From contig NZ_CP018171.1 in NCBI RefSeq assembly GCF_001889605.1, positions 2,316,501 through 2,380,500 of the forward strand: a DNA stretch of 64,000 nt, given 5' to 3'. Source of the DNA: Aquibium oceanicum (GTDB lineage: Bacteria; Pseudomonadota; Alphaproteobacteria; Rhizobiales; Rhizobiaceae). The stretch's first letter is position 1; each line of letters starts with the position of its first letter. Shown piece after piece: positions 1-64,000 of this stretch. Position numbers and translations under genes: made by a program. The notes below the pieces were generated by a model. That model searched no databases and had not been told where the DNA came from. It worked only from the letters and a program-made list of their open reading frames with translations.

Positions 1-108
1 TGGATCCGCGAGTTGCAGGAGGAAGCCTTCTCGCTCGCGGGCGAGTCCGACCGGCGCACGGCGATCGCACTCGCCGAGGACATCCTCCAGAAGGGCACGG
101 CGGAGTAG
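1..108 (+). CDS. C-terminal fragment of an unidentified protein (5' truncated)
   Basis: An open frame runs from the first base of the window to a TAG at 106-108 and gives the last 35 residues of a protein, ending DILQKGTAE. The fragment is rich in Glu, Ala and Leu and looks helical. It is too short to assign to a family. It converges on the small secreted protein at 121-411. Codon use resembles the neighbouring genes, so it is probably real, but the identity is unknown. Confidence 0.5.
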   Translation, partial: WIRELQEEAFSLAGESDRRTAIALAEDILQKGTAE

Positions 109-120
109 CCGAGCCGGCGA

Positions 121-411
121 TCAGCTTTTGTCTTGAGGACCGGACATCGGTTTCGCCGGCGATGCCTGCCGTTCAGGCAGGCTGATCGACGAGATCGGGC
201 AACCCTCGCCGATCTTCTGCCACGAGGTGTTGTTGAGGACTTTTCCGCAGCGCGCCAGCCACGAACCGCTGGAAAGCTTCAGGCAGACCGTCTCTCCCAG
301 CGTGTAGCGCTGGCCGTTGGCGATGCACATGCATTCGTCCGCCGAGGCTTGTCCGGGAAGCGCGAAGCCAGCCCAGGCGATCGCCAATGACAGGATCGCA
401 AGTCTCTTCAT
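121..411 (-). CDS. Small secreted cysteine-containing protein, function unknown
   Basis: This encodes 96 residues. The chosen ATG at 411 begins MKRLAILSLAIAWAGF, a classical Sec signal peptide with a likely cleavage after ...GQASA near residue 24. An upstream in-frame ATG would bury the signal behind 29 extra residues, so it is not used. The mature part is short and carries five cysteines (an ECMC pair, then three more), suggesting a disulfide-bonded periplasmic or secreted protein. It lies 46 bp downstream of xthA on the same strand. I do not recognise the family and infer no specific role. Confidence 0.6.
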   Translation of the reverse strand: MKRLAILSLAIAWAGFALPGQASADECMCIANGQRYTLGETVCLKLSSGSWLARCGKVLNNTSWQKIGEGCPISSISLPERQASPAKPMSGPQDKS

Positions 412-457
412 GGGATGACCATAGCACGTTCCGGCGTCCAAGCGCCAGAAGCCATTC

Positions 458-1246
458 TCAGGCCGCGTCCAGGGCCAGTTCCACGACAGCCGGGACATGG
501 TCGGATGGCTTTTCCCAGGCCCGCACGTGCTTTTCCACTGACGCCGCGTCGAGGTGCCGGGCGGCTTCCGGCGACAGCATCAGGTGGTCGATCCGGATAC
601 CGTTGTTCTTCTGCCAGGCGCCCGCCTGATAGTCCCAGAACGTGTAGAGCGCCTCGTCCGTGACGGCGCGGATGCTGTCCGTGAAGCCGAGCAAGGAAAG
701 TTGCCGGAAGGCGGAACGGCTCTCCGGCTGGTAGAGCGCGTCGTTCACCCAGACGTCCGGGTTTTTCGCGTCGATCGGCTGGGGGATGACGTTGTAGTCG
801 CCGGCAAGCACGATCGGTTCCTCGAGCGCGAGCCGGTCTTTCGCCCACGCCTCCAGGCGCTCCATCCAGCCGAGCTTGTAGGTGAATTTCTCGGTGCCGA
901 CCGGGTTGCCGTTCGGGAGATAGAGCGACACCACCCGCAGCACGCCGGCGGACGTCGAAAACACGCCTTCGATGAAGCGCGCATGGTCGTCGCCGTCGTT
1001 GCCCGGCAGCCGGCAGGTGACCTCGTCGAAGCGCAGCTTCGACAGGATGGCCACGCCGTTGAAGCCCTTCTGGCCGTGCGTCTCGACATGATAGCCGAGC
1101 GCCTCGATCTCCAGCCGCGGAAAATTCTCGTCGACCGACTTGATCTCCTGCAGGCACACGATGTCGGGCTGGCTGTCCTTCAGCCAGGTGAGGAGATTGT
1201 CGATGCGCGCCTTGACGCCGTTGATGTTCCAGGTCGCGATCTTCAT
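458..1246 (-). CDS. xthA: Exodeoxyribonuclease III (AP endonuclease)
   Basis: A 262-residue member of the EEP exonuclease/endonuclease/phosphatase superfamily. The ATG at 1246 gives the canonical start MKIATWNINGVKAR. Downstream are the family landmarks CLQEIKS (metal-binding Glu), YLPNG, LAGDYNVIP (catalytic Asp-Asn) and the terminal SDHVPAV motif (catalytic His). The family cleaves DNA at abasic sites and has 3'-phosphodiesterase and exonuclease activity in base-excision repair, using Mg2+ in the cytoplasm. Length fits the usual 260-270 residues. An in-frame extension to 1324 lacks conserved character and is rejected. Confidence 0.95.
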   Translation of the reverse strand: MKIATWNINGVKARIDNLLTWLKDSQPDIVCLQEIKSVDENFPRLEIEALGYHVETHGQKGFNGVAILSKLRFDEVTCRLPGNDGDDHARFIEGVFSTSAGVLRVVSLYLPNGNPVGTEKFTYKLGWMERLEAWAKDRLALEEPIVLAGDYNVIPQPIDAKNPDVWVNDALYQPESRSAFRQLSLLGFTDSIRAVTDEALYTFWDYQAGAWQKNNGIRIDHLMLSPEAARHLDAASVEKHVRAWEKPSDHVPAVVELALDAA

Positions 1247-1292
1247 GGTCTCGAGTTCCCGCAGTGCGCACTCATCGGCTTTCTGACCATAC

Positions 1293-1607
1293 TCATCCTT
1301 CCCGGCTCGGGCCAGCCAGGGCATGCGCGGGTCTGGCCGTCAGTTCGATGCCGAGCGCCTTCATCACCGCGATGGTTGTCTTGAGGGTAGGATTCCCTTT
1401 GTCGCTGAACGACCGGTAGAGCTGCTCGCGCGAAAGCCCCGTCTCGTTCGCGATCTGGGTCATGCCCTTCGCGCGCGCCACGACGCCAAGCGCGTGCGCG
1501 ATATATCCGGCATCCTCGGAAGCGAACGCCTCCGCCATGAAGGACGCTATTGCCTCGTCGGAGGTCAGTCCCTCGGCGGGGTCGAACGTCGTCAGTACCT
1601 CGGCCAC
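1293..1607 (-). CDS. HigA-like antitoxin of a type II toxin-antitoxin pair
   Basis: A 104-residue protein starting at a GTG (1605-1607) one base after the toxin stop codon and preceded by AAGGA. The C-terminal half is an XRE-type helix-turn-helix (ARAKGMTQIANETGLSRE, then GNPTLKTTIAVMKALGIEL), as in 'addiction module antidote' proteins. Order is toxin first, antitoxin second, as in HigBA rather than RelBE. Such antitoxins neutralise the toxin and usually repress their own promoter; a palindrome lies at that promoter (1914-1929). The GTG start is chosen because ATG triplets nearby are out of frame. Confidence 0.85.
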   Translation of the reverse strand: MAEVLTTFDPAEGLTSDEAIASFMAEAFASEDAGYIAHALGVVARAKGMTQIANETGLSREQLYRSFSDKGNPTLKTTIAVMKALGIELTARPAHALAGPSREG

Positions 1608-1608
1608 G

Positions 1609-1905
1609 TCATTCCTTCCATTCTTCAGCCAGACGTTTGGCGGTTCTGATGTCCTTCGCCTGTGTGCTCTTGTCGCCGCCACACAGGAGGACAATGAGGG
1701 TGCTGCCGCGCTGCTGGAGATAAACGCGGTAGCCGGGACCGTGGTGGATGCGCACCTCGCTTATGCCGCCACCCACCGGCTTGACGTCGCCTACGTGTCC
1801 GTAGGCCAGTCGGTCGAGCCGTGCGAAGATCAGACCGCGGGCACGCTCATCCTTGAGGCGCGTCCACCACTTCCTGAACGTCTCCGTCTGCTTCAGCTCG
1901 AACAT
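1609..1905 (-). CDS. HigB/RelE-superfamily toxin (addiction module killer protein)
   Basis: A 98-residue basic protein with the fold signature of the phage Gp49/HigB-type killer group: FRKWWTRLKDERARGLIFARLDRLAYG, then VRIHHGPGYRVYLQQRG and LLCGGDKSTQAKDIRTAKRLAEEW. RelE-superfamily toxins are usually ribosome-dependent mRNA interferases; the activity here is inferred from family. Its stop lies 1 bp before the antitoxin GTG, so the pair is translationally coupled. There is no Shine-Dalgarno before the ATG, and the promoter predicts a start of transcription at the ATG itself. Confidence 0.85.
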   Translation of the reverse strand: MFELKQTETFRKWWTRLKDERARGLIFARLDRLAYGHVGDVKPVGGGISEVRIHHGPGYRVYLQQRGSTLIVLLCGGDKSTQAKDIRTAKRLAEEWKE

Positions 1906-1910
1906 GGAAG

Positions 1911-1939
1911 ATAGTAGTTTTCGAACTACAAACCGTCAA
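1911..1939 (-). promoter_or_regulatory. Promoter of the toxin-antitoxin pair
   Basis: On the minus strand a -35 TTGACG (1934-1939) and a -10 TACTAT (1911-1916) are separated by exactly 17 bp. The predicted transcription start is at about 1904-1905, which is the A of the toxin ATG, so the message would be leaderless or nearly so. Confidence 0.6.
1914..1929. promoter_or_regulatory. Palindromic operator within the toxin-antitoxin promoter
   Basis: GTAGTT-TTCG-AACTAC is a perfect inverted repeat with 6-bp arms. It fills most of the -35/-10 spacer and overlaps the -10 element, the place expected for autorepression by the HTH antitoxin. Binding is inferred; only the symmetry and position are seen. 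Confidence 0.6.
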
Positions 1940-1991
1940 GCGTCCGAAAGTTACGACCCACCTCGGGAGACATGCCCAGGTTGCAACGAAA

Positions 1992-2016
1992 CGAGCCGGG
2001 GACATGCCCCGGCTCG
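1992..2016 (-). terminator. Probable intrinsic terminator downstream of glnA
   Basis: CGAGCCGGGG-ACATG-CCCCGGCTCG is a perfect 10-bp stem with a 5-nt loop, 26 bp past the glnA stop. On the minus strand it is followed by TTTCGTT, a weak T-rich tract, so termination is likely but may be incomplete. Confidence 0.65.
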
Positions 2017-2042
2017 CATCCGTTCGCTCGAACTCGGTCCGG

Positions 2043-3452
2043 TCAGACCGAATAGTACATGTCGAACTCGACCGGATGCGGGGTCATTTCGAAGCGCATG
2101 ACCTCGTGCATCTTGAGTTCGATGTAGGCGTCGATCTGGTCGTCGTCGAAGACGCCGCCGGCCTTGAGGAAGCCGCGGTCCTTGTCGAGGCTCATCAGGG
2201 CCTCGCGCAGAGAGCCGCACACGGTCGGGATCTTCTTCAGTTCCTTCGGCGGCAGGTCGTAGAGATCCTTGTCCATCGGCTGGCCGGGGTGGATCTTGTT
2301 CTTGATGCCGTCGAGGCCGGCCATCAGCATCGCCGCGAAGCCGAGGTACGGGTTCGCGCCGGGATCCGGGAAGCGGACCTCGACGCGCTTGGCCTTCGGC
2401 GAGGAGCCGAACGGGATGCGGCAGGAGGCCGAGCGGTTGCGCGCCGAGTAGGCGAGCAGAACCGGAGCCTCGAAGCCGGGCACAAGGCGCTTGTAGGAAT
2501 TGGTCAGCGGGTTGGTGAAGGCGTTGATCGCCTTGGCGTGCTTGATGATGCCGCCGATGTAGAACAGGCAGCTCTCCGACAGGCCGGCGTACTCGTTGCC
2601 CGCGAAGGTCGGCTTGCCGCCCTTCCAGATCGACTGGTGCACGTGCATGCCCGAGCCGTTGTCGCCGTAGACCGGCTTCGGCATGAAGGTGGCCGTCTTG
2701 CCGTATGCGTTCGCGACCTGGTGGATGACGTACTTGTAGATCTGCATCTTGTCGGCGTTGCGCGTGAGCGTGTCGAACTTGATGCCGAGTTCGTGCTGGG
2801 CGGCCGCGACCTCGTGGTGGTGCTTTTCGACCACCACACCCATCTCGGCCATGACGGTCAGCATCTCGGAGCGCATGTCCTGCAGCGAATCGACCGGCGG
2901 AACCGGGAAGTAGCCGCCCTTGACGCGCGGCCGGTGGCCGAGATTGCCGGTCTCGTAGTCGGTGTCGTCGTTCGACGGCAGTTCGCTCGAATCGAGCTTG
3001 AAGCCGGTGTTGTAGGGGTCGGCCTTGTACTTGACGTCGTCGAACACGAAGAACTCGGCCTCGGGACCGACATAGACGGTGTCGCCGATGCCTTCGGACT
3101 TCATGTAGGCTTCCGCCTTCTTGGCGGTTCCGCGCGGGTCGCGGTTGTAGGACTCGCCCGAGATCGGGTCGAGGATGTCGCAGACGACGGCCATGGTGGA
3201 CTGTGCGAAGAAGGGGTCCATGTGCGCCGTCTCGGTGTCGGGCATCAGCACCATGTCGGACTCGTTGATCGCCTTCCAGCCCGCGATCGAGGAGCCGTCG
3301 AACATCACGCCGTCCGCGAACATGTCCTCGTCGACAGCCGCGACGTCCATGGTCACGTGCTGCATCTTGCCCTTCGGATCGGTGAAACGCAGATCGACGA
3401 ACTTAACGTCGTTGTCCTTGATCTGCTTCATGATGTCGTTTGCTGTCGTCAT
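2043..3452 (-). CDS. glnA: Type I glutamine synthetase
   Basis: A 469-residue GSI-beta subunit, standard length. The start [20 protein letters not shown] is typical, and the body contains [11 protein letters not shown], the metal and substrate motif [17 protein letters not shown], and [20 protein letters not shown]. Tyr398 within DLYDLPP is the adenylylation site used by GlnE, so activity should be switched by adenylylation. The enzyme makes glutamine from glutamate, ammonia and ATP as a cytoplasmic dodecamer. It lies 47 bp downstream of glnB in the conserved rhizobial glnBA operon and probably shares the sigma-54 promoter at 3894-3910. Confidence 0.98.
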
Positions 3453-3499
3453 CTTTCATCCCTTGTCTGACGGTGTTTTTTTTAAAGCGGACTTCCGTC

Positions 3500-4066
<567 letters not shown>

Positions 4067-4141
4067 TCATGAGCAGGAACGAAGTGTTTGCCCGCTGCCG
4101 CCCAAACCGTCTACGCTGCGCCTCGTTCGACGGGGTATTCG

Positions 4142-5671
4142 ATGAGCTTTGAACTCCTGTCTCCGACGGAAATGTCGGAGGCCGACCGGCTGTCCATCGC
4201 GCGCGGACCCCATGACGGGCCGGCGCTGATGCGCAACGCCGGAGCGGCGGTCGCCCGCGAGGTACTTTCTCGCTATCCCCAGGCCCGAACGGTCCACGTC
4301 CTGGCGGGACCGGGCAACAATGGCGGCGACGGTTTCGCTGCGGCGCGGCTACTGGCGCAGGCGGGCGTGGATGCGCGCGTTTATTGCGAAGGGCGTCCGG
4401 TGGCGGGGAGCGATGCGGCGGGCGCGCTCGCGGACATGCGGCTGCCGCTGCTCGGCTTCGATGCGTTCGCGCCGGAAGAGACGGACGTCGTCGTCGATGC
4501 ACTGTTCGGAGCCGGGCTGGCGCGTGCGATCGGCGGGGCTTATGCGCAAGCCGTCGAGAAGGCGAACGCTTCGGGCGCCTGTGTCGTGGCGGTCGATCTC
4601 CCCTCCGGTCTCTCCGGCGGATCCGGGCTCGTGCTCGGCACCGCGATCAGGGCCGGCGTCACCGTCACCTTCTTCCGCCTGAAGCCCGGACATCTGCTCT
4701 ATCCCGGTCGCGCGCTGTGCGGCGACACGGTGCTCGCCGACATCGGCATTCCGGCCGACGTGCTTTCCGAGATCGGGCCGCGAACATTCCGCAACACGCC
4801 CGAACTCTGGCGCGAAACCTTTCCCTGGCCGCACAGCGGTTCGCACAAATATGCGCGCGGTCATGTCGGGGTCTTCTCCGGAGGTCCCTCCGCGAGCGGC
4901 GCGGCCCGCCTTGCCGCGATTTCGGCCGCGCGGGCCGGCGCCGGCGCCGTCACGGTCCTCTCGCCCAAGCAGGCGGTTCAGGTGAACGCCATGCACCTGA
5001 CGGCGGTGATGTTGAAGTGGATCGACACACCCGAGGAAGCGGTCAACTTCGCGAAGGACAGGAAAATGTCGTCGGCCGTGATCGGACCGGGTTTCGGCGT
5101 GGGCGAGCGATGCGTGGAATTCTTGCTGGCGCTGGCCGGCCTCGGCGCGGAAAGCCCGTTCGGCCTGGTCCTCGACGCCGACGCGATTACGTCGTTCGCG
5201 GATGCTCCGGACAGGCTGTTCGAGGCGCTGGCGGCGATAGGTGCGCAGACCGGACGGGAGAGGGCGGTCCTGACCCCGCACGAAGGTGAATTCCGCCGGC
5301 TCTTCCCCGATCTTGCCGATGCTCAGGGCGTCTCCAAGCCGGAACGCGCCCGCCGCGCAGCGGAGCGCGCAAATGCGGTTGTCATCCTCAAGGGTCCCGA
5401 CACCGTGATCGCCGCTCCCGACGGCCGCGCCGCGATCAACGTCAATGCGACGCCGTTCCTGGCGACGGCGGGCTCGGGCGACGTGCTGGCGGGCATCGTG
5501 GCGGGTCTGCTGGCACAGGGAATGCCGACCTTTGAAGCGGCGGCGGCCGGTGTCTGGCTGCACGCCGAGGCGGGAGCGCGCTTCGGCCCGGGTCTGATCG
5601 CGGAGGACCTGCCCGCTCTCCTGCCCGCCGCCCTTAGTGAACTTTACAACGGCGACAGAACGTCGTTCTGA
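4142..5671 (+). CDS. nnr: Bifunctional NAD(P)H-hydrate epimerase / ADP-dependent NAD(P)H-hydrate dehydratase
   Basis: A 509-residue fusion of YjeF_N and YjeF_C domains. The N-terminal epimerase half has AGPGNNGGDGFAAARLL (about residues 54-70) and VVDALFGAGL. The C-terminal ribokinase-like dehydratase has HKYARGHVGVFSGG and the catalytic-Asp motif ATAGSGDVLAGIVAG (about 440-452). Together they repair hydrated NADH and NADPH. The start MSFELLSPTEM at 4142 matches the family's usual beginning; the upstream in-frame stretch does not look coding. It is divergent from glnB and convergent with the XRE gene, six bases apart. Confidence 0.96.
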   Translation: MSFELLSPTEMSEADRLSIARGPHDGPALMRNAGAAVAREVLSRYPQARTVHVLAGPGNNGGDGFAAARLLAQAGVDARVYCEGRPVAGSDAAGALADMRLPLLGFDAFAPEETDVVVDALFGAGLARAIGGAYAQAVEKANASGACVVAVDLPSGLSGGSGLVLGTAIRAGVTVTFFRLKPGHLLYPGRALCGDTVLADIGIPADVLSEIGPRTFRNTPELWRETFPWPHSGSHKYARGHVGVFSGGPSASGAARLAAISAARAGAGAVTVLSPKQAVQVNAMHLTAVMLKWIDTPEEAVNFAKDRKMSSAVIGPGFGVGERCVEFLLALAGLGAESPFGLVLDADAITSFADAPDRLFEALAAIGAQTGRERAVLTPHEGEFRRLFPDLADAQGVSKPERARRAAERANAVVILKGPDTVIAAPDGRAAINVNATPFLATAGSGDVLAGIVAGLLAQGMPTFEAAAAGVWLHAEAGARFGPGLIAEDLPALLPAALSELYNGDRTSF

Positions 5672-5677
5672 CCGGCC

Positions 5678-6061
5678 TCAGCGCTCTTCTTCGAGGCGCG
5701 TGACTTCGCGTTGGATCCGGTCGATGATGCGACCGGTGTCCTCGTGCATGCGCTTCAGGCGTTCCAGCTGCACGGTGATGGCGGCGAGCGGATCGGGGCC
5801 GATTTCGTCGGCCGGCGCATCGCCGACCCCGTGCAGCAGCCACACCAGATTGACGTTGAGGATGCCAGCCAGCAGCGACAGTCTCTCGACGCTGGGCTCC
5901 GAGCGATCACTCTCCCACTGCTCGATGGTCTTCTGCCTCACGCCGACGCGGCGCGCCAGTGCGGCGGTGGTCATTCCCTGCGCGTCGCGGATGCGCGAGA
6001 GGCGGCCTCCGAACGTGTCGGAATCGGGAAGTCGGTTGTGGATCGAGGTCACGACTGCCAT
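5678..6061 (-). CDS. XRE-family helix-turn-helix regulator
   Basis: A 127-residue cytoplasmic DNA-binding protein beginning MAVVTSIHNRLPDSDTFGGR. Residues about 18-75 form a Cro/CI-type HTH (LSRIRDAQGMTTAALARRVGV then KTIEQWESDRSEPSVERLSLLAGILNV). The C-terminal 45 residues, LAAITVQLERLKRMHEDTGRIIDR onward, look like an amphipathic coiled coil for dimerisation. No ligand-binding domain is visible, so target and signal are unknown. The start at 6061 leaves the HTH intact; upstream in-frame sequence is low-quality. Confidence 0.85.
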   Translation of the reverse strand: MAVVTSIHNRLPDSDTFGGRLSRIRDAQGMTTAALARRVGVRQKTIEQWESDRSEPSVERLSLLAGILNVNLVWLLHGVGDAPADEIGPDPLAAITVQLERLKRMHEDTGRIIDRIQREVTRLEEER

Positions 6062-6138
6062 GGAACGGTTTCCCTCCAGCTGCGGATCATTTTTGTCATA
6101 GATAGCTGTATTCGGCCTCCGTGTCGCCGCGACGAACG

Positions 6139-6999
6139 TCAGGTGACGTCGCCTTCGGGCACGCCGAGGCGTTCGCCATGCCAGCGCAGGTGGTCGTCCA
6201 TGAACGTCGAGATGAAGAAATAGGAGTGGTCGTATCCGGCCTGCATGCGAAGCCTGAGCGGAATGCCGGCCTTGCGGCAGGCTTCCTCCAGCAGCCACGG
6301 CTTGAGGCCGTCTTCCAGGAAACCGTCGGCCTTGCCCTGGTCGACGAGGAATTCCGAAAAGCGGTAGCCATCCTCGATCAGCGAGCACGCGTCGTGGAGG
6401 CGCCAGTCGGCCTGGTTGGGGCCGAGATAGCGCTCGAACGCCTTGGCCGACCAGTCGGCCTGGGACGGATGCACGATCGGCGCGAAGGCGGAGCAGCTCC
6501 TGAAGCGCTTCGGGTTCCTGAGCGCGATGGTGAGCGCGCCATGCCCGCCCATGGAATGGCCGAAGATCGACTGGCGGTTCATGTCCGCGGGGAAGTTCGC
6601 CGCCACGAGGCGCGGCAGTTCATCGATGATATAGGAATACATGCGGTAGTTGGCGTCGTAGGGCGCCTCGGTGGCATCGAGGTAGAAGCCGGCGCCTGAG
6701 CCGAACTGCCAGTCGCCCTTGTCGTCCGGCACTGTCTCGCCGCGCGGGCTGGTGTCGGGACAGACCACGATAAGTCCGAGTTCGGCCGCGATGCGCCGGT
6801 ACTCGCCCTTGTCCATCACGTTGGCATGGGTGCAGGTGAGGCCGGAGAGATACCACAAGACGGGGCAGGGACCCTTTACGGCTTGCGGCGGGACGAAGAC
6901 GGCGAATGTCATGTCGCAACCGCAGGCTTCGGACGCGTGGCTGTAGACGCCCTGCACGCCGCCTTGGGATTTTGCTGTCGAAACGGTCTTGATGCTCAT
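6139..6999 (-). CDS. fghA: S-formylglutathione hydrolase
   Basis: A 286-residue alpha/beta hydrolase of the esterase D family. The catalytic triad is visible: Ser149 in FGHSMGGHGAL, Asp225 in GKADGFL and His258 in GYDHSYFF. SGLTCTHANVMDKGEYRR is also diagnostic. It hydrolyses S-formylglutathione to formate and glutathione, the step after the class III alcohol dehydrogenase found here at 11632-12756. The two are about 5 kb apart with unrelated genes between. The ATG at 6999 (MSIKTVSTAKSQGG) matches family starts. Confidence 0.95.
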   Translation of the reverse strand: MSIKTVSTAKSQGGVQGVYSHASEACGCDMTFAVFVPPQAVKGPCPVLWYLSGLTCTHANVMDKGEYRRIAAELGLIVVCPDTSPRGETVPDDKGDWQFGSGAGFYLDATEAPYDANYRMYSYIIDELPRLVAANFPADMNRQSIFGHSMGGHGALTIALRNPKRFRSCSAFAPIVHPSQADWSAKAFERYLGPNQADWRLHDACSLIEDGYRFSEFLVDQGKADGFLEDGLKPWLLEEACRKAGIPLRLRMQAGYDHSYFFISTFMDDHLRWHGERLGVPEGDVT

Positions 7000-7149
7000 G
7001 GGTGCGCTGCCCGGCGAAAGCCGGAGATCTCTTCGTGAATGTATCTGGATCGCCCAAGGGGCGGAGGAAAGTGGATTTTCCTTAGCATGGAGGGTCCGGA
7101 TCGCCAAACCGCCGGCGGGCTCCGACGCGCCCCGGCAAGCGTTCCGGGC

Positions 7150-7740
7150 TTACATCACCGCCGCCGCCGGCCGTTCGTCCTCCGGCGGGAGCACCGGCAT
7201 CTCGCGCGACCGCCGTTCGATCTCCGCGTCGATCTCTTCGATGGAGGGGTTGCTTTCCTCGACCCATTTTTCGAGCCGGGCGAATTCGTCGTCGGCCATG
7301 GCCCGGTAGACCGTCACCTCCTGGCCCCTAGAAAGCACCTCCAGGCCGTTGATCGCCAGCGGGCTCGAGAGCGTCTTCCAGTTCGGCCCGAAAGTCTTGA
7401 CCATGGTGTACATGGTCTTGGCCTTGAGCACGCCGACGCCGCCGGCCACGCATGCCTCGTAGAACATGTGGTGGGTCGCTTCGGCCGATCGCGTCCGCAC
7501 GTCGCAGAAGTAGTCGTGGACGACCGACGCCCGCCGGTACTCGCCGACAAAGGGTGGACCGAAAGTCGTCCAGAATATTCGCGGGATCGACGCGCCGTTG
7601 ATGACGGCGTCCTTCTTCACGGTCCATTTCAGTCCGGCCGCGTCGACGAAGGTGAAGGCCTTCGTCAGCTTCATGTCGCGATCCTCGCCCGGCTGCTCCA
7701 GCCAGATGACGGAGACGGTCCCGATGAACTGCGCTGCCAT
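7150..7740 (-). CDS. DUF1353 family protein
   Basis: A 196-residue protein with the DUF1353 core: KLTKAFTFVDAAGLKWTVKK, then DAVINGASIPRIFWTTFGPP and YRRASVVHDYFCDVRTRS. The conserved GASIPR and VHDYFC segments define the family, found in phages and bacteria with no established function. The last 45 residues are charged, with a Glu/Arg-rich helix. The ATG at 7740 is preceded by GGAAGGATCGC, a good ribosome-binding site. It sits 141 bp downstream of the YaiI-type gene and may belong to the same transcript. Confidence 0.8.
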   Translation of the reverse strand: MAAQFIGTVSVIWLEQPGEDRDMKLTKAFTFVDAAGLKWTVKKDAVINGASIPRIFWTTFGPPFVGEYRRASVVHDYFCDVRTRSAEATHHMFYEACVAGGVGVLKAKTMYTMVKTFGPNWKTLSSPLAINGLEVLSRGQEVTVYRAMADDEFARLEKWVEESNPSIEEIDAEIERRSREMPVLPPEDERPAAAVM

Positions 7741-7881
7741 GCGATCCTTCCGTGAAGCTACGAGCCATGGCGGGGATGATATGATGGAGCGGAAGCGGAT
7801 GGCGTGATCCGCTTCACATTCGCAGATGCGGGCGGCCTTGTTCAGGTCGTGAGCCATTCGCCATTCGGCAGAGGCGGACAA

Positions 7882-8358
7882 TCAAGACTGCCCACCGGCA
7901 TTCAGCGCCCGGCGCACCGTCCGGTCCAGGGCGCTGAGGAATTCGGATCGGTCGCGGGCGGCGAAGCTGCGGTTGAAGCCGCGGTCTTCGCCCGTTTCCC
8001 TCAGATGCTGCTTCAGATCGCGCATGGCCACCGCCATGCCGATGGATTCGGGCGTGAACGGCCGTCCGGTCGGGCCGATGACGTGGACGCCGGCCGGGAC
8101 GAGGCGTGCTGCCAGCGGCACGTCGGCCGTCACCGCGATGTCGTTGGGCAAAGCGTTCTCGACGATCCAGTCGTCGGCCGCGTCCGCTCCCTTCGACACG
8201 ACGACGTTGCGGATCATCGGATCGCGCGAGGGGCGCAGGCCGCCGTTGGAGACGAAGATGACGACGAGCCCGTGGCGTTCCGCGACCGTTATGGCCTCGT
8301 CCTTCACCGGGCAGGCGTCCGCATCGACGAGGATCTGCGGCAGGCGCGTGTCCGCCAC
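7882..8358 (-). CDS. YaiI/YqxD family protein (DUF188, PIN-like fold)
   Basis: About 158 residues, with ILVDADACPVKDEAITVAER at the N terminus, then GADAADDWIVENALPNDIAVTADVPLAARLV and GRPFTPESIG, the signature of the UPF0178 family. The acidic residues recall PIN nucleases, but no function is established. The start is uncertain: GTG at 8358 is used here, while an in-frame TTG at 8367 would overlap the upstream metE-like gene by 8 bp. Either way it is tightly linked to that gene. Confidence 0.88.
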   Translation of the reverse strand: MADTRLPQILVDADACPVKDEAITVAERHGLVVIFVSNGGLRPSRDPMIRNVVVSKGADAADDWIVENALPNDIAVTADVPLAARLVPAGVHVIGPTGRPFTPESIGMAVAMRDLKQHLRETGEDRGFNRSFAARDRSEFLSALDRTVRRALNAGGQS

Positions 8359-8359
8359 C

Positions 8360-9382
8360 TCAGCCAAGGTTCTTGCGCGCCAGCGCCGCGCCTTCGCCGA
8401 GGGCCTTCAGTTTGCCCACCGCGACATCGCGCGACAGCGGCGCCAGGCCGCAGTTGGTACAGGGCTGGATGCGCTCCGCGTCGGCGTGCTTCAGCGCCTC
8501 GGAGATCGTCGATGCCACTTCGTCCGGTGTCTCGACCCGGCTCGTCGCCACGTCGATGACGCCGACGAGCAACTGCTTGTCGGGCAGGAGTTCGATCAGC
8601 GAGATCGGCACGCGGGAATTCGCGCATTCCAGCGACACCTGCTGGATGGAGGAGGCGTTGAGCGCGGGGAAGATCGCCTCGTACTGGCGCCATTCGTTGC
8701 CCAGCGTCTCCTTCCACTTCACGTTCGCCTCGATGCCGTAGCCGTAGCAGATATGGACGGCGGTGGCGCATTTCAGGCCGCGGGCGGCGCGCTCCAGCGC
8801 GGCGATGCCCCAGTCGTTCACCTCGTCCATGAAGACGTTGAAGGCCGGCTCGTCGAACTGCACGACATCGACGCCCGCCGCTTCCAGCTCCAGCGCCTCC
8901 TCGTTGAGGATGTCGGCGAAGGCCATCGCCATGTCGGCGCGGCGGCCGTAGTGCTTATCGGCCAGCGTGTCGCAGATGGTCATCGGGCCGGGCAGGGTCC
9001 ATTTCAGCTTGCGGCCGGTGTGCGACCGGCAGAAGGCGGCTTCGTCGCGGTGCACGGGCCGGGTGCGCCGCAGGGCTCCCGTCACCGTCGGCACGTCGGC
9101 GACGTAGCGGTTGTTGCGGATGCCCATGGGCGTCATGAGCTCCCAGTCGATGCCTTCCACGCTCTCAAGGAAGCCGTGCACGAAGTGGCGCCGGAACTGC
9201 TCGCCATCCGAGACGATGTCGATGCCTGCGTCCTCCTGCTCCTTGATCCAGACGAGCGCGGCATCGCGCTTGGCCCGGTCGAGTTCGGCGCCTTCGAAGC
9301 GCCATTTCGGCCAGAGCTTTTCGGTCTCGGCCAGCCAGTGCGGTTTCGGCAGACTGCCGGCGATGGTGGTGGGGAAGAGCAT
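8360..9382 (-). CDS. Core-MetE type cobalamin-independent methionine synthase
   Basis: A 340-residue protein equal to the catalytic C-terminal half of MetE, without the N-terminal folate-binding duplicate. It starts MLFPTTIAGSLPKPHW. Likely zinc ligands match MetE: His210 and Cys212 (AVHICYGYG), Glu252 (SLECANS) and Cys311 (TNCGLAP). FDEPAF is also conserved. Core-MetE proteins transfer methyl groups to homocysteine; some families use donors other than methyl-folate polyglutamates. The donor here is not evident, and no MesX/DUF1852 partner is in the window. It lies 30 bp downstream of a MAPEG gene. Confidence 0.88.
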   Translation of the reverse strand: MLFPTTIAGSLPKPHWLAETEKLWPKWRFEGAELDRAKRDAALVWIKEQEDAGIDIVSDGEQFRRHFVHGFLESVEGIDWELMTPMGIRNNRYVADVPTVTGALRRTRPVHRDEAAFCRSHTGRKLKWTLPGPMTICDTLADKHYGRRADMAMAFADILNEEALELEAAGVDVVQFDEPAFNVFMDEVNDWGIAALERAARGLKCATAVHICYGYGIEANVKWKETLGNEWRQYEAIFPALNASSIQQVSLECANSRVPISLIELLPDKQLLVGVIDVATSRVETPDEVASTISEALKHADAERIQPCTNCGLAPLSRDVAVGKLKALGEGAALARKNLG

Positions 9383-9412
9383 TTTTCCTCGGGTCGGTTG
9401 ATTGCGAAGGTC

Positions 9413-9880
9413 TCAGGCCACGAGGGCTGCGACGAGAGCCCACAAGGTCATGAAGATCAGGATGAGCGAGCCGGCTGTCCAGAGATTGGCGCGCATGTCG
9501 TGCGTCTGGGCGGTAAAATAGGCCACGAAGTGCAGGAGCCTCGAAGCGACATAGCCGTAGAGCAGCAGCCAGGCGAGCCAGAGCGGGGGTTCCGCGAGGA
9601 CGAAGAGCAACCCCGCGACCAGGAAGAAGGGGATGTTCTCGAGGTCGTTCTGGTGGATGCGGCGGATGCGCTCGACGCGCTCGTTGGGTTCGATCTGCCT
9701 GGGATCCGGACTCGGGTTGAGGCGGGTCCTGCGCAGATCCTCGGGCGAGCGGTAGCCGCCCTTCTCCCGGATCATGCGCCAGACCGTCAGCCAGGACATC
9801 GATACCGCCTTCAGGATCATCAGGCAGGCAGCAATCGCATAGGTCTCCATCAGCGGGTTCTGAAGGCTGATGCCATCCAC
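9413..9880 (-). CDS. MAPEG family membrane protein
   Basis: A 155-residue, four-helix membrane protein. The family signature follows the first helix: ERVERIRRIHQNDLENIPFF, which in microsomal glutathione transferases and PGES-like proteins binds glutathione. The helices are at roughly residues 10-30, 82-102, 105-120 and 133-153. It is probably a glutathione-dependent transferase or peroxidase in the inner membrane; the substrate is unknown. It is the first gene of a minus-strand run with the core-MetE and YaiI-type genes. The window also carries glutathione-dependent formaldehyde enzymes, though linkage is only positional. Confidence 0.85.
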   Translation of the reverse strand: MDGISLQNPLMETYAIAACLMILKAVSMSWLTVWRMIREKGGYRSPEDLRRTRLNPSPDPRQIEPNERVERIRRIHQNDLENIPFFLVAGLLFVLAEPPLWLAWLLLYGYVASRLLHFVAYFTAQTHDMRANLWTAGSLILIFMTLWALVAALVA

Positions 9881-9989
9881 GGTCGTTCCCCCTCGATTCC
9901 GGCCGGCGGCGCGGAGGCGGGTACGCTATCACATCGTCGTTCGGAGCGCCCGCACGCTTCGACGCGCGCGCCGGCACAGGGTACGGCGC

Positions 9990-10808
9990 CTATCCGCCCA
10001 GATGACAGCGGACAAGCGTCGCCTGCACGGGGGTCTCGGGCGAGCCGATTTCCAGCCGATCGGCAGCGGTGAGCGACAGCCGGATCTGACGGTCCTCCGT
10101 TTCGCCTTCGGCGATGCAGGAAGCGGCAAGCGTCACGATGCCGTCGGCGAGCGGCGCCTCTTCGATGTTGCACAGGCTCTCGTAGCGGCGAATGGTGGTC
10201 GGCGTGATGACGGCCATCTGTTCCACCGGCTCCTGGTCGATGCGGCTGCACTGGGTCGCATCGCCGGCCCATACACCCACGTAGTCCGGGCCGACGCCCG
10301 CTGGCCGGGCGCGGGCGGCGGAGAGGGTGTCGACTCTGAGAAGCTCCGCTGCCGCCAGCCGCGCCTGCGGGTCGCCTTCGGGGAGTTCGGTCTCAGTCTT
10401 CGATTCCTCGATACGGCGGTTGAGGTCATCGGCGGCTTCGCGAAGCTCCACCGCTGCCCGCTCGGCAGCGCCTTTGGCGATGCGACCGAGTTCCCGGGCA
10501 TAGTCCCCGGCCTTGTCGATTGCCGGACCGGCATCCTCGATCGCCTGTTCGGCTGCGTCGCGGCCTTGCTTGAGCAAGGTGCCAGCACCCTCGGCGATCG
10601 ACTTCGCGCCGTCTCGAAGCTGGTTGACCGCGCGATCCCGTTCGGCCGCGTCGTCACCTCCGTCCGGGGTGGCCGGGGGCGACGGCTCCGCTGCCGTCGG
10701 CGAATCGGCGGTCGGAGGAACGGCGGCTCCATCGGCTTTCTCGTCGCTGCAGGCTGCGAGTGACAGCGCGACAACGCCGGCGAAAATGGACAGAGTGAAT
10801 GGTCTCAT
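9990..10808 (-). CDS. Predicted lipoprotein with coiled-coil region
   Basis: A 272-residue protein starting MRPFTLSIFAGVVALSLAACSD, a signal peptide with lipobox LAAC and lipidated Cys near residue 19. A Pro/Ala/Asp-rich linker follows, then an alanine- and glutamate-rich helical region at about 50-150 (AAERDRAVNQLRDGAKSIAEG, AAVELREAADDLNRRIEES). A C-terminal globular part has three cysteines: GVWAGDATQCSRID, YESLCNIEEAPL and VRCHLGG. I do not recognise the C-terminal domain. It is probably periplasmic and membrane-anchored. The ATG at 10808 is chosen so that the signal peptide begins the protein. Confidence 0.75.
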   Translation of the reverse strand: MRPFTLSIFAGVVALSLAACSDEKADGAAVPPTADSPTAAEPSPPATPDGGDDAAERDRAVNQLRDGAKSIAEGAGTLLKQGRDAAEQAIEDAGPAIDKAGDYARELGRIAKGAAERAAVELREAADDLNRRIEESKTETELPEGDPQARLAAAELLRVDTLSAARARPAGVGPDYVGVWAGDATQCSRIDQEPVEQMAVITPTTIRRYESLCNIEEAPLADGIVTLAASCIAEGETEDRQIRLSLTAADRLEIGSPETPVQATLVRCHLGG

Positions 10809-10961
10809 CGTGGCTCCAGGGAACATCCGGCCGGAACGGCCGCGTCCACGGGGGAATGCTCGTGCGGCGAGCGGGTTCCGCCGGGGGGGCAGCGGAGCGC
10901 CACGCTCCTGATGCTCTCGCCCTCATGCATCAGATGGTGGGAAACAGCATTCTTCTCCTCC

Positions 10962-10985
10962 GGACCGCCACCCGCGTGGCGGTCC
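10962..10985 (-). terminator. Hairpin downstream of the clpP-like gene
   Basis: GGACCGCCAC-CCGC-GTGGCGGTCC is a perfect 10-bp stem with a 4-nt loop, 27 bp beyond the ClpP stop codon. No T-run follows on the minus strand, so it may be a weak or factor-assisted terminator or a 3'-end stabiliser. Confidence 0.5.
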
Positions 10986-11012
10986 TCAAGCACGGCCGGA
11001 CCGGGCCGACGG

Positions 11013-11606
11013 CTACTTCAACTCGTCGACCGTGTTGATCACCGATCCCAGAAGACCGTAGGCGAGCGCTTCCTCGGTGGTGAGCCAGAAATCGCGATGG
11101 ATATCCTTCATGATCTTTTCCGGCGGCTGGCCGGTCGCGGTGCCGAAGAGCTTGGCGAAGCGCTCGCGCATGCGGATGACCTGTTCGGCCTGGATGGCGA
11201 TGTCGGACGCCGAGCCGCGCACGCCGCCGCTCGGTTCGTGAAGAAGAAAGCGCGTGTTCGGCAGGCAGTAGCGGTTCTCGAGCTTGGCACCGACGAAGAT
11301 CAGCGCGCCCGCGCTGGCCACCCAGCCGCTGCCGATCGTGCGCACGGTCGGGCGGATGAACTTGATGATGTCGTGGACCATGTCGCCCGATTCGACGTGT
11401 CCGCCGGGCGAGGAGATGAACATGTTGATCGGCGCGTCGCTGTCCTCGGCCAGCGCGAGCAGTTGCGTGACCGTCCGCTGCGCCAGCTTGTCGTTGATCT
11501 CGCCAGTGACGATCACGTTGCGGCTCTTGAAGAAGAGCGCCTCGATCGGTCCGGGCTGCTTGGGTTCTTCGCCCTTGCCGGGTTCTTCCAGAAGCCAGGT
11601 GTTCAT
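11013..11606 (-). CDS. clpP: ClpP-like ATP-dependent protease subunit
   Basis: A 197-residue ClpP-fold serine protease. The complete triad is present: Ser98 (SGWVASAGALIF), His123 (TRFLLHEPSGG) and Asp172 (IHRDFWLTTEEA). The oxyanion region ISSPGGHV is also there. The N terminus (EEPGKGEEPKQPGP) is unlike the usual housekeeping ClpP, and there is no clpX next door, so this may be an additional paralogue rather than the main ClpP. It begins 25 bp after the alcohol dehydrogenase stop, suggesting co-transcription. The ATG at 11606 follows GGAAAGGCAC. Confidence 0.88.
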   Translation of the reverse strand: MNTWLLEEPGKGEEPKQPGPIEALFFKSRNVIVTGEINDKLAQRTVTQLLALAEDSDAPINMFISSPGGHVESGDMVHDIIKFIRPTVRTIGSGWVASAGALIFVGAKLENRYCLPNTRFLLHEPSGGVRGSASDIAIQAEQVIRMRERFAKLFGTATGQPPEKIMKDIHRDFWLTTEEALAYGLLGSVINTVDELK

Positions 11607-11631
11607 GCGTGTGCCTTTCCTTGTCTGGGCA

Positions 11632-12756
<1,125 letters not shown>

Positions 12757-12953
12757 GGGCGGTCCCTCCTGGTCTGCGATTTGCGCGGCAAGATTTCAGG
12801 AATTCCACGGGCGGGCAAGCCCATGCCGGGGAACCAGTCCGGGGCGGCCGCGTTACGGCCGGGTTCCGGCATCAATCCGTCACCGAACGGACATCGTCGG
12901 GTCATGCGGATTGGCTAAGTCCCCCTCGGCGGGGGCGGCCCGGGAGAGACGAC

Positions 12954-13148
12954 ATGCACTGCAATACGACCATAGACGAACTGCTCAGCGAGCCCATCAT
13001 CCGCAAACTCATGGCAAGCGACGGTATCAAGGCCGAGGACATCCGGTCGCTGTTGGACGAGGCAAAGGCGCGTGCCAACATCACGACATCGGCCGGCGCG
13101 ATCAAGTTGCCGCGGCCGGCGACTTCCGTGATGGAAATCGCGGGCTAG
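12954..13148 (+). CDS. Small conserved-looking protein of unknown function
   Basis: A 64-residue open frame starting at an ATG preceded by CGGGAGAGACGAC, a good ribosome-binding site. The sequence MHCNTTIDELLSEPIIRKLM followed by a charged helix (GIKAEDIRSLLDEAKARANI) and a Pro/Ala tail reads like a folded helical protein with DNA-binding or adaptor size. No signal peptide or membrane segment is seen. It stands alone on the plus strand between the divergent dehydrogenase and the thermonuclease-like gene. Function unknown. Confidence 0.7.
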   Translation: MHCNTTIDELLSEPIIRKLMASDGIKAEDIRSLLDEAKARANITTSAGAIKLPRPATSVMEIAG

Positions 13149-13161
13149 CGCCCTTCGCGGT

Positions 13162-13821
13162 TCAGCCGCACCAGCTTTCCTTGCGGCCTCGCCATTCGTG
13201 GGCGAGGCCATCGGCGACGAGGATTTCGCCGATCGAGCGGCCGTCGCGGTGCACCGTCCGCAGTTTGCGGCCGTAGCGGTCTTCGTCGCGATCGGCGCGC
13301 CGCAGTTCGAAGGGGCCGTCGTTGAGGAGGGTCTGCAGGCGATGCGTCGCCTCGTCGGCCAGCCGCTTTTCGGAGGCGCAGGCAGGACCGCTGACCTCCG
13401 GCGTGTCGATGTCTGCAATGCGGATCTTCACCCCGTCCATCCAGAACGTGTCTCCGTCGACCACGCAATCGATCCGGGCCGCTGATCCGCAGATCGAAAA
13501 CCGCTTCTCGATCAGGTGACCCGAAGGCAGGCGCGCGGTCTCCCTGTCCGGACCCCGAAGCGCGACGTCGCCGCGCAAGGGCTGCTCCGCTTTGCCCGGC
13601 TCGAAATAGCCCACCAGATCGGGCGTCGGCGCAGCACCGGCGAGAAATGGAAGCGCGGCGGCGGCGAGGATGACGGCCAGGACCAGGAAGCCGAAGGACA
13701 GCGACATTCCCGGCTTGTAGGGAGCCCGCTTGGGAGGCGCCTGCCGGGGCCGGGGCCGCGATTTGCCGGACACTCCGCCGGTCGGCCTGTCGTTCCTCGA
13801 TCCGAATTTCTCGCCAGCCAT
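13162..13821 (-). CDS. Membrane-anchored thermonuclease-like (SNase) protein
   Basis: A 219-residue protein. A basic, Pro-rich N terminus (about 1-38) precedes one membrane segment at about 40-62 (LSFGFLVLAVILAAAALPFL). A staphylococcal-nuclease OB domain follows. Catalytic residues align: Arg134 and Glu142 in KIRIADIDTPEVSG and Arg185 in DRYGRKL; calcium ligands are likely in CVVDGDTF. The family cleaves single-stranded DNA or RNA, and here the domain would face the periplasm. Four or more cysteines suggest disulfides. Substrate and role are not clear. Confidence 0.87.
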   Translation of the reverse strand: MAGEKFGSRNDRPTGGVSGKSRPRPRQAPPKRAPYKPGMSLSFGFLVLAVILAAAALPFLAGAAPTPDLVGYFEPGKAEQPLRGDVALRGPDRETARLPSGHLIEKRFSICGSAARIDCVVDGDTFWMDGVKIRIADIDTPEVSGPACASEKRLADEATHRLQTLLNDGPFELRRADRDEDRYGRKLRTVHRDGRSIGEILVADGLAHEWRGRKESWCG

Positions 13822-14085
13822 CCGCGCCCTCGTTTCAGGTCGGGCGCATCCTGTCTCGTCGAAGCTAGGGATCGGTTAACGTCGGCCTAATTATTTTAGA
13901 GATCGCTGATCGAAATGGGGCAGCGAGGCCCGGGGGGAGGTCATCTTTTCGAGTCCGGCAGGAGCGAACCGCGCGAATTTCGTTCGGATTCAGTCTTTGT
14001 TGGTAATTTCCTGTTCACTTCGATGGAGAGTGCGTGCGGCGTCCGGCCCGCGTCCACCCGAACAGTGCCTGAGTCCGGGGTTTTC

Positions 14086-15051
14086 ATGCGTACGTCTCGA
14101 CTAGCGACGATCCTGCTTGCCAGCGCCATCCTGACCGGTTGCACCAGAAGCGCCGGGCTCGAAGACCTGGTTCCGCGTCCCTCGATGGAGGTGACGAATT
14201 CGATCTCCCGCCCCGACGCTCCCGTTGCCGAAGCGAACGAAACGGCGTCCCAGGATGAACCCGCCGGGACCGGTGGAGAGGCGTCCGCGCCCGTGGTGGA
14301 GGCGGCGCTGGTCGCGCCCGACAAGCCGTCCCCTGCGGCAAAGGCGCTGCTGGACGGCACGGTTCATCCGCAGCGCTTCCGCGACGCCCACCCGATCAAT
14401 TTCGGCAAGGCCTCGCCGCGCAACCTCGCCGTTCACGGGGTCGATGTCTCGCGCTGGCAGGGCAACATCGACTGGCCGAAGCTGAGGACGCAAGGGGCGA
14501 ACTTCGTCTGGATCAAGGCCACGGATGGCGGCGACCATCTCGATCCGATGTTCCGGCGCAACTGGAATGCCGCCGCCCTGGCCGGCGTGCCGCGCGGCGC
14601 CTACCATTTCTTCTACTGGTGCCGCACCGCATCCTCGCAGGCCGACTGGTTCATCCGCAACGTGCCGAAGACCAAGGGTGCCCTGCCGCCGGTGCTCGAC
14701 GTCGAATGGAACCACCTGTCCGAATGCAAGAAGCGGCCCTCGCGCGAGCAGGTGCTGGAGAAGATGCAGGTCTTCATGGACAGGCTGGAGAAGCACTACG
14801 GGCAGCGGCCCATCATCTACACCGCGCCCGACTTCTACCGCGACAACCTGAAAGGCGCATTCCCGAACCATCCCTTCTGGCTGCGCTCGGTCGCCGCGCA
14901 TCCGTCCAAGGTCTATCCAGGCCGCGACTGGGTGTTCTGGCAGTATTCGGGCTCCGGTCTGTCGCACGGGGTGGACGAGCGCATCGATTTGAACGTCTTC
15001 GTCGGCTCGGAAGGTCAGTGGCGCAAGTGGCTCGCCGCCAACGCGGGGTAG
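14086..15051 (+). CDS. GH25 lysozyme-family lipoprotein
   Basis: A 321-residue protein. The chosen ATG at 14086 begins MRTSRLATILLASAILTGC, a signal peptide with lipobox LTGC. A Pro/Ala-rich linker reaches about residue 100. The GH25 domain then starts at HGVDVSRWQGNIDW (Asp120), with FVWIKATDGGD, GAYHFFYW and PPVLDVEWN (Asp205, Glu207), the catalytic region of Chalaropsis-type lysozymes, and ends with VFWQYSGSG. It probably cleaves peptidoglycan in the periplasm. In-frame sequence upstream of 14086 is not a credible signal peptide. Confidence 0.9.
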   Translation: MRTSRLATILLASAILTGCTRSAGLEDLVPRPSMEVTNSISRPDAPVAEANETASQDEPAGTGGEASAPVVEAALVAPDKPSPAAKALLDGTVHPQRFRDAHPINFGKASPRNLAVHGVDVSRWQGNIDWPKLRTQGANFVWIKATDGGDHLDPMFRRNWNAAALAGVPRGAYHFFYWCRTASSQADWFIRNVPKTKGALPPVLDVEWNHLSECKKRPSREQVLEKMQVFMDRLEKHYGQRPIIYTAPDFYRDNLKGAFPNHPFWLRSVAAHPSKVYPGRDWVFWQYSGSGLSHGVDERIDLNVFVGSEGQWRKWLAANAG

Positions 15052-15655
15052 GCGGATCTCTCCGATGGGCTACGGGCGCGACTTATCGCCGCCACGCCCG
15101 CGAATGCGTCTGGCATTTGAGGTCCCATCTCCCAAGGGAGGCGGTGCGCGCGCTGGCGGACGGTCCGACAGCGCTGTTTTTCTAAAACGATGCCCGGCAG
15201 ACGCGCACCGCCGACGCTGCTGCCCCCCTCTGACTCACCCTGTGCCCAAAGGCCGTGGGTCGCCAGCACCGGAGGGGCCGGGACCGTGGGGCCTTGCCGA
15301 GGCAATCCCCGACCCCGCCAACCGGACGAGGCCAATCCCGCACGCCGCCACGTCCCCCTGGTCGGCCCGGCAGCCACCCAAGGCCCGGCGGACGTGACGG
15401 AGCGCATGATGCGGCATGGCCGGGGTGCGTGGACAAGAATCTGCGAGACCGGCGGTCGGCGCCGGGGGGCCGGCAGCCGGATCAAGGGGTTGGCGCGCGG
15501 AACGACCTGGATTAGTCGCTGGTTTGTCCACGTGTCAGCTCGCGCGGCGCGCCGGGTCGGGGCCGACGATGAGCGACGCGCCCGTCACTGCACGACGAAA
15601 AACGTCCCGACGTCAGCGCAGGATGCCCCCGGCGGCCAGCCGGCGGCGCCCGTGG
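15052..15655. other. 600-bp stretch with no recognisable gene
   Basis: This GC-rich interval between the lysozyme stop and the amidohydrolase stop holds only Pro/Arg/Gly-rich frames that look like composition artefacts. Small structures are visible: CTCCCAAGGGAG at about 15127-15140 and ACAGCGCTGT followed by TTTTT at about 15170, which could end the lysozyme transcript. I looked for RNase P RNA, tmRNA and 6S RNA landmarks and did not find them. Confidence 0.5.
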
Positions 15656-16543
15656 CTATCCCAGCCGGTAGACGCGCGCCGCTGTGTCGTGGAACAGGTT
15701 CGCCTGGTCGGCCTCGCTGAATTTTTCCGCCGCGGCGCGATGCGCCTGCATCAGGTCGGCGTAGCTGGTCCAGAGTTTCTCGATCGGGAAGTTTGAGCCG
15801 AACATCAGCCGCTCGCTGCCAAAGATTTCCATCGAAGCGTCGTAGATCGTGGAGATCAGCGCGGCGTCGTTGCCATGGACGAAGGTGCCGAGGCCGGAGA
15901 GTTTTGCGCTGAGATTGGGCGCCTGCGCCAGCGTCCGCAGCCCTTCCTTCCATTCCTCGACCGTACGGTCGTCGCTTGCGGTCAGCATGCCGACATGGGT
16001 GAGGATGAAATCGGTCTCGGGGTGTTCGCCGACGAGGTCGAGCCCATGGCGCATCTGGCCGGGGAAGAGCTGCAGGTCGAAGGACAGGCCGTAGTCCTTC
16101 AGGCGCCCGACATTCGCGCGCACCTTCGGATCGATCACCTGTCGCGCGTCCGCAGCGAAGCGGAAGGCGCTGTTTTCGTGCCAGTGCAGCTGCATGCGGA
16201 TGCCGCGCAGCAGGGGGTATTTCCTCAGCCGTTCGAGTTGCGGGCGCACGTCGTCCACGGTCATGTCGGCATAGCCGACGATGGCGTGCGGCCAGCCGGT
16301 GCGATCGGCGGTCTCGCTGACGAATGCGACCTCCTTTTCGAAGTCCTCCTTCGCCCAGTTGGTCTGCACGTAGACGGCCCGGGTAACGCCGAGCCCTTCG
16401 CGGTCGGCGAGAAATTCCTCCATCGGATAGTCGCGGCGGATCGGTTCGTAGGGACCGAAGATGCGCGGCACCATCGCGCCGACGAGCCAGGGCTGGTCCG
16501 CCTGCCGCCAGATGTGGAAGTGCGAATCGATCACGTTCTGCAT
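15656..16543 (-). CDS. Amidohydrolase_2 (TIM-barrel metal-dependent hydrolase)
   Basis: A 295-residue member of the amidohydrolase-related family that includes lactonases and decarboxylases. The N-terminal metal motif is DSHFHIWRQ. Further landmarks are YVQTNWAKEDFEKEV, LRGIRMQLHWHEN, FILTHVGM and the terminal RLMFGSNFPIEKLW with its catalytic Asp/Asn region. It may open a lactone or process a ring-cleavage product; the substrate is unknown. It overlaps the VWA gene stop (TGATG), so it is the last gene of the Mo-hydroxylase operon. A GTG three bases upstream is an alternative start. Confidence 0.85.
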   Translation of the reverse strand: MQNVIDSHFHIWRQADQPWLVGAMVPRIFGPYEPIRRDYPMEEFLADREGLGVTRAVYVQTNWAKEDFEKEVAFVSETADRTGWPHAIVGYADMTVDDVRPQLERLRKYPLLRGIRMQLHWHENSAFRFAADARQVIDPKVRANVGRLKDYGLSFDLQLFPGQMRHGLDLVGEHPETDFILTHVGMLTASDDRTVEEWKEGLRTLAQAPNLSAKLSGLGTFVHGNDAALISTIYDASMEIFGSERLMFGSNFPIEKLWTSYADLMQAHRAAAEKFSEADQANLFHDTAARVYRLG

Positions 16544-17670
16544 CACGACGCCTTTCGCCAGATCGTCTCGGCCGCCGGCGCGGGCCGGGCCAAAGAGAGG
16601 ATGAAACGGGTGAGGGCCTCGAGCGAGGATCCGTCTACCAGATCGTCGAGGAAGGGCAGCACGGCCCGGAGGGCCGCCGTCTCGGGGCGGAAGCGCGGAT
16701 CGGCGGCGAGCGGCGTGCAGAGCGACAGCCGGTGCGCCCGTGTCGAGAGCCGGCGCAGCGCGATTTCCATCTCGGCATGACCGCCGCGCTCCAGCCCGTC
16801 GGTCAGGAGTACGACCGACGCGCCGCGCGCGAAGGCAGCGAAGCGCGGGATGGCGAGGAAGGCGGCGAGCGCCGGCCCGATGCGCGTGCCGCCGTCCCAG
16901 TCCTCGACGAAGCCTGCGGCGCGCGCGAGCGCGGCGTCGCGGTCGGCAGCCTTGAGCGACGGCGTGATGCGGGTGAGGCGGGTGCCGATGGTGAAAATTT
17001 CGGCGCGCTCGGCGTGCCGCACGATCGTGTGGGCGAGATCGAGATGGTCCGCGGTATGCTGCTTCATCGACCCCGAGATGTCGATCAGCAGAAGCAGCTT
17101 GCGCTGCACGAGCGGGCGACGGCGCTTCGGCGGCTTCGGGATGTCGCCGTCGGTCCGCGCGATGGCTCGCAGCGAACGCCGCAGGTCCGGTTCGCCGCGC
17201 GAGCGGGTCCGCACGCTGCGTAGCGAGCGGCGCACGGGCAGGGCAGTGGGCAGTGCCCGGCCAAACGCGGCGAGCGTGGAGCCCCTGCCGGCAAAACGCC
17301 GCGCGCCCAACCGCTCGGCGCCCGAGGAGAGGGCGCCGCCCTTCTCCGACCGCGGTTCCTCCGCCTCCTGCTCGGGGGCCGCGTTGCCGTCCTTGACGCG
17401 GGTTTCATCGTCGCTGTCGCCTTCCGCCGCGAGTTCGGCGTCGCCCCAGAACCAGGCGCGGAACAGGGCGTCGAAATCGCCGCGACGATCCGGCTGCGGC
17501 GCCAGTGTCGCCAGCGCCGCCTGTCGGATATCCTCCATGGAGCGGGGGCCGAGCAGCGTCACGCCGCGCAGGAGGGCAATCGACTGCTCCGGCGCGACCG
17601 CGAAGCCGGCGGAGCGCAGCAGGCGTGCGAAGCCGAGAAGGTGATCGGCGGCTGGGGCAAGCTGGCTCAC
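16543..17670 (-). CDS. CoxE-like VWA domain protein
   Basis: A 375-residue protein. It begins at a GTG overlapping the MoxR stop (GTGA), with VSQLAPAADHLLGFARLLRSAG. The C-terminal half is a von Willebrand A domain with MIDAS motif DISGSM (about residues 195-200) and VVLLTDGLERG. A low-complexity Glu/Arg-rich linker precedes it. CoxE-type proteins act with a CoxD/MoxR ATPase in maturing molybdenum hydroxylases, shown for CO dehydrogenase. The linkage here to a split Mo hydroxylase supports an equivalent maturation role by analogy. Confidence 0.9.
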   Translation of the reverse strand: MSQLAPAADHLLGFARLLRSAGFAVAPEQSIALLRGVTLLGPRSMEDIRQAALATLAPQPDRRGDFDALFRAWFWGDAELAAEGDSDDETRVKDGNAAPEQEAEEPRSEKGGALSSGAERLGARRFAGRGSTLAAFGRALPTALPVRRSLRSVRTRSRGEPDLRRSLRAIARTDGDIPKPPKRRRPLVQRKLLLLIDISGSMKQHTADHLDLAHTIVRHAERAEIFTIGTRLTRITPSLKAADRDAALARAAGFVEDWDGGTRIGPALAAFLAIPRFAAFARGASVVLLTDGLERGGHAEMEIALRRLSTRAHRLSLCTPLAADPRFRPETAALRAVLPFLDDLVDGSSLEALTRFILSLARPAPAAETIWRKAS

Positions 17671-18542
17671 GACAGTGCGTCCTCGACGATTTTGTCGAAG
17701 TCCGGCGCCAGATAGGCGAGGTCTTCCTCGTCCTTGACGAGTACGCCGATGGCGCGGCGGAAGGCTTCGGGCCAAGGGCTGCCGCCTTTTTCCAGTACGG
17801 TGGCGGCATTGGCCCATTCGATCGCCTCGGAGATGCCCGGCGGCTTGGCGAGCGGCCGGGCGCGAATGTCGCGCACCGCGCGCGCGACGGCCCGGGCCGT
17901 CGCCTCGGCGACGTCGCCGGCGCGGAGCGCGATGATGCGGGCCTCGCGCTCGGCGTCGGGATAGCCGATCCAGTGGTACACGCAGCGCCGGCGCAGCGCC
18001 TCGGCCAGGTCGCGGGTGCGGTTGGAGGTGAGGATGACGACCGGACGCGCGGCGGCGGCGAGCGTGCCGCGCTCGGGGATGGTGATCTGGAAGTCCGACA
18101 GGAATTCCAGCAACAGCGCCTCGAACTCGTGGTCGCTGCGGTCGATCTCGTCGACCAGAAGCACGCTCGCATCGGGCTTGCGCAGCACCTTAAGCAGCGG
18201 CCGTTCGATCAGGAAACGGTCGTCGTAGATGTCGATCTCGTGCTCGCCCGCCTGCCGGATGGCGAGAAGCTGGCGCTGGTAGTTCCATTCGTAGAGTGCA
18301 TGCGCGGCGTCGATGCCCTCGTAGCACTGGAGACGGACCAGCTCGGACCCGAGCATGCGGGCGATCACCTTGGCAGCTTCCGTCTTGCCGACACCGGGCG
18401 CGCCTTCGAGAAGCAGCGGCTTGCCGAGGCGTATGGCGAGGAAGATGGCGGTGGCGAGGCCTTCGTCGGCGACGTAGCGCTGCTCCGCCAGGCTTTCGGC
18501 GACGGCTTCGGGGGAGGGAGCGATGGATTCGATGCGGCTCAT
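17667..18542 (-). CDS. MoxR-family AAA+ ATPase (CoxD-like)
   Basis: A 291-residue AAA+ ATPase. Walker A is GAPGVGKT (residues 47-54), Walker B is VLLVDEIDRSD, and sensor 1 is VILTSNRTRDL. Size and order next to a VWA gene match CoxD-CoxE pairs. MoxR ATPases are chaperones that remodel or metallate partner enzymes. Its stop overlaps the VWA start, so the two are translationally coupled. It is separated from the Mo subunit genes by about 250 bp holding an inverted repeat. Confidence 0.92.
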   Translation of the reverse strand: MSRIESIAPSPEAVAESLAEQRYVADEGLATAIFLAIRLGKPLLLEGAPGVGKTEAAKVIARMLGSELVRLQCYEGIDAAHALYEWNYQRQLLAIRQAGEHEIDIYDDRFLIERPLLKVLRKPDASVLLVDEIDRSDHEFEALLLEFLSDFQITIPERGTLAAAARPVVILTSNRTRDLAEALRRRCVYHWIGYPDAEREARIIALRAGDVAEATARAVARAVRDIRARPLAKPPGISEAIEWANAATVLEKGGSPWPEAFRRAIGVLVKDEEDLAYLAPDFDKIVEDALS

Positions 18543-18559
18543 CTGGCGCGGACGCCGCC

Positions 18560-18740
18560 GAATCCCCCTCCCCCTTGAGGGGAGGGGTTAGGGGTGGGGG
18601 TCGGCAGCGCACCGGCCAGGATCGGCTGCACGTCGTCGGAGCAAACCTCGCAGGCAATCGCGCGGCAGTACCCCCACCCCTGCCGGGGCGAGCCGCTTGT
18701 CTCGCCCGTCCTTCGGACCCCCTCAAGGGAGAGGGGGGCG
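18560..18740. repeat. Large imperfect inverted repeat between Mo-subunit and MoxR genes
   Basis: A GC-rich block near 18563-18600 (CCCTCCCCCTTGAGGGGAGG then GGGGTGGGGGT) recurs in reverse orientation near 18670-18735 (ACCCCCACCCCTGCCGGGG and CCCCCTCAAGGGAGAGGGGG). The two arms flank about 70 bp. This resembles rhizobial intergenic palindromic elements and could form a strong hairpin in the message between the two operon halves. Confidence 0.65.
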
Positions 18741-18795
18741 GGACCACCTCGCCCAGAGGGCCGCAAAAGGGAAACAACTTGTAACAAAATCGCTC

Positions 18796-19803
18796 CTAAA
18801 CCGCCGCCCGCTGTTCCTTCAGCGCCCGCAGGATGCGTTCGGGCGTGATCGGCAGTGTATCGACGCGCACGCCGACGGCGTCGAAGATGGCGTTGGCGAC
18901 GGCGGGGATCTGGGGGTTGGCGCACATCTCGCCGGGGCCTTTGGCGCCGTAGGGGCCGTCGGCGGAGGGGCGTTCGAGAACGATGATCTCGGTCTCGGCG
19001 AGGTCGCCGGGGCCGGGCATCAGGTACTGGTTGAAGTCGGTGCCGCCATGGTCGCGCGCGGGATAGTAGGGCTCCGTGGTCTCGTAGAGCGCATGCGAAA
19101 TGCCCATCCAGGAGCCGCCGACGAGCTGCTGCTCGACCATTTTCGGGTTGAGCGCCCGGCCGATCTCAAACACGTTCTTCACCGTCAGCACCGTGACTTC
19201 ACCCGTCTCGTCGTCGACGTCCACTTCCGCCACCGTGCAGGCGTGGGCGTAGCAGGTCGACGGCTTCATCGCGCCGGTCTCGGTCTCGGGATAGGAGCGC
19301 GGGATCAAAAACATGCCGCGGCCGGAGATCGAGCGGCCGTGCCTGAAGTGGGCCGCGAGCGCGGTGTCGAAGATCGAGATCGACTTCTGCGGCGCGCCCT
19401 TGACGTGGATCCCGCCGGCGCCGTCGAGTTCGAGGTCGGACGCGTCGACCTCCAGTTCCTCGGCAGCCACCTCCAGCATCACCTGCCGCGCTTCCGTGGC
19501 CGCCTGGATCACGGCGTTGCCGATGCGGTGTGTGCCGCGCGAGGCGAAGGTGCCCATGCAGTGCGGGCCGGTGTCGGTGTCGGCGGTGTCGATGGTCACC
19601 TGCTCGGCCGACACGCCGATGGTCTCGGCGCAGATCTGCGCCATCACCTGCTTCAGGCCCTGGCCGAGATCGACCGAGGAGAGCGTCACCATGAAGTTGC
19701 CGGTCGGCGTCGAGTGGACCAGCGCCTGGCTGGGATCGCCGCCGAGGTTCATGCCGGTCGGATAGTTGACCGCCGCCACGCCGCGGCCGCGCCGGATCGC
19801 CAT
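18796..19803 (-). CDS. Molybdenum hydroxylase large subunit, C-terminal half (Mo domain II)
   Basis: A 335-residue protein matching the second molybdopterin-binding domain of xanthine dehydrogenase family large subunits. It starts MAIRRGRGVAAVNYPTG and contains TVTLSSVDLGQGLKQ-type sequence, NVFEIGRALNP and EQQLVGGSWMGISHALYE. The motif GAKGPGEMCANPQIPAVANA near residue 290 carries the catalytic glutamate. It begins one base after the stop of the first half, with GGGGAG as ribosome-binding site. Split large subunits are known in nicotinate dehydrogenase. It needs the first half to form an active site. Confidence 0.9.
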   Translation of the reverse strand: MAIRRGRGVAAVNYPTGMNLGGDPSQALVHSTPTGNFMVTLSSVDLGQGLKQVMAQICAETIGVSAEQVTIDTADTDTGPHCMGTFASRGTHRIGNAVIQAATEARQVMLEVAAEELEVDASDLELDGAGGIHVKGAPQKSISIFDTALAAHFRHGRSISGRGMFLIPRSYPETETGAMKPSTCYAHACTVAEVDVDDETGEVTVLTVKNVFEIGRALNPKMVEQQLVGGSWMGISHALYETTEPYYPARDHGGTDFNQYLMPGPGDLAETEIIVLERPSADGPYGAKGPGEMCANPQIPAVANAIFDAVGVRVDTLPITPERILRALKEQRAAV

Positions 19804-19804
19804 C

Positions 19805-21172
19805 TCACTTCTCCCCGTAGGACGACATCTGCAGGTACTTTTCGGCGACCGGCCAGTTCGCGGCACGCGAGGCTTCCTGCATGCATTCGATCAGCGCCGC
19901 CCCCTCCGTCGGCTGGCGGTGCGCCTTCATGTCGCCGTCGCGATAGGCGTTGAGGAAGCGGAATTCGAGCGGGTCCATGCCGATCAGCCGCGCCAGCTTG
20001 TCCATCTGAACCTCGAGCGCAAAATCTGCGATGGTGACGCCGAAGCCGCGCATGGCGGAGGAGGGGGTGCGGTTGGTGTAGACGCAGTAGGTGTCGATCC
20101 AGACGTTCGGCACCGTGTAGGGGCCGGGATAGTGCGCCGCGCCTTTCTGAGCGCCGTAAGGCGAGTGGCGCGAATAGGCGCCGGCATCGGTGTAGCCGGT
20201 GACTTTCCGCGCCAGGATGCGGCCGTCCTTCGATATCCCGTCCTTGATGACGATCTTCTCGGCGGCGCGGGCGGAGGAGACCTGCATCTCCTCCTCACGG
20301 CTGTAGACGAAGGAGACCGGCTTGCCCGTCATCTTGGAGGCGAGAATGGCGATCGGCTCGACCGTCACGTCCACCTTGCCGCCGAAGCCGCCGCCCACCG
20401 TGCCGCCGACGAAATGCAGCTTGTGGCCGGGCATCTGGAGGATGATCGAGGTGTTGTCGAGCGTGAAGAACATCGCCTGCGTGTTGGTGTAGCAGGTAAA
20501 GCGGTCATTCCCCTCCGGCACCACGATGCAGCCGGTGGTCTCGGTCGGTGCGTGCTCGATCGGCGAGGACCAGTAGGTCTGTTCGAGGATGTGGTCGGCC
20601 TCGGCAAAGCCCTTCTCGACGTCGCCGAAGCGCACCTTGCGGTGGCTGCCGCTGTCGTAGGTGTAGTAGTTGTTGCCGTGGTACTCGTTGACCAGCGGTG
20701 CGCCGGGCGCCAGCGCCTCGTCGATGTCGAAGACGGCGGGCAGCACCTCGTAGTCTATCCTGACCTTGGCCGCCGCCTCGTTGGCCGCGCGCTCGCTGTC
20801 GGCCAGCACCGCGACCACGGCCTCGCCCTTCCAGCGCACCTTGTCGGCGGCGAGCACCTGCTCGTCCTCCGGGCCGATCTGGATCAGGATCAGGATCGTG
20901 TAGACGTTGTGCGGCACGTCCTTGTGCGTCAGCACCTTCGCCACGCCCGGGTGTTTCTCCGCCTCGGACGTGTCGATGGAGCGGATGCGGGCGTGGTGGT
21001 GCGGGCTGCGGACCATCTTCAAGTGCAGCATGCCGGGGTAGGAACGGTCGGCGAAATAGGCGGTCTTGCCCGTCACGTGGCCGGGCACGTCGGAGCGCTG
21101 CAGGCCCTGGCCGAGCTGCTTCAGGTCGTCCTGCCGCTGATCGGCGAAATAGTCCTTGGCGAGGCGGATCAT
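19805..21172 (-). CDS. Molybdenum hydroxylase large subunit, N-terminal half (Mo domain I)
   Basis: A 455-residue protein. It has the aldehyde oxidase/xanthine dehydrogenase a/b hammerhead domain (VTGKTAYFADRSYPGMLHLK) and the first molybdopterin-binding domain: VGGTVGGGFGGKVDV (about residue 260) and SSAMRGFGV (about 372). The last motif is xanthine-dehydrogenase-like and lacks the active-site Cys of form I CO dehydrogenase. The ATG at 21172 follows AGGAACCGCCG; an ATG at 21196 would overlap the 2Fe-2S gene. It ends in YLQMSSYGEK, where intact homologues continue into domain II. Confidence 0.9.
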   Translation of the reverse strand: MIRLAKDYFADQRQDDLKQLGQGLQRSDVPGHVTGKTAYFADRSYPGMLHLKMVRSPHHHARIRSIDTSEAEKHPGVAKVLTHKDVPHNVYTILILIQIGPEDEQVLAADKVRWKGEAVVAVLADSERAANEAAAKVRIDYEVLPAVFDIDEALAPGAPLVNEYHGNNYYTYDSGSHRKVRFGDVEKGFAEADHILEQTYWSSPIEHAPTETTGCIVVPEGNDRFTCYTNTQAMFFTLDNTSIILQMPGHKLHFVGGTVGGGFGGKVDVTVEPIAILASKMTGKPVSFVYSREEEMQVSSARAAEKIVIKDGISKDGRILARKVTGYTDAGAYSRHSPYGAQKGAAHYPGPYTVPNVWIDTYCVYTNRTPSSAMRGFGVTIADFALEVQMDKLARLIGMDPLEFRFLNAYRDGDMKAHRQPTEGAALIECMQEASRAANWPVAEKYLQMSSYGEK

Positions 21173-21182
21173 CGGCGGTTCC

Positions 21183-21668
21183 TCATGCGGCCACATGCGA
21201 ATTGGCGCGGGCGGCCGACAGCACGGCCTGGATGATCGGCTCGTAGCCGGTGCAGCGGCAGATGTTGCCTGAAATCGCCTCGACCACGTCCTCGCGGCTG
21301 GGGTTGGGGTTTTCGTCGAGCAGCGCCTTGGCCGCCATCAGCATACCGGGCGTGCAGAAGCCGCATTGCGCCGCGAATCCGTCGAGGAAGGCGCGCTGCA
21401 ACGGGTGCATGACGCCGTCCTGCGACAGGCCGGCGGCGGTCGAGACGTCGCGGCCTTCGCAGGTCTCGGCAAGCGTGAGGCAGGAGAGCACCAGGTCTCC
21501 GTCGACCATGACCGAGCAGGCGCCGCATGTGCCCTGATGGCAGCCGCCCTTGGGGGAGGTGTCTCCGTGACGCTCGCGCAGGGCCTTGAGCAGCGTCGCG
21601 CCGCTCTCGACGAATTCGGCCCGCTCCTCGCCGTTGAGCGTGAACTGGACCGGAACCTTCTTTGCCAT
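21183..21668 (-). CDS. Molybdenum hydroxylase 2Fe-2S subunit
   Basis: A 161-residue CoxS-like protein with two [2Fe-2S] clusters. The plant-ferredoxin-type cluster uses Cys43, Cys48, Cys51 and Cys63 (GGCHQGTCGACSVMVDG), and the helical domain uses Cys102, Cys105, Cys137 and Cys139 (QCGFCTPGMLM, NICRCTGY). It passes electrons from the Mo centre to the FAD subunit. It lies 10 bp before the first Mo half-gene and 40 bp after the FAD subunit gene. Confidence 0.96.
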   Translation of the reverse strand: MAKKVPVQFTLNGEERAEFVESGATLLKALRERHGDTSPKGGCHQGTCGACSVMVDGDLVLSCLTLAETCEGRDVSTAAGLSQDGVMHPLQRAFLDGFAAQCGFCTPGMLMAAKALLDENPNPSREDVVEAISGNICRCTGYEPIIQAVLSAARANSHVAA

Positions 21669-21708
21669 TCGTCTCCTCCCTTGCGAAACGGCTCGGTGGA
21701 TATCGGGG

Positions 21709-22503
21709 TCAGGCGAGCATGAGCCGCCGGAAATGCACGGGCAGAACCTCGCCGCGATACCAGGCGCTGGCGACGGCATCGGTAAGCGGCGCGGTGCCCT
21801 CGCCGATGGCCGCGACGGCGTCGGCGATGCCGTCTTCCGTGAGCGTCTTGCCGACGAGCGCCTTCTCCGCCGCGGTCGCGCGCATTGGCCGGTCGCCCAT
21901 GCAGCCGAGCGCGATGCGGGCGGCGCCCACCGTGCCGTCCGCGGCCTCTTCGATGACCGCGGCGATCGAGAGCACCGAGATGCCCTTCGGCTTGACGCGC
22001 GAGACCTTTGCGAAGCGGAACGCATCGGCAGCGGGGAGCTGGAAGCGGACCGATGTCACGATGCCGTCGAACGCGTCGCGGCCGGCTAGGAACTCCTCGA
22101 TCAGCAGTTCGCGGCCGCCGGTATGAACCGTCGCGTCGAGCGCGAGCAGGGCCACGGAAAAATCGCCGTAGGGCGCCGGGGCGAAGAGATTGCCGCCCAC
22201 GGTCGCCATGTTCCGCACCGCCGGCCCGCCGACCGCGCGGGCGGCGCTGGCGATCGTCGACAGTTCCGGGTGGCGGGCGATCTCGGCCATGGTGACGGAA
22301 GCGCCGAGCGTCGCCGTGCCGTCGGCGACAGAGATCTCGCGCAGGCTCCGGTCGGTCGCACGCACGAAGGTCTCGAACGACAGATCGCCCTCGTTGGCGG
22401 CGCGGACGACGAGGGTTCCGCCGCCCATGTAGCGCGCCGCACCGGCCGATAGCGCGGACTGCGCTTCGCCAACGGTCGGGAAACTCTGGAGCGAGAGCGG
22501 CAT
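21709..22503 (-). CDS. Molybdenum hydroxylase FAD-binding subunit
   Basis: A 264-residue CoxM-like protein with the FAD-binding motifs ARYMGGGTLVVRAANEGD and ATVGGNLFAPAPYGDF, then the CO dehydrogenase flavoprotein C-terminal region FAKVSRVKPKGISVLSIAAV and AARIALGCMGDRPMRATAAE. It is the electron-exit subunit. Together with the 2Fe-2S and two Mo-binding polypeptides it would form a four-polypeptide hydroxylase. It lies 11 bp downstream of the SRPBCC gene. Confidence 0.94.
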   Translation of the reverse strand: MPLSLQSFPTVGEAQSALSAGAARYMGGGTLVVRAANEGDLSFETFVRATDRSLREISVADGTATLGASVTMAEIARHPELSTIASAARAVGGPAVRNMATVGGNLFAPAPYGDFSVALLALDATVHTGGRELLIEEFLAGRDAFDGIVTSVRFQLPAADAFRFAKVSRVKPKGISVLSIAAVIEEAADGTVGAARIALGCMGDRPMRATAAEKALVGKTLTEDGIADAVAAIGEGTAPLTDAVASAWYRGEVLPVHFRRLMLA

Positions 22504-22514
22504 GGGACGCCTCC

Positions 22515-22955
22515 TCAGGCCTTGGCGAAATGGCTTTTCAGCGCGTCGAAGCCGCCTTGGAAGACGTTCTGACCCATGCCATTGGCGATGGTTTCCCCTT
22601 CGCCCTCCGGCGCGTCGAAGCTGGAGGTCCAGACGGCGAAGGTCCTGTCGCCGTCGGTCACGCGTTCGAGCTTCAGGGTCGCGGTGTGGTTGGAGATCGG
22701 CGCCGGGTGCTCGATGATCGAATAGGTGACGAGATGGTCGTCGTCCGAGAAGGCGAGGAGCTTCTCCCGGATCGTCGCGCCACTGCCGACCTTGAAGTTG
22801 CGCACGCAGCCGATGTCGGTTGAGGCCTTGCCGCCCTCGATGTGGCTCTCGACCATGCGCGGATGCCAGTCCGGCAGGCCGTTGAAGTCGCGGACGCGGT
22901 CCCAGACCTTCTCGATGGGCGCGTCGATGACGCTGGAGATCGTGATGGACGGCAT
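22515..22955 (-). CDS. SRPBCC (Bet v 1-like) family protein
   Basis: A 146-residue START/Bet v 1-fold protein, beginning MPSITISSVIDAPIEKVWDRVRDF with GLPDWHPRMVESHIEGG, then VTYSIIEHPAPISNHTATL. The fold makes a hydrophobic pocket. CoxG-type SRPBCC proteins accompany many Mo hydroxylases, but this one lacks the hydrophobic C-terminal anchor of CoxG. It is the first gene of the hydroxylase operon and could bind the substrate or help assembly; the role is inferred from context. Confidence 0.85.
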   Translation of the reverse strand: MPSITISSVIDAPIEKVWDRVRDFNGLPDWHPRMVESHIEGGKASTDIGCVRNFKVGSGATIREKLLAFSDDDHLVTYSIIEHPAPISNHTATLKLERVTDGDRTFAVWTSSFDAPEGEGETIANGMGQNVFQGGFDALKSHFAKA

Positions 22956-23055
22956 GGCGGCTCCTCGCGCGATTCAGGGAGCCTCACTCTATTCGGATCG
23001 GGCGGGGCCGCTTATCAATGCGTCTCGGCTGCTTATCGAGGAGTATGAAAAACCG

Positions 23056-23880
23056 TCACGCCGCCACCCGCGCCGCCTCCCGGTAGAGTGTCGGCGGCAC
23101 ACCTGCGTGGTCGCGGAAGAAGCGGGTGAAGTTGCCCTGCGTCGTGAAGCCGAGATGGCAGGCGAGGTCGGTCAGCGATTCCTCCGACCCCTGCAACTGC
23201 CGCAGGGCCTCCTCCATGCGCAACGTGTTCCAGTAGACATTCGGCGTCAGCCTGGTCTCGCGCTTGAACAGCGAGAAGAAGTGCGGGCGCGACAGCCCGA
23301 CGGCGCGCGCCAGTTCGTCGAGGCTCATGCGGGCGGCGAGATTGGCGCGCATCAGCGCGATCGCCTTGCGCACGCGGAAATCCAGATGCCGGTGGCGCGC
23401 GGCCTGATGCAATCCGGAGGATCGCCCGGCCCGCGAAGCCGCGACCAGTCTGTCGATCAGCCGCTCCATCTCGCAGGCCGTCAGATCGAACCGCTCCTCG
23501 CCGCCGGCAAGCTGCTGGAAGAAACCGAGCGCCATTGCGCGCAGTTCGGGCGCGAGCGGAACCGCCGGATGGCGGAAAATCGGAGCACCGACGGGAAGAC
23601 CGAAACGGTCGGCCGCCCAGTCCGGCTCGATGTAGAGCGCCAGGAAAAGACCCGGTTCGCCGCCGGGAAAGCTGTGGCTGTGCGGCTCGAAGGAATTGAT
23701 CCCGACCGCGAAATCGGGTCCCAGCGAAACGCTGCGCGTGCCGACCTGAATGCGGCCCGGTTCGCCGTCGAGCCACATGATGATGTGGCTTTCGGGATGG
23801 GCATGTGTCACCAGATCGCTGGCCGCGTTCAGGAACGAGAAATGCCCGAACCTGCCCCGGTAGAGCCTGATCGCGGTCAT
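23056..23880 (-). CDS. AraC-family transcriptional regulator
   Basis: A 274-residue protein. The N-terminal cupin-like half (about 1-150: THAHPESHIIMWLDGEPGRI, INSFEPHSHSFPGG) should bind a ligand. The C-terminal half has two HTH motifs: MSLDELARAVGLSRPHFFSLFKRE and LTDLACHLGFTTQGNFTRFFRDHAG. The ATG at 23880 follows GGGAGGAAAAC. It is 100 bp upstream of the SRPBCC gene on the same strand, so it is the likely regulator of the Mo-hydroxylase operon. It is divergent from the LacI gene. Confidence 0.92.
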   Translation of the reverse strand: MTAIRLYRGRFGHFSFLNAASDLVTHAHPESHIIMWLDGEPGRIQVGTRSVSLGPDFAVGINSFEPHSHSFPGGEPGLFLALYIEPDWAADRFGLPVGAPIFRHPAVPLAPELRAMALGFFQQLAGGEERFDLTACEMERLIDRLVAASRAGRSSGLHQAARHRHLDFRVRKAIALMRANLAARMSLDELARAVGLSRPHFFSLFKRETRLTPNVYWNTLRMEEALRQLQGSEESLTDLACHLGFTTQGNFTRFFRDHAGVPPTLYREAARVAA

Positions 23881-23993
23881 GTTTTCCTCCCACGAGCCCT
23901 TTGCCGGGCTCTTGAGCGAAGTTTGGTCCGACCAGTTCTCCGCGTCAAGGCAGCGCGTTTCGGGTGCGCGCGGGATCGGATGGGAAACCCGGG

Positions 23994-24011
23994 ATGATTG
24001 ACGTACCTCAC
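23994..24011. promoter_or_regulatory. Imperfect LacI-type operator over the regulator's own promoter
   Basis: ATGATTGACGTACCTCAC matches 14 of 18 positions of the perfect palindrome at 25136-25153. It overlaps a -35 TTGACG (23998-24003) that is 17 bp from a -10-like GATATT (24021-24026). Autoregulation of the LacI gene is inferred. Confidence 0.6.
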
Positions 24012-24049
24012 GCGAGGCCCGATATTCGCCCTCCTGGGAGTGGTTCTTG

Positions 24050-25075
24050 ATGCGTCCGACAGTCAACGACATCGCGAAAGCCGCGGGCGTCAGCCTCGCC
24101 ACGGTCGACCGCGTCCTGAACGCCCGTTCGGGCGTGACGGAAAAGACCGTCCAGCGCGTCAACGCCGCCATCGACCAGCTCGGCTACGTGCGCGACGTGA
24201 CGGCGGCGAACCTCGCGCGGCAGAGACGCTACCGGCTCGCCTTCGTGCTGCCCGAGGCGCCGGAGCTGTTTGTCGCCACCCTGCGCGAGGCGCTGTCGGA
24301 GGCGGGCAGGAGTTCCGCAGCCGACCGCACGGAGATCCGCACCCTGTCGTTTCCCGCCGGCAATCCGCATGCGCTGGTGCGCACGCTGCGCACCCTGAAC
24401 GCCGGTAACACCGACGGCGTCGCGATCTTCGCGCCTGAAACGCCGCACGTCCGCGATGCCATCGCGCGCCTGAAGAGCGACGGGGTGCCGATCGTGGCGC
24501 TCGTTTCGGACCTCCCGAGCACCGGTAGAGACCATTTCGTCGGCATCGACAACATCGCCGGAGGGCGCACGGCCGGGTTCCTTATGGGCAAATTCCATGG
24601 AAAAAGCGGCGGATCCGTGATGGTTCTGGTCAGTTCCATGCAGGCTCGCGACAATGTCGAGCGACGTCTCGGCTTCGACCAGGTGATGGCCGAGAGCTTC
24701 CCCGAGATCGAGGTCCTGCCGTCGCTCGAAAGCCACGACGACGAGGAGATCACCGCCCGGGTCGTCTCGGAAGTTCTCGACGCGCGGCCGGATCTGACCG
24801 GAATCTACTCCGTCGGCCATGGCAGCCGGGCGCTCGTGGAGGTCCTGCGGACCCACCACCGCGCCCGCCAGCTGACCATCGTCGCGCACGAACTGACGAG
24901 CGTCACGCGCGAGGCGCTTAGAAGCGGTGTCATCGATGCAGTGGTCAGCCAGGACGTCGGCCATGTCGTGAGAAGCGCGCTGCGCGTCCTGCGGGCCAAG
25001 AGCGACGGGGTCGGGATCGTTCCGGCGCAGGAACGCATCCGCATCGAGATCGTCGTTCGCGAAAACCTATCCTGA
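24050..25075 (+). CDS. LacI-family transcriptional regulator of the ABC/DAK operon
   Basis: A 341-residue regulator. The N-terminal HTH is TVNDIAKAAGVSLATVDRVLN, with hinge helix and GYVRDVTAANLARQ. The remaining 270 residues form a type I periplasmic-binding-like effector domain (VGIDNIAGGRTAGFLMGKF, VMVLVSSMQARDNVERRLGF). The ATG at 24050 follows GGGAG; the adjacent TTG at 24047 is also in frame. It is divergent from the AraC gene and directly upstream of the transporter operon. Related operators at both promoters suggest it represses both until its sugar-like inducer binds. Confidence 0.92.
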   Translation: MRPTVNDIAKAAGVSLATVDRVLNARSGVTEKTVQRVNAAIDQLGYVRDVTAANLARQRRYRLAFVLPEAPELFVATLREALSEAGRSSAADRTEIRTLSFPAGNPHALVRTLRTLNAGNTDGVAIFAPETPHVRDAIARLKSDGVPIVALVSDLPSTGRDHFVGIDNIAGGRTAGFLMGKFHGKSGGSVMVLVSSMQARDNVERRLGFDQVMAESFPEIEVLPSLESHDDEEITARVVSEVLDARPDLTGIYSVGHGSRALVEVLRTHHRARQLTIVAHELTSVTREALRSGVIDAVVSQDVGHVVRSALRVLRAKSDGVGIVPAQERIRIEIVVRENLS

Positions 25076-25130
25076 TTCCCCGTATCCACTGTCTCTCCAG
25101 GCATGGAAACATTCCCCTGCGGAAACGCGA

Positions 25131-25159
25131 TTGACATGAGGTACGTACCTCATCTAGTC
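25131..25159 (+). promoter_or_regulatory. Promoter of the ABC/DAK operon
   Basis: A consensus -35 TTGACA (25131-25136) is followed 17 bp later by a poor -10 near CTAGTC (25154-25159). The spacer is filled by an operator palindrome. The start codon of the binding protein is at 25206, after GGGAGGA. Confidence 0.55.
25136..25153. promoter_or_regulatory. Perfect 18-bp palindromic operator
   Basis: ATGAGGTACGTACCTCAT is a perfect palindrome with a central CG, the usual form of LacI-family sites. It lies exactly between the -35 and -10 elements of the transport operon, where repressor binding would block RNA polymerase. A 14/18 copy lies before the adjacent LacI gene. Confidence 0.8.
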
Positions 25160-25205
25160 TCCTCTGCGTAGGCGTTGCGTTTGCACCCACTCGGGAGGAT
25201 CCATC

Positions 25206-26531
25206 ATGAAACATGCCCATCTGGCGGCAGTCGCCGCCATCTCGATCACGGCCGCGCTGTCGGCGAATTCGGCGCAAGCCGAAGACCTCACCCTCTGCTG
25301 GGCCGCCTGGGACCCGGCGAATGCCCTTGTCGAGCTTTCGAAGGATTTCGAGGCGCAGTCCGGCCACAAGATGAGCTTCGAATTCGTGCCATGGCCGAAC
25401 TTTGCCGACCGTATGCTGAACGAGCTGAACTCCGGCGGCCAGCTCTGCGACCTGATGATCGGCGACAGCCAGTGGATCGGCGGCGCCGCCGAGAACGGCT
25501 GGTACGTGAAGCTGAACGACTTCTTCGATGCCAACGGCATCAAGATGGACGACTTCATCGACGCGACCGTGACCGGATACGCCGAATGGCCGAAGAACAC
25601 GCCGAACTACTGGGCGCTGCCGGCCTTCGGCGACGTCGTCGGCTGGACCTACCGCAAGGACTGGTTCGAGCGCCCTGAAATCCAGACAGCCTTCAAGGAG
25701 AAGTACGGCCGCGACCTCGCGGTGCCCAAGACCTTTGCCGAACTGAAGGACATCGCAGAATTCTTCCAGAAGCGCGAGATCGACGGCAAGACCGTCTACG
25801 GTGCCTCGATCTACACGGAGCGCGGCTCGGAAGGCATCACCATGGGCGCGATGGACGTGCTCTATTCCTTCGGCTTCAAGTACGAGAACCCGGACAAGCC
25901 CTATGACATGGAAGGCTATGTCAACGGTCCGGGCGCCGTGGCGGGGCTCGAATACTACAAGGCGCTCTATGATTGCTGCGTCGCGCCGGGCACGTCAAAC
26001 ACCTACATGTCCGAAGGCATCGACGCCTTCAAATCGGGCCAGGTGGCGCTGCAGATGAACTTCGCCTTCACCTGGCCGGGCTTCGAGACCGACATGGACG
26101 TCGGCCGCGGCAAGACCGGGTATTTCGCCAACCCGGCCGGTCCGGACGGCGAACAGTTCGCCCAGCTCGGCGGGCAGGGCATCTCGGTCGTGGCCGCTTC
26201 CTCGAAGCAGGATGCGGCGTTGGAGTACATCAAGTGGTTCGCCCAGCCCGACGTGCAGGCCAAGTGGTGGTCGATGGGCGGCTTCTCCTGCCTGAAGGCG
26301 GTGACTCTCGCGCCCGACTTCCCGCAGAGCCAGCCCTACGCGCAGACCTTCCTCGACTCCATGGCGATCGTGAAGGACTTCTGGGCCGAGCCGTCCTATG
26401 CCACACTCCTTCAGGACGCGCAGAAGCGCTTCCACGACTACGTGGTGGCCGGGCAGGGGACGTCGCAGGAGGCGCTCGACGGCCTCGTTGCGGACTGGAC
26501 CGAGACCTTCGAGGATGAAGGCAAGCTCTGA
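25206..26531 (+). CDS. ABC transporter sugar-type solute-binding protein
   Basis: A 441-residue periplasmic binding protein (SBP family 1, cluster of carbohydrate binders). The Sec signal peptide is MKHAHLAAVAAISITAALSA, with cleavage likely after NSAQA. Mature sequence starts EDLTLCWAAWDPANALVELS; KTFAELKDIAEFF and ASIYTERGSEGITMG are typical of the family. It delivers a small carbohydrate-like solute to the two permeases encoded next. The kinase at the end of the operon suggests a keto-triose or keto-tetrose, but specificity cannot be read from sequence. Confidence 0.94.
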   Translation: MKHAHLAAVAAISITAALSANSAQAEDLTLCWAAWDPANALVELSKDFEAQSGHKMSFEFVPWPNFADRMLNELNSGGQLCDLMIGDSQWIGGAAENGWYVKLNDFFDANGIKMDDFIDATVTGYAEWPKNTPNYWALPAFGDVVGWTYRKDWFERPEIQTAFKEKYGRDLAVPKTFAELKDIAEFFQKREIDGKTVYGASIYTERGSEGITMGAMDVLYSFGFKYENPDKPYDMEGYVNGPGAVAGLEYYKALYDCCVAPGTSNTYMSEGIDAFKSGQVALQMNFAFTWPGFETDMDVGRGKTGYFANPAGPDGEQFAQLGGQGISVVAASSKQDAALEYIKWFAQPDVQAKWWSMGGFSCLKAVTLAPDFPQSQPYAQTFLDSMAIVKDFWAEPSYATLLQDAQKRFHDYVVAGQGTSQEALDGLVADWTETFEDEGKL

Positions 26532-26559
26532 CAGGACGACCAAGTCCTGAGGATACCGT

Positions 26560-26579
26560 CGGGTCCGCGCGCGGACCCG
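26560..26579 (+). promoter_or_regulatory. Intercistronic hairpin between binding protein and permease genes
   Basis: CGGGTCCGCGCGCGGACCCG is a perfect palindrome in the 71-bp gap after the binding-protein gene. Such stems commonly stabilise the upstream message or attenuate read-through, giving more binding protein than permease. No T-run follows. Confidence 0.55.
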
Positions 26580-26602
26580 GCGGCCCCCGCAGAGAGACGA
26601 AC

Positions 26603-27550
26603 ATGACACACAGCCCCATCGAGCGCGTCGCCTTCGCCACACCGCCTGCCATCGCATCGCGCGCGCGGGGACTGTCGGACAGGGCGCTGGCCTGGATCTT
26701 CGTGACCCCGACCATTGCGCTGCTTCTTGCGATCAACATCTTCCCGCTGGTCTGGACCATCCGGCTGAGCCTGACCAACTACCGGGCCAACCGGGCCAAT
26801 GCGGAGCTGGAATGGGTCGGCATCCGCAACTACACCCGCATTCTCACCGACGGCGACATCTGGCTGTCGATGCAGGCGACGGCGCATTTCCTGATCTGGA
26901 CCATCGTCCTGCAGGTGGCGATCGGCTTCGCGCTCGCCTGGCTGATCAACCGGAAGTTCAAGGGCAACGATCTGTGGACCACGATCATCGTGCTGCCCAT
27001 GATGCTGTCGCCCGCCGTGGTGGGTAACTTCTGGACCTTCCTCTACCAGCCGCAGATCGGCCTATTCAATTACGTGGTCTCCTTCTTGACCGGCATCGAT
27101 CCGTCGTCTTTCTCCATGATCGGCGACGTCTCGTTGGCGCCCTGGTCCATCGTCATCGTCGACACCTGGATGTGGACGCCGTTCGTGATGCTGATCTGCC
27201 TGGCGGGCCTGCGCTCCATCCCAGACTACATCTACGAGGCCGCGGCCATCGACCGCGCCTCGCCCTGGCGCCAGTTCTGGACCATTACCGTGCCCATGGT
27301 GCTGCCCTTCCTGATGCTGGCCGTGCTCTTTCGCGGCATCGAGAACTTCAAGATGTTCGACATGGTGACGCTGCTCACCGGCGGCGGACCCGGCTCGACC
27401 ACCGAACTCACCTCGATCAACCTGAAGCGCGAGGCCTTCGAGAAGTGGCGGACCGGCTATTCTTCGGCCTACGCCATCATCCTGTTCGTGACCGTCTTCG
27501 GCCTCGCCTCGATCTATGTGAAGGCGCTGAACAAGGTGAAGCAGCGATGA
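26603..27550 (+). CDS. ABC transporter permease (MalF/UgpA type)
   Basis: A 315-residue inner-membrane permease with six predicted helices. It begins MTHSPIERVAFATPPAIASR and has a long first helix, WIFVTPTIALLLAINIFPLVW. The EAA loop that contacts the ATPase is YIYEAAAIDRASPWRQFWTI. It forms the membrane pore together with the next gene, which it overlaps by 4 bp (ATGA). Paired with two ATPases, it would give a heterotetrameric importer core. Confidence 0.95.
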   Translation: MTHSPIERVAFATPPAIASRARGLSDRALAWIFVTPTIALLLAINIFPLVWTIRLSLTNYRANRANAELEWVGIRNYTRILTDGDIWLSMQATAHFLIWTIVLQVAIGFALAWLINRKFKGNDLWTTIIVLPMMLSPAVVGNFWTFLYQPQIGLFNYVVSFLTGIDPSSFSMIGDVSLAPWSIVIVDTWMWTPFVMLICLAGLRSIPDYIYEAAAIDRASPWRQFWTITVPMVLPFLMLAVLFRGIENFKMFDMVTLLTGGGPGSTTELTSINLKREAFEKWRTGYSSAYAIILFVTVFGLASIYVKALNKVKQR

Positions 27551-28485
27551 GCGGCTATTCCATCACGGAGGCGTCTCCGCGGCAGAAGTGGATCGCGGGC
27601 CTGCTCGTGGCTGCCTATACCATCGTGACGCTGGTCCCGCTGTTCTGGATCGTCGCCACGGGTTTCAAGTCGCCGAGCGACGCCATTGCCTATCCGCCGA
27701 AGGTCGTCTTCGAGCCGACGCTCGAGGGTTACGTCAACCTGTTCACCACGCGCACACGCATGAACCCCGACCAGCTCGAGGAACTGGGACCGCCGCAGAC
27801 CTGGTACGACCGCATCGTGCGCCAGTACGACATGGTGATCTCCGGACCGTCCCGGTTCGGCGAAAGGTTCCTGAACTCCGTCATCATTGGCTTCGGCTCG
27901 ACCTTCCTGTCTATCTTCCTTGGCACCTTGGCGGCCTACGCCTTCTCGCGTTTCAAGGTGCCGCTGAAGGACGACCTCCTGTTCTTCATCCTCTCCACCC
28001 GGATGATGCCGCCGATTGCCGTGGCGATCCCGATCTTTTTGATGTTCCGCACGCTCGGGCTTTCGGACACGCATCTCGGCATGATCCTGCTCTATACGGC
28101 GGTGAACATCTCGCTTGCGGTCTGGCTGCTGAAGGGGTTCATCGACGAGATCCCGCGCGAATACGAGGAGGCGGCGCTGATCGACGGCTATTCGCGTTTC
28201 CAGGCGTTCTACAAGGTCGTGCTGCCGCAGGCAGCAACCGGCATCGCCTCGACCGCGATCTTCTGCCTGATCTTCTCGTGGAACGAATACGCCTTCGCGG
28301 TGCTGCTGACCTCCGGCACGGCGCAGACCGCGCCGCCGTTCATTCCGACCATCATCGGCATCGGCAAGGACTGGCCCGCGGTCGCCGCCGGCACCACGCT
28401 GTTCCTGATCCCGGTGATGGTGTTCACCATCCTCCTGCGAAAGCACCTGCTGCGCGGCATCACATTCGGGGCGGTGCGCAAATGA
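27547..28485 (+). CDS. ABC transporter permease (MalG/UgpE type)
   Basis: A 312-residue permease starting at the ATG that overlaps the previous stop. Helices include AAYTIVTLVPLFWIVATGF and VFTILLRKHLLRG near the C terminus. The EAA loop is EIPREYEEAALIDGYSRFQA. An unusually long extracytoplasmic loop (about residues 50-110, PPKVVFEPTLEGYVNLFTTR and on) precedes the second helix. The stop overlaps the ATG of the next gene. Confidence 0.95.
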   Translation: MSGYSITEASPRQKWIAGLLVAAYTIVTLVPLFWIVATGFKSPSDAIAYPPKVVFEPTLEGYVNLFTTRTRMNPDQLEELGPPQTWYDRIVRQYDMVISGPSRFGERFLNSVIIGFGSTFLSIFLGTLAAYAFSRFKVPLKDDLLFFILSTRMMPPIAVAIPIFLMFRTLGLSDTHLGMILLYTAVNISLAVWLLKGFIDEIPREYEEAALIDGYSRFQAFYKVVLPQAATGIASTAIFCLIFSWNEYAFAVLLTSGTAQTAPPFIPTIIGIGKDWPAVAAGTTLFLIPVMVFTILLRKHLLRGITFGAVRK

Positions 28486-28787
28486 GACAGCCTTTTTCCC
28501 CGGACGACACGCTGACGAAGGCGGAACGCGACGCCGAAAAGTCCCTGCCGCCGCCGGATGCGGCGGCCTCCGGCGAACGGCCAAAGGCACGCTATCGCAT
28601 TCACCCGGCACAGCGGATCTTCGTTCGCGGGCCGTGGGAGATGGCGGCGTCGATCACGATCGGCGTCGGCGTGGTGATGCTGATGCAGCCATTCTTCATG
28701 TGGGCCTATTCCTGGTCCTTCCTCGTCACGCTGGTGGGCACGGTCTCGTTCATCATCGTCAGCCACTTTCCGGAGGGCGAGGGATGA
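28482..28787 (+). CDS. Small two-helix membrane protein of the ABC operon
   Basis: A 101-residue protein with a charged N-terminal cytoplasmic segment (about 1-50; RYRIHPAQRIFVRGPWEM), then two close membrane helices: SITIGVGVVMLMQPFFMWAY and SWSFLVTLVGTVSFIIVSHF. It overlaps the genes on both sides by 4 bp, so it is part of the translationally coupled operon. I do not recognise the family. The position recalls small membrane proteins (such as DUF2160) in glycerol ABC operons, but the sequence is not obviously the same. It may be an accessory transporter subunit. Confidence 0.8.
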   Translation: MRQPFSPDDTLTKAERDAEKSLPPPDAAASGERPKARYRIHPAQRIFVRGPWEMAASITIGVGVVMLMQPFFMWAYSWSFLVTLVGTVSFIIVSHFPEGEG

Positions 28788-29188
28788 CCGCCGCGCCGTC
28801 CCCCGAGGTCGCGGAGGTCTTCGCGCGGATGCCCGAGCCGATCCGCGACCAGGCGCTGGCGCTGCGCGCGCTGGTGCAAGAGGCGGCGGCAAGCATTGAT
28901 GGCGTGAAGCTCGTCGAGACGCTGAAATGGGGCGAGCCTGCGTATCTGCCGGGCCGCGCCGGCACCACGGTGCGGATCGGCTGGGACCGGAGCAGCGGCG
29001 ACGTCCGGCTTCTGGTCAACTGCCAGACCACGCTGGTCGAGCATTGGCGGACCCGGTTCGATGGCCGGCTGGCCTTCGAAGGCAACCGCGCGGTGGTCGT
29101 GCCGGTAGCTGCACCGCTCGATGTGCCGGCCTTGCGCGCCTGCATCGCCGATGCGCTGACCTATCACGCATCGAAGCGGAGGAATTGA
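28784..29188 (+). CDS. DUF1801 family protein
   Basis: A 134-residue protein with the DUF1801 (YdhG-like) pattern: EVFARMPEPIRDQALALRAL, VKLVETLKWGEPAYLPGRAG, then LLVNCQTTLVEHWRTRF. The family has an alpha/beta fold of unknown role, often annotated as iron chaperone-like. Its start overlaps the upstream stop, and it ends one base before the first ATPase gene, so it is embedded in the transport operon. Its contribution to uptake is unclear. Confidence 0.85.
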   Translation: MTAAPSPEVAEVFARMPEPIRDQALALRALVQEAAASIDGVKLVETLKWGEPAYLPGRAGTTVRIGWDRSSGDVRLLVNCQTTLVEHWRTRFDGRLAFEGNRAVVVPVAAPLDVPALRACIADALTYHASKRRN

Positions 29189-29189
29189 C

Positions 29190-30308
29190 ATGGCCCAGAT
29201 CGTCATCCGCAACCTGCGCAAGGAATTCGGCGACTTCGTCGCGGTGCGGGAATCCGACTTCACCATCGAGGACGGCGAGTTCTTCATGCTGCTCGGCCCG
29301 TCGGGCTGCGGCAAGACGACGACGCTGCGCATGATCGCGGGGCTGGAGCTTCCGACCTCGGGGCAGATCCTGCTCGACGGCAAGGACGTCGCGCAGGTGC
29401 CGGCGAGCGCACGCGATATCGCCTTCGTGTTCCAGATGTTCGCGCTCTATCCGCACATGAACGTGCGGCGCAACATCTCCTATCCGCTGGTGAGCCAGGG
29501 TATGCCGCGCGCCGAGGTTCGCCGCCGCGTCGGCGAGGTGGCCGGTATCCTCGGCATCGAGGACATTCTCGACCGTCCCGTCGGCGGCCTGTCGTCGGGC
29601 GACCGCCAGCGCGTCGCGCTCGGCCGCGCGATCGTGCGCGAGCCGAAGGCCTTTCTGATGGACGAGCCGCTCGGCGCGCTCGACGCCGAGTTCCGCGAGC
29701 GCATGGCCGAGGAACTGCGTGCCCTGCACGACCGCATGGGCGCCACGACGGTCTACGTGACCCACGACCAGCTCGAAGCCATGCAGATGGGCGACAAGAT
29801 CGTCGTGATGAACCGGGGCGTGGTCGAACAATGGGGCACGCCGCAGGACATCTACGATTTTCCCGCGACCATGTTCGTGGCCGACTTCATCGGCTCGCCA
29901 CCCATGAACTTTTTGCGCTTCGACGAGCGGGTAGCGTTGGGTGCCCGGGCGGTGCGGCTCTCGGGCGTGGAGGTTCCGGTGCCTCAGGTGCTGGAGGCGA
30001 CGAGCGGCGCGCGGGCAGCGCTGGGCGTGCGGCCGGAGCACGTCCGGCTCAACGACGACGGCGCCTATCGGGGCGAGGTGGTCGCGGTGGAGTATCTCGG
30101 CACGACGCAGATCGTCACCCTCGACACCCCGAACGGCGACCTGAAGGCCCGCATCGCCTCCTCCGATGTGGTCAAGGTGGGAGAACGGGTGGGCCTCTCC
30201 TTCGTGACGCAGACGCTGTCGCTGTTCGACGCCGAAACCGGCCGGGCGCTGGCCCTCGATCGCGAGCCGGTGCGCGGGCGCGAAACCTCGGAGCAGGCGC
30301 ATGGCTGA
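29190..30308 (+). CDS. ABC transporter ATPase 1 (UgpC/MalK type)
   Basis: A 372-residue ATPase. Walker A is GPSGCGKTT (residues 36-44), the Q-loop region is VFQMFALYPHMNV, Walker B is FLMDEPLGALD and the switch His is in YVTHDQLEAMQMGD. The signature is LSSGDRQRVALGRA, a departure from LSGGQ, at about residue 135. A TOBE-type C-terminal regulatory domain follows (ALGVRPEHVRLNDDGAYRG). It overlaps the second ATPase gene by 8 bp. The two probably form a heterodimer. Confidence 0.95.
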   Translation: MAQIVIRNLRKEFGDFVAVRESDFTIEDGEFFMLLGPSGCGKTTTLRMIAGLELPTSGQILLDGKDVAQVPASARDIAFVFQMFALYPHMNVRRNISYPLVSQGMPRAEVRRRVGEVAGILGIEDILDRPVGGLSSGDRQRVALGRAIVREPKAFLMDEPLGALDAEFRERMAEELRALHDRMGATTVYVTHDQLEAMQMGDKIVVMNRGVVEQWGTPQDIYDFPATMFVADFIGSPPMNFLRFDERVALGARAVRLSGVEVPVPQVLEATSGARAALGVRPEHVRLNDDGAYRGEVVAVEYLGTTQIVTLDTPNGDLKARIASSDVVKVGERVGLSFVTQTLSLFDAETGRALALDREPVRGRETSEQAHG

Positions 30309-31296
30309 CGTCGTGCTCTCCTCCGTCTCCAAGCGGTTCGGCGACACGCTTGCGGTCGACGGCATGGACCTCTCGGTGCCCGACGGCGCCTTCGTCGTCC
30401 TGTTGGGTCCGACCGGCGCCGGCAAGACGACGACGCTGCGCCTCATCGCCGGGCTGGAACAACCGGACACGGGCGACATCCTGATCGACGGGCGCAGCGT
30501 GCTGGCCGACAGCCCGGCGCAGCGCAACATCGCCATGGTTTTCCAGCAGTATTCGCTCTATCCGCACCTGACGGTGCGCCAGAACCTCGAATTCCCGCTG
30601 AAATCGCCGATCCTGAACACGCCGCCGGCGCAGATCGCGCGGCGCGTCGCCGAGGTGGCCGAGGTTCTGCAGATCGCCCACAAGCTCGACAACAAGGCGA
30701 CCGCGCTCTCCGGCGGCGAGATGCAGCGCGTCTCGATCGGCCGCGCGCTGGTGCGCAAGCCGCAGGTCTTCCTGATGGACGAGCCGTTGAGTTCGCTCGA
30801 CGCGAAGCTGCGCGCCGACCTGCGCGTGGAACTGAAGCGCATCCAGTCCGACCTCGGCTCGACGCTCGTCTACGTCACCCACGACCAGATCGAGGCCATG
30901 ACGATGGCGACCCATGTCGGCGTGCTCGACGCCGGTCGGCTGGTCCAGTTCGGCACGCCGCGCGAGATCTACGAAAACCCGGTCAGCGTCTACGTGGCGA
31001 CCCGGCTCGGCCAGCCGCGCATCAACACGCTGCCGGCGGGACTGTTCGGAGCCGCACCCGCGGGCGCGCAATGGATCGGCCTGAGACCCGAGCATATCCG
31101 CGAAGGCGAGGGGCGGCAGGCCCGCGTCACGCGCGTCGAACATCTCGGCGACCAGACGCGGCTTCACCTTGCCATCGAGGGCCATCCGCTGGTCACGCTC
31201 GCCGATCCGCACACGCCGCTCAGGGGCGGCGACGTGATCTCGCTGAGGCCAGAAGAGCCGCTCTATTTCGACGCCCATGGCGACCGTGTCATCTGA
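30301..31296 (+). CDS. ABC transporter ATPase 2 (UgpC/MalK type)
   Basis: A 331-residue ATPase distinct from its neighbour. Walker A is GPTGAGKTT (36-44), signature LSGGEMQRVSIGRA (about 136), Walker B FLMDEPLSSLD and switch YVTHDQIEAMTMA. The C-terminal TOBE-like part is shorter (IGLRPEHIREGEG). It has the canonical LSGG signature that ATPase 1 lacks. Two ATPase genes in one sugar-type operon also occur in rhizobial glycerol (GlpST) transporters. Confidence 0.95.
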   Translation: MADVVLSSVSKRFGDTLAVDGMDLSVPDGAFVVLLGPTGAGKTTTLRLIAGLEQPDTGDILIDGRSVLADSPAQRNIAMVFQQYSLYPHLTVRQNLEFPLKSPILNTPPAQIARRVAEVAEVLQIAHKLDNKATALSGGEMQRVSIGRALVRKPQVFLMDEPLSSLDAKLRADLRVELKRIQSDLGSTLVYVTHDQIEAMTMATHVGVLDAGRLVQFGTPREIYENPVSVYVATRLGQPRINTLPAGLFGAAPAGAQWIGLRPEHIREGEGRQARVTRVEHLGDQTRLHLAIEGHPLVTLADPHTPLRGGDVISLRPEEPLYFDAHGDRVI

Positions 31297-31306
31297 GGAG
31301 GGATGC

Positions 31307-32953
31307 ATGACGCAGTTCATCAACAGCAAGGAAGCCCTGGTCGTCGAGGCGATCGACGGCCTCCTGCGCGGCTCGGGCGGGCGGCTCGCCCGGCTCGACG
31401 GCTATCCGCACATCAAGGTGGTGTTGCGCACCGACTGGGACAGGTCGAAGGTGGCGATCGTGTCGGGGGGCGGCTCCGGCCACGAGCCCGCCCATGCCGG
31501 CTTCGTGGGGCAGGGTATGCTGACGGCGGCGGTCTGCGGCGACGTCTTCGCCTCGCCATCGGTCGACGCGGTGCTCGCCGCCATCCTGAGCGTCACCGGC
31601 AAGGCGGGCTGCCTGCTGATCGTGAAGAACTATACGGGTGACCGGCTGAATTTCGGGCTCGCGGCCGAGCGCGCCCGCGCCTTCGGGCTTGCCGTCAACA
31701 TGGTGATCGTCGACGACGACGTGGCGCTGCCCGACCTGCCGCAGGCGCGCGGCGTGGCCGGCACGCTGTTCGTGCACAAGGTCGCCGGTGCGCTGGCCGA
31801 GGCCGGCGAGAGCCTGGAGGCCGTGACGGCGGCCGCGAAACGCGTCATCGATGGCGTCGTCTCGATCGGCATGTCGCTCGATACCTGCACCATCCCCGGT
31901 TCGCCGAAGGACGAGCGCATCCGCTCCGGCTTCGCGGAACTCGGCCTCGGCATCCACGGCGAGGCGGGCGCCGAACAGGTGAGCTTCGAGGATGCCAGGC
32001 AGGCGATGGAAACGGTGATCGGCCGGCTGGCGCCGCGCATGAAGCCCGGCCCGCACGTCGCGCTGCTCAACAATCTCGGCGGCGCCACGCATCTGGAAAT
32101 GTCGGTGCTGGCCGAGGAACTGGCGCGCTCTACCATCGCCGGGCAGATCCGCTGGATCGTCGGGCCGGCCGCGATGATGACCTCGCTCGACATGCAGGGG
32201 TTCTCGCTGTCGCTCCTGCCGCTGTCGAAGGAGGCCGAGACGGCGCTGCTGGCGCCGGTGGTGCCGTGGGCCTGGCCGGGGCTCGCCTCGTTCGGCCGGG
32301 TGGAGATCCTGCCGCTGCCGGACGGGCTGACGCCGATCCAGCCGATGCCGTCGGCCAACGCGGCCAAGCGGGAACTCATCAAGGCCTGCTGCGACATCCT
32401 GATCGCCGCCGAGGCGGATCTCAACGCGCTCGACGTGCGGGCCGGCGACGGCGACACGGGCTCGACGCTCGCCACGGCCGCGCGCGCGCTGGTCGCCGCG
32501 CTCGACCGGCTGCCGCTGGCCGACCTCACCCAGCTCTACCGCGCGGTCGGCATGGAACTCAGCCAGACCATGGGCGGATCGTCGGGCGTGCTGCTGGCGA
32601 TTTTCTTCACCGCGGCCGGCGACGCCTCGGCCGGCGGCAAGGACTGGATCTCCGCGCTCGGCGCCGGGCTCGACCGGATACGCCAGGTGGGTGGCGCCGG
32701 CCCCGGCGACCGCACCATGGTGGATGCGCTGATGCCGGCGCTGGCAGCACTCCCCGAGGGGCTCGGCGCGGCGGCCGTGGCGGCCCGGCAGGGGGCGGAC
32801 GCCACCGGTTCGATGAAGAAGGCCAAGGCCGGCCGCGCCAGCTACATCTCGCAGGATCGGCTCGCCGGCGTCAACGACCCGGGAGCCGAGGCGGTCGCCC
32901 GGCTGTTCGAGCGGCTGCACAAGGCAAGGCAGGTCGGAGAGGCCGCCGAGTAG
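31307..32953 (+). CDS. Fused DhaK-DhaL dihydroxyacetone-type kinase
   Basis: A 548-residue ATP-dependent kinase. The N-terminal DAK1 (DhaK) domain has SGGGSGHEPAHAGFVGQGML and His217 in LGIHGEAGAEQ, the residue that binds the substrate ketone covalently in known DhaK. The C-terminal DAK2 (DhaL) domain from about 355 has RAGDGDTGSTLATAARAL, MGGSSGVLL and GDRTMVDAL, which hold Mg-ATP. Likely substrates are dihydroxyacetone or a related ketose such as erythrulose. It is the last gene of the LacI-controlled transport operon, 10 bp after ATPase 2. Confidence 0.95.
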   Translation: MTQFINSKEALVVEAIDGLLRGSGGRLARLDGYPHIKVVLRTDWDRSKVAIVSGGGSGHEPAHAGFVGQGMLTAAVCGDVFASPSVDAVLAAILSVTGKAGCLLIVKNYTGDRLNFGLAAERARAFGLAVNMVIVDDDVALPDLPQARGVAGTLFVHKVAGALAEAGESLEAVTAAAKRVIDGVVSIGMSLDTCTIPGSPKDERIRSGFAELGLGIHGEAGAEQVSFEDARQAMETVIGRLAPRMKPGPHVALLNNLGGATHLEMSVLAEELARSTIAGQIRWIVGPAAMMTSLDMQGFSLSLLPLSKEAETALLAPVVPWAWPGLASFGRVEILPLPDGLTPIQPMPSANAAKRELIKACCDILIAAEADLNALDVRAGDGDTGSTLATAARALVAALDRLPLADLTQLYRAVGMELSQTMGGSSGVLLAIFFTAAGDASAGGKDWISALGAGLDRIRQVGGAGPGDRTMVDALMPALAALPEGLGAAAVAARQGADATGSMKKAKAGRASYISQDRLAGVNDPGAEAVARLFERLHKARQVGEAAE

Positions 32954-33121
32954 GACCGATATGTAACCTACGGCTTACCGATCGGATGCCGCCGCGGTGG
33001 CACCTTGCCGACCGCGCAGGCTTCGACCTGCGTCAGAAGCAGCCGTAGTCGGTGCCCGGACCTTAGCAGAGGCCGCGCGAGGCTTCGCCCTCGATCATGT
33101 CGTGCGTCGCCTCTTTCCGCG

Positions 33122-33305
33122 TCGTCATCCTCGGCCGACCGGAGCGCAGCGCAGGGAGAGCCGAGGATCCATGCCTGAGAGGTAGTGACGGGTGGGGTGT
33201 CGGAGAGGGCGCGCTTCCTGCGCCGTCTCACGCTCCCGCGATTCTCAGGTCTGGATCCCAGGGTCTGCGCCTCCGCTAACGCTTGGCTTCGCCCTGGGAT
33301 GACGA
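33122..33305. repeat. MITE/REPIN-like repeat, copy 1
   Basis: A 184-bp unit bounded by TCGTCATCC and its inverse GGATGACGA. Inside are a second inverted pair (GAGGATCCATGCCTGAGAG and CTCAGGTCTGGATCC). It lies on the upstream side of the GIY-YIG gene. The preceding 32954-33121 shows nothing recognisable. Confidence 0.8.
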
Positions 33306-33351
33306 AGGGGGTGCGGATTGCGCTCGCATGCGGTTCCGCTACGCTTCTCAT

Positions 33352-33639
33352 ATGACCGGCTACGTCTACATGACCGCGAGCCAGAAGCGCGGGACGATCT
33401 ACATCGGCGTGACCAGCGATCTCGGACGCCGTATCCCGGAGCACAAGTCCGGCGAGGGATCGCGTTTCACCGGGAAGTACCGGGTCACGCGGCTTGTCTG
33501 GTACGAGGAACACTTCGACATCCGCGACGCCATCCAGCGCGAGAAGTCGCTGAAGCGGTGGCGCCGCGACTGGAAGATCGCGCTGATCGAGAGCATGAAC
33601 CCGCACTGGGAAGAACTGTTTCGCGGGACGGGCTGGTAG
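33352..33639 (+). CDS. GIY-YIG nuclease superfamily protein, single domain
   Basis: A 95-residue protein starting MTGYVYMTASQKRGTIYIGV. The GYVY...YIG core, the catalytic-Arg segment DLGRRIPEHK and the metal-binding Glu region QREKSLKRWRR define the single-domain (UPF0213-like) GIY-YIG group. The 95-residue length is full for this class. It would nick or cut DNA in the cytoplasm, but no member of this exact type has a settled role. It is bracketed by copies of the same inverted-end repeat. The ATG at 33352 is chosen because it starts the domain. Confidence 0.9.
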   Translation: MTGYVYMTASQKRGTIYIGVTSDLGRRIPEHKSGEGSRFTGKYRVTRLVWYEEHFDIRDAIQREKSLKRWRRDWKIALIESMNPHWEELFRGTGW

Positions 33640-33683
33640 CAGCCATGGTCGGCTTGCTGCTGGCAACGGCGTCTCCCTCGACT

Positions 33684-33863
33684 TCGTCATCCTCGGCCGA
33701 CCGGAGCGAAGCGAAGGGAGAGCCGGGGATCCAGGCCTGAGAGGTGAAGAAGGTGAGGTGGCGGAGATGTCGGTTTCCTGCTCCGCCCCACGCTGCCGCG
33801 ATTCTCAGGAATGGATCCCGGGTCTGCGCCTCCGCTTCGCTCCGGCTCCGCCCAGGATGACGA
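33684..33863. repeat. MITE/REPIN-like repeat, copy 2
   Basis: A 180-bp unit with TCGTCATCC and GGATGACGA ends, 44 bp after the GIY-YIG stop. It is nearly identical to copy 3 and starts 223 bp before it, so copies 2 to 5 form a tandem series. The 33640-34722 interval contains these repeats and no gene. Confidence 0.85.
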
Positions 33864-33906
33864 AGGTGGGGGTGCGGGCGCTAACCTTGGTCCATCTCCC
33901 TCCGCT

Positions 33907-34086
33907 TAGTCATCCTCGGCCGACCGTAGCGCAGCGGAGGGAGAGCCGAGGATCCAGGCCTGAGAGGTGAAGAAGGTGAGGTGGCGGAGATGTCGGTTTC
34001 CTGCTCCGCCCCACGCTGCCGCGATTCTCAGGAATGGATCCCGGGTCTGCGCCTCCGCTTCGCTCCGGCTCCGCCCAGGATGACGA
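33907..34086. repeat. MITE/REPIN-like repeat, copy 3
   Basis: A 180-bp unit; the left end is TAGTCATCC, one base off the usual end, and the right end is GGATGACGA. The 43-bp spacer before it (with CTAACCTTGGTCCATCTCC) is itself repeated, so duplication involved repeat plus spacer. Confidence 0.85.
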
Positions 34087-34129
34087 AGGTCGGGGTGGCG
34101 GCGCCAACCTTGGTCCATCTCTCTCCGCG

Positions 34130-34295
34130 TCGTCATCCTCGGCCGACCGGAGCGCAGCGGAGGGAGAGGTTCCAGGCCTGCGAGGTGAAGAAGGTGAGGT
34201 GGCGGTTTCCTGCACCCTCTCGCGCTGCCGCGATTCTCAGGAATGGATCCCGGGTCTGCGCCTCCGCTTCGCTCCGGCTCCGCCCAGGATGACGA
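34130..34295. repeat. MITE/REPIN-like repeat, copy 4 (internally deleted)
   Basis: A 166-bp unit with TCGTCATCC and GGATGACGA ends. It has lost internal bases: the usual GAGCCGAGGATCCAGG becomes GAGGTTCCAGG, and a stretch is missing near 34200. Confidence 0.8.
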
Positions 34296-34338
34296 AGGTC
34301 GGGGTGGCGGCGCTAACCTTGTTCCATCTCCCTCCGCT

Positions 34339-34522
34339 TAGTCATCCTCGGCCGACCGTAGCGAAGCGAAGGGAGAGCCGAGGATCCAGGCCTGGGAGCT
34401 GGTTACGGGTGAGGTGGCGGAGATGTCGGTTTCCTGCACCGTCTCACGCGCCCGCGATTTTCAGGCCTGGATCCCAGGGTCTGCGCCTCCGCTAACGCTC
34501 CGGCTTCGCCCTGGGATGACGA
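34339..34522. repeat. MITE/REPIN-like repeat, copy 5
   Basis: A 184-bp unit from TAGTCATCC to GGATGACGA. Its right half resembles copy 1 more than copies 2-4 (CTGGATCCCAGGGTCTGCGC), which suggests recombination between copies. A solo left end, TCGTCATCC, remains at 34564-34572. Confidence 0.8.
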
Positions 34523-34583
34523 AAAGTGGGGTGCTTCGCTAACTGTGGTCACCTTCCTCTGCTTCGTCATCCCAAACGACAGA

Positions 34584-34613
34584 AAAGCCGGCCACGGTGG
34601 CGCGGCCGGCTTT
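34584..34613 (-). terminator. Intrinsic terminator downstream of nrdJ
   Basis: AAAGCCGGCC and GGCCGGCTTT form a perfect 10-bp stem around a 10-nt loop. On the minus strand the stem ends in GGCTTTTCTG, so it should terminate nrdJ transcripts about 110 bp after the stop. Flanking A and T runs would let it work on the plus strand too. Confidence 0.7.
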
Positions 34614-34722
34614 CGTGTTGGTTGATACTGGCAGTGGCTGCCTTGCGTGCAGACTGTTTCCAGCCATCGGCTTACGGCAGGCGAACTTCGTCGCGAGCCG
34701 TGAGCCGAGGCCGTAGGTCAGG

Positions 34723-37700
34723 TCACGAGCACCCGCTCGTGCTCCCGCACGTGTCGCACTTCTCGCAGGTGCCGTTGCGCACCATGGTGAAGTTCTGGCA
34801 TTCCGAGCACATGTTGCCGGTGTAGCCCTGCATGACAGCCTTGGCGCGGCGTTCGGCGGCGAGTGCCTTGGCTTCGGCGGCTTCCTTGGCTGCGGCGTCG
34901 GTGAAGAGTTCGCCGGTGGCGGATGCCGCGTTGGCGGTTTCCTCGAAGGCGACGTCCTCGGCGAGTTCCTTCGCCCGCTCCTCGTAGTCGCGCTTGAAGG
35001 CGACGGCCTCCTCGCGCAGTTCCGAGATCGTCGGCTTCAGCGCGGTGACGGTGGCCGCGGCCGACGAGATCGCCCTCACGTTGGAGCCGGAGAACGCAGT
35101 CGGCGCGACGCGGAGCGGCTGGGGGGACGGGGCGGCCGAGCCTTTCGGATCGGTCGCGGCGGAGCCGCCCGAGACGAGCTTCACCGGCGAGGCGCCGCGC
35201 GTCAGGCCCTTGGAGAAGGGCGTCGACTTGCCTTCCGAAATCCCCTTGCCGAGCGCGGTGTTGGAGAAGTCGGACATGTCGACATGCGCGAGGTCGTGGC
35301 GCGACAGGTAGGAGACGGCCAGTTCGCGGAACACGTAGTCGAGGATCGACGTGGCGTTCTTGATGGCGTCGTTGCCCTGCACCATGCCGGCCGGCTCGAA
35401 CTTGGTGAAGGTGAAGGCCTCGACATATTCCTCCAGCGGCACGCCATATTGCAGGCCGAGCGAGATCGCGATGGCGAAGTTGTTCATCATCGCGCGGAAG
35501 GCGGCGCCCTCCTTGTGCATGTCGATGAAGATCTCGCCGAGCCGTCCGTCGTCGAATTCGCCGGTGCGCAGATAGACCTTGTGGCCGCCCACGACCGCCT
35601 TCTGGGTGTAGCCCTTGCGGCGGTTGGGCAGCTTTTCGCGGTCGCGCACCACCTTCTCGATGATGCGCTCGACGATCTTCTCGGTGACCATGGCCGCGCG
35701 CGCGGCGGTCGGCGCCGCGACGAGTTCCTCGACCAGATCCTCCTCGTCGTCATCGTCGGCGATGAGCGAGGAATTCAGCGGCTGCGAGAGCTTGGAGCCG
35801 TCGCGGTAGAGCGCATTGGCCTTCAGCGCCAGCTTCCACGACAGCATGTAGGCCGACTTGCAGTCGTCGACGGTCGCGTCGTTGGGCATGTTGATGGTCT
35901 TGGAGATGGCGCCCGAGATGAAGGGCTGCGCGGCGGCCATCATGCGGATGTGGCTGTCGACCGACAGGAAGCGCTTGCCGACCTTGCCGCAGGGGTTGGC
36001 GCAGTCGAACACCGGCAGGTGCTCCGCCTTGAGGTGCGGCGCACCTTCCAACGTCATCGCCCCGCAGACGTGGATGTTTGCGGCCTCGATGTCCTTGCGC
36101 GAGAAGCCGAGGGCCGCCAGCATCTCGAAGGAGACGTCGGAAAGCTGCTCGTCGGTGAAGCCGAAGGTCTCCTTCACCCAGTCGGCGCCGAGCGTCCACT
36201 GGTTGAAGACGAACTTGATGTCGAAGGCGCTCTTGAGCGCGCCGTTTAGCGCCGCGATCTTCTCGTCGGTGAAGCCTTTTGCCTTGAGAGACGAGGGGTT
36301 TACGGCCGGAGCCTGATTCAGATTGCCATGGCCGACGGCATAGGCCTCGATCTCGGCGATCTGGCTTTCGGAATATCCGAGCGTGCGCAGGGCTTCGGGA
36401 ACCGCGCGGTTGATGATCTTGAAGTAGCCGCCGCCGGCGAGCTTCTTGAACTTCACAAGCGCGAAGTCGGGCTCGATGCCGGTGGTGTCGCAGTCCATGA
36501 CCAGCCCGATCGTGCCGGTGGGCGCGACGACCGTCGCCTGGGCGTTGCGGTAGCCGTGCTCCTCGCCGAGCTCGATGGCGCGGTCCCAGGCGGCTTTCGC
36601 GTGCTCGACCAGCGCCGGCTGCTTGAGGTCGGAGGCGACGAGCGGGACGGGGTGGACCGACAGCTTCTCGTAGCCGTCGCGTTCGCCATAGGCAGCCCGG
36701 CGGTGGTTGCGCATGACGCGCAGCATGTTCTGCGCATTGCGGTCGTAGTCCGGGAAGGCACCGAGCTGGCCGGCCATCTCCGCCGAGGTGGCGTAGGCGA
36801 CGCCGGTCATCAGCGCGGTGAGCGCCGCGCAGATGCCGCGACCCTCGTCCGAATCATAGGGAATGCCGGAGGTCATCAGGAGCCCGCCGATGTTGGCATA
36901 GCCGAGGCCAAGCGTGCGGTACTCGTAAGAGAGTCTTGCGATCTCCTTCGACGGGAACTGCGCCATCATGACCGAGATCTCAAGCACGATGGTCCACAGG
37001 CGAACCGTGTGCTCGTAGGCCGCGATGTCGATGTCGCCGCCATGCTGCCGGTAGGGCAGGAGGTTGATGGAGGCGAGGTTGCAGGCCGTGTCGTCGAGGA
37101 ACATGTATTCCGAGCACGGGTTCGACGCGCGGATGGCGCCCGCCGACGCGCAGGTATGCCAGTCGTTCATGGTGGTGTTGAAGTGCAGGCCCGGATCGGC
37201 CGAGGCCCAGGCGGCATAGCCGATCTTCTCCCACAGGTCGCGGGCTTTGAGCGTCTTCATCACCTTGCCGTCCTTGCGGGCGGTCAGGTTCCAGTCGCCG
37301 TCGGCTTCCACCGCGCGCAGGAAGTCGTCCTTGAGCGAGACGGAGTTGTTGGAGTTCTGGCCGGAGACCGTCAGGTAGGCTTCCGAGTCCCAGTCGGTGT
37401 CGTAGGTCTTGAACTCGATGGCCGTGTAGCCCTGCCGCGCAAACTGGATGACGCGCTGGACGTAGTTTTCCGGCACGCCGTCGCGCTTGGCATCCTTGAT
37501 GGCGCGCTTCAGCGCCGGGTTGCGGTTGGGATCGTAGCAGTCGCCGTCCGGCCCCTCGCAATTGATGCAGGCCTTCATGACCGCGGACATGTGCTTCTTG
37601 ACGATCTTGGAGCCGGTGACGAGCGAGGCGACCTTCTGCTCCTCGCGCACCTTCCAGTCGATGTAGTCCTCGATGTCGGGATGGTCGATGTCGACCACGA

Positions 37701-38550
37701 CCATCTTGGCGGCGCGGCGCGTGGTGCCGCCCGACTTGATGGCTCCGGCCGCACGGTCGCCGATCTTGAGGAAGGACATGAGGCCGGACGAGCGGCCGCC
37801 GCCCGAAAGCTTCTCGCCTTCGCCGCGCAGGTGGGAAAAGTTGGAGCCGGTGCCCGAGCCGTACTTGAACAGGCGCGCCTCGCGCACCCACAGGTCCATG
37901 ATGCCGCCCTCGTTGACGAGGTCGTCGGCGACCGACTGGATGAAGCAGGCATGCGGCTGCGGGTGCTCGTAGGCCGACTTGGACTTGGTCAGCTTGCCGG
38001 TGAAGGGATCGACGTAGAAGTGGCCCTGGCCGGGACCGTCGATGCCGTAGGCCCAGTGCAGGCCGGTGTTGAACCACTGCGGCGAGTTGGGCGCGACGCG
38101 CTGGGTGGCGAGCATGTAGGCGAGTTCGTCGCGGAAGGCGCGGGCGTCTTCCTCGGTGTCGAAGTAGCCGCCCTTCCAGCCCCAGTAGGTCCAGGTGCCG
38201 GCGAGCCGGTCGAAGACCTGGCGCGCGTCGGTCTCGGACACGTAGCGCTCGTCCTCCGGCAGCTTGGCGAGTTCGGCCTCGTCGGCGACGGAGCGCCACA
38301 GGAAGGAGGGGACGGAGGTCTCCTCGACCTTCTTCAGGCGCGCAGGGACGCCGGCCTTGCGGAAATATTTCTGCGCCAGCACGTCGGTCGCCACCTGGCT
38401 GAACTGTGCCGGGACGTCGATGTCCGCGAGCCGGAAGACGATCGAGCCGTCCGGGTTGCGGATTTCGCTGACCGCCTTGCGGAATGCGATTTCCGCATAG
38501 GCCGCCCGCTCGCCATGACCTTCCTTCGTGAACCGCCGTTCGATGCGCAT
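34723..38550 (-). CDS. nrdJ: Adenosylcobalamin-dependent (class II) ribonucleotide reductase
   Basis: A 1275-residue NrdJ of the long alphaproteobacterial type. The N terminus [20 protein letters not shown] is followed by the ten-stranded barrel with [39 protein letters not shown] and [20 protein letters not shown]. The C terminus has an Ala-rich linker and a Cys-rich tail ([20 protein letters not shown]) that reduces the active site. It makes deoxyribonucleotides from ribonucleotides using B12, with or without oxygen. The upstream region has NrdR-type boxes. Confidence 0.97.
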
Positions 38551-38565
38551 CTGAAGTCCCTCTGA

Positions 38566-38581
38566 TCCCTAAATATAGAGC
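38566..38581. promoter_or_regulatory. NrdR-like box near the nrdJ start
   Basis: TCCCTAAATATAGAGC matches 12 of 16 positions of the palindrome at 38816-38831. It lies 16 bp before the nrdJ ATG. It has no partner box at one-repeat spacing, so it may be a single or accidental site. Confidence 0.45.
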
Positions 38582-38784
38582 CTTTTCCACAGGCCATCCA
38601 TGGCCGTCTCGAAGGCAAATGTCCGCCGCATCCGGGCCTCCCGCGGGACGCCCGGCTCTCCTTCCGCAGTTTGTCGCCTGATGGACATGGACACCGCCGT
38701 TACGCTGGCACCGCCCCGGTCTCCGACGAACCCCTCGCGGGTTCCGATCTCACGCTCGACACGAGTCCCCTCTTCAAGCGAAAG

Positions 38785-38800
38785 AAGCCGTATCTAGTAC
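38785..38800. promoter_or_regulatory. Second, diverged NrdR-like box
   Basis: AAGCCGTATCTAGTAC is a weaker match (9 of 16) but its centre is 31 bp from that of the strong box at 38816-38831. NrdR sites occur in pairs about three helical turns apart, so spacing supports it. Confidence 0.4.
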
Positions 38801-38815
38801 CAAGGGTGGGCGCAA

Positions 38816-38831
38816 ACACTAAATATAGTGT
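38816..38831. promoter_or_regulatory. NrdR box upstream of nrdJ
   Basis: ACACTAAATATAGTGT is a near-perfect palindrome and fits the NrdR consensus ACACWATATATWGTGT. NrdR represses ribonucleotide reductase genes when dATP is high. The box lies about 265 bp upstream of nrdJ, implying a long leader or a distal promoter. No gene is seen in 38832-39012. Confidence 0.75.
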
Positions 38832-39012
38832 TAACAAGAGATTTACGCCACCTCTAAAATTTGTCGCTCGTCCCCACGAGCCAGACAAAGCCGCCATCTC
38901 TCCGCCAGCCTCGCAACAGGCGGAAAACGGACCCCACGCACCAAAATCAGGAAAAATGACCAGTCTTCAACGCACCGGCCGCGCCCTCGAAACGCGAGCG
39001 CATGACCTATAA

Positions 39013-39035
39013 AAAGCGACTCGCCCGAAGGCGTC
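39013..39035 (-). terminator. Probable terminator downstream of the enoyl-CoA hydratase gene
   Basis: On the minus strand GACGCC-TTCG-GGCGAGTC forms a 6-bp stem with a UUCG-type tetraloop and a small bulge, followed by GCTTTTTATAGG. It lies about 125 bp after the hydratase stop. Confidence 0.5.
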
Positions 39036-39158
39036 AAGGGCTCGTTTCGCGACAGCTTCGTGACGCTAGATGTTGTGGGCTGAGGTGTGGATAGCGGGGA
39101 TGCGCTCACCGGGACGGTTGCGGTTCCGGAAGGGCAAGCGGCGCGCCGCCCGGCGCCT

Positions 39159-39965
39159 CTATCGGCCCTCGAAACGGGGCGGTCGCTTCTGCCGGAAGGC
39201 TTCCCGGCCCTCGCCGTAGTCGCGGCTGTCGAAGGTGAGGGTGCCGAGTTCCTCCGCACGCTTCCTGTCGGCCGGCTCGTTCGTCAGCACGGCCCGGATG
39301 GCTGCCTTGGAGGCGCGCACGGACAGCGGCGCGTTTTGCGCGATCTTGCCGGCGATCTCTCCGGCCCGGGTTTCGAGTGCTGCGAGATCGGCAACGACCT
39401 CCAGGAGGAGGCCGGCCTGCCTGGCCTCCCGTGCGCCGAGGCGGTCGGTGGAATAGGCGAGATAGCGCGCCATCTGGATGCCGGCCGAATGCACGATGTC
39501 CTGCATGGCGTCGACCGGATAGGCGAGGCCGAGCCGGGCGGCGGGCACACAGAAAAGCGCGTCCTCCGTCGCGATGCGGATGTCGCAGGCCGCCGCGATA
39601 CCGAAGCCGCCGCCAAAGCAGATGCCCGAGATCGCCGCGATGGTGGGAACGGGCGCATTGCGGATGGCGGCGAAGGCGGCCGAATTCGCCGCCTCGTAGC
39701 GGCGCGCGGTGTCGGCATCGGCGCGCAGTTCGGAGAATTCGCCGATATCGGCTCCGGCGGAGAAATCTCGGCCGGCACCGCGCAGCACGATCGCCCGTGT
39801 CGCCGCATCCTCGCCCGCAGCACAGACCGCGGCGGCCAGCGCCCGCCACATGTCGAACGTCAGCGCGTTCTTCTTTTCCGGCCTGTCGATCGTTATGGTA
39901 ACAACACCGTCATCGTTGCGGGCTACCGCTATGCGGCGTTCCAGTGCGGCTTGATTCTCGGCCAT
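39159..39965 (-). CDS. Enoyl-CoA hydratase/isomerase family protein
   Basis: A 268-residue crotonase-fold protein. The first oxyanion-hole segment is GAGRDFSAGADIGEFSE; the second is ISGICFGGGFGIAAACDIRIA. ARLGLAYPVDAMQ follows. The conserved catalytic glutamates of classical hydratases are not clearly placed, so hydratase versus isomerase or hydrolase activity is open. The ATG at 39965 begins MAENQAALERRIAVARND. It is divergent from cysE, 103 bp away. Confidence 0.88.
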   Translation of the reverse strand: MAENQAALERRIAVARNDDGVVTITIDRPEKKNALTFDMWRALAAAVCAAGEDAATRAIVLRGAGRDFSAGADIGEFSELRADADTARRYEAANSAAFAAIRNAPVPTIAAISGICFGGGFGIAAACDIRIATEDALFCVPAARLGLAYPVDAMQDIVHSAGIQMARYLAYSTDRLGAREARQAGLLLEVVADLAALETRAGEIAGKIAQNAPLSVRASKAAIRAVLTNEPADRKRAEELGTLTFDSRDYGEGREAFRQKRPPRFEGR

Positions 39966-40068
39966 TTCAATCCAATTGAAGAAGCGTTGAGGAAATTGCA
40001 GTTCTATGGCGAGCGGTTCTGGCGTAAGTTCCGCGCCTCGACAAGCCGGGAGCGAAGGGAGCGAAGGC

Positions 40069-40887
40069 ATGAGCACACGCAGCATCCGGTCCAGCGAGAT
40101 CCATCCCGTCGATCCCATCTGGGATTCGGTGCGCCAGGAGGCCGAGGCCACCGTCCAGCGCGACCCGCTGATGGCCGCTTTCCTCTATTCGACGATTCTC
40201 AATCATGATTCCCTCGAGGGCGCGGTCATCCACCGCATCGCCGAGAGGCTGGGGCACAACGACCTGCCGGCCAACCTGATCGGCCAGACGTTCGAGACCA
40301 TGCATCGCGCCAATCCCGGCTGGAGCGCAGTGGTGCGGGTCGACATCCAGGCCTACTACGATCGCGACCCGGCCTGCGACCGGTTCATCATGCCCGTGCT
40401 CTACTTCAAGGGCTTCCACGCCATCCAGACGCATCGCCTGGCGCACTGGCTGTGGAACGAGGGTCGCCGGGACTTCGCGCTCTATCTGCAGAGCCGTTCG
40501 TCGGCCGTCTTCCAGACCGACATCAACCCAGCGGCGAAGCTGGGCAAGGGCATCTTCATCGACCATGCCACCGGCCTGGTGATCGGAGAGACGGCGGTCG
40601 TGGAAGACAACGTCTCGATGCTCCATGGCGTGACGCTGGGCGGCACCGGCAAGGCGGGGGGCGATCGGCATCCCAAGATCAGGCACGGCGTCCTCATCGG
40701 TGCGGGGGCCAAGATCCTCGGCAACATCGAGATCGGCCATTGCACGAAGGTTGCCGCCGGTTCGGTCGTTCTCAAGTCCGTGCCGAACAACAAGACGGTT
40801 GCCGGGGTGCCGGCGCGCATCGTCGGGGACGCCGGCTGCAACGAGCCTTCCCGCGCGATGGATCAGTTGCTCAGCGGCGAGGAGTGA
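40069..40887 (+). CDS. cysE: Serine O-acetyltransferase
   Basis: A 272-residue enzyme. The N-terminal helical domain (DPIWDSVRQEAEATVQRDPL) is followed by the left-handed beta-helix of hexapeptide repeats with DINPAAKLGKGIFIDHATG, SMLHGVTLGGTGKAGGDRHP and GVPARIVG. It transfers acetyl from acetyl-CoA to serine, the first step of cysteine synthesis. Starting at ATG 40069 gives the usual length. It is followed after about 120 bp by the DUF3126 gene, a pairing I believe is common in Hyphomicrobiales. Confidence 0.96.
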   Translation: MSTRSIRSSEIHPVDPIWDSVRQEAEATVQRDPLMAAFLYSTILNHDSLEGAVIHRIAERLGHNDLPANLIGQTFETMHRANPGWSAVVRVDIQAYYDRDPACDRFIMPVLYFKGFHAIQTHRLAHWLWNEGRRDFALYLQSRSSAVFQTDINPAAKLGKGIFIDHATGLVIGETAVVEDNVSMLHGVTLGGTGKAGGDRHPKIRHGVLIGAGAKILGNIEIGHCTKVAAGSVVLKSVPNNKTVAGVPARIVGDAGCNEPSRAMDQLLSGEE

Positions 40888-41008
40888 TCCGCCGAGTGAA
40901 CCTCGGGCCTTTCGGGGCGTTCGGGGTTTACATCCGCGAGGTGCGCGTGTCAGAAGCGCCGCCAATGCGGCGCGACGCCGCGCAGCCCCAGCGACCGGGA
41001 GAAGTCGA

Positions 41009-41218
41009 TTGAAAGCCGAAGAAATCAGGAAGCTAGACGCCTATTTCAAACGCACGTTCCAGAATCCCACCCTCGAGGTGAAGGCGCGCCCGCGCAAGGA
41101 CGATTCCTGCGAACTCTACGTCGGCGACGAATTCCTCGGCATCATCTTCAAGGATGAAGAGGAAGGCGAGCTCTCCTACAATTTCTCGATGGCGATCCTC
41201 GACGTCGACCTGCAGTGA
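41009..41218 (+). CDS. DUF3126 family small protein (TTG start)
   Basis: A 69-residue protein. The reading frame has no usable ATG; the TTG at 41009 preceded by GGGAGAAGTCGA gives the family-typical start (initiator)KAEEIRKLDAYFKRTFQNP. The rest, EVKARPRKDDSCELYVGDEF, LGIIFKDEEEGELSYNFSMA and ILDVDLQ, matches DUF3126. The family is confined to alphaproteobacteria and has no known function. It is likely co-transcribed with cysE. Confidence 0.88.
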   Translation: MKAEEIRKLDAYFKRTFQNPTLEVKARPRKDDSCELYVGDEFLGIIFKDEEEGELSYNFSMAILDVDLQ

Positions 41219-41230
41219 GGTCGACCCGGA

Positions 41231-42016
41231 TCAGGGTCCGGTCCTGATCGTTGCCTTCGAAAAGGCCATGATGGCGGCGTCGATCCTCCGCCAGTCCGCG
41301 AGCAGGCTGGACGGAAAGCGGTAGACCAGCGCGAGATCGTCGCCCACGAAAATGTCGCGCTCGCAGCCGGCCAGCGACTGCTCCGCCGCCGCCCCCGTCA
41401 GGCATCGCGCCGTGAAGGTTCCTGAGCCCGGCGCTTCCGGACCGACGACCAGCATCTCGTCCATGTAGCCCGACTTCTCGATGAAGTCGTAGAACGTCAG
41501 CCCGGCGGGTCCCGCCCTGCCGGGAGTACGCACGAGCGACCTGTAGATCGGTTCCAGCCGGCCGCTCATGTCGCGCGACATCATCCTCGGTTCGAACGTC
41601 AGGAACAGGATGTTGCGGGCACCGCCCACATTGTTGAAGTCGTCGCGCAAATCGGCGCGGTATCCCTTCATTTCCGGCCATTTCAGGTAGAGGTGCAACC
41701 CCGCCGCCACGCCGTCGCGCCTTTCGCTCTCGAAGCGGATTGCGTTGGACTGCACGACCAGGACGTTGTTGCCGATCACGATCTCGCGCAGCGTCTGGTC
41801 TTCGGAGTGACCGCCGAGAGCGATCGAGCCCCCGACATATCGGCCGCCGATGCTGATCAGGGCCGACAGGACGGCCATCGCGGCGAAGACCGCGAACACC
41901 TTCAGGACGAAACCTTCGCCGAAAGCGGCTGTGGATTGCGTGTCGGAAGCGGCTGTCGGCAACTTGGCTTTCCCGAGCGATTTTGCGAGTGCCGATCCGG
42001 GACAGCCCGGCGGCAT
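41231..42016 (-). CDS. Conserved membrane-anchored protein of unknown function
   Basis: A 261-residue protein. One membrane helix at about residues 35-58 (FVLKVFAVFAAMAVLSALIS) follows a short cytoplasmic N terminus. The periplasmic part includes LREIVIGNNVLVVQSNAIRF, GLHLYLKWPEMKGYRADLRD, GARNILFLTFEPRMMSRDMS and two cysteines (TARCLTGA, LAGCERDIF). I recognise no named domain. The ATG at 42016 is chosen over upstream in-frame sequence that is Arg/Pro-rich and unlike protein. It is divergent from the next gene, about 53 bp away. Confidence 0.75.
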   Translation of the reverse strand: MPPGCPGSALAKSLGKAKLPTAASDTQSTAAFGEGFVLKVFAVFAAMAVLSALISIGGRYVGGSIALGGHSEDQTLREIVIGNNVLVVQSNAIRFESERRDGVAAGLHLYLKWPEMKGYRADLRDDFNNVGGARNILFLTFEPRMMSRDMSGRLEPIYRSLVRTPGRAGPAGLTFYDFIEKSGYMDEMLVVGPEAPGSGTFTARCLTGAAAEQSLAGCERDIFVGDDLALVYRFPSSLLADWRRIDAAIMAFSKATIRTGP

Positions 42017-42069
42017 GGATCTTGCGAGTCGCCTGACCTTGGGACTACTATGGTAAAGGGACGGTAAAA

Positions 42070-42402
42070 ATGGTGGGCATCTGGCTGGTCTCCTTCGTGT
42101 TCCTCTCCGGCCTGGTGTTCTCCGGGATCGGCGGGACCGTGCTCGAGATGTGGGGCGGCCGCAGGCTTGCCTTCTCCGATCCATTCGTGTCTCGCGAACA
42201 CGTGGTGCGGTCGCTCTGGATGACCGCCGTGACCGGACCCTTCATGCTGGTCAACGAGGCGGCATCGGCGTTGCGCGAGCGGCGGATCGGCGTTCCCTCC
42301 CTCTTCAGCTGCGTCCTGCTTTCGCTGACCTGGGTCTTTCTGACCGGCATCGTCGTGCTGGACGTTGCATTCTTCCTGTCCGATCTGCTCTTTAAGGCCT
42401 GA
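42070..42402 (+). CDS. Small integral membrane protein
   Basis: A 110-residue protein with three predicted helices: VGIWLVSFVFLSGLVFSGIG, about residues 50-63 (MTAAVTGPFMLVNE region, weak) and SLFSCVLLSLTWVFLTGIVV. No catalytic motif is visible. It begins at ATG 42070 shortly after the divergent promoter region and ends 27 bp before the gamma carbonic anhydrase gene, so these two may be co-transcribed. Function unknown. Confidence 0.7.
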   Translation: MVGIWLVSFVFLSGLVFSGIGGTVLEMWGGRRLAFSDPFVSREHVVRSLWMTAVTGPFMLVNEAASALRERRIGVPSLFSCVLLSLTWVFLTGIVVLDVAFFLSDLLFKA

Positions 42403-42429
42403 CATTCGCGGAAGACGGGAGAAGGCTGA

Positions 42430-42957
42430 ATGCCGATCTATGCACTCGACGGAAACTCTCCGGAGTTCGACGACCGGGCATCCAACTGGATCGCGCCGGA
42501 CGCGACGCTGGTGGGAAAGGTCAGGCTCGGCCGCAACGCCGGCATCTGGTTCGGCGCGGTGCTGCGCGGCGACAACGAGGACATCGAGATCGGCGAAGAC
42601 AGCAACGTGCAGGAACACACGGTGATGCACACCGACCTGGGATTTCCGCTCGTGGTGGGCAAGGGATGCACCATCGGCCACCGCGCCATGCTGCACGGCT
42701 GCACCATCGGCGACAACAGCCTGATCGGCATGGGCGCCATCGTGCTCAATGGCGCCCGCATCGCGGAAGATTCGCTGGTGGGGGCTGGCGCACTCGTCAC
42801 GGAAGGCAAGGTGTTTCCGCCGCGCTCGCTGATCGTCGGCTCGCCCGCCAAGGCTATCCGCGAACTCGACGACAAGGCCGTCGAACTGCTGCGCTGGTCT
42901 GCGGCCCACTACGTCGAGAACGGCCGTCGTTTCCTGAAGGGCCTCACCGCCGTCTGA
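42430..42957 (+). CDS. Gamma carbonic anhydrase family protein
   Basis: A 175-residue left-handed beta-helix protein. The family core is [40 protein letters not shown] and [21 protein letters not shown]. Three histidines (in EHTVMH, IGHR and MLHG) are placed to bind the trimer-interface metal. Members include YrdA/PaaY and mitochondrial complex I-associated proteins; true anhydrase activity is shown for only some. The carbonic anhydrase name is therefore a family label. Confidence 0.92.
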
Positions 42958-42975
42958 AGCTCCCCCAAAAAAGTT

Positions 42976-43007
42976 GGAGCCGGCCCTGGGGACAAAGGGC
43001 CGGCTCC
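42976..43007 (-). terminator. Strong intrinsic terminator downstream of the BTLCP peptidase gene
   Basis: GGAGCCGGCCC and GGGCCGGCTCC make a perfect 11-bp stem with a 10-nt loop. On the minus strand it is followed by AACTTTTTTGGGG, a good T-run. It lies between convergent genes and may also help end the plus-strand carbonic-anhydrase transcript. Confidence 0.85.
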
Positions 43008-43057
43008 GTGTGCCCGGTCGTTGGGGACGGGGAGGGTGGGGACTCGACCGGGAACCT

Positions 43058-43660
43058 CTACTGAACGCTGGCGACCGACGTGCTGCGGCCGTCCTGTATG
43101 GAAACCCACTCGCCGGAATTGCGCGAGGACTGACGTTTGAGAAAACTGTAGTTCGTCTCGGACCAGGGCAGGACGAGCGCTTCGAGATTGTCGAGGACGA
43201 AGTCCCCGAGATGCGTCTCGACCGTCAGGACCGCATGGCCGTCGCCGTTCGGCTGGCGCACGACCGTGACCAGCAGATTGGACGCGGGCACGCCTATCGC
43301 CATCAGTCGGCGCCGCTTTTCGAGGACGTAGTCCTCGCAGTCGCCGACGGTATCGGGATAGGACCAGAATTCCTCGCGGCCCCACATCTCGTAGTCCGTC
43401 AGCGGCGCGACCTGGGTGTTGACCGCATGGTTGATCTGGATGATTTCCTTCCAGAGCTTCCGCGACAGTTCCACCGGATGCGGCCGTGCGGTGCGTACCG
43501 TGCATTCGGCCGGCAGCCGGCGGCAGAATTCGTAGTGGCCGACCGGCTGGGTCGTGCGGCCGCCGATGGCCATGAAGGGTTCGCTCGCAACCGCGCCGAA
43601 GCTTCCCGCAATCATCAGCGCTGCCGTCCAGAGCGCCAGCCTTTGTCCCCGCATTCCCAT
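43058..43660 (-). CDS. BTLCP transglutaminase-like cysteine peptidase
   Basis: A 200-residue exported protein. The signal peptide is about residues 1-26 (LALWTAALMIAGSFGAVASE). The catalytic triad of the bacterial transglutaminase-like cysteine proteinase family is Cys108 (GDCEDYVLEKR), His142 (GDGHAVLTV) and Asp157 (DFVLDNLE). The relative LapG is a periplasmic protease controlled by c-di-GMP through LapD; this shorter form has no LapD or adhesin next to it. Its upstream region is AT-rich. Confidence 0.92.
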   Translation of the reverse strand: MGMRGQRLALWTAALMIAGSFGAVASEPFMAIGGRTTQPVGHYEFCRRLPAECTVRTARPHPVELSRKLWKEIIQINHAVNTQVAPLTDYEMWGREEFWSYPDTVGDCEDYVLEKRRRLMAIGVPASNLLVTVVRQPNGDGHAVLTVETHLGDFVLDNLEALVLPWSETNYSFLKRQSSRNSGEWVSIQDGRSTSVASVQ

Positions 43661-43949
43661 TGCGATTTCTCCCCGTTCCGAGAGTAGAATGGCAGAGACC
43701 GATTTATTTCAGGCGAAGTGGAGCGTGCGAATTTAAGTAAAGACCTGTTCTGATCTGATAGAAACAAGAATAAAACTGTAATTCAATTTATCTAAAATTT
43801 GATCGTTTCGCGGGCGAAGCCGGCTGCCGCTACAGGACGCGCTATCCTTATCGCCGGCGACACCCGGGGCGGAGCGCAAGAGGAAGAGCGGGCAAGGGGA
43901 TGCGATCGCGGCTTTCGGCGCGACGCAGGTACAGGAGCAGCCGAGAGGC
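43661..43949. other. AT-rich promoter region between peptidase and PilZ genes
   Basis: No gene is seen. Bases around 43725-43805 are strikingly AT-rich for this genome (for example GAATTTAAGTAAAG and AATTCAATTTATCTAAAATT). On the minus strand TTGAAT is followed 17 bp later by TTCTAT, a possible promoter of the peptidase gene. The rest is ordinary GC-rich sequence. Confidence 0.4.
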
Positions 43950-44570
43950 CTACTGGTGTACGGGAGGGCTGAGATCCGTCTCGATCGTGTCGGGACGCTG
44001 GAGGGAGGCGAACTCCACGGCGACGCCGTCCTCGAAGTGACGGACGACGCGTCCGCGCATCGTGCCCAGGGTGACCGGCGTTCCGAGGGCCGGTTTCACG
44101 TCGATCTCGATGGCGGCGCCGGAAAGCGACAGGTCGACGATGCGGCAAGGGTAGTTGCGCCCATCCGTGAGATGCAGTTCGCTCATAGGATTGCGCGGCA
44201 GGACGCGTTCGTGGCGACGGTCCTCTGGCAGGTCGAGTTCGTGCTTGTTGGCAAGCCACGTCAATTGCGCGGCCAGCTTGTCCTTCTTGCGGTCGGAGGC
44301 GATGATGGTCATGGCGAAGCCGTCGTCGACCTGCCGCGTGACCACCCCTTCGATCCGCCCGATGTGATCGATGTAGGCGATGATCCTTTCGCCGAGGTCA
44401 CCCATGCGGTCCGCACGCAGCAGGGCATTGCCCGGCGACATGTCGATCACCTGACAGGGATGTTCGGTGCGGTCCTCCAGCATGAAGCGCCCGTATACCT
44501 TGACGCGCACACGCTGGAAATAGCGCCTTTCGGCCCTGGACGGCGTGATGTCTGTCGCCGCTAACGTCAT
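43950..44570 (-). CDS. Tandem PilZ domain protein
   Basis: A 206-residue protein with two PilZ-type modules. The first has RRYFQRVRVKVYGRF and CQVIDMSPGNALL, in which the usual second Gly of DxSxxG is replaced by Asn. The second has RRHERVLPRNPMSELHL and CRIVDLSLSGAAIEI, the full RxxxR and DxSxxG pattern. PilZ domains bind cyclic di-GMP; the second looks competent, the first possibly degenerate. It is probably cytoplasmic with no output domain and works by protein contact. Confidence 0.9.
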   Translation of the reverse strand: MTLAATDITPSRAERRYFQRVRVKVYGRFMLEDRTEHPCQVIDMSPGNALLRADRMGDLGERIIAYIDHIGRIEGVVTRQVDDGFAMTIIASDRKKDKLAAQLTWLANKHELDLPEDRRHERVLPRNPMSELHLTDGRNYPCRIVDLSLSGAAIEIDVKPALGTPVTLGTMRGRVVRHFEDGVAVEFASLQRPDTIETDLSPPVHQ

Positions 44571-44703
44571 CTCGATTATCGCTTACCTGTTCCGCTGTGC
44601 CCGGTCGAGAAAGGCTACCTTCACCGTATCGCCGCAGGAGTTAACAGTCGGTAAGCCGGGAAGGGAAAATCTGAACAAACAAACGGAACATTAGCCATCA
44701 AAC

Positions 44704-45336
44704 CTATTCGCCCCGACCCCCGTCGATGACGACGAGATGACGGAACCTTCGGCGCCGCGCGCCCTCCTGCGAGGCGAGGTTTTCGTCGCTCGGAACGAGG
44801 GGAGGGGCGGCCAGCAGCGCTTCTGTCGGGAGGAAGGCGGCCTCCCGCGCGGGATCGATCACCCTGGTGGTGGCGATCGCGCATTCCACGACCGGATCGG
44901 CGCCCAGCCAGAACGGCTTGTCAAACGGACAGATCGAACCGAGCGCGCGCGGGCTCTCGCTGCCGCTGTCCAGCGGCAGGAGCAAGAGTTCGAACTCCAG
45001 GGTGCGTCCCTGCCTGGTCATGCCCTGGACGATGGCGACCGACACGGCCTTCCTGGCGAACCCGCCCCGCGCGAGCTCGGCCGCCATGCCCTGGTCGGCA
45101 TGGCCGAACAGCGATGCGAACGCAAAGCCCTTCAGTTCCCGGCCGAAGGCGGCACACAGCCGCGTCCCGGCCAGACGGAACACCGCGTCCCCACGCAGGT
45201 CCCGTTCAAGGATGAACGTGTCGGCCAGCATCGTCTTGATGTCGGCCGGCTCGATCTCGGTTCTTTTCGGAGCGGTTCGTCCGCTGCGCAACCTGTCCCA
45301 GTACTGGAACAGGGCAACCGTGGATTTCTGTTTCAT
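44704..45336 (-). CDS. PAS-domain protein (PAS_5 type)
   Basis: A 210-residue protein starting MKQKSTVALFQYWDRLRSGR. The body fits the alphaproteobacterial PAS_5 family: TEIEPADIKTMLADTFILER, FRLAGTRLCAAFGRELKGFA and LEFELLLLPLDSG. There is no kinase, GGDEF or HTH domain, so it is a single sensor-like module. The last 40 residues are basic (GARRRRFRHLVVIDG). The ATG at 45336 follows GTGGGGACGT. It is next to the PilZ gene on the same strand. Confidence 0.85.
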   Translation of the reverse strand: MKQKSTVALFQYWDRLRSGRTAPKRTEIEPADIKTMLADTFILERDLRGDAVFRLAGTRLCAAFGRELKGFAFASLFGHADQGMAAELARGGFARKAVSVAIVQGMTRQGRTLEFELLLLPLDSGSESPRALGSICPFDKPFWLGADPVVECAIATTRVIDPAREAAFLPTEALLAAPPLVPSDENLASQEGARRRRFRHLVVIDGGRGE

Positions 45337-45599
45337 ACGTCCCCACTCATGCCTGCATTCGCTTTTTTGTCTCATCTGCGCACAACGGGGCGACCTCCGG
45401 AGTGCTACATGCCGGACGGAGCAGGTTGCATGCCAGCGGCATTAACGATTGTTCACGGATCGGAGCCGTTAAGGTTAACGAAGCGTTTCGATTGATCGCG
45501 GACGCGCATCGTGCCACAAGAGGCGGACTGCAGAAGTCACTGTTTCAAAGCAGAATTTCGGCTTGGGACTATCTCGGGGACTTGGGTAGGGACTCGGCC
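45337..45599 (+). ncRNA. Candidate small RNA region ending at an orphan terminator
   Basis: This interval has no plausible protein gene on either strand, yet it leads into a strong plus-strand terminator at 45600-45634. It contains GGTTAACGAAGCGTTTCGAT and a G-rich part (CTCGGGGACTTGGGTAGGG). I found no convincing -35/-10 pair, so the 5' end is unknown. It may equally be the leader of the rhomboid gene with an attenuator. Confidence 0.35.
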
Positions 45600-45634
45600 G
45601 GCCGTTCAGGGGAAACCCTGGACGGCCCTTTTTT
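45600..45634 (+). terminator. Strong intrinsic terminator with no upstream gene
   Basis: GGCCGTTCAGGG and CCCTGGACGGCC pair over 12 bp (one G-U) around a GAAA tetraloop, followed by CTTTTTTG. This is a textbook plus-strand terminator, but no plus-strand gene ends upstream of it within more than 2 kb. It lies about 80 bp before the rhomboid start. Confidence 0.85.
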
Positions 45635-45715
45635 GTTAACGATCTGCGCGCATGTCCGGCATTGGAGCGGCAGCCTTGCCGACCCTATATGGCGGCCAGA
45701 CGCGGAGCATCGACA

Positions 45716-46456
45716 GTGACAGCCAATCCCCTCGAAGACACGAGCCAAAGGGACGAACCGGGAGGTCCGCCGCCGCCGCGCCCGCGCGAGCCGGCCTTCA
45801 ACATCCCGCGCGTCGTGCTCGCCTTCATCGCCGTGTGCGCCGGGCTCCATCTCCTGCGGCTCTACGTGCTATCGCCGCAGCAGGATCTGGAACTGATCAT
45901 CGCGGGCGCATTCATACCCGTCCGCTACTCGGGCCAGTACCTGTTCGAGATCTGGGCCGTGACGAGCCCGCTGACCTATTCCTTGCTTCACGGCAGCGTG
46001 GCGCATCTCGTCATCAACATGATCTGGCTCGCCGCCTTCGGGTCGCCGCTGGCGACGCGGCTGGGGGCGGGGCGGTTCGTCCTGTTCTGGTGCGCGACGT
46101 CTCTGGCCGCCGTCACGCTGCACTACGTGCTGCACATGGACAGCCAGGCGCCGCTGGTCGGCGCCTCGGGCGCGATCTCCGGCATGATGGGCGCCGCCGC
46201 GCGTTTCGGATTCAGAACCGAGCGAGGGAGAGGAAAGTCGACTTTCTCCGGGCCGCTCCTGTCGATCGGCGAGACCTTCCGCACCCGCGCGGTGGTGACC
46301 TTTCTCGCGGTCTGGATGATCGTGAACCTGGCGACGGGGCTCGCCAGCGGCATTCCGGGCGCCGAGGGCGTGATCGCGTGGGAAGCGCATATCGGCGGCT
46401 TCCTTGCGGGCTTCCTCGGGATCAGGCTTTTCGACCGGCGGGGTGGTTGGGGCTGA
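45716..46456 (+). CDS. Rhomboid family intramembrane serine protease
   Basis: A 246-residue membrane protein from the GTG at 45716. The catalytic Ser151 lies in LVGASGAISGMMG, the HxxxN motif is HLVINMIWL (His97, Asn101), and the partner His is in EAHIGGFLAGFLG near residue 227. Six helices are predicted. Rhomboids cleave membrane proteins within or near the bilayer; the substrate is unknown. An ATG at 45689 is an alternative start but lacks a ribosome-binding site. Confidence 0.9.
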   Translation: MTANPLEDTSQRDEPGGPPPPRPREPAFNIPRVVLAFIAVCAGLHLLRLYVLSPQQDLELIIAGAFIPVRYSGQYLFEIWAVTSPLTYSLLHGSVAHLVINMIWLAAFGSPLATRLGAGRFVLFWCATSLAAVTLHYVLHMDSQAPLVGASGAISGMMGAAARFGFRTERGRGKSTFSGPLLSIGETFRTRAVVTFLAVWMIVNLATGLASGIPGAEGVIAWEAHIGGFLAGFLGIRLFDRRGGWG

Positions 46457-46555
46457 AACGGCCTTGCATTGGCGGAATTACGATAGCACCATCCTTGAAG
46501 CGGCGGACGGTCGAAAGGGGGCGGCCTGCCGATCCGCGATCCAAGGAGGACGCGC

Positions 46556-46987
46556 ATGCTGGTCAAGAACATTCTCGCCGAAAAGGGCAGCGAAGTCGTA
46601 ACGATCGCGCCGGACAGCTCGCTGGCGGAGGCCGTGAGCCTTCTGGCGGACAAGCGCATCGGCGCGGTCGTCGTCACGAAGGGAGAGGGACGCATCGCCG
46701 GTATTCTCTCCGAACGCGACATCGTGCGCATGCTGGGCGCGGAGGGGCCCTCGATGCTCCAGAAGCCTCTTTCTTCCGCGATGACTTCGAAGGTGAAGGT
46801 CTGTCACGAGGACAACACCATCAACCAGGTCATGGAAATCATGACCGCGGGGCGCTTCCGGCATCTCCCGGTGGAACGCGACGGCAAGCTCGTCGGCATC
46901 ATCTCGATCGGCGACGTCGTCAAGAAGCGCATCGAGGAGGTTGAGCACGAGGCGCAGGAAATCCGCAACTACATCGCCACGGCGTAG
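46556..46987 (+). CDS. CBS-domain pair protein
   Basis: A 143-residue protein that is essentially a Bateman module. The first CBS has VVTIAPDSSLAEAVSLLADK and IAGILSERDIVRML; the second has VKVCHEDNTINQVMEIMTAG and KLVGIISIGDVVKKRIE. Such stand-alone pairs bind adenosine nucleotides and regulate partner proteins. The partner is not evident. It follows the rhomboid gene by 99 bp and has the ribosome-binding site AAGGAGGACGCGC. Confidence 0.94.
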   Translation: MLVKNILAEKGSEVVTIAPDSSLAEAVSLLADKRIGAVVVTKGEGRIAGILSERDIVRMLGAEGPSMLQKPLSSAMTSKVKVCHEDNTINQVMEIMTAGRFRHLPVERDGKLVGIISIGDVVKKRIEEVEHEAQEIRNYIATA

Positions 46988-47014
46988 GGCGGAACTTCGA
47001 CTGGTAGCGCGGAT

Positions 47015-47045
47015 CAGGTGGTCGCCCCACGACGGCAACCACCTG
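47015..47045. terminator. Hairpin between convergent CBS and SDR genes
   Basis: CAGGTGGT and ACCACCTG pair over 8 bp around a 15-nt loop. It lies 28 bp past the CBS stop and 24 bp past the SDR stop. No T-run is present on either side, so it is only a weak terminator candidate. Confidence 0.35.
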
Positions 47046-47068
47046 TCCCGGGGCCGCCTCGGCGCCGA

Positions 47069-47815
47069 TTACGCGGCCAGTGCCACGGCGTCGGCTCCGG
47101 CCGGAAGGTGCATGGGGCAGGAGGGGTCGGTCGCGGCGCGCCAGACGGCCTCGGCGACATCGACCGGATGGGTGATTTCCGATGCTCCCTGATCGCGACC
47201 GGCGAACACGGTCCCGACGAAGGATGAGTACGCTTCCGGAAATCCGCCCTCGTCCTGAATGCGCGACCGCGCACTGTCGCCGAAGCTGGTCGCGGGAGAG
47301 CGGCCCGGCAGCACGATCCTCACCCGCACGTTGAACTGTGCCAGTTCCAGCGCGACCGATTCGGAGAACGCATTCACCGCCGCCTTGCTGGCCGTATAGA
47401 CCGACAGCAGCGGCAGCGGCTTCAGCGTCACGCTGGACGACACGTTGACGATGACACCGGACTTACGCTCCCTGAACCGGGGCAGCACCGCCTGCGTCAT
47501 GGCGATCGTGCCGAAGACATTCGTCTCGAACACGTCGCGCGCCACGTCCATGCTCGTCCCTTCGAGCGCGTTCATCCAGCCGATCCCGGCGTTGTTGACG
47601 AGCACGTCGATATCGCCGGCGGTTTCGACCAAGTGTCGGATGCGGTCCGGGTCCCTGACGTCGAGGGCGACGATTTCGAGATTCCGGGAGGCCGGCAGGA
47701 CGTCCGCGCGCGGAGACCGCATCGTTGCGACGACCCTCCAGTCCCGCTCCAGAAAGTGCCTGGCGATCTCCAACCCGAAGCCGGACGAGCATCCGGTAAT
47801 AAGAACTGTCTTCAT
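47069..47815 (-). CDS. Short-chain dehydrogenase/reductase
   Basis: A 248-residue classical SDR. The cofactor motif is TGCSSGFG (residues 8-15), NNAG is at 74-77, the catalytic Ser in VSSS (about 126) and YTASK at 140-144. No basic residue follows the Gly motif closely, so cofactor choice is unclear. It is divergent from an AraC-type regulator whose start is 97 bp away, which suggests that the regulator controls it. Substrate unknown. Confidence 0.93.
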   Translation of the reverse strand: MKTVLITGCSSGFGLEIARHFLERDWRVVATMRSPRADVLPASRNLEIVALDVRDPDRIRHLVETAGDIDVLVNNAGIGWMNALEGTSMDVARDVFETNVFGTIAMTQAVLPRFRERKSGVIVNVSSSVTLKPLPLLSVYTASKAAVNAFSESVALELAQFNVRVRIVLPGRSPATSFGDSARSRIQDEGGFPEAYSSFVGTVFAGRDQGASEITHPVDVAEAVWRAATDPSCPMHLPAGADAVALAA

Positions 47816-47911
47816 GCATCTCTCCTGTCTGTCTGGATGACGAGGAGGCTAGGCTTCGCGGGCCGGACTTGCTATGACGTACCGTCCACATCTCATTATC
47901 GGGAGTATCGA

Positions 47912-48814
47912 ATGGGCGATCCCTTGTCGGACGTCGTCGGCTTGCTCCAGCCCAGCGCCCGTGTCTCGAAGGTGGTCAGCGGCGCTGGCGCCTGGCGGGT
48001 CAGGCGACCTGCGACGGGCCACCCGTTCTATTGCGTCCTGCTCGAGGGGTCGTCTCGCCTCGAGGTCGACGGGAGCGCGCCCATCATCCTCCGCGAGGGG
48101 GATTTCGTGCTCATTCCGGCGGTCCATGGTTTCACCATGTCGAGCCTGAAGGAGGCTGGCGCGGACGATGTGGATCCGTCGACCGTCACCCGGCTTGCCG
48201 ACGAGACGAGACGCGGCAATCCCGACGGGCCGGCCGAATCGAGGCTTCTCGTGAGCCATTTCGTCTTCGGTACGCCGGACGCGGCCTTGCTCGTGTCGCT
48301 CCTGCCGCGACTGGTGCATGTTCGCGACGACCAGCGGCTGTCGGCCATCGTCCAACTCGTGACGGAGGAGGCGGGCTTCCGGCGGCCCGCACGCGAAGCG
48401 GTTCTGTCGCGCTTGCTGGAGGTACTGCTTCTCGAAGCGCTGCGCTCTGCCGGGGGAGGCGCGGTTCCTCACGGGCTCCTGCGCGGGCTCGCGGACGAAC
48501 GCCTGGCGTCCGCGCTTCGCCGCCTGCACGAGGATCCGACGAAGGCCTGGACGGTCGAGCAACTCGCCGGCGAGGCCGCGATGTCCCGTTCCGCGTTCTT
48601 CAACAGGTTCCGCCGTGCCATGGGAGTCGCTCCCATGGAATACCTGCTTTCGTGGCGCATGGCTCTGGCCAAGAACCTCCTGCAGCGCAACGAAATCGGC
48701 ATACAGGAGGTCGCGGAACGCGTGGGATATGGATCGGCAAGCGCCTTCAGCACCGCGTTCACGCGCTTCGTCGGATTGCCGCCATCGAGATATGCTGGAC
48801 AGGATGCGATCTAG
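47912..48814 (+). CDS. AraC-family regulator with cupin_6 N-terminal domain
   Basis: A 300-residue protein starting MGDPLSDVVGLLQPSARVSK. The N-terminal half is the AraC-associated cupin_6 domain (CVLLEGSSRLEVDGSAPIIL, GDFVLIPAVHGF). The C-terminal HTH pair is WTVEQLAGEAAMSRSAFFNRF and IQEVAERVGYGSASAFSTAF. This subfamily often lies next to and regulates an oxidoreductase of the SDR or NAD(P)-binding kind, as here. It may sense a small electrophile or carbonyl compound; that is inference. Confidence 0.92.
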   Translation: MGDPLSDVVGLLQPSARVSKVVSGAGAWRVRRPATGHPFYCVLLEGSSRLEVDGSAPIILREGDFVLIPAVHGFTMSSLKEAGADDVDPSTVTRLADETRRGNPDGPAESRLLVSHFVFGTPDAALLVSLLPRLVHVRDDQRLSAIVQLVTEEAGFRRPAREAVLSRLLEVLLLEALRSAGGGAVPHGLLRGLADERLASALRRLHEDPTKAWTVEQLAGEAAMSRSAFFNRFRRAMGVAPMEYLLSWRMALAKNLLQRNEIGIQEVAERVGYGSASAFSTAFTRFVGLPPSRYAGQDAI

Positions 48815-48916
48815 GCGGTGGCGGTCGGCACCACGGCTTGCGCCGATCGTGGAGGCCCGTCACTGCCACGGTGCAGTGGCAATCAGCTCGAAGTGGAGGA
48901 TCGCCCGAGTTCTGTT

Positions 48917-49174
48917 CTACGCGTCGGCGACGAACTCGAAGAGTTCGCGGTTGCGGCAGTAGCCGGGCGCGTGCGCCGGAGCGGTCGCCGCGTCGAGCCA
49001 TGAGGCGCATTCCTTCGAGTGGCTGCAGGAGACGCAGCGGATGGTGGCGTTGCGCATGACCGACGGCGCGTCCGGCATCTGCGTCACCGCCTCGCGCACC
49101 CCGAGCTTGCGCATCATGCGCTCCATGAGATCGGCCCTGTTCGAAATGCGGTCGAGAAGCTTGAAGTATCCCAT
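48917..49174 (-). CDS. DUF6455 family small cysteine-rich protein
   Basis: An 85-residue protein. MGYFKLLDRISNRADLMERM is followed by a cysteine set, CVSCSHSKEC then YCRNRELFEF, which could bind a metal or an iron-sulfur cluster. The family occurs in alphaproteobacteria without known function. The ATG at 49174 is chosen because it starts the conserved part. It stands between the AraC gene and gatB. Confidence 0.75.
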   Translation of the reverse strand: MGYFKLLDRISNRADLMERMMRKLGVREAVTQMPDAPSVMRNATIRCVSCSHSKECASWLDAATAPAHAPGYCRNRELFEFVADA

Positions 49175-49326
49175 GACGCTGTGCCTCCGCGAGAATCTGG
49201 AATTGATTGTCGGGGCGGGGGCCTTAGGACGCCTTGACATGGATCAAGCGCCGGCAAGCCTTGCCACGATGCGGGGATTGTTCTAGCGAACGGCGAAGTC
49301 CCGACTTTCGAGGTTTTCGAGCCGCA

Positions 49327-50826
49327 ATGAGCATCATCGACACGCGCACGCCCGATCCGAAGCGGCTGATTTCCGGCGCGACGGGGGATTGGGAGATCAT
49401 CGTCGGGCTGGAAGTGCACGCCCAGGTGACCTCGAATTCCAAGCTCTTTTCGGGCGCCTCGACCGGCTTCGGCGGCGCCCCCAACGCCAACGTCAGCCTG
49501 GTCGACGCGGCCATGCCCGGCATGCTGCCGGTGATCAACGAGGAGTGCGTGAAGCAGGCGATCCGTACCGGACTGGGGCTGAAGGCCGAAATCCATCTCC
49601 GGTCCGTGTTCGACCGCAAGAATTACTTCTATCCCGATCTGCCGCAGGGCTACCAGATTTCGCAGTACAAGCAGCCGATCGTCGGCGAGGGCAAGGTGGT
49701 GGTGTCGGTCGGTCCGGACCGGCAGGGCAATTTCGAGGATATCGAGGTCGGGATCGAGCGTCTCCATCTGGAACAGGACGCCGGAAAATCCCTGCACGAC
49801 CAGCATCCGACCATGTCCTATGTCGACCTGAACCGCTCCGGCGTGGCGCTGATGGAGATCGTGTCGAAGCCCGACATCCGTTCCGCCGACGAGGCCAAGG
49901 CCTATGTGACCAAGCTGCGCACCATCATGCGCTATCTCGGCACCTGCGACGGCAACATGGACGAGGGCTCGCTGCGCGCCGACGTCAACGTCTCGGTGCG
50001 CAAGCCTGGCGGCGAGTTCGGCACGCGCTGCGAGATCAAGAACGTCAACTCGATCCGCTTCATCGGCCAGGCGATCGAATCGGAGGCGCGGCGCCAGATC
50101 GCGATCCTGGAGGATGGCGGCAAGATCGACCAGGAGACGCGGCTCTTCGACCCGGTGAAGGGCGAGACGCGCTCGATGCGCTCCAAGGAAGAGGCGCACG
50201 ACTACCGCTATTTCCCCGATCCGGACCTTCTGCCGCTCGAGTTCGACCAGGCCTATGTCGACGCGCTCGCCGAAGGTCTGCCGGAGCTTCCCGACCAGAA
50301 GAAGCAGCGCTTCGTGAAGGAGATGGGGCTGTCGGCCTACGACGCCTCCGTGCTGGTCGCCGAGAAGGCGACGGCCGACTTCTTCGAGAAGGTGGCGGAG
50401 GGACGCGACGGCAAGATGGCCGCGAACTGGGTCATCAACGACCTCCTGGGCGCCTTGAACAAGTCCGGCAAGGACATTGAAGAGACTCCGGTTTCAGCCG
50501 CCCAGCTCGGCGCCATCATCGACCTGATCCGGGAAGGAACGATCTCCGGCAAGATCGCCAAGGACCTGTTCGAACTCGTATGGAACGAGGGCGGCGACCC
50601 GCGCGAACTGGTCGAGAGCCGCGGCATGAAGCAGGTGACCGACACCAGCGCGATCGAAAAGGCGGTGGACGAGGTCATCGCGGCGAACCCCGACAAGGTG
50701 GAGCAGGCGAAGGCGAAGCCGAGCATGGCCGGCTGGTTCGTCGGCCAGGTGATGAAGGCCACCGGCGGCAAGGCCAACCCCCAGGCGGTCAACGCGCTGG
50801 TGAAGGAAAAGCTCGGAGTCGAGTGA
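49327..50826 (+). CDS. gatB: Aspartyl/glutamyl-tRNA amidotransferase subunit B
   Basis: A 499-residue GatB. Landmarks are [68 protein letters not shown] and [15 protein letters not shown], followed by the YqeY-like tail with [11 protein letters not shown]. With GatA and GatC it converts mischarged Glu-tRNAGln or Asp-tRNAAsn to the amide form. gatA and gatC are not in the window. The ATG at 49327 begins [17 protein letters not shown]. Confidence 0.97.
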
Positions 50827-50828
50827 GC

Positions 50829-51320
50829 ATGTTCGTCCGCACAGCCGGTGAGCTCGACCTGCCTGCGATCCGCGCCCTGCTGGTGGAAACCTGGCACGCG
50901 ACCTACGATGCGATCTACGGCGCCGAGCGCGTGACCGCGATCAACGACGACTGGCACTCGCTCGCCTCGCTCCACGCACGCCTCGATCGGCTGGACGCGG
51001 AATTCATCGTCGCCGACGACGGCGCCGAGATCGCCGGCATGGCGTTCGCCAGTGCGCCCGAGGACGGCAAGACGGTGATGCTGCACCAGCTCTATGTGCG
51101 CCCGGGCCGGCAAGGCCGCGGCGTCGGCGGGATGCTGCTGGACGAGATCATCGACAGCTTTCCCGATGCCAGGACGGTCCGGCTCGAAGTGGAGGCGGCG
51201 AACGCCAAGGCGATCGGCTTCTACGCGGCTGAAGGCTTCGTCGAGGCGGGCAGCACGCAGAATTGCGGCAAGCAGGATTCGGGCATTCCGGCGCTGATCT
51301 TCGAGCGCAAGCTCGCCTGA
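50829..51320 (+). CDS. GNAT-family N-acetyltransferase
   Basis: A 163-residue acetyltransferase. The acetyl-CoA-binding motif A is LHQLYVRPGRQGRGVGGMLL and motif B is EVEAANAKAIGFYAAEGFVE. It starts at ATG 50829, three bases after the gatB stop and 10 nt after GGAG, so it is probably co-transcribed with gatB; a GTG at 50823 is a weaker alternative. Acceptor substrate unknown. It abuts the convergent DMT transporter gene. Confidence 0.9.
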   Translation: MFVRTAGELDLPAIRALLVETWHATYDAIYGAERVTAINDDWHSLASLHARLDRLDAEFIVADDGAEIAGMAFASAPEDGKTVMLHQLYVRPGRQGRGVGGMLLDEIIDSFPDARTVRLEVEAANAKAIGFYAAEGFVEAGSTQNCGKQDSGIPALIFERKLA

Positions 51321-52316
51321 TCACCGCCCCCGGCGCAGTGCCGCCTTCCAGCGCAGCGGATTTCCAAGCGCCATCTCCCTAAAAAACACGAACAGACCCG
51401 CGCCGGCGATGAGCACGATGCCGACCCAGGCGATCGCGTCCGGCCAGTCACCCCAGATCGCGATGCTCCAGAAGATCGCGAGCGGCATGGCGACGTATTC
51501 GAACGGCGCGATGAGCCCCGCCTGCGAGATCCGGTAGGCCTGACTGACGAGATAGCCGCCGACGGAGCCGATGAGGCCGATGCCGGCGAGCAGCAGGAGG
51601 TCCGATGCCGGCGGCCAGATCCAGGCGCGCAGCAGGAATTCGAGGTTGGCGCTGCCGGTACCGCTGAAGCGGCCGTCGCCGAACATCAGGCCGATCATGC
51701 CCGAGAACAGGATGAAGACGAAGTTCAGGTAGAAGGAGAGCGTCGAGGCCTTCTCCGTCACGCCGATCTTGCGGGTGGTGATCTGGAGCAGGGCATAGAA
51801 GAAGGCCGCGAAGAGCGGCAGGAGAGCCGCGTACTGGAAGGCGGAGCCGCCCGGCCGGATGACGATGACGACGCCCGCCAGCCCGGCCAGCACGGCGATC
51901 CAGCGGCGAGGGCCGACGGTCTCGCCCAAGAGCAGCACGGACAGCGCGGTGATGAACAGCGGCGAGACGAAATAGATCGCCGTCGCCTCTCCGAGCGGCA
52001 GGGTCGCCAGCCCGGTGTAGAAGGCCATGTTGGCGGTGACCACGATGGCGCCGCGAAGCGCGTGGAAACGCAGGCGACGGCTCAGGAGGCTCCGGTACGA
52101 CCCTTCGAGCGGCACGAAGACCGCCAGCGTGATGCAGATCGCGAACAGGCTGCGGAAGAAGGTGATCTCGTGCAGGGGATAATCGCCCGACAGCCATTTG
52201 ATGGCGACGTCGTTGAGCGAGAAGGCCGTCGCCGCGCCCATCGCACACAGGATGCCGGCGAGGTTTGTCGTGAACTGGCTATCCGCGCGCGCAGCGGCTT
52301 GCCGAGGGCCGGTCAC
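51321..52316 (-). CDS. DMT-superfamily transporter (EamA type)
   Basis: A 331-residue protein with ten predicted helices in two EamA repeats; LCAMGAATAFSLNDVAIKWL opens the first repeat, and the second begins around PLFAAFFYALLQITTRK. The family exports metabolites such as amino acids or drugs. No specificity can be read. It starts at ATG 52316 and has a 28-bp gap to the next gene upstream. Confidence 0.9.
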   Translation of the reverse strand: MTGPRQAAARADSQFTTNLAGILCAMGAATAFSLNDVAIKWLSGDYPLHEITFFRSLFAICITLAVFVPLEGSYRSLLSRRLRFHALRGAIVVTANMAFYTGLATLPLGEATAIYFVSPLFITALSVLLLGETVGPRRWIAVLAGLAGVVIVIRPGGSAFQYAALLPLFAAFFYALLQITTRKIGVTEKASTLSFYLNFVFILFSGMIGLMFGDGRFSGTGSANLEFLLRAWIWPPASDLLLLAGIGLIGSVGGYLVSQAYRISQAGLIAPFEYVAMPLAIFWSIAIWGDWPDAIAWVGIVLIAGAGLFVFFREMALGNPLRWKAALRRGR

Positions 52317-52344
52317 GCCGACGCTGCCGCGAGATATAGGCAGT

Positions 52345-52770
52345 TCATTGCACGTCCGTCTCTGCGCCCTGGGGATCCCATACGCGCACGGCCGTGCATT
52401 CGATCAGATGTTCGTTCAAGCCCGGGTCGCATTTGACCTCCGCCGCCTTCATCGCGGCTTCGCGCGTCTGCCAGCCGCAGCTGTATTCGTGCCAGTGCGG
52501 TCCCTCGCGGTGCTGCATGAAGACGTCGACGCTCCAGCCGGATGGGAAGCACCAGGCCACCCGCAGGCAGTCTCGCGCCTGCGCTCCGCTTTCCATGCAT
52601 TTTGCGCGCGCACAGGCGAAACCCGCGTCGGGATTGCCGGCCGTGCAGACTCCGCTGGACATCTCCGGCGCCTCGACGAAGGCGATGCCGACCGGTCCCT
52701 GGCCCTGGGCGGACGCGCCGGAAGAGAGGGCCAGCATCGCCGTGGCGGCGAATGCGAAGCGCGATACCAT
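52345..52770 (-). CDS. Secreted protein, possibly DUF4189-like
   Basis: A 141-residue protein with signal peptide MVSRFAFAATAMLALSSGAS and cleavage likely after SAQ. The mature part has six or more cysteines (GVCTAGNPDAGFACARAKCM, RDCLRVAWCF, YSCGWQTREAA), with paired spacing that recalls DUF4189 exported proteins. The assignment is tentative. It lies just upstream of the DMT transporter and divergently from the next acetyltransferase gene. Confidence 0.7.
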   Translation of the reverse strand: MVSRFAFAATAMLALSSGASAQGQGPVGIAFVEAPEMSSGVCTAGNPDAGFACARAKCMESGAQARDCLRVAWCFPSGWSVDVFMQHREGPHWHEYSCGWQTREAAMKAAEVKCDPGLNEHLIECTAVRVWDPQGAETDVQ

Positions 52771-52847
52771 CTCGAATTTCCTCTTTGCTGGAGCTAGAGC
52801 CGGGACGGCCCGGAGAACGGGGCGCACCATAGCCGGAGACAACAAAA

Positions 52848-53321
52848 TTGAAACAGCCGTCAGTCGTTCCCGTGATCCGTGAGGCGCGCGAGGAGGACGT
52901 CCGCTCGCTGGCCGCGCTCTTCGCCGACGATTCCATAGGCGGCCATGGCGATACGGTCGAGGAATCGGCCTATCCCTCCTATCTCGAGGCATTCCGCAGC
53001 ATCTCGGCCAGTCCCTGCGACACGCTGTTCGTCGCCGAACTCGACGGCGAAGTGGTCGGCACGTTCCAGACGACGCTGACCCGGATGATGACGGGGCAGG
53101 GGCGCCTGGTGATGACCGTCGAGGCGGTGCAGACCCGCGCCGACATCCGCGGGCGCGGCATCGGCGAAGCCATGATGCGGGCGGCGATTCGCATGGCGCG
53201 CGACGCGGGCGCGGGCCAGGTGCAGCTTTCCTCGAACATGCAGCGCGAAGCCGCGCACCGCTTCTACGAGCGGCTGGGCTTCGCACGCAGCCACTACGCC
53301 TTCAAGATGAAGCTCGGCTAG
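52848..53321 (+). CDS. GNAT-family N-acetyltransferase (TTG start)
   Basis: A 157-residue acetyltransferase. REAREEDVRSLAALFADDSI opens the domain, VEAVQTRADIRGRGIGEAMM is motif A, and SNMQREAAHRFYERLGFARS is motif B. The TTG at 52848 is 9 nt after GGAG and is preferred; a GTG at 52872 would shorten the N terminus. No neighbour indicates its substrate. Confidence 0.88.
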   Translation: MKQPSVVPVIREAREEDVRSLAALFADDSIGGHGDTVEESAYPSYLEAFRSISASPCDTLFVAELDGEVVGTFQTTLTRMMTGQGRLVMTVEAVQTRADIRGRGIGEAMMRAAIRMARDAGAGQVQLSSNMQREAAHRFYERLGFARSHYAFKMKLG

Positions 53322-53360
53322 GAAGCGGCTCGGGTCCCGTCCGTAGTCCGATGCCGCGTT

Positions 53361-54110
53361 CTAACGGCCGGCGACGTCGAGGAGGCGCGTGCGCTTCTTC
53401 AGGGTGCGCAGGAACAGGTAGAGCATCGCCCCGCCCGCCAGCGTGACCGTCCAGGTCGGGTCGACGCTTTCAGGATGCTCCGTCAGGTACTCGTGCAACT
53501 GGTCGACGAGGAAGAACGCGGCTACGATCGCGAAGAAGCCGGAATATTCTCGGCGCAGGACGTTGCGGACCGAGAACTGCAGGACCGGCGCGCGCCAGTC
53601 CTTGAGGCGCGGCAGGAAGACGGGCGTCTGCTTGGCCCAGGCAAGGTAGACCTCGCCGAACTTCGCCACCAGGAAGGCTTCCTCCGCCGCGATGATGCGC
53701 TCCAGATAGAGCCACAGGAACAGGCCCATGATGACGACCACGAAGACGTCCTGCGTGAAGGCGGCGATCGCCATGTAGATGACGGCGTTGCCGAGATAGA
53801 GCGGGTTGCGCGTCAGCGAATAGAGACCGGTGGTGTTGAGCGTTTCGGCGAGCTGGCCGCGCGTGTTGCGACCGGAGGTGCCGGCCGGCACATAGCCGAC
53901 GGTGACAGCCCTGATCGCAAGCCCGGCGAAGGCGAGCGCGATGCAGGCGGCCTCGTAGAGGGAGTCGACCAGGGACCCGAATTCGGCCTCGACCGCTTCC
54001 GGCCGGGTGAGGGCGACGAGGAACAGCGGAGCGAGCCCGAGAAGCAGGTAGCTTCGCCACCGGAACAGCCAGTTTCCCTGCCGTGCCATGAGATCGGAAA
54101 CCATGCGCAT
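53361..54110 (-). CDS. Isoprenylcysteine methyltransferase-like (ICMT/PEMT) membrane protein
   Basis: A 249-residue protein with about six helices. The family motif GLYSLTRNPLYLGNAVIYMA and the C-terminal VAKFGEVYLAWAKQTPVFLP, with the S-adenosylmethionine-binding region between, mark the ICMT/PEMT superfamily. An additional C-terminal helix pair (SGFFAIVAAFFLVDQLHEYL, TVTLAGGAMLYLFLRTLKKR) extends the usual length. Bacterial members methylate unknown lipids or amines. It is convergent with the preceding acetyltransferase. Confidence 0.85.
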   Translation of the reverse strand: MRMVSDLMARQGNWLFRWRSYLLLGLAPLFLVALTRPEAVEAEFGSLVDSLYEAACIALAFAGLAIRAVTVGYVPAGTSGRNTRGQLAETLNTTGLYSLTRNPLYLGNAVIYMAIAAFTQDVFVVVIMGLFLWLYLERIIAAEEAFLVAKFGEVYLAWAKQTPVFLPRLKDWRAPVLQFSVRNVLRREYSGFFAIVAAFFLVDQLHEYLTEHPESVDPTWTVTLAGGAMLYLFLRTLKKRTRLLDVAGR

Positions 54111-54306
54111 ATCCTCCGAAAATGCCGCACTGGAACAGATCATCGTCAATAGCGGCGCCATTGGGGCGCCTCGTTGATGCGCGTCAAGCATGACGCCGGT
54201 TTTCCGCGCAAGGAGAATGCGACGCCTGCGGAACCCTGCGCGACGCGCCCCTTGCGTTCGCGGTCGCCCGACGCCATAAGGCCACCATGCCTTCGCGAGG
54301 TATCCG

Positions 54307-54705
54307 ATGAAGAAGTTTCTCCTGCAGCTGTTCACCTGGTGGCACGGCCAGACCCTCGGCACGCGTTTCCACACGTGGCGGAACGGAACCTTCGTCGGCA
54401 AGGACGACGAGGGCAACATGTACTACGAGGGCGGCACGGACTCCGAAGGCCGCGCGCGCCGCTGGGTGATCTACAACGGTGTGTCGGAGGCGACCCGGAT
54501 CCCGCCGGGCTGGTATGGCTGGATGCATCACCGCGTCGACACGCCACCGCCGGCGGAGGACTACAAGCCGCGCGAGTGGCAGAAGCCGCACGAGCCGAAT
54601 CACACCGGCACCTGGAAGGCCTATCGTCCGAAGGGCTCGGTGCTGCGCCCCGGCGACCGGCCGCACGTGACCGGAGATTACGACGCCTGGACGCCGGGCG
54701 GCTGA
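54307..54705 (+). CDS. NDUFA12-like NADH:ubiquinone oxidoreductase accessory subunit
   Basis: A 132-residue protein with the NDUFA12/B17.2 signature: FTWWHGQTLGTRFHTWRNG, FVGKDDEGNMYYEGG and RRWVIYNGVSEATRIPPGWY, then GWMHHRVDTPP. The family is an accessory subunit or assembly factor of complex I shared by alphaproteobacteria and mitochondria. It is located away from the nuo operon, as usual. The DUF2155 gene follows after about 120 bp in the same direction. Confidence 0.95.
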   Translation: MKKFLLQLFTWWHGQTLGTRFHTWRNGTFVGKDDEGNMYYEGGTDSEGRARRWVIYNGVSEATRIPPGWYGWMHHRVDTPPPAEDYKPREWQKPHEPNHTGTWKAYRPKGSVLRPGDRPHVTGDYDAWTPGG

Positions 54706-54823
54706 CGCTCGCCGCCAAGACGGTTTACTTGTCGCCACAATCCTTGGTTAACCGGATGTTGATCGGGCGCGGCCATCATGGCGGCGCTCGCAGATGTCGC
54801 GCAGAGGATACGGTCGGAAGCTC

Positions 54824-55324
54824 ATGACACAGACGGCATTCTCGTCCCTGTTGCGCTCGCTCGGCTGTGTCGCCGTCGTGTCGGTCCTGACGGGGGTCGC
54901 TCCGGCGCAGTCGATCACCATCCAGGAGAATTTCCCCGCATCGAGCGAGAGCGAGACGGCGGCAGAGCCCGCGCCGCCCGCGCGGATCACCAATCCGGTG
55001 GCGGAGTTCACCGGGATCGACAAGATCACCGGGCGCATCATCAATTTCGACGTCTATGTCGACGAGACGGTCCAGTTCGGCGCCCTCCAGGTGACGCCGC
55101 GGGTGTGCTATTCCAGCCCCGACACGGCGGAATCGAAGACCGATTCCTTCGTCGAGGTCGACGAGATCACGCTCGACCGCAAGATACGGCGGATCTTCTC
55201 GGGCTGGATGTTCGCCGAAAGCCCCGGCCTCAACGCCGTTGAGCACGCCGTCTACGACGTCTGGCTGAAGGACTGCAAGCAGGAGTCCGAAGTGCCGGCG
55301 CCGGAGGCCGCGAGCGCGGACTGA
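54824..55324 (+). CDS. DUF2155 domain-containing exported protein
   Basis: A 166-residue protein. From ATG 54824 it begins MTQTAFSSLLRSLGCVAVVS, a signal peptide, with cleavage near APAQS. The conserved block is GIDKITGRIINFDVYVDETV, QFGALQVTPRVCYSSP and GWMFAESPGLNAVEHAVYDV. The family is alphaproteobacterial and uncharacterised. The order NDUFA12, DUF2155, then convergent aat-accC-accB is, to my knowledge, conserved in Hyphomicrobiales. An ATG at 54794 would add ten residues. Confidence 0.9.
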   Translation: MTQTAFSSLLRSLGCVAVVSVLTGVAPAQSITIQENFPASSESETAAEPAPPARITNPVAEFTGIDKITGRIINFDVYVDETVQFGALQVTPRVCYSSPDTAESKTDSFVEVDEITLDRKIRRIFSGWMFAESPGLNAVEHAVYDVWLKDCKQESEVPAPEAASAD

Positions 55325-55328
55325 CGGC

Positions 55329-55946
55329 TTAGGGGCTGAACGTCGCCTCGCCCTCGATCGCCGCCGCCAGCATCCGTTCGTAGCGCCGCCGCGGCACGTC
55401 GACGGCGCCGAAGCGCTTCAGGTGCTCGGTCGTGAACTGCGTGTCGAGCAGGATGAAGCCGCGTTCGCGCAGGCGTTCGACCAGCGCCACGAGGCAGACC
55501 TTGGAGGCGTCGGGTTCGCGCGAGAACATGCTTTCCCCGAAGAAGGTGCGCCCCAGCGTCACGCCGTAGAGGCCGCCGACGAGCCGTTCGCCAACCCGCG
55601 CCTCGACCGTGTGGCAGTGCCCCCGTTCGAAGAGTTGCGCGTAGGCCTCGCGGATCGGTGCGTTGATCCAGGTGCTGGGGCGGCCCTGACGCGCCTCGGC
55701 GCAACCTTCGATCACTCCGTCGAAATCGCGGTCGAAATCGATGGCGAAAAGACCCTTGCGGATGGTCTTGCGCAAGCTGTTCGGCACGTGGAAATCGTCG
55801 AGCGGGATGATGCCGCGTATTTCGGGCCGGACCCAGAAGACCTCCGGATCGTCGGCACTCTCGGCCATCGGGAAGACGCCCGTCGAGTAGGCCTTGAGCA
55901 ACAGGTCCGGCGGAATTCGGTAGCCGGGTGCGAAGGGGCGTTCCAT
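55329..55946 (-). CDS. aat: Leucyl/phenylalanyl-tRNA--protein transferase
   Basis: A 205-residue enzyme. Family landmarks are [57 protein letters not shown] and [20 protein letters not shown], then [16 protein letters not shown]. It adds Leu or Phe to N-terminal Lys or Arg, marking proteins for ClpAP under the N-end rule. It starts 14 bp after the accC stop and is part of that operon. Confidence 0.96.
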
Positions 55947-55960
55947 CGCGGAACCTTCGG

Positions 55961-57304
<1,344 letters not shown>

Positions 57305-57311
57305 GCGACCC

Positions 57312-57779
57312 CTACTCGATCACGACGAGCGGTTCGCCATACTCGACCGGCTGGGTGTCCTCGAAGAGGATCTGCGTCACGGTGCCCGCGCGCGGCGACG
57401 GAATCTGGTTCATCGTCTTCATCGCCTCGATGATGAGCAGCGTCTGGCCCTCGCGCACCTTCTGGCCGATCTCGACGAAGGGAGGAGAGCCGGGCGAGGG
57501 GGCGGCGTAGGCGGTGCCGACCATGGGCGAGGGGACGATCTTGTCGGAGGGCGGAGCAGGCGTGGTCGCGGCGGGGGCGACCTGTGACGCGCCGGAGGGA
57601 CGCTCCTGGTACTGCGGCGCCGGTGCATTGGCGAACGCGTGAATGGGAGCGTTCTGGCGCGAGACCCGAACGCGCAGATCGCCTTGCTCGACCTCGATTT
57701 CCGAGAGGTTCGTCTCGTTCAGGATGCCTGCGAGATCTCTGATGAGCTGCTGGTCCACGACGGGGTTCTTTGTCGCCAT
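57312..57779 (-). CDS. accB: Acetyl-CoA carboxylase, biotin carboxyl carrier protein
   Basis: A 155-residue BCCP. The N-terminal part ([20 protein letters not shown]) is typical, a Pro/Ala-rich linker spans about 44-78, and the biotinyl domain ends with [11 protein letters not shown], Lys121 being the biotin site. The ATG at 57779 follows GGAACGAACGTTCG. It is first in the accB-accC-aat operon. On the minus strand, TATAGA near 57930 is a plausible -10. Confidence 0.97.
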
Positions 57780-57954
57780 CGAACGTTCGTTCCTTCCAAA
57801 CTTGTCGCGCCGCGCCCGCGAGGCCACCGACGGTCTTCCCCCGGACGCGGTGGGAACCGCCCACGTGGCACGCCGGTCGCGAGGCTCGCTGGAGCCGTGC
57901 GCGACCGCTATGACGCGGCGGGACCCTCTATAGTAGCCATAGGACTCAAGCGAA

Positions 57955-57981
57955 AGAGCGCAAGTGCCCATCTTGCGCTCT
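57955..57981 (-). terminator. Intrinsic terminator downstream of the DsbA-like gene
   Basis: AGAGCGCAAG-TGCCCAT-CTTGCGCTCT is a perfect 10-bp stem with a 7-nt loop, 38 bp after the DsbA-like stop. On the minus strand it runs into CTTTCGCTTG. It separates the protease/DsbA pair from accB. Confidence 0.65.
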
Positions 57982-58018
57982 ACACAGCCTTCGAGGGGTG
58001 AACGCCGCGGCAGGCGCC

Positions 58019-58813
58019 TCAGCAGGTCGCCTCGCCGCACTGTTCGAGATTGGCGACCTTCTCTTCCAGCACCTGCCGGCCGAGCGCGCCGTAGATGACT
58101 TCCTCGCCCACCACGTAGGAAGGAGTGCCGGAGATGCCGAGCTGGTTCGCGAGTTCGTAGGTCTTGCCGAAGGTCTCGTTGATGGCCGGGTCTTCCATGG
58201 CCTCGCGCATCGCCGCCTCGTCGGCGCCTAGCGACAAAGCGATCTTCATCGCGCTGTCTTCGTCCGCCTTGGCGGCGCCGCCCAGCAGTTCCGCATGGAA
58301 CTCGCCGTACTTTTCCGGCATCAGCTTGTGAAAGGCCATCGAGACCACGTGCGCCTGCATCGAATCAGGCCCGAGGATGGGGAATTCCTTGAGCACGAAG
58401 CGCACGTCCGGATTGGCCTCGGTCATGGCCAGCATGTCGCCCATCGCCCGTTTGCAGTAGCCGCAATTGTAGTCGAAGAACTCGACCAGCGTGTATTTGG
58501 CCTCTGGATTCCCGTAGATGCCGTCGTGCTCGGACGAGAAGATGTGCTCGTTGGCGGCCCGGATCGTCTCCAGCTGCGCGACGCGCTGCTCTTCCTTCTG
58601 CTTGGCTTCGAGTGCCGCCTGCGCTTCGAGCAGCACTTCCGGATTGGTGAGGAGGTAGTCGCGGATGATCGCTTCGATCGCCGCGCGGTCCATGGAGGCG
58701 GGCGCGACCGTTTCCTGCGCCAGGACGGGTTGCGGACCAGCCGCGAAGCCGGAGATGGCAATCGCCGCCGCGACGGCGACCCCCGCGACGCTGAAACCGA
58801 GAAACTTCCTCAT
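58019..58813 (-). CDS. DsbA-family thiol:disulfide oxidoreductase
   Basis: A 264-residue periplasmic thioredoxin-fold protein. The signal peptide covers about 1-33 ([20 protein letters not shown]). An N-terminal helical extension ([20 protein letters not shown]) as in ScsC/Com1-type proteins precedes the active site CGYC (Cys117-Cys120) in [13 protein letters not shown]. The cis-Pro motif is SGTPSYVVG. Two further residues end with a terminal Cys. It is 28 bp downstream of the M48 protease gene, so the two likely form an envelope-quality operon. Confidence 0.94.
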
Positions 58814-58841
58814 GGTCACCCTTTCCGGCCGGAGCCGCCCG

Positions 58842-60245
58842 TCATTTGCGCGGCGGCTTCATGTTGATGATGTCCTGGGCGCGGACCCAACCCGGGGCGC
58901 CCGTCTTGAATTTCTGCTGCGCGCGCGCGGCGAAGATGCGCGCTTCCTTGTAGGAAGCGGAATAGAAGTGAGCTTCCGCGGTCGCCAGTTCGGCTTCGCC
59001 GACGTCTCCCAGGCGGCCATAGGCCTGTGCCAGGTGGAAGTAGGCGTCGGGATTGTCGCCGTCCGGGCGCAGGGCTTCCCTGATTTCCTTCACCGCCTGC
59101 CGGATGGCTTTCTCGTCGCCGGTGGCGATCAGCGCCTTGCCGCGCTGGATCTGGATGAGATCGGGCTTGCCCGGCGCGAGCGACAGCGCCGCCGAATAGG
59201 CTTTCGCGGCCTCCGATGGCTTGTTGGCGCGCATCAGGATCTCGCCGCGTATCTCGTGGAAATACGGGTTCTTCGGGTAGTCCTTCAGCAGCGCGTCCAC
59301 CTTTGCCAGGGCATTCGCCGGGCTGCCGCGCAGATGCGTGTTGACGACGTCGGCATACCGCGCCGGCAGGCCGACCGGATCGTAGCGGAACAGCCGCGCC
59401 GTGGCGTTCGGTCCTTCGGTGTAGGCGGCGATCTTGGCGCGCATCAGGTCGTGGCGCGCCTGCAGCGAGGCGGCGTCCTTGTTGCCGAAGTACGGGCTCT
59501 CGCGGGCGACGACTTCGAGATTGGCGATGCGCTCGCGCGGCATCGGGTGGCTGACCTGATACGGGTCGATCCGCGCGCCCGAAAGCGCGAGCGCGCTGGC
59601 GAAGCGGCTGAAGGTCTTCAGCATGCCCTCCGCCGACTGGCCCGTCTTGCGCAGATACTCGAGCGCCGAGCGGTCGGCGGCCAGTTCCTCGGTCCGCTGG
59701 TAGCCGAGCAGGCTCCGCCGCGCGATTTCCGCTCCGCCCATGGCGATACCGGCACCCGACTGCGCGATGCCGCCACTGTTGGCGAGCGCCCCGCCGACGG
59801 TCGCGCCGAGGCCTAGCAGCGTCGCCACGACCGCCATGGTCTGGGCCCGGGCCAGCTGGTCGCGCAGCCGCTCCTGATGTCCGCCCGCCAGATGACCGGC
59901 CTCGTGGGCGATCACGCCGATGATCTCGCTAGGAGTCTCTGCGGTCAGCAGAGCACCGGTGTTGATGAACATGCGGCGGCCGGCAACGAAGGCGTTGAAG
60001 CTCGGGTCGTTCACGAGCACGATGTCGACGCCGGCCTTCTGCAAGCCGGCCGCCGCGAAGATCGGCTTGGCATAGTCGCGCAGCAAGGTCTCGATCTCCG
60101 CATCGCGCACGATCGGCAGCGATCGCTGCTGGGCCTGCGCCGCGACCGGCGCGCCCGCCACCAGTTGCAGAACCGCCAGCGATGTGGCTACTCCGCGCAA
60201 GGAACGGCCGGCGAACCGCGAGATCGATTTCAGGAGCAGAGACAT
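58842..60245 (-). CDS. BepA-like M48 metalloprotease with TPR repeats
   Basis: A 467-residue periplasmic protease. The signal peptide spans about 1-39. The zinc motif HEAGH is at 114-118 (IGVIAHEAGHLAGGHQERL), with the third ligand Glu in RTEELAADRSALEYL (about 187). TPR-like helices occupy about 300-460 (RGEILMRANKPSEAAKAYSA, AYFHLAQAYGRLGDVGEAEL). In E. coli BepA assembles or degrades the LPS translocon component LptD; the same envelope-maintenance role is inferred here. Confidence 0.94.
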   Translation of the reverse strand: MSLLLKSISRFAGRSLRGVATSLAVLQLVAGAPVAAQAQQRSLPIVRDAEIETLLRDYAKPIFAAAGLQKAGVDIVLVNDPSFNAFVAGRRMFINTGALLTAETPSEIIGVIAHEAGHLAGGHQERLRDQLARAQTMAVVATLLGLGATVGGALANSGGIAQSGAGIAMGGAEIARRSLLGYQRTEELAADRSALEYLRKTGQSAEGMLKTFSRFASALALSGARIDPYQVSHPMPRERIANLEVVARESPYFGNKDAASLQARHDLMRAKIAAYTEGPNATARLFRYDPVGLPARYADVVNTHLRGSPANALAKVDALLKDYPKNPYFHEIRGEILMRANKPSEAAKAYSAALSLAPGKPDLIQIQRGKALIATGDEKAIRQAVKEIREALRPDGDNPDAYFHLAQAYGRLGDVGEAELATAEAHFYSASYKEARIFAARAQQKFKTGAPGWVRAQDIINMKPPRK

Positions 60246-60375
60246 TGCGCAACTCGTAGACGAGCTTGTCGGGCGGTGGAAGGCATGGCTGCCTTTTTCA
60301 TGGTTTTGTGATCCGCACGGCAATCCGGCAATTCTACGGCGCCGGTGCGAGTCGGCACGCCAGGGACAGGAATGG

Positions 60376-61530
60376 ATGAAAGCGACGATATCAAGACGCA
60401 GCGACATCGAGCCGTTCCACGCGATGGACGTGCTGGCGGAGGCCAACCGGCTGAAGTCCGCCGGCATACCCGTGATCTCGATGGCCGTCGGCCAGCCTTC
60501 CGATCCCGCGCCGCGGCCTGTGCGCGAGGCCGCCGCGCAGGCCGCGCGCGAGGGCAGGATCGGCTACACCGATGCGTCCGGGCTGATGTCGCTGCGGCAG
60601 GCGATCGCGCGGCACTATCTCGATCACTACGGTGTCGAGGTTCCCGCTGACCGGATCGTCGCGACGACCGGCTCGTCCGCGGCGTTCAACCTGGCATTCC
60701 TCGCCATGTTCGACGCGGGCGACCGCGTCGCCATCACCGCGCCCGGCTATCCGGCCTACCGCAACATCCTGAAGGTACTCGGAATCGAGGCGGTCGAGAT
60801 CGATCTCGCTGGCGACGGCTACCTGACGGCGAGGCATCTGGAGGAGGCGCATCGGTCGTGGCCGTTCAAGGGGCTCCTCTTCGCCAGCCCCGCCAACCCG
60901 ACCGGCTCGGTCATCCCGCGTGACGAGATCGTCCGCATCCTGCGGACGGCCGAAGACCTCGGCGTCTCCGTCATTTCGGACGAAATCTACCATCGGCTCG
61001 CCTACGAGCAGCCCGATACGACGGCGCTGGCGATCGACCCGGACACCGTGGTGATCAACTCCTTCTCGAAATACTACTGCATGACCGGGTGGCGGATCGG
61101 CTGGATGGTCCTGCCTAAAGAGCTGCTGCGGCCGGTCGAACGGATCCAGCAGAGCCTCTACATCTCGGCGCCGGAGCTGTCGCAGTACGCGGCCATCCGC
61201 GCCTTCGAGGGGACCGGCGAACTCGAGGCGGTTAAGGCGCGCTACGCACAGAGCCGAAAGATGCTGCTCGAACGCCTCCCGAAGCTCGGCTTCGGCATCG
61301 CGGCTCCGCCGGACGGCGCCTTCTACGCCTATTGCGACGTGTCGCGGCACACCAACGACAGCATGGACTTCGCCCGCCGCATGATCGCCGAGGCGCATGT
61401 CGCGGCGACGCCGGGCCATGACTTCGACCCCGTGAACGGCCACCGGACCATGCGCTTCTCCTATGCCGGCTCGCCCGCCGACATGGTGGAAGCCATGGAC
61501 CGGCTGGAACGCTGGCTGGGGCGGGCCTGA
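60376..61530 (+). CDS. Class I/II pyridoxal-phosphate aminotransferase
   Basis: A 384-residue fold type I enzyme. Substrate and cofactor motifs are [20 protein letters not shown] and [27 protein letters not shown] follows, with the PLP lysine in [16 protein letters not shown] at about 232. It resembles aspartate/tyrosine-type aminotransferases; specificity is not determinable. It starts at ATG 60376 ([18 protein letters not shown]) and ends two bases before the glutaminase gene, forming an amino-acid metabolism pair. Confidence 0.94.
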
Positions 61531-61532
61531 CC

Positions 61533-62462
61533 ATGGCGGAGATCGAAACGGCGCTGGCGCAGGTCGCCGCCGAAATGGCGGAGGCCAGGGATCGCGGCTC
61601 GGTCGCGACCTATATCCCGCAACTCGGCAAGGTCGATCCGCAGCGATTCGGCATTGCGGTTGCCATGAACGACGGGCGCGTGTTCGCTGAGGGCGACGCC
61701 GACGAGCCCTTCTCGATCCAGAGCGTCTCGAAGGTCTTCACCCTGACGCTTGCACTGGGGAAGATCGGCGATTCGCTGTGGCAGCGCGTCGGCCGCGAAC
61801 CGTCGGGCAACCCGTTCAACTCGATCGTGCAGCTCGAGCACGAGCACGGGATACCGCGCAACCCGTTCGTCAACGCGGGCGCGATCGTCGTCACCGACGT
61901 GCTTCTGGCGGGCCATCAGCCGCGCGAGGCGATCGGCGAGATCCTGCGCTTCGTGCAGTTCCTGTGCGACGACGACAGCGTTTACATCGACCGGTCGGTC
62001 GCGGCCTCGGAGCAGGCGACCGGCTTTCGCAACTACGCGCTCGCCAACTACATGCGCTCCTTCGGCAATCTCACCCATGCGCCGGAGATGGCGCTCGGGG
62101 TCTACTTCCACCACTGCGCCTTCGCCATGACCTGCCGTCAGCTCGCGCTGGCGGGCCGCTACCTCGCCAATGGCGGGCGTCATTCCGGAACCGGCCACAC
62201 GGTGATCTCGACGGAACGCGCACGGCGCATCAATGCCCTGATGCTGACCTGCGGCCACTATGACGGATCGGGCGAGTTCGCATTCCGCGTCGGCATTCCC
62301 GGCAAGAGCGGGGTCGGCGGCGGCATTCTCGCGGTGGTGCCCGGCGTCGCCTCCATCGCGGTCTGGTCGCCGGGGCTGAACGCCAACGGCAACTCCAAGC
62401 TCGGCTCGCTGGCGCTGGAGAGGCTGGCGAAGGTCATGAACTGGTCGGTCTTCGCGCCCTGA
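61533..62462 (+). CDS. glsA: Glutaminase A
   Basis: A 309-residue glutaminase of the serine beta-lactamase-like fold. The catalytic Ser64 and Lys67 are in [32 protein letters not shown] and [11 protein letters not shown] follow, and [20 protein letters not shown] lies near the C terminus. It hydrolyses glutamine to glutamate and ammonia in the cytoplasm. It is likely co-transcribed with the aminotransferase, which could use the glutamate formed. Length is standard. Confidence 0.97.
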
Positions 62463-62493
62463 AAAGGGGAGTATCGATCGCCGAAACGGAAAG

Positions 62494-62520
62494 GGGCGCC
62501 GGATGTGATCCGGCGCCCCA
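62494..62520. terminator. Bidirectional terminator between glsA and rne
   Basis: GGGGCGCCGGAT-GTG-ATCCGGCGCCCC is a perfect 12-bp stem with a 3-nt loop between convergent genes. On the minus strand it is followed by TTTCCGTTTCGG, and on the plus strand by ATGTCATTTCC. It is probably shared by both genes. Confidence 0.7.
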
Positions 62521-62543
62521 TGTCATTTCCGCAGGAGAAGCTT

Positions 62544-64000
62544 TCAGAAGAAGCTCTTGCGCTGCCACCAGCCGGCCTTGCGCGGCTTGGCCTCTTCGCC
62601 GGCGGGCTGCTCGCCCGGGACGGTGGAGGTGACGACCGGCTCGCTTGCCGTGGCGCTGCCGGGCTTGCGCCGGGTCGGGCGGGCGGCCTCGGTTTCCTCG
62701 GCGGTCGCAGCGGCCTCTGCAGGCTCGGCCTCTTCCACCGGCTTTGCCTGCTCGACTTCCTGGACCGGCGCGGCGGGTTCGGCTGCCGTGGATGCTTCAG
62801 CCGCCGTCTCGGCCGCCCCGAATGTCGGAGGGACCTCCTCGCTGGCAGCAGGCGCTTCCGCGACCGCCTCGGCCGCCGCCTTCTTCGTGCTCTTGCGGGG
62901 CTTGCGCTTCGGCTTGGCCGGAGCCTCTTCCGCTGGCGCTTCGGCCGCGCCTTCGGCGGCAGTCTCGGTCGCCACCTCGGCCGGAGCGTCTGACGACGGC
63001 TCGGCCACCGGCGGGGTCACGGGGTGGTCCTCGGTGACGGCCGCCGCTTCGGCTTCGCCGGTGGTCTCGTCGCCGGCCTCGGCGGTCTCGCCGTCCTCGC
63101 GCCGGTTCTTGCGACCGCCGCGCTTGCCGCGCCGCCGCTTCCTGGGCTCGTCATCGTCGGTGCCTGACGTGACGGTCTCGCCGGAGTTACCGGTGTCAGC
63201 TTCCGCAATTGCCTCGGCGTCGGCACCGCCCGCGCCGGACGTCTCCTCGCCGTCGTCCGACGACGCCCCGGCCGTCTGACCGTTATCGTCCGTGTGGTCG
63301 CGATCGCGCCCGCCACGGCGCCGCCGGCGCCTGCGGCGCTTGCGGCCCTGTCCTTCCTCGCCATCGTCGCGACGCGGCTGCGGCGAACGGGCTTCGGTCT
63401 CGGCGACCTCTTCCTGCTCCTCCTCTGCCTCCGGTTCGACATCGATGACGTCGTCCTCTTCGACCGCGGCGAAGGATGGAAGCACGGGGATGATCACCGG
63501 CTTCTCGACCGCTGCGCCACGCGTGATGGCGTAGTGCTGCGTGCCGATGCTCTCGTCGGCCTCGATGGTGATGGTCAACCCGAAACGCTGCTCCAGATCG
63601 ACGATGTTGCTGCGCTTGTGGTTGAGGACGTATAGCGCGGTCGCCACCGGCGTACGCACGGTGATGTGGCTGCGGTTGTCCTTGAGCAGGTACTCCTCGA
63701 TCGCCCGCACGACGTGCAGCGCGACCGACGAATCGGAGCGCACGTGGCCGGTGCCGCCGCAATGCGAGCAGGGCTTCATCGTCGATTCGAGCACGCTGGC
63801 GCGGATGCGCTGGCGCGACATCTCCAGAAGCCCGAAATGCGAGATGCGGCCCACCTGGATGCGGGCGCGATCCTGCTTGAGGTGATCCTTCAGGCGCTTC
63901 TCGACGGAGCGGTTGTTGCGCTTCTCCTCCATGTCGATGAAGTCGATGACGATCAGGCCAGCGAGGTCGCGCAGCCTGAGCTGCCGCGCCACTTCCTCGG
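62544..64000 (-). CDS. rne: Ribonuclease E, C-terminal part (5' end outside the window)
   Basis: About 485 residues of RNase E are present; the start lies beyond base 64000. The fragment opens in the catalytic domain with LRDLAGLIVIDFIDMEEKRN, holding an active-site Asp, then the Zn-link PCSHCGGTGHV that joins dimers, and YVLNHKRSNI. After about residue 170 of the fragment it becomes a disordered, Glu/Ala/Pro-rich scaffold with Arg-rich RNA-binding patches (GRKRRRRRRRRGGRD, KRRRGKRGGRKNRRED) and ends WWQRKSFF. It processes rRNA and degrades mRNA as the degradosome core. Confidence 0.96.
   Translation of the reverse strand, partial: EEVARQLRLRDLAGLIVIDFIDMEEKRNNRSVEKRLKDHLKQDRARIQVGRISHFGLLEMSRQRIRASVLESTMKPCSHCGGTGHVRSDSSVALHVVRAIEEYLLKDNRSHITVRTPVATALYVLNHKRSNIVDLEQRFGLTITIEADESIGTQHYAITRGAAVEKPVIIPVLPSFAAVEEDDVIDVEPEAEEEQEEVAETEARSPQPRRDDGEEGQGRKRRRRRRRRGGRDRDHTDDNGQTAGASSDDGEETSGAGGADAEAIAEADTGNSGETVTSGTDDDEPRKRRRGKRGGRKNRREDGETAEAGDETTGEAEAAAVTEDHPVTPPVAEPSSDAPAEVATETAAEGAAEAPAEEAPAKPKRKPRKSTKKAAAEAVAEAPAASEEVPPTFGAAETAAEASTAAEPAAPVQEVEQAKPVEEAEPAEAAATAEETEAARPTRRKPGSATASEPVVTSTVPGEQPAGEEAKPRKAGWWQRKSFF

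Follow-up and report, generated by a model that had tools for sequence, protein, structure and literature searches.

Between positions 24,050 and 32,953 of the window, the whole 64,000-nucleotide stretch of Aquibium oceanicum DNA analysed here, lies a series of genes on the + strand that opens with a LacI-family repressor gene, lacI (24050..25075; LacI HTH and Peripla_BP_4 in Pfam), followed by the gene for a periplasmic solute-binding protein (25206..26531) assigned to SBP_bac_1 by Pfam, with a MalE-like fold. Next come two BPD_transp_1 permease genes, A (26603..27550) and B (27547..28485), and a gene for a small membrane protein (28482..28787) that has no Pfam family and whose two helices were judged by eye. 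A DUF1801 gene (28784..29188) is inserted between this gene and those of two ATPases, the first with ABC_tran, TOBE_2 and OB_MalK domains (29190..30308) and the second with ABC_tran and TOBE_2 (30301..31296). The series closes with a kinase of the ATP type (31307..32953) in which Dak1 (DhaK) and Dak2 (DhaL) are fused in a single protein. All members of the gene set listed in the first-pass annotation are present, in the order that it gave and on the + strand, and the overlapping or closely spaced genes that it described extend from permease A to the kinase, with overlaps of 4, 4, 4 and 8 bp and gaps of 1 and 10 bp. In combining an SBP_bac_1 protein, two BPD_transp_1 permeases and a MalK-like ATPase with a TOBE domain, the importer is of the CUT1 type by Pfam.

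A perfect 18-bp palindrome, ATGAGGTACGTACCTCAT, precedes the binding-protein gene (25136..25153) and is the presumed operator; its core recurs in the loci of relatives, and the exact core occurs only once in the whole genome. Upstream of lacI lies a second, weaker LacI-type site (23994..24011) that differs from the main palindrome at 4 of 18 positions, with 3 mismatches to the 16-bp palindrome core. One further candidate site, 2 mismatches away (L166), coincides with a start codon amid overlapping same-strand frames, rather than lying between genes, and was dismissed as a chance match.

In DhaK-DhaL kinases, a histidine serves substrate binding and GDGDTG is the nucleotide motif. The window kinase contains both, His217 within GIHGE and an intact GDGDTG, as the first-pass annotation had observed, and neither varies across the 84 rows of the kinase alignment, a count that takes in the window as well as 3 duplicate loci. 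Its closest solved structure is the Citrobacter DHA (dihydroxyacetone) kinase 1un9 (496 bits over residues 4-539); this ATP-dependent enzyme (1un8, 1un9) likewise fuses DhaK to DhaL, with the same histidine and GDGDTG region; what sets the window kinase apart is its link to an ABC importer of its own. Glycerone kinases annotated on Citrobacter plasmids share 48.5% identity with it. PEP-dependent DhaKLM systems, by contrast, have split subunits, a GDGDH-type DhaL and a DhaM relay (EIIA, HPr, EI). Because the protein scores 485.8 bits against NCBIfam TIGR02361 (glycerone kinase), below the cut-off of 574.95, we term it a DhaK-family kinase. Within its own genome it retrieves solely itself at E ≤ 0.001. 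The window kinase would be expected to phosphorylate DHA with ATP. DHA kinases also accept further short carbonyl compounds. The gene contexts of divergent DhaKL proteins on plasmids are mixed and do not decide the matter. One divergent DhaKL lies next to sugar-alcohol-type genes, so the substrate cannot be read from family membership alone.

The binding protein was modelled with a mean pLDDT of 91.8. Its top Foldseek match, 6dtq, is 23% identical, and the best 50 rows span 16-23% identity, with no close solved relative among them. Most of the ligands named in these rows are sugars of greater size than a triose, and the nearest folds bind oligosaccharides or sulfoquinovosyl compounds. At such low identity, the fold match says little on the ligand, and a ligand deduced from structure was set aside. 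The same genome holds a paralog, 44% identical (locus L022); at this locus and nine similar ones, the core genes beyond those of the transporter were not found, the other neighbours at L022 having been judged by eye.

To place the operon among its relatives, we compared 129 ortholog loci whose binding proteins are at least 59% identical to that of the window. These loci were hand-picked with a leaning to lower identity, and the orthologs left out include G002, G033, G050, G223, G488, G533, G547, G590, G612, G615 and G689; four loci that duplicate another binding protein exactly were kept in the 129 and dropped from the operator counts. In 123 of the 129 loci, a DHA kinase gene is found downstream in the same orientation, and the remaining 6 reach the end of their contig short of the kinase position. 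Because the pairing recurs at this frequency and the exceptions are interrupted by contig ends, chance association is excluded and the operon is real. An additional, 130th locus (L025) shows the same pairing of importer and DHA kinase. Both the binding protein and the kinase also occur in Rhizobium tropici CIAT 899, a harmless symbiont. The small two-helix protein, also found in 123/129 loci, is a core part of the importer cluster, and nothing in Pfam matches it above the cut-off.

While the coupling is constant, the phosphate donor of the kinase is not. Among the 123 loci, 76 encode the ATP-type fused DhaKL, 32 a PEP relay, 9 both types, 5 DhaL and DhaK without relay genes at the locus, and 1 is a relay locus that is cut off; relay genes are thereby present in 41/129 loci (32 with the relay only and 9 with both types). 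On a careful tree of 83 binding-protein rows, kinase type changes at least 7 times. This tree omits the 6 loci in which no kinase comes into view, rows more than 94% alike with an equal label, and all but 3 paralogs, and scores the DhaL and DhaK loci as relay type; a quicker, earlier tree gave more changes with cut-off loci under their own label, and the careful tree without these is the one used. In ATP-only loci, a LacI relative is present in 73 of 76, the palindrome TGAGGTRCGYACCTCA accompanies the LacI gene across loci, and the palindrome core is found in 62 of the 70 distinct loci with LacI.

These genes probably make up a scavenging system that imports and phosphorylates DHA. The ligand, the direction of transport, the repression and its effector are given here as we infer them. 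DHA would be captured in the periplasm by the binding protein and brought in at the cost of ATP by two distinct permeases and two distinct ATPases; the DhaK half of the kinase would hold the ketone via His217 while the DhaL half moves phosphate from ATP to yield DHA-phosphate. As this product would go straight into central metabolism, no further dedicated enzyme would be needed. LacI would repress the operon at the palindrome before the binding-protein gene and at the weaker site before lacI, and the repression would be lifted by a signal molecule that is probably DHA itself or DHA-phosphate.

The first-pass annotation had proposed an importer for a triose or tetrulose with its own kinase. A short-ketose importer with its own kinase is supported and can be narrowed, since DHA is, on sequence evidence, better supported than erythrulose. 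That one importer is coupled to DHA kinases of the ATP type as well as the PEP type argues for DHA, as does the single exact LacI operator site in the genome. The same preference follows from the isomerases that growth on erythrulose would call for: no triosephosphate-isomerase (TIM) relative was detected in a search of 137 loci, 8 of which hold paralogs, and no RpiB-family protein in the window's genome, where the same search gave matches in 7 of 14 control genomes. The genome has one TIM gene, far from the operon, and the linked TIM-like and RpiB-like isomerases that mark a tetritol/erythrulose cluster are not found at the operon. LerK belongs to the DhaK family, and LerI and DerI are TIM-like and RpiB-like, respectively. 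In PMC10733421, tetritol pathways comprise a dehydrogenase, two isomerases and the erythrulose kinase LerK, with LerI and DerI isomerising the erythrulose phosphates. A short-ketose kinase is thus common to these pathways and the operon, whereas the present genome lacks an RpiB-family protein, and erythrulose, once a possible first choice, ranks below DHA.

The precedent of LerK nevertheless lends some weight to another short carbonyl sugar (D-glyceraldehyde, L- or D-erythrulose, or a hydroxyacetone-like compound) handled by the same importer and kinase. Glyceraldehyde too would need no isomerase, and the nine loci with two kinase types could signify two substrates: their ATP-type copies carry A for S57 in 8/9 and E for D79 in 9/9, as compared with 4/75 and 7/75 in the other kinase rows. 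With two motif positions altered, the substrate of these copies may differ; were both kinases to act solely on DHA, possession of the two types would be redundant. The missing RpiB speaks against the erythrulose members of this group and led us to raise DHA slightly and to lower the short-carbonyl alternative by a similarly small step, leaving the latter unlikely.

Import of glycerol or another polyol, which a dehydrogenase from a separate locus would oxidise to DHA before the kinase acts, appears improbable. The rhizobial glycerol importer GlpSTPQUV has the same composition, with two permeases, two ATPases, a small membrane protein and a binding protein, and the genome's own DUF2160 locus holds such a set. 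The small protein of GlpSTPQUV is, however, a DUF2160 protein, to which the operon's two-helix protein is not alignable (profile comparison probability 0.9%), and an assignment to that family was rejected. The DUF2160 locus lies elsewhere in the genome, has its genes arranged differently and encodes a binding protein that is only distantly similar (49.6 bits against that of the operon); it would itself cover glycerol. Moreover, among the genes flanking 80 loci, the sole dehydrogenase family present in at least 5 loci is aldehyde dehydrogenase, in 5. Import of a larger sugar or a DHA derivative, with the kinase acting on a breakdown product, is very improbable: the nearest solved folds bind larger ligands, but at an identity that makes them uninformative, and among the families that, outside Mesorhizobium synteny, recur in at least 5 of the 80 loci, none was recognised as a hydrolase or an aldolase.

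Among described systems, the Bradyrhizobium diazoefficiens cluster blr3566-blr3577, whose expression changes together, shares with the operon, likened by gene order, the succession of binding protein, two permeases, small protein, two ATPases and DHA kinase subunits; its kinase differs in drawing on PEP and comes with EI, HPr and EIIA of its own, and no importer substrate is named for it in the accessible text (PMC5017801). In the haloarchaeon Haloquadratum, PTS-dependent DHA uptake is credited to DhaKLM, which couples uptake of free DHA to phosphorylation as proposed here, whereas the uptake is of PTS type with no ABC importer named in the accessible portions of the sources (PMC5496347, PMC9684190). 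An ABC importer for DHA did not appear among the matches listed in the open-licence literature. The operon had been put forward as the window's best candidate for an undescribed pathway; conversion of DHA to DHA-phosphate is known chemistry, and what is new is the importer and its coupling, apparently a widespread yet undescribed combination of known parts. The chances are about even that it represents the first ABC-type, ATP-driven system for scavenging free DHA, widespread in alphaproteobacteria including streamlined, AT-rich 1.4 Mb genomes that recall marine plankton, in which one importer serves interchangeable kinases that draw on ATP, a dedicated PEP relay or, in the streamlined genomes, a donor for which ATP is one candidate. 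These streamlined genomes encode DhaL and DhaK with neither HPr nor EIIA-Man. If the reading is right, free DHA would be a nutrient subject to competition both in soil and in the sea, and its environmental levels would merit measurement; many bacteria of soils, of plants and probably of the sea have importers labelled merely as sugar transporters, which would gain a substrate. The repeated swap of kinase type behind one importer suggests that bacteria can switch phosphate donor with the substrate retained.

Of the two accessory proteins previously proposed, the two-helix protein holds its place, whereas the DUF1801 protein is optional and seldom present. Its assignment is marginal (28.9 bits against a cut-off of 27.2), and the gene occurs in only 4/130 loci (L027 and L133 from one genome, L134 and L025), which led us to reject it as a required part; neither the nearest relative (L026) nor a locus of the same genus (L132) has it. 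L025, from a genome of another family, carries in the same slot a copy that scores 144 bits to that of the window, more than the copies within the window's genus (85 and 91 bits), and DUF1801 is therefore best called optional rather than unrelated.

All nine genes described in the first-pass annotation are present and closely packed on the + strand at 24050-32953, in a genome of 5.3 Mb. Pfam identifies a LacI repressor and, in the kinase, fused Dak1 and Dak2 domains; the importer comprises a single binding protein together with two permeases and two ATPases, and the DUF1801 protein scores only just above its Pfam cut-off. By Foldseek, the predicted model of the binding protein (mean pLDDT 91.8) falls in a MalE-like fold (16-23% identity), an assignment that does not give the ligand for the modelled protein. 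The kinase is the sole match to the kinase query across the window's genome, and its nearest solved structure is the dihydroxyacetone (DHA) kinase of Citrobacter. Its score lies below the NCBIfam glycerone-kinase cut-off, which counts against DHA as the substrate. We infer the ligand to be DHA and regard the operon as probably a system for scavenging it. Downstream of the operon, an open reading frame at 33283-33639 appears GIY-YIG-like by eye.

An alignment of 17 binding proteins was used to seek relatives in named genomes; at least 564 stretches encode one, and the best 80 of these were retained. By record label, 78 of these 80 loci belong to Alphaproteobacteria, one to Bacilli (Exiguobacterium) and one to no stated class. 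Locus L061, labelled Exiguobacterium profundum, clusters with Rhodobacter-type sequences, and its label is therefore probably wrong. In a further genome set, matches at E <= 1e-130 occur in 22/385 genomes of the class and 25/398 of the phylum, the window's own genome counted in each. Together with 49 loci picked by hand, in part from these matches, the best 80 make up a total of 129.

A DHA kinase follows on the same strand in 123/129 loci, at most 12.5 kb from where the binding-protein frame starts, a coupling that favours the DHA part of the earlier proposal of a ketose operon for DHA or erythrulose. In the six loci with no kinase in view, the contig ends at most 4.2 kb past the end of the binding-protein frame; the window kinase begins 4.8 kb past that point. 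The erythrulose part fared less well. DHA phosphate requires no dedicated isomerase, and beyond importer and kinase no further dedicated enzyme would be needed. For erythrulose the relevant isomerases are LerI and DerI, which we take to be TIM-like and RpiB-like. They isomerise erythrulose phosphates, according to the parts of PMC10733421 covered. The triosephosphate isomerase of the window's genome has a relative in none of the 137 loci examined, a set that includes 8 paralog loci, and the genome's one TIM-family match is distant from the operon; the RpiB family has no match in that genome, and the same family matched 7/14 control genomes. Flanks of the 80 named loci were surveyed for up to 10 kb (shorter at contig ends), with representatives named by Pfam; besides a Mesorhizobium synteny block, the families found in at least five loci are an aldehyde dehydrogenase and a DctM transporter, each present in 5, and the remaining frames appear by eye to be shadows.

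The kinase itself varies in type. Among the 129 loci, 76 carry only the ATP-type fusion, and in 32 the kinase subunits are split and accompanied by EIIA, HPr and EI (the relay type). ATP fusion and PEP-driven kinase occur together behind a single importer in nine (L095, L096, L108, L112, L113, L114, L117, L124 and L148). In these nine the ATP-type kinases deviate at two motif positions and therefore may, judging from sequence, act on another substrate, which we count against the DHA reading. Of six others, L084 is a relay locus that ends after HPr, and L106, L142, L143, L144 and L147 hold DhaL and DhaK without relay genes in the locus; L147 meets a contig edge soon past DhaK, and relay genes are possible beyond it. 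L025, additional to the 129, is of the ATP type. On the careful tree (83 rows), parsimony with the states ATP, relay-like and both requires at least seven changes; the ATP-only label requires two and the label both requires five.

L142, L143 and L144, with importer and split DhaL and DhaK, come from streamlined 1.4 Mb genomes that are 99, 94 and 94% complete, and their loci have a GC content of 34-35%. A search for HPr and EIIA-Man found neither in any of these three genomes; in genomes G322 and G662 both are encoded elsewhere in the genome. The 1.4 Mb genomes may resemble the marine HIMB59/AEGEAN-169 group. Several sugar ABC transporters are reported for that group in PMC10308909, a paper from which dihydroxyacetone is absent as a word.

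A perfect 18-bp palindrome occupies 25136..25153, in the stretch that separates lacI from the binding-protein gene; a weaker copy (23994..24011) precedes lacI. With up to three mismatches, its core TGAGGTRCGYACCTCA is found in 62/70 distinct ATP-only loci with LacI, compared with 0.74% in shuffles that mix bases within 50-base blocks; this count is not independent, because the consensus was derived from the same ATP loci. Part of the eight misses may reflect upstream stretches taken from the open frame rather than the true start. The relay loci are a cleaner test: the core occurs in 4/32, exactly the four that also hold a LacI gene. It is present in 1/3 ATP-only loci without LacI in view, 0/9 double-kinase loci and 0/5 others. 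There is one exact copy of the core in the window's genome; sites with up to three mismatches number 16, versus 28 for the reversed control, and the sole two-mismatch site falls at a gene overlap. A 153-residue protein (for example L087:19226-19678, a relay locus) accompanies 30/32 relay and 9/9 double-kinase loci and is not found with ATP-only loci. Pfam gave no match for the single member that was scanned; by eye the protein resembles a helix-turn-helix regulator, and it may replace LacI.

Among the matches listed in open-licence full-text literature, none names a DHA ABC importer. Whereas the window operon encodes an ABC importer, DHA uptake in Haloquadratum is attributed to a PTS-type DhaKLM in the parts of PMC5496347 and PMC9684190 covered. 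The covered parts of PMC5017801 give no substrate for the importer of a Bradyrhizobium cluster, and those of PMC3333776, PMC4941405, PMC11366302 and PMC12718374 contain nothing on DHA import.

The two-helix protein, with no Pfam match above cut-off and not alignable with DUF2160, is found in 123/129 loci; four of the remaining six are cut off, and it may have been overlooked in L083 and L084. Elsewhere in the window's genome, L022 encodes a 44%-identical binding protein and a similar importer, with no DHA kinase found there. On a Sagittula stellata plasmid (L181, 5980-10638), a related DhaKL, 59.7% identical, lies behind an ABC importer of a different kind, which has a single permease; the arrangement may be a separate route of import. 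DUF1801 occurs in 4/130 loci (L027/L133, which are one genome, L134 and L025) and was not found in L026, the nearest relative of the window locus. L025, from a genome of another family, has a binding protein 62% identical to the window's and carries DUF1801 in the same slot (10.0-13 kb); this copy is nearer to the window's than are copies from the window's own genus, and a mosaic history of L025 is possible.
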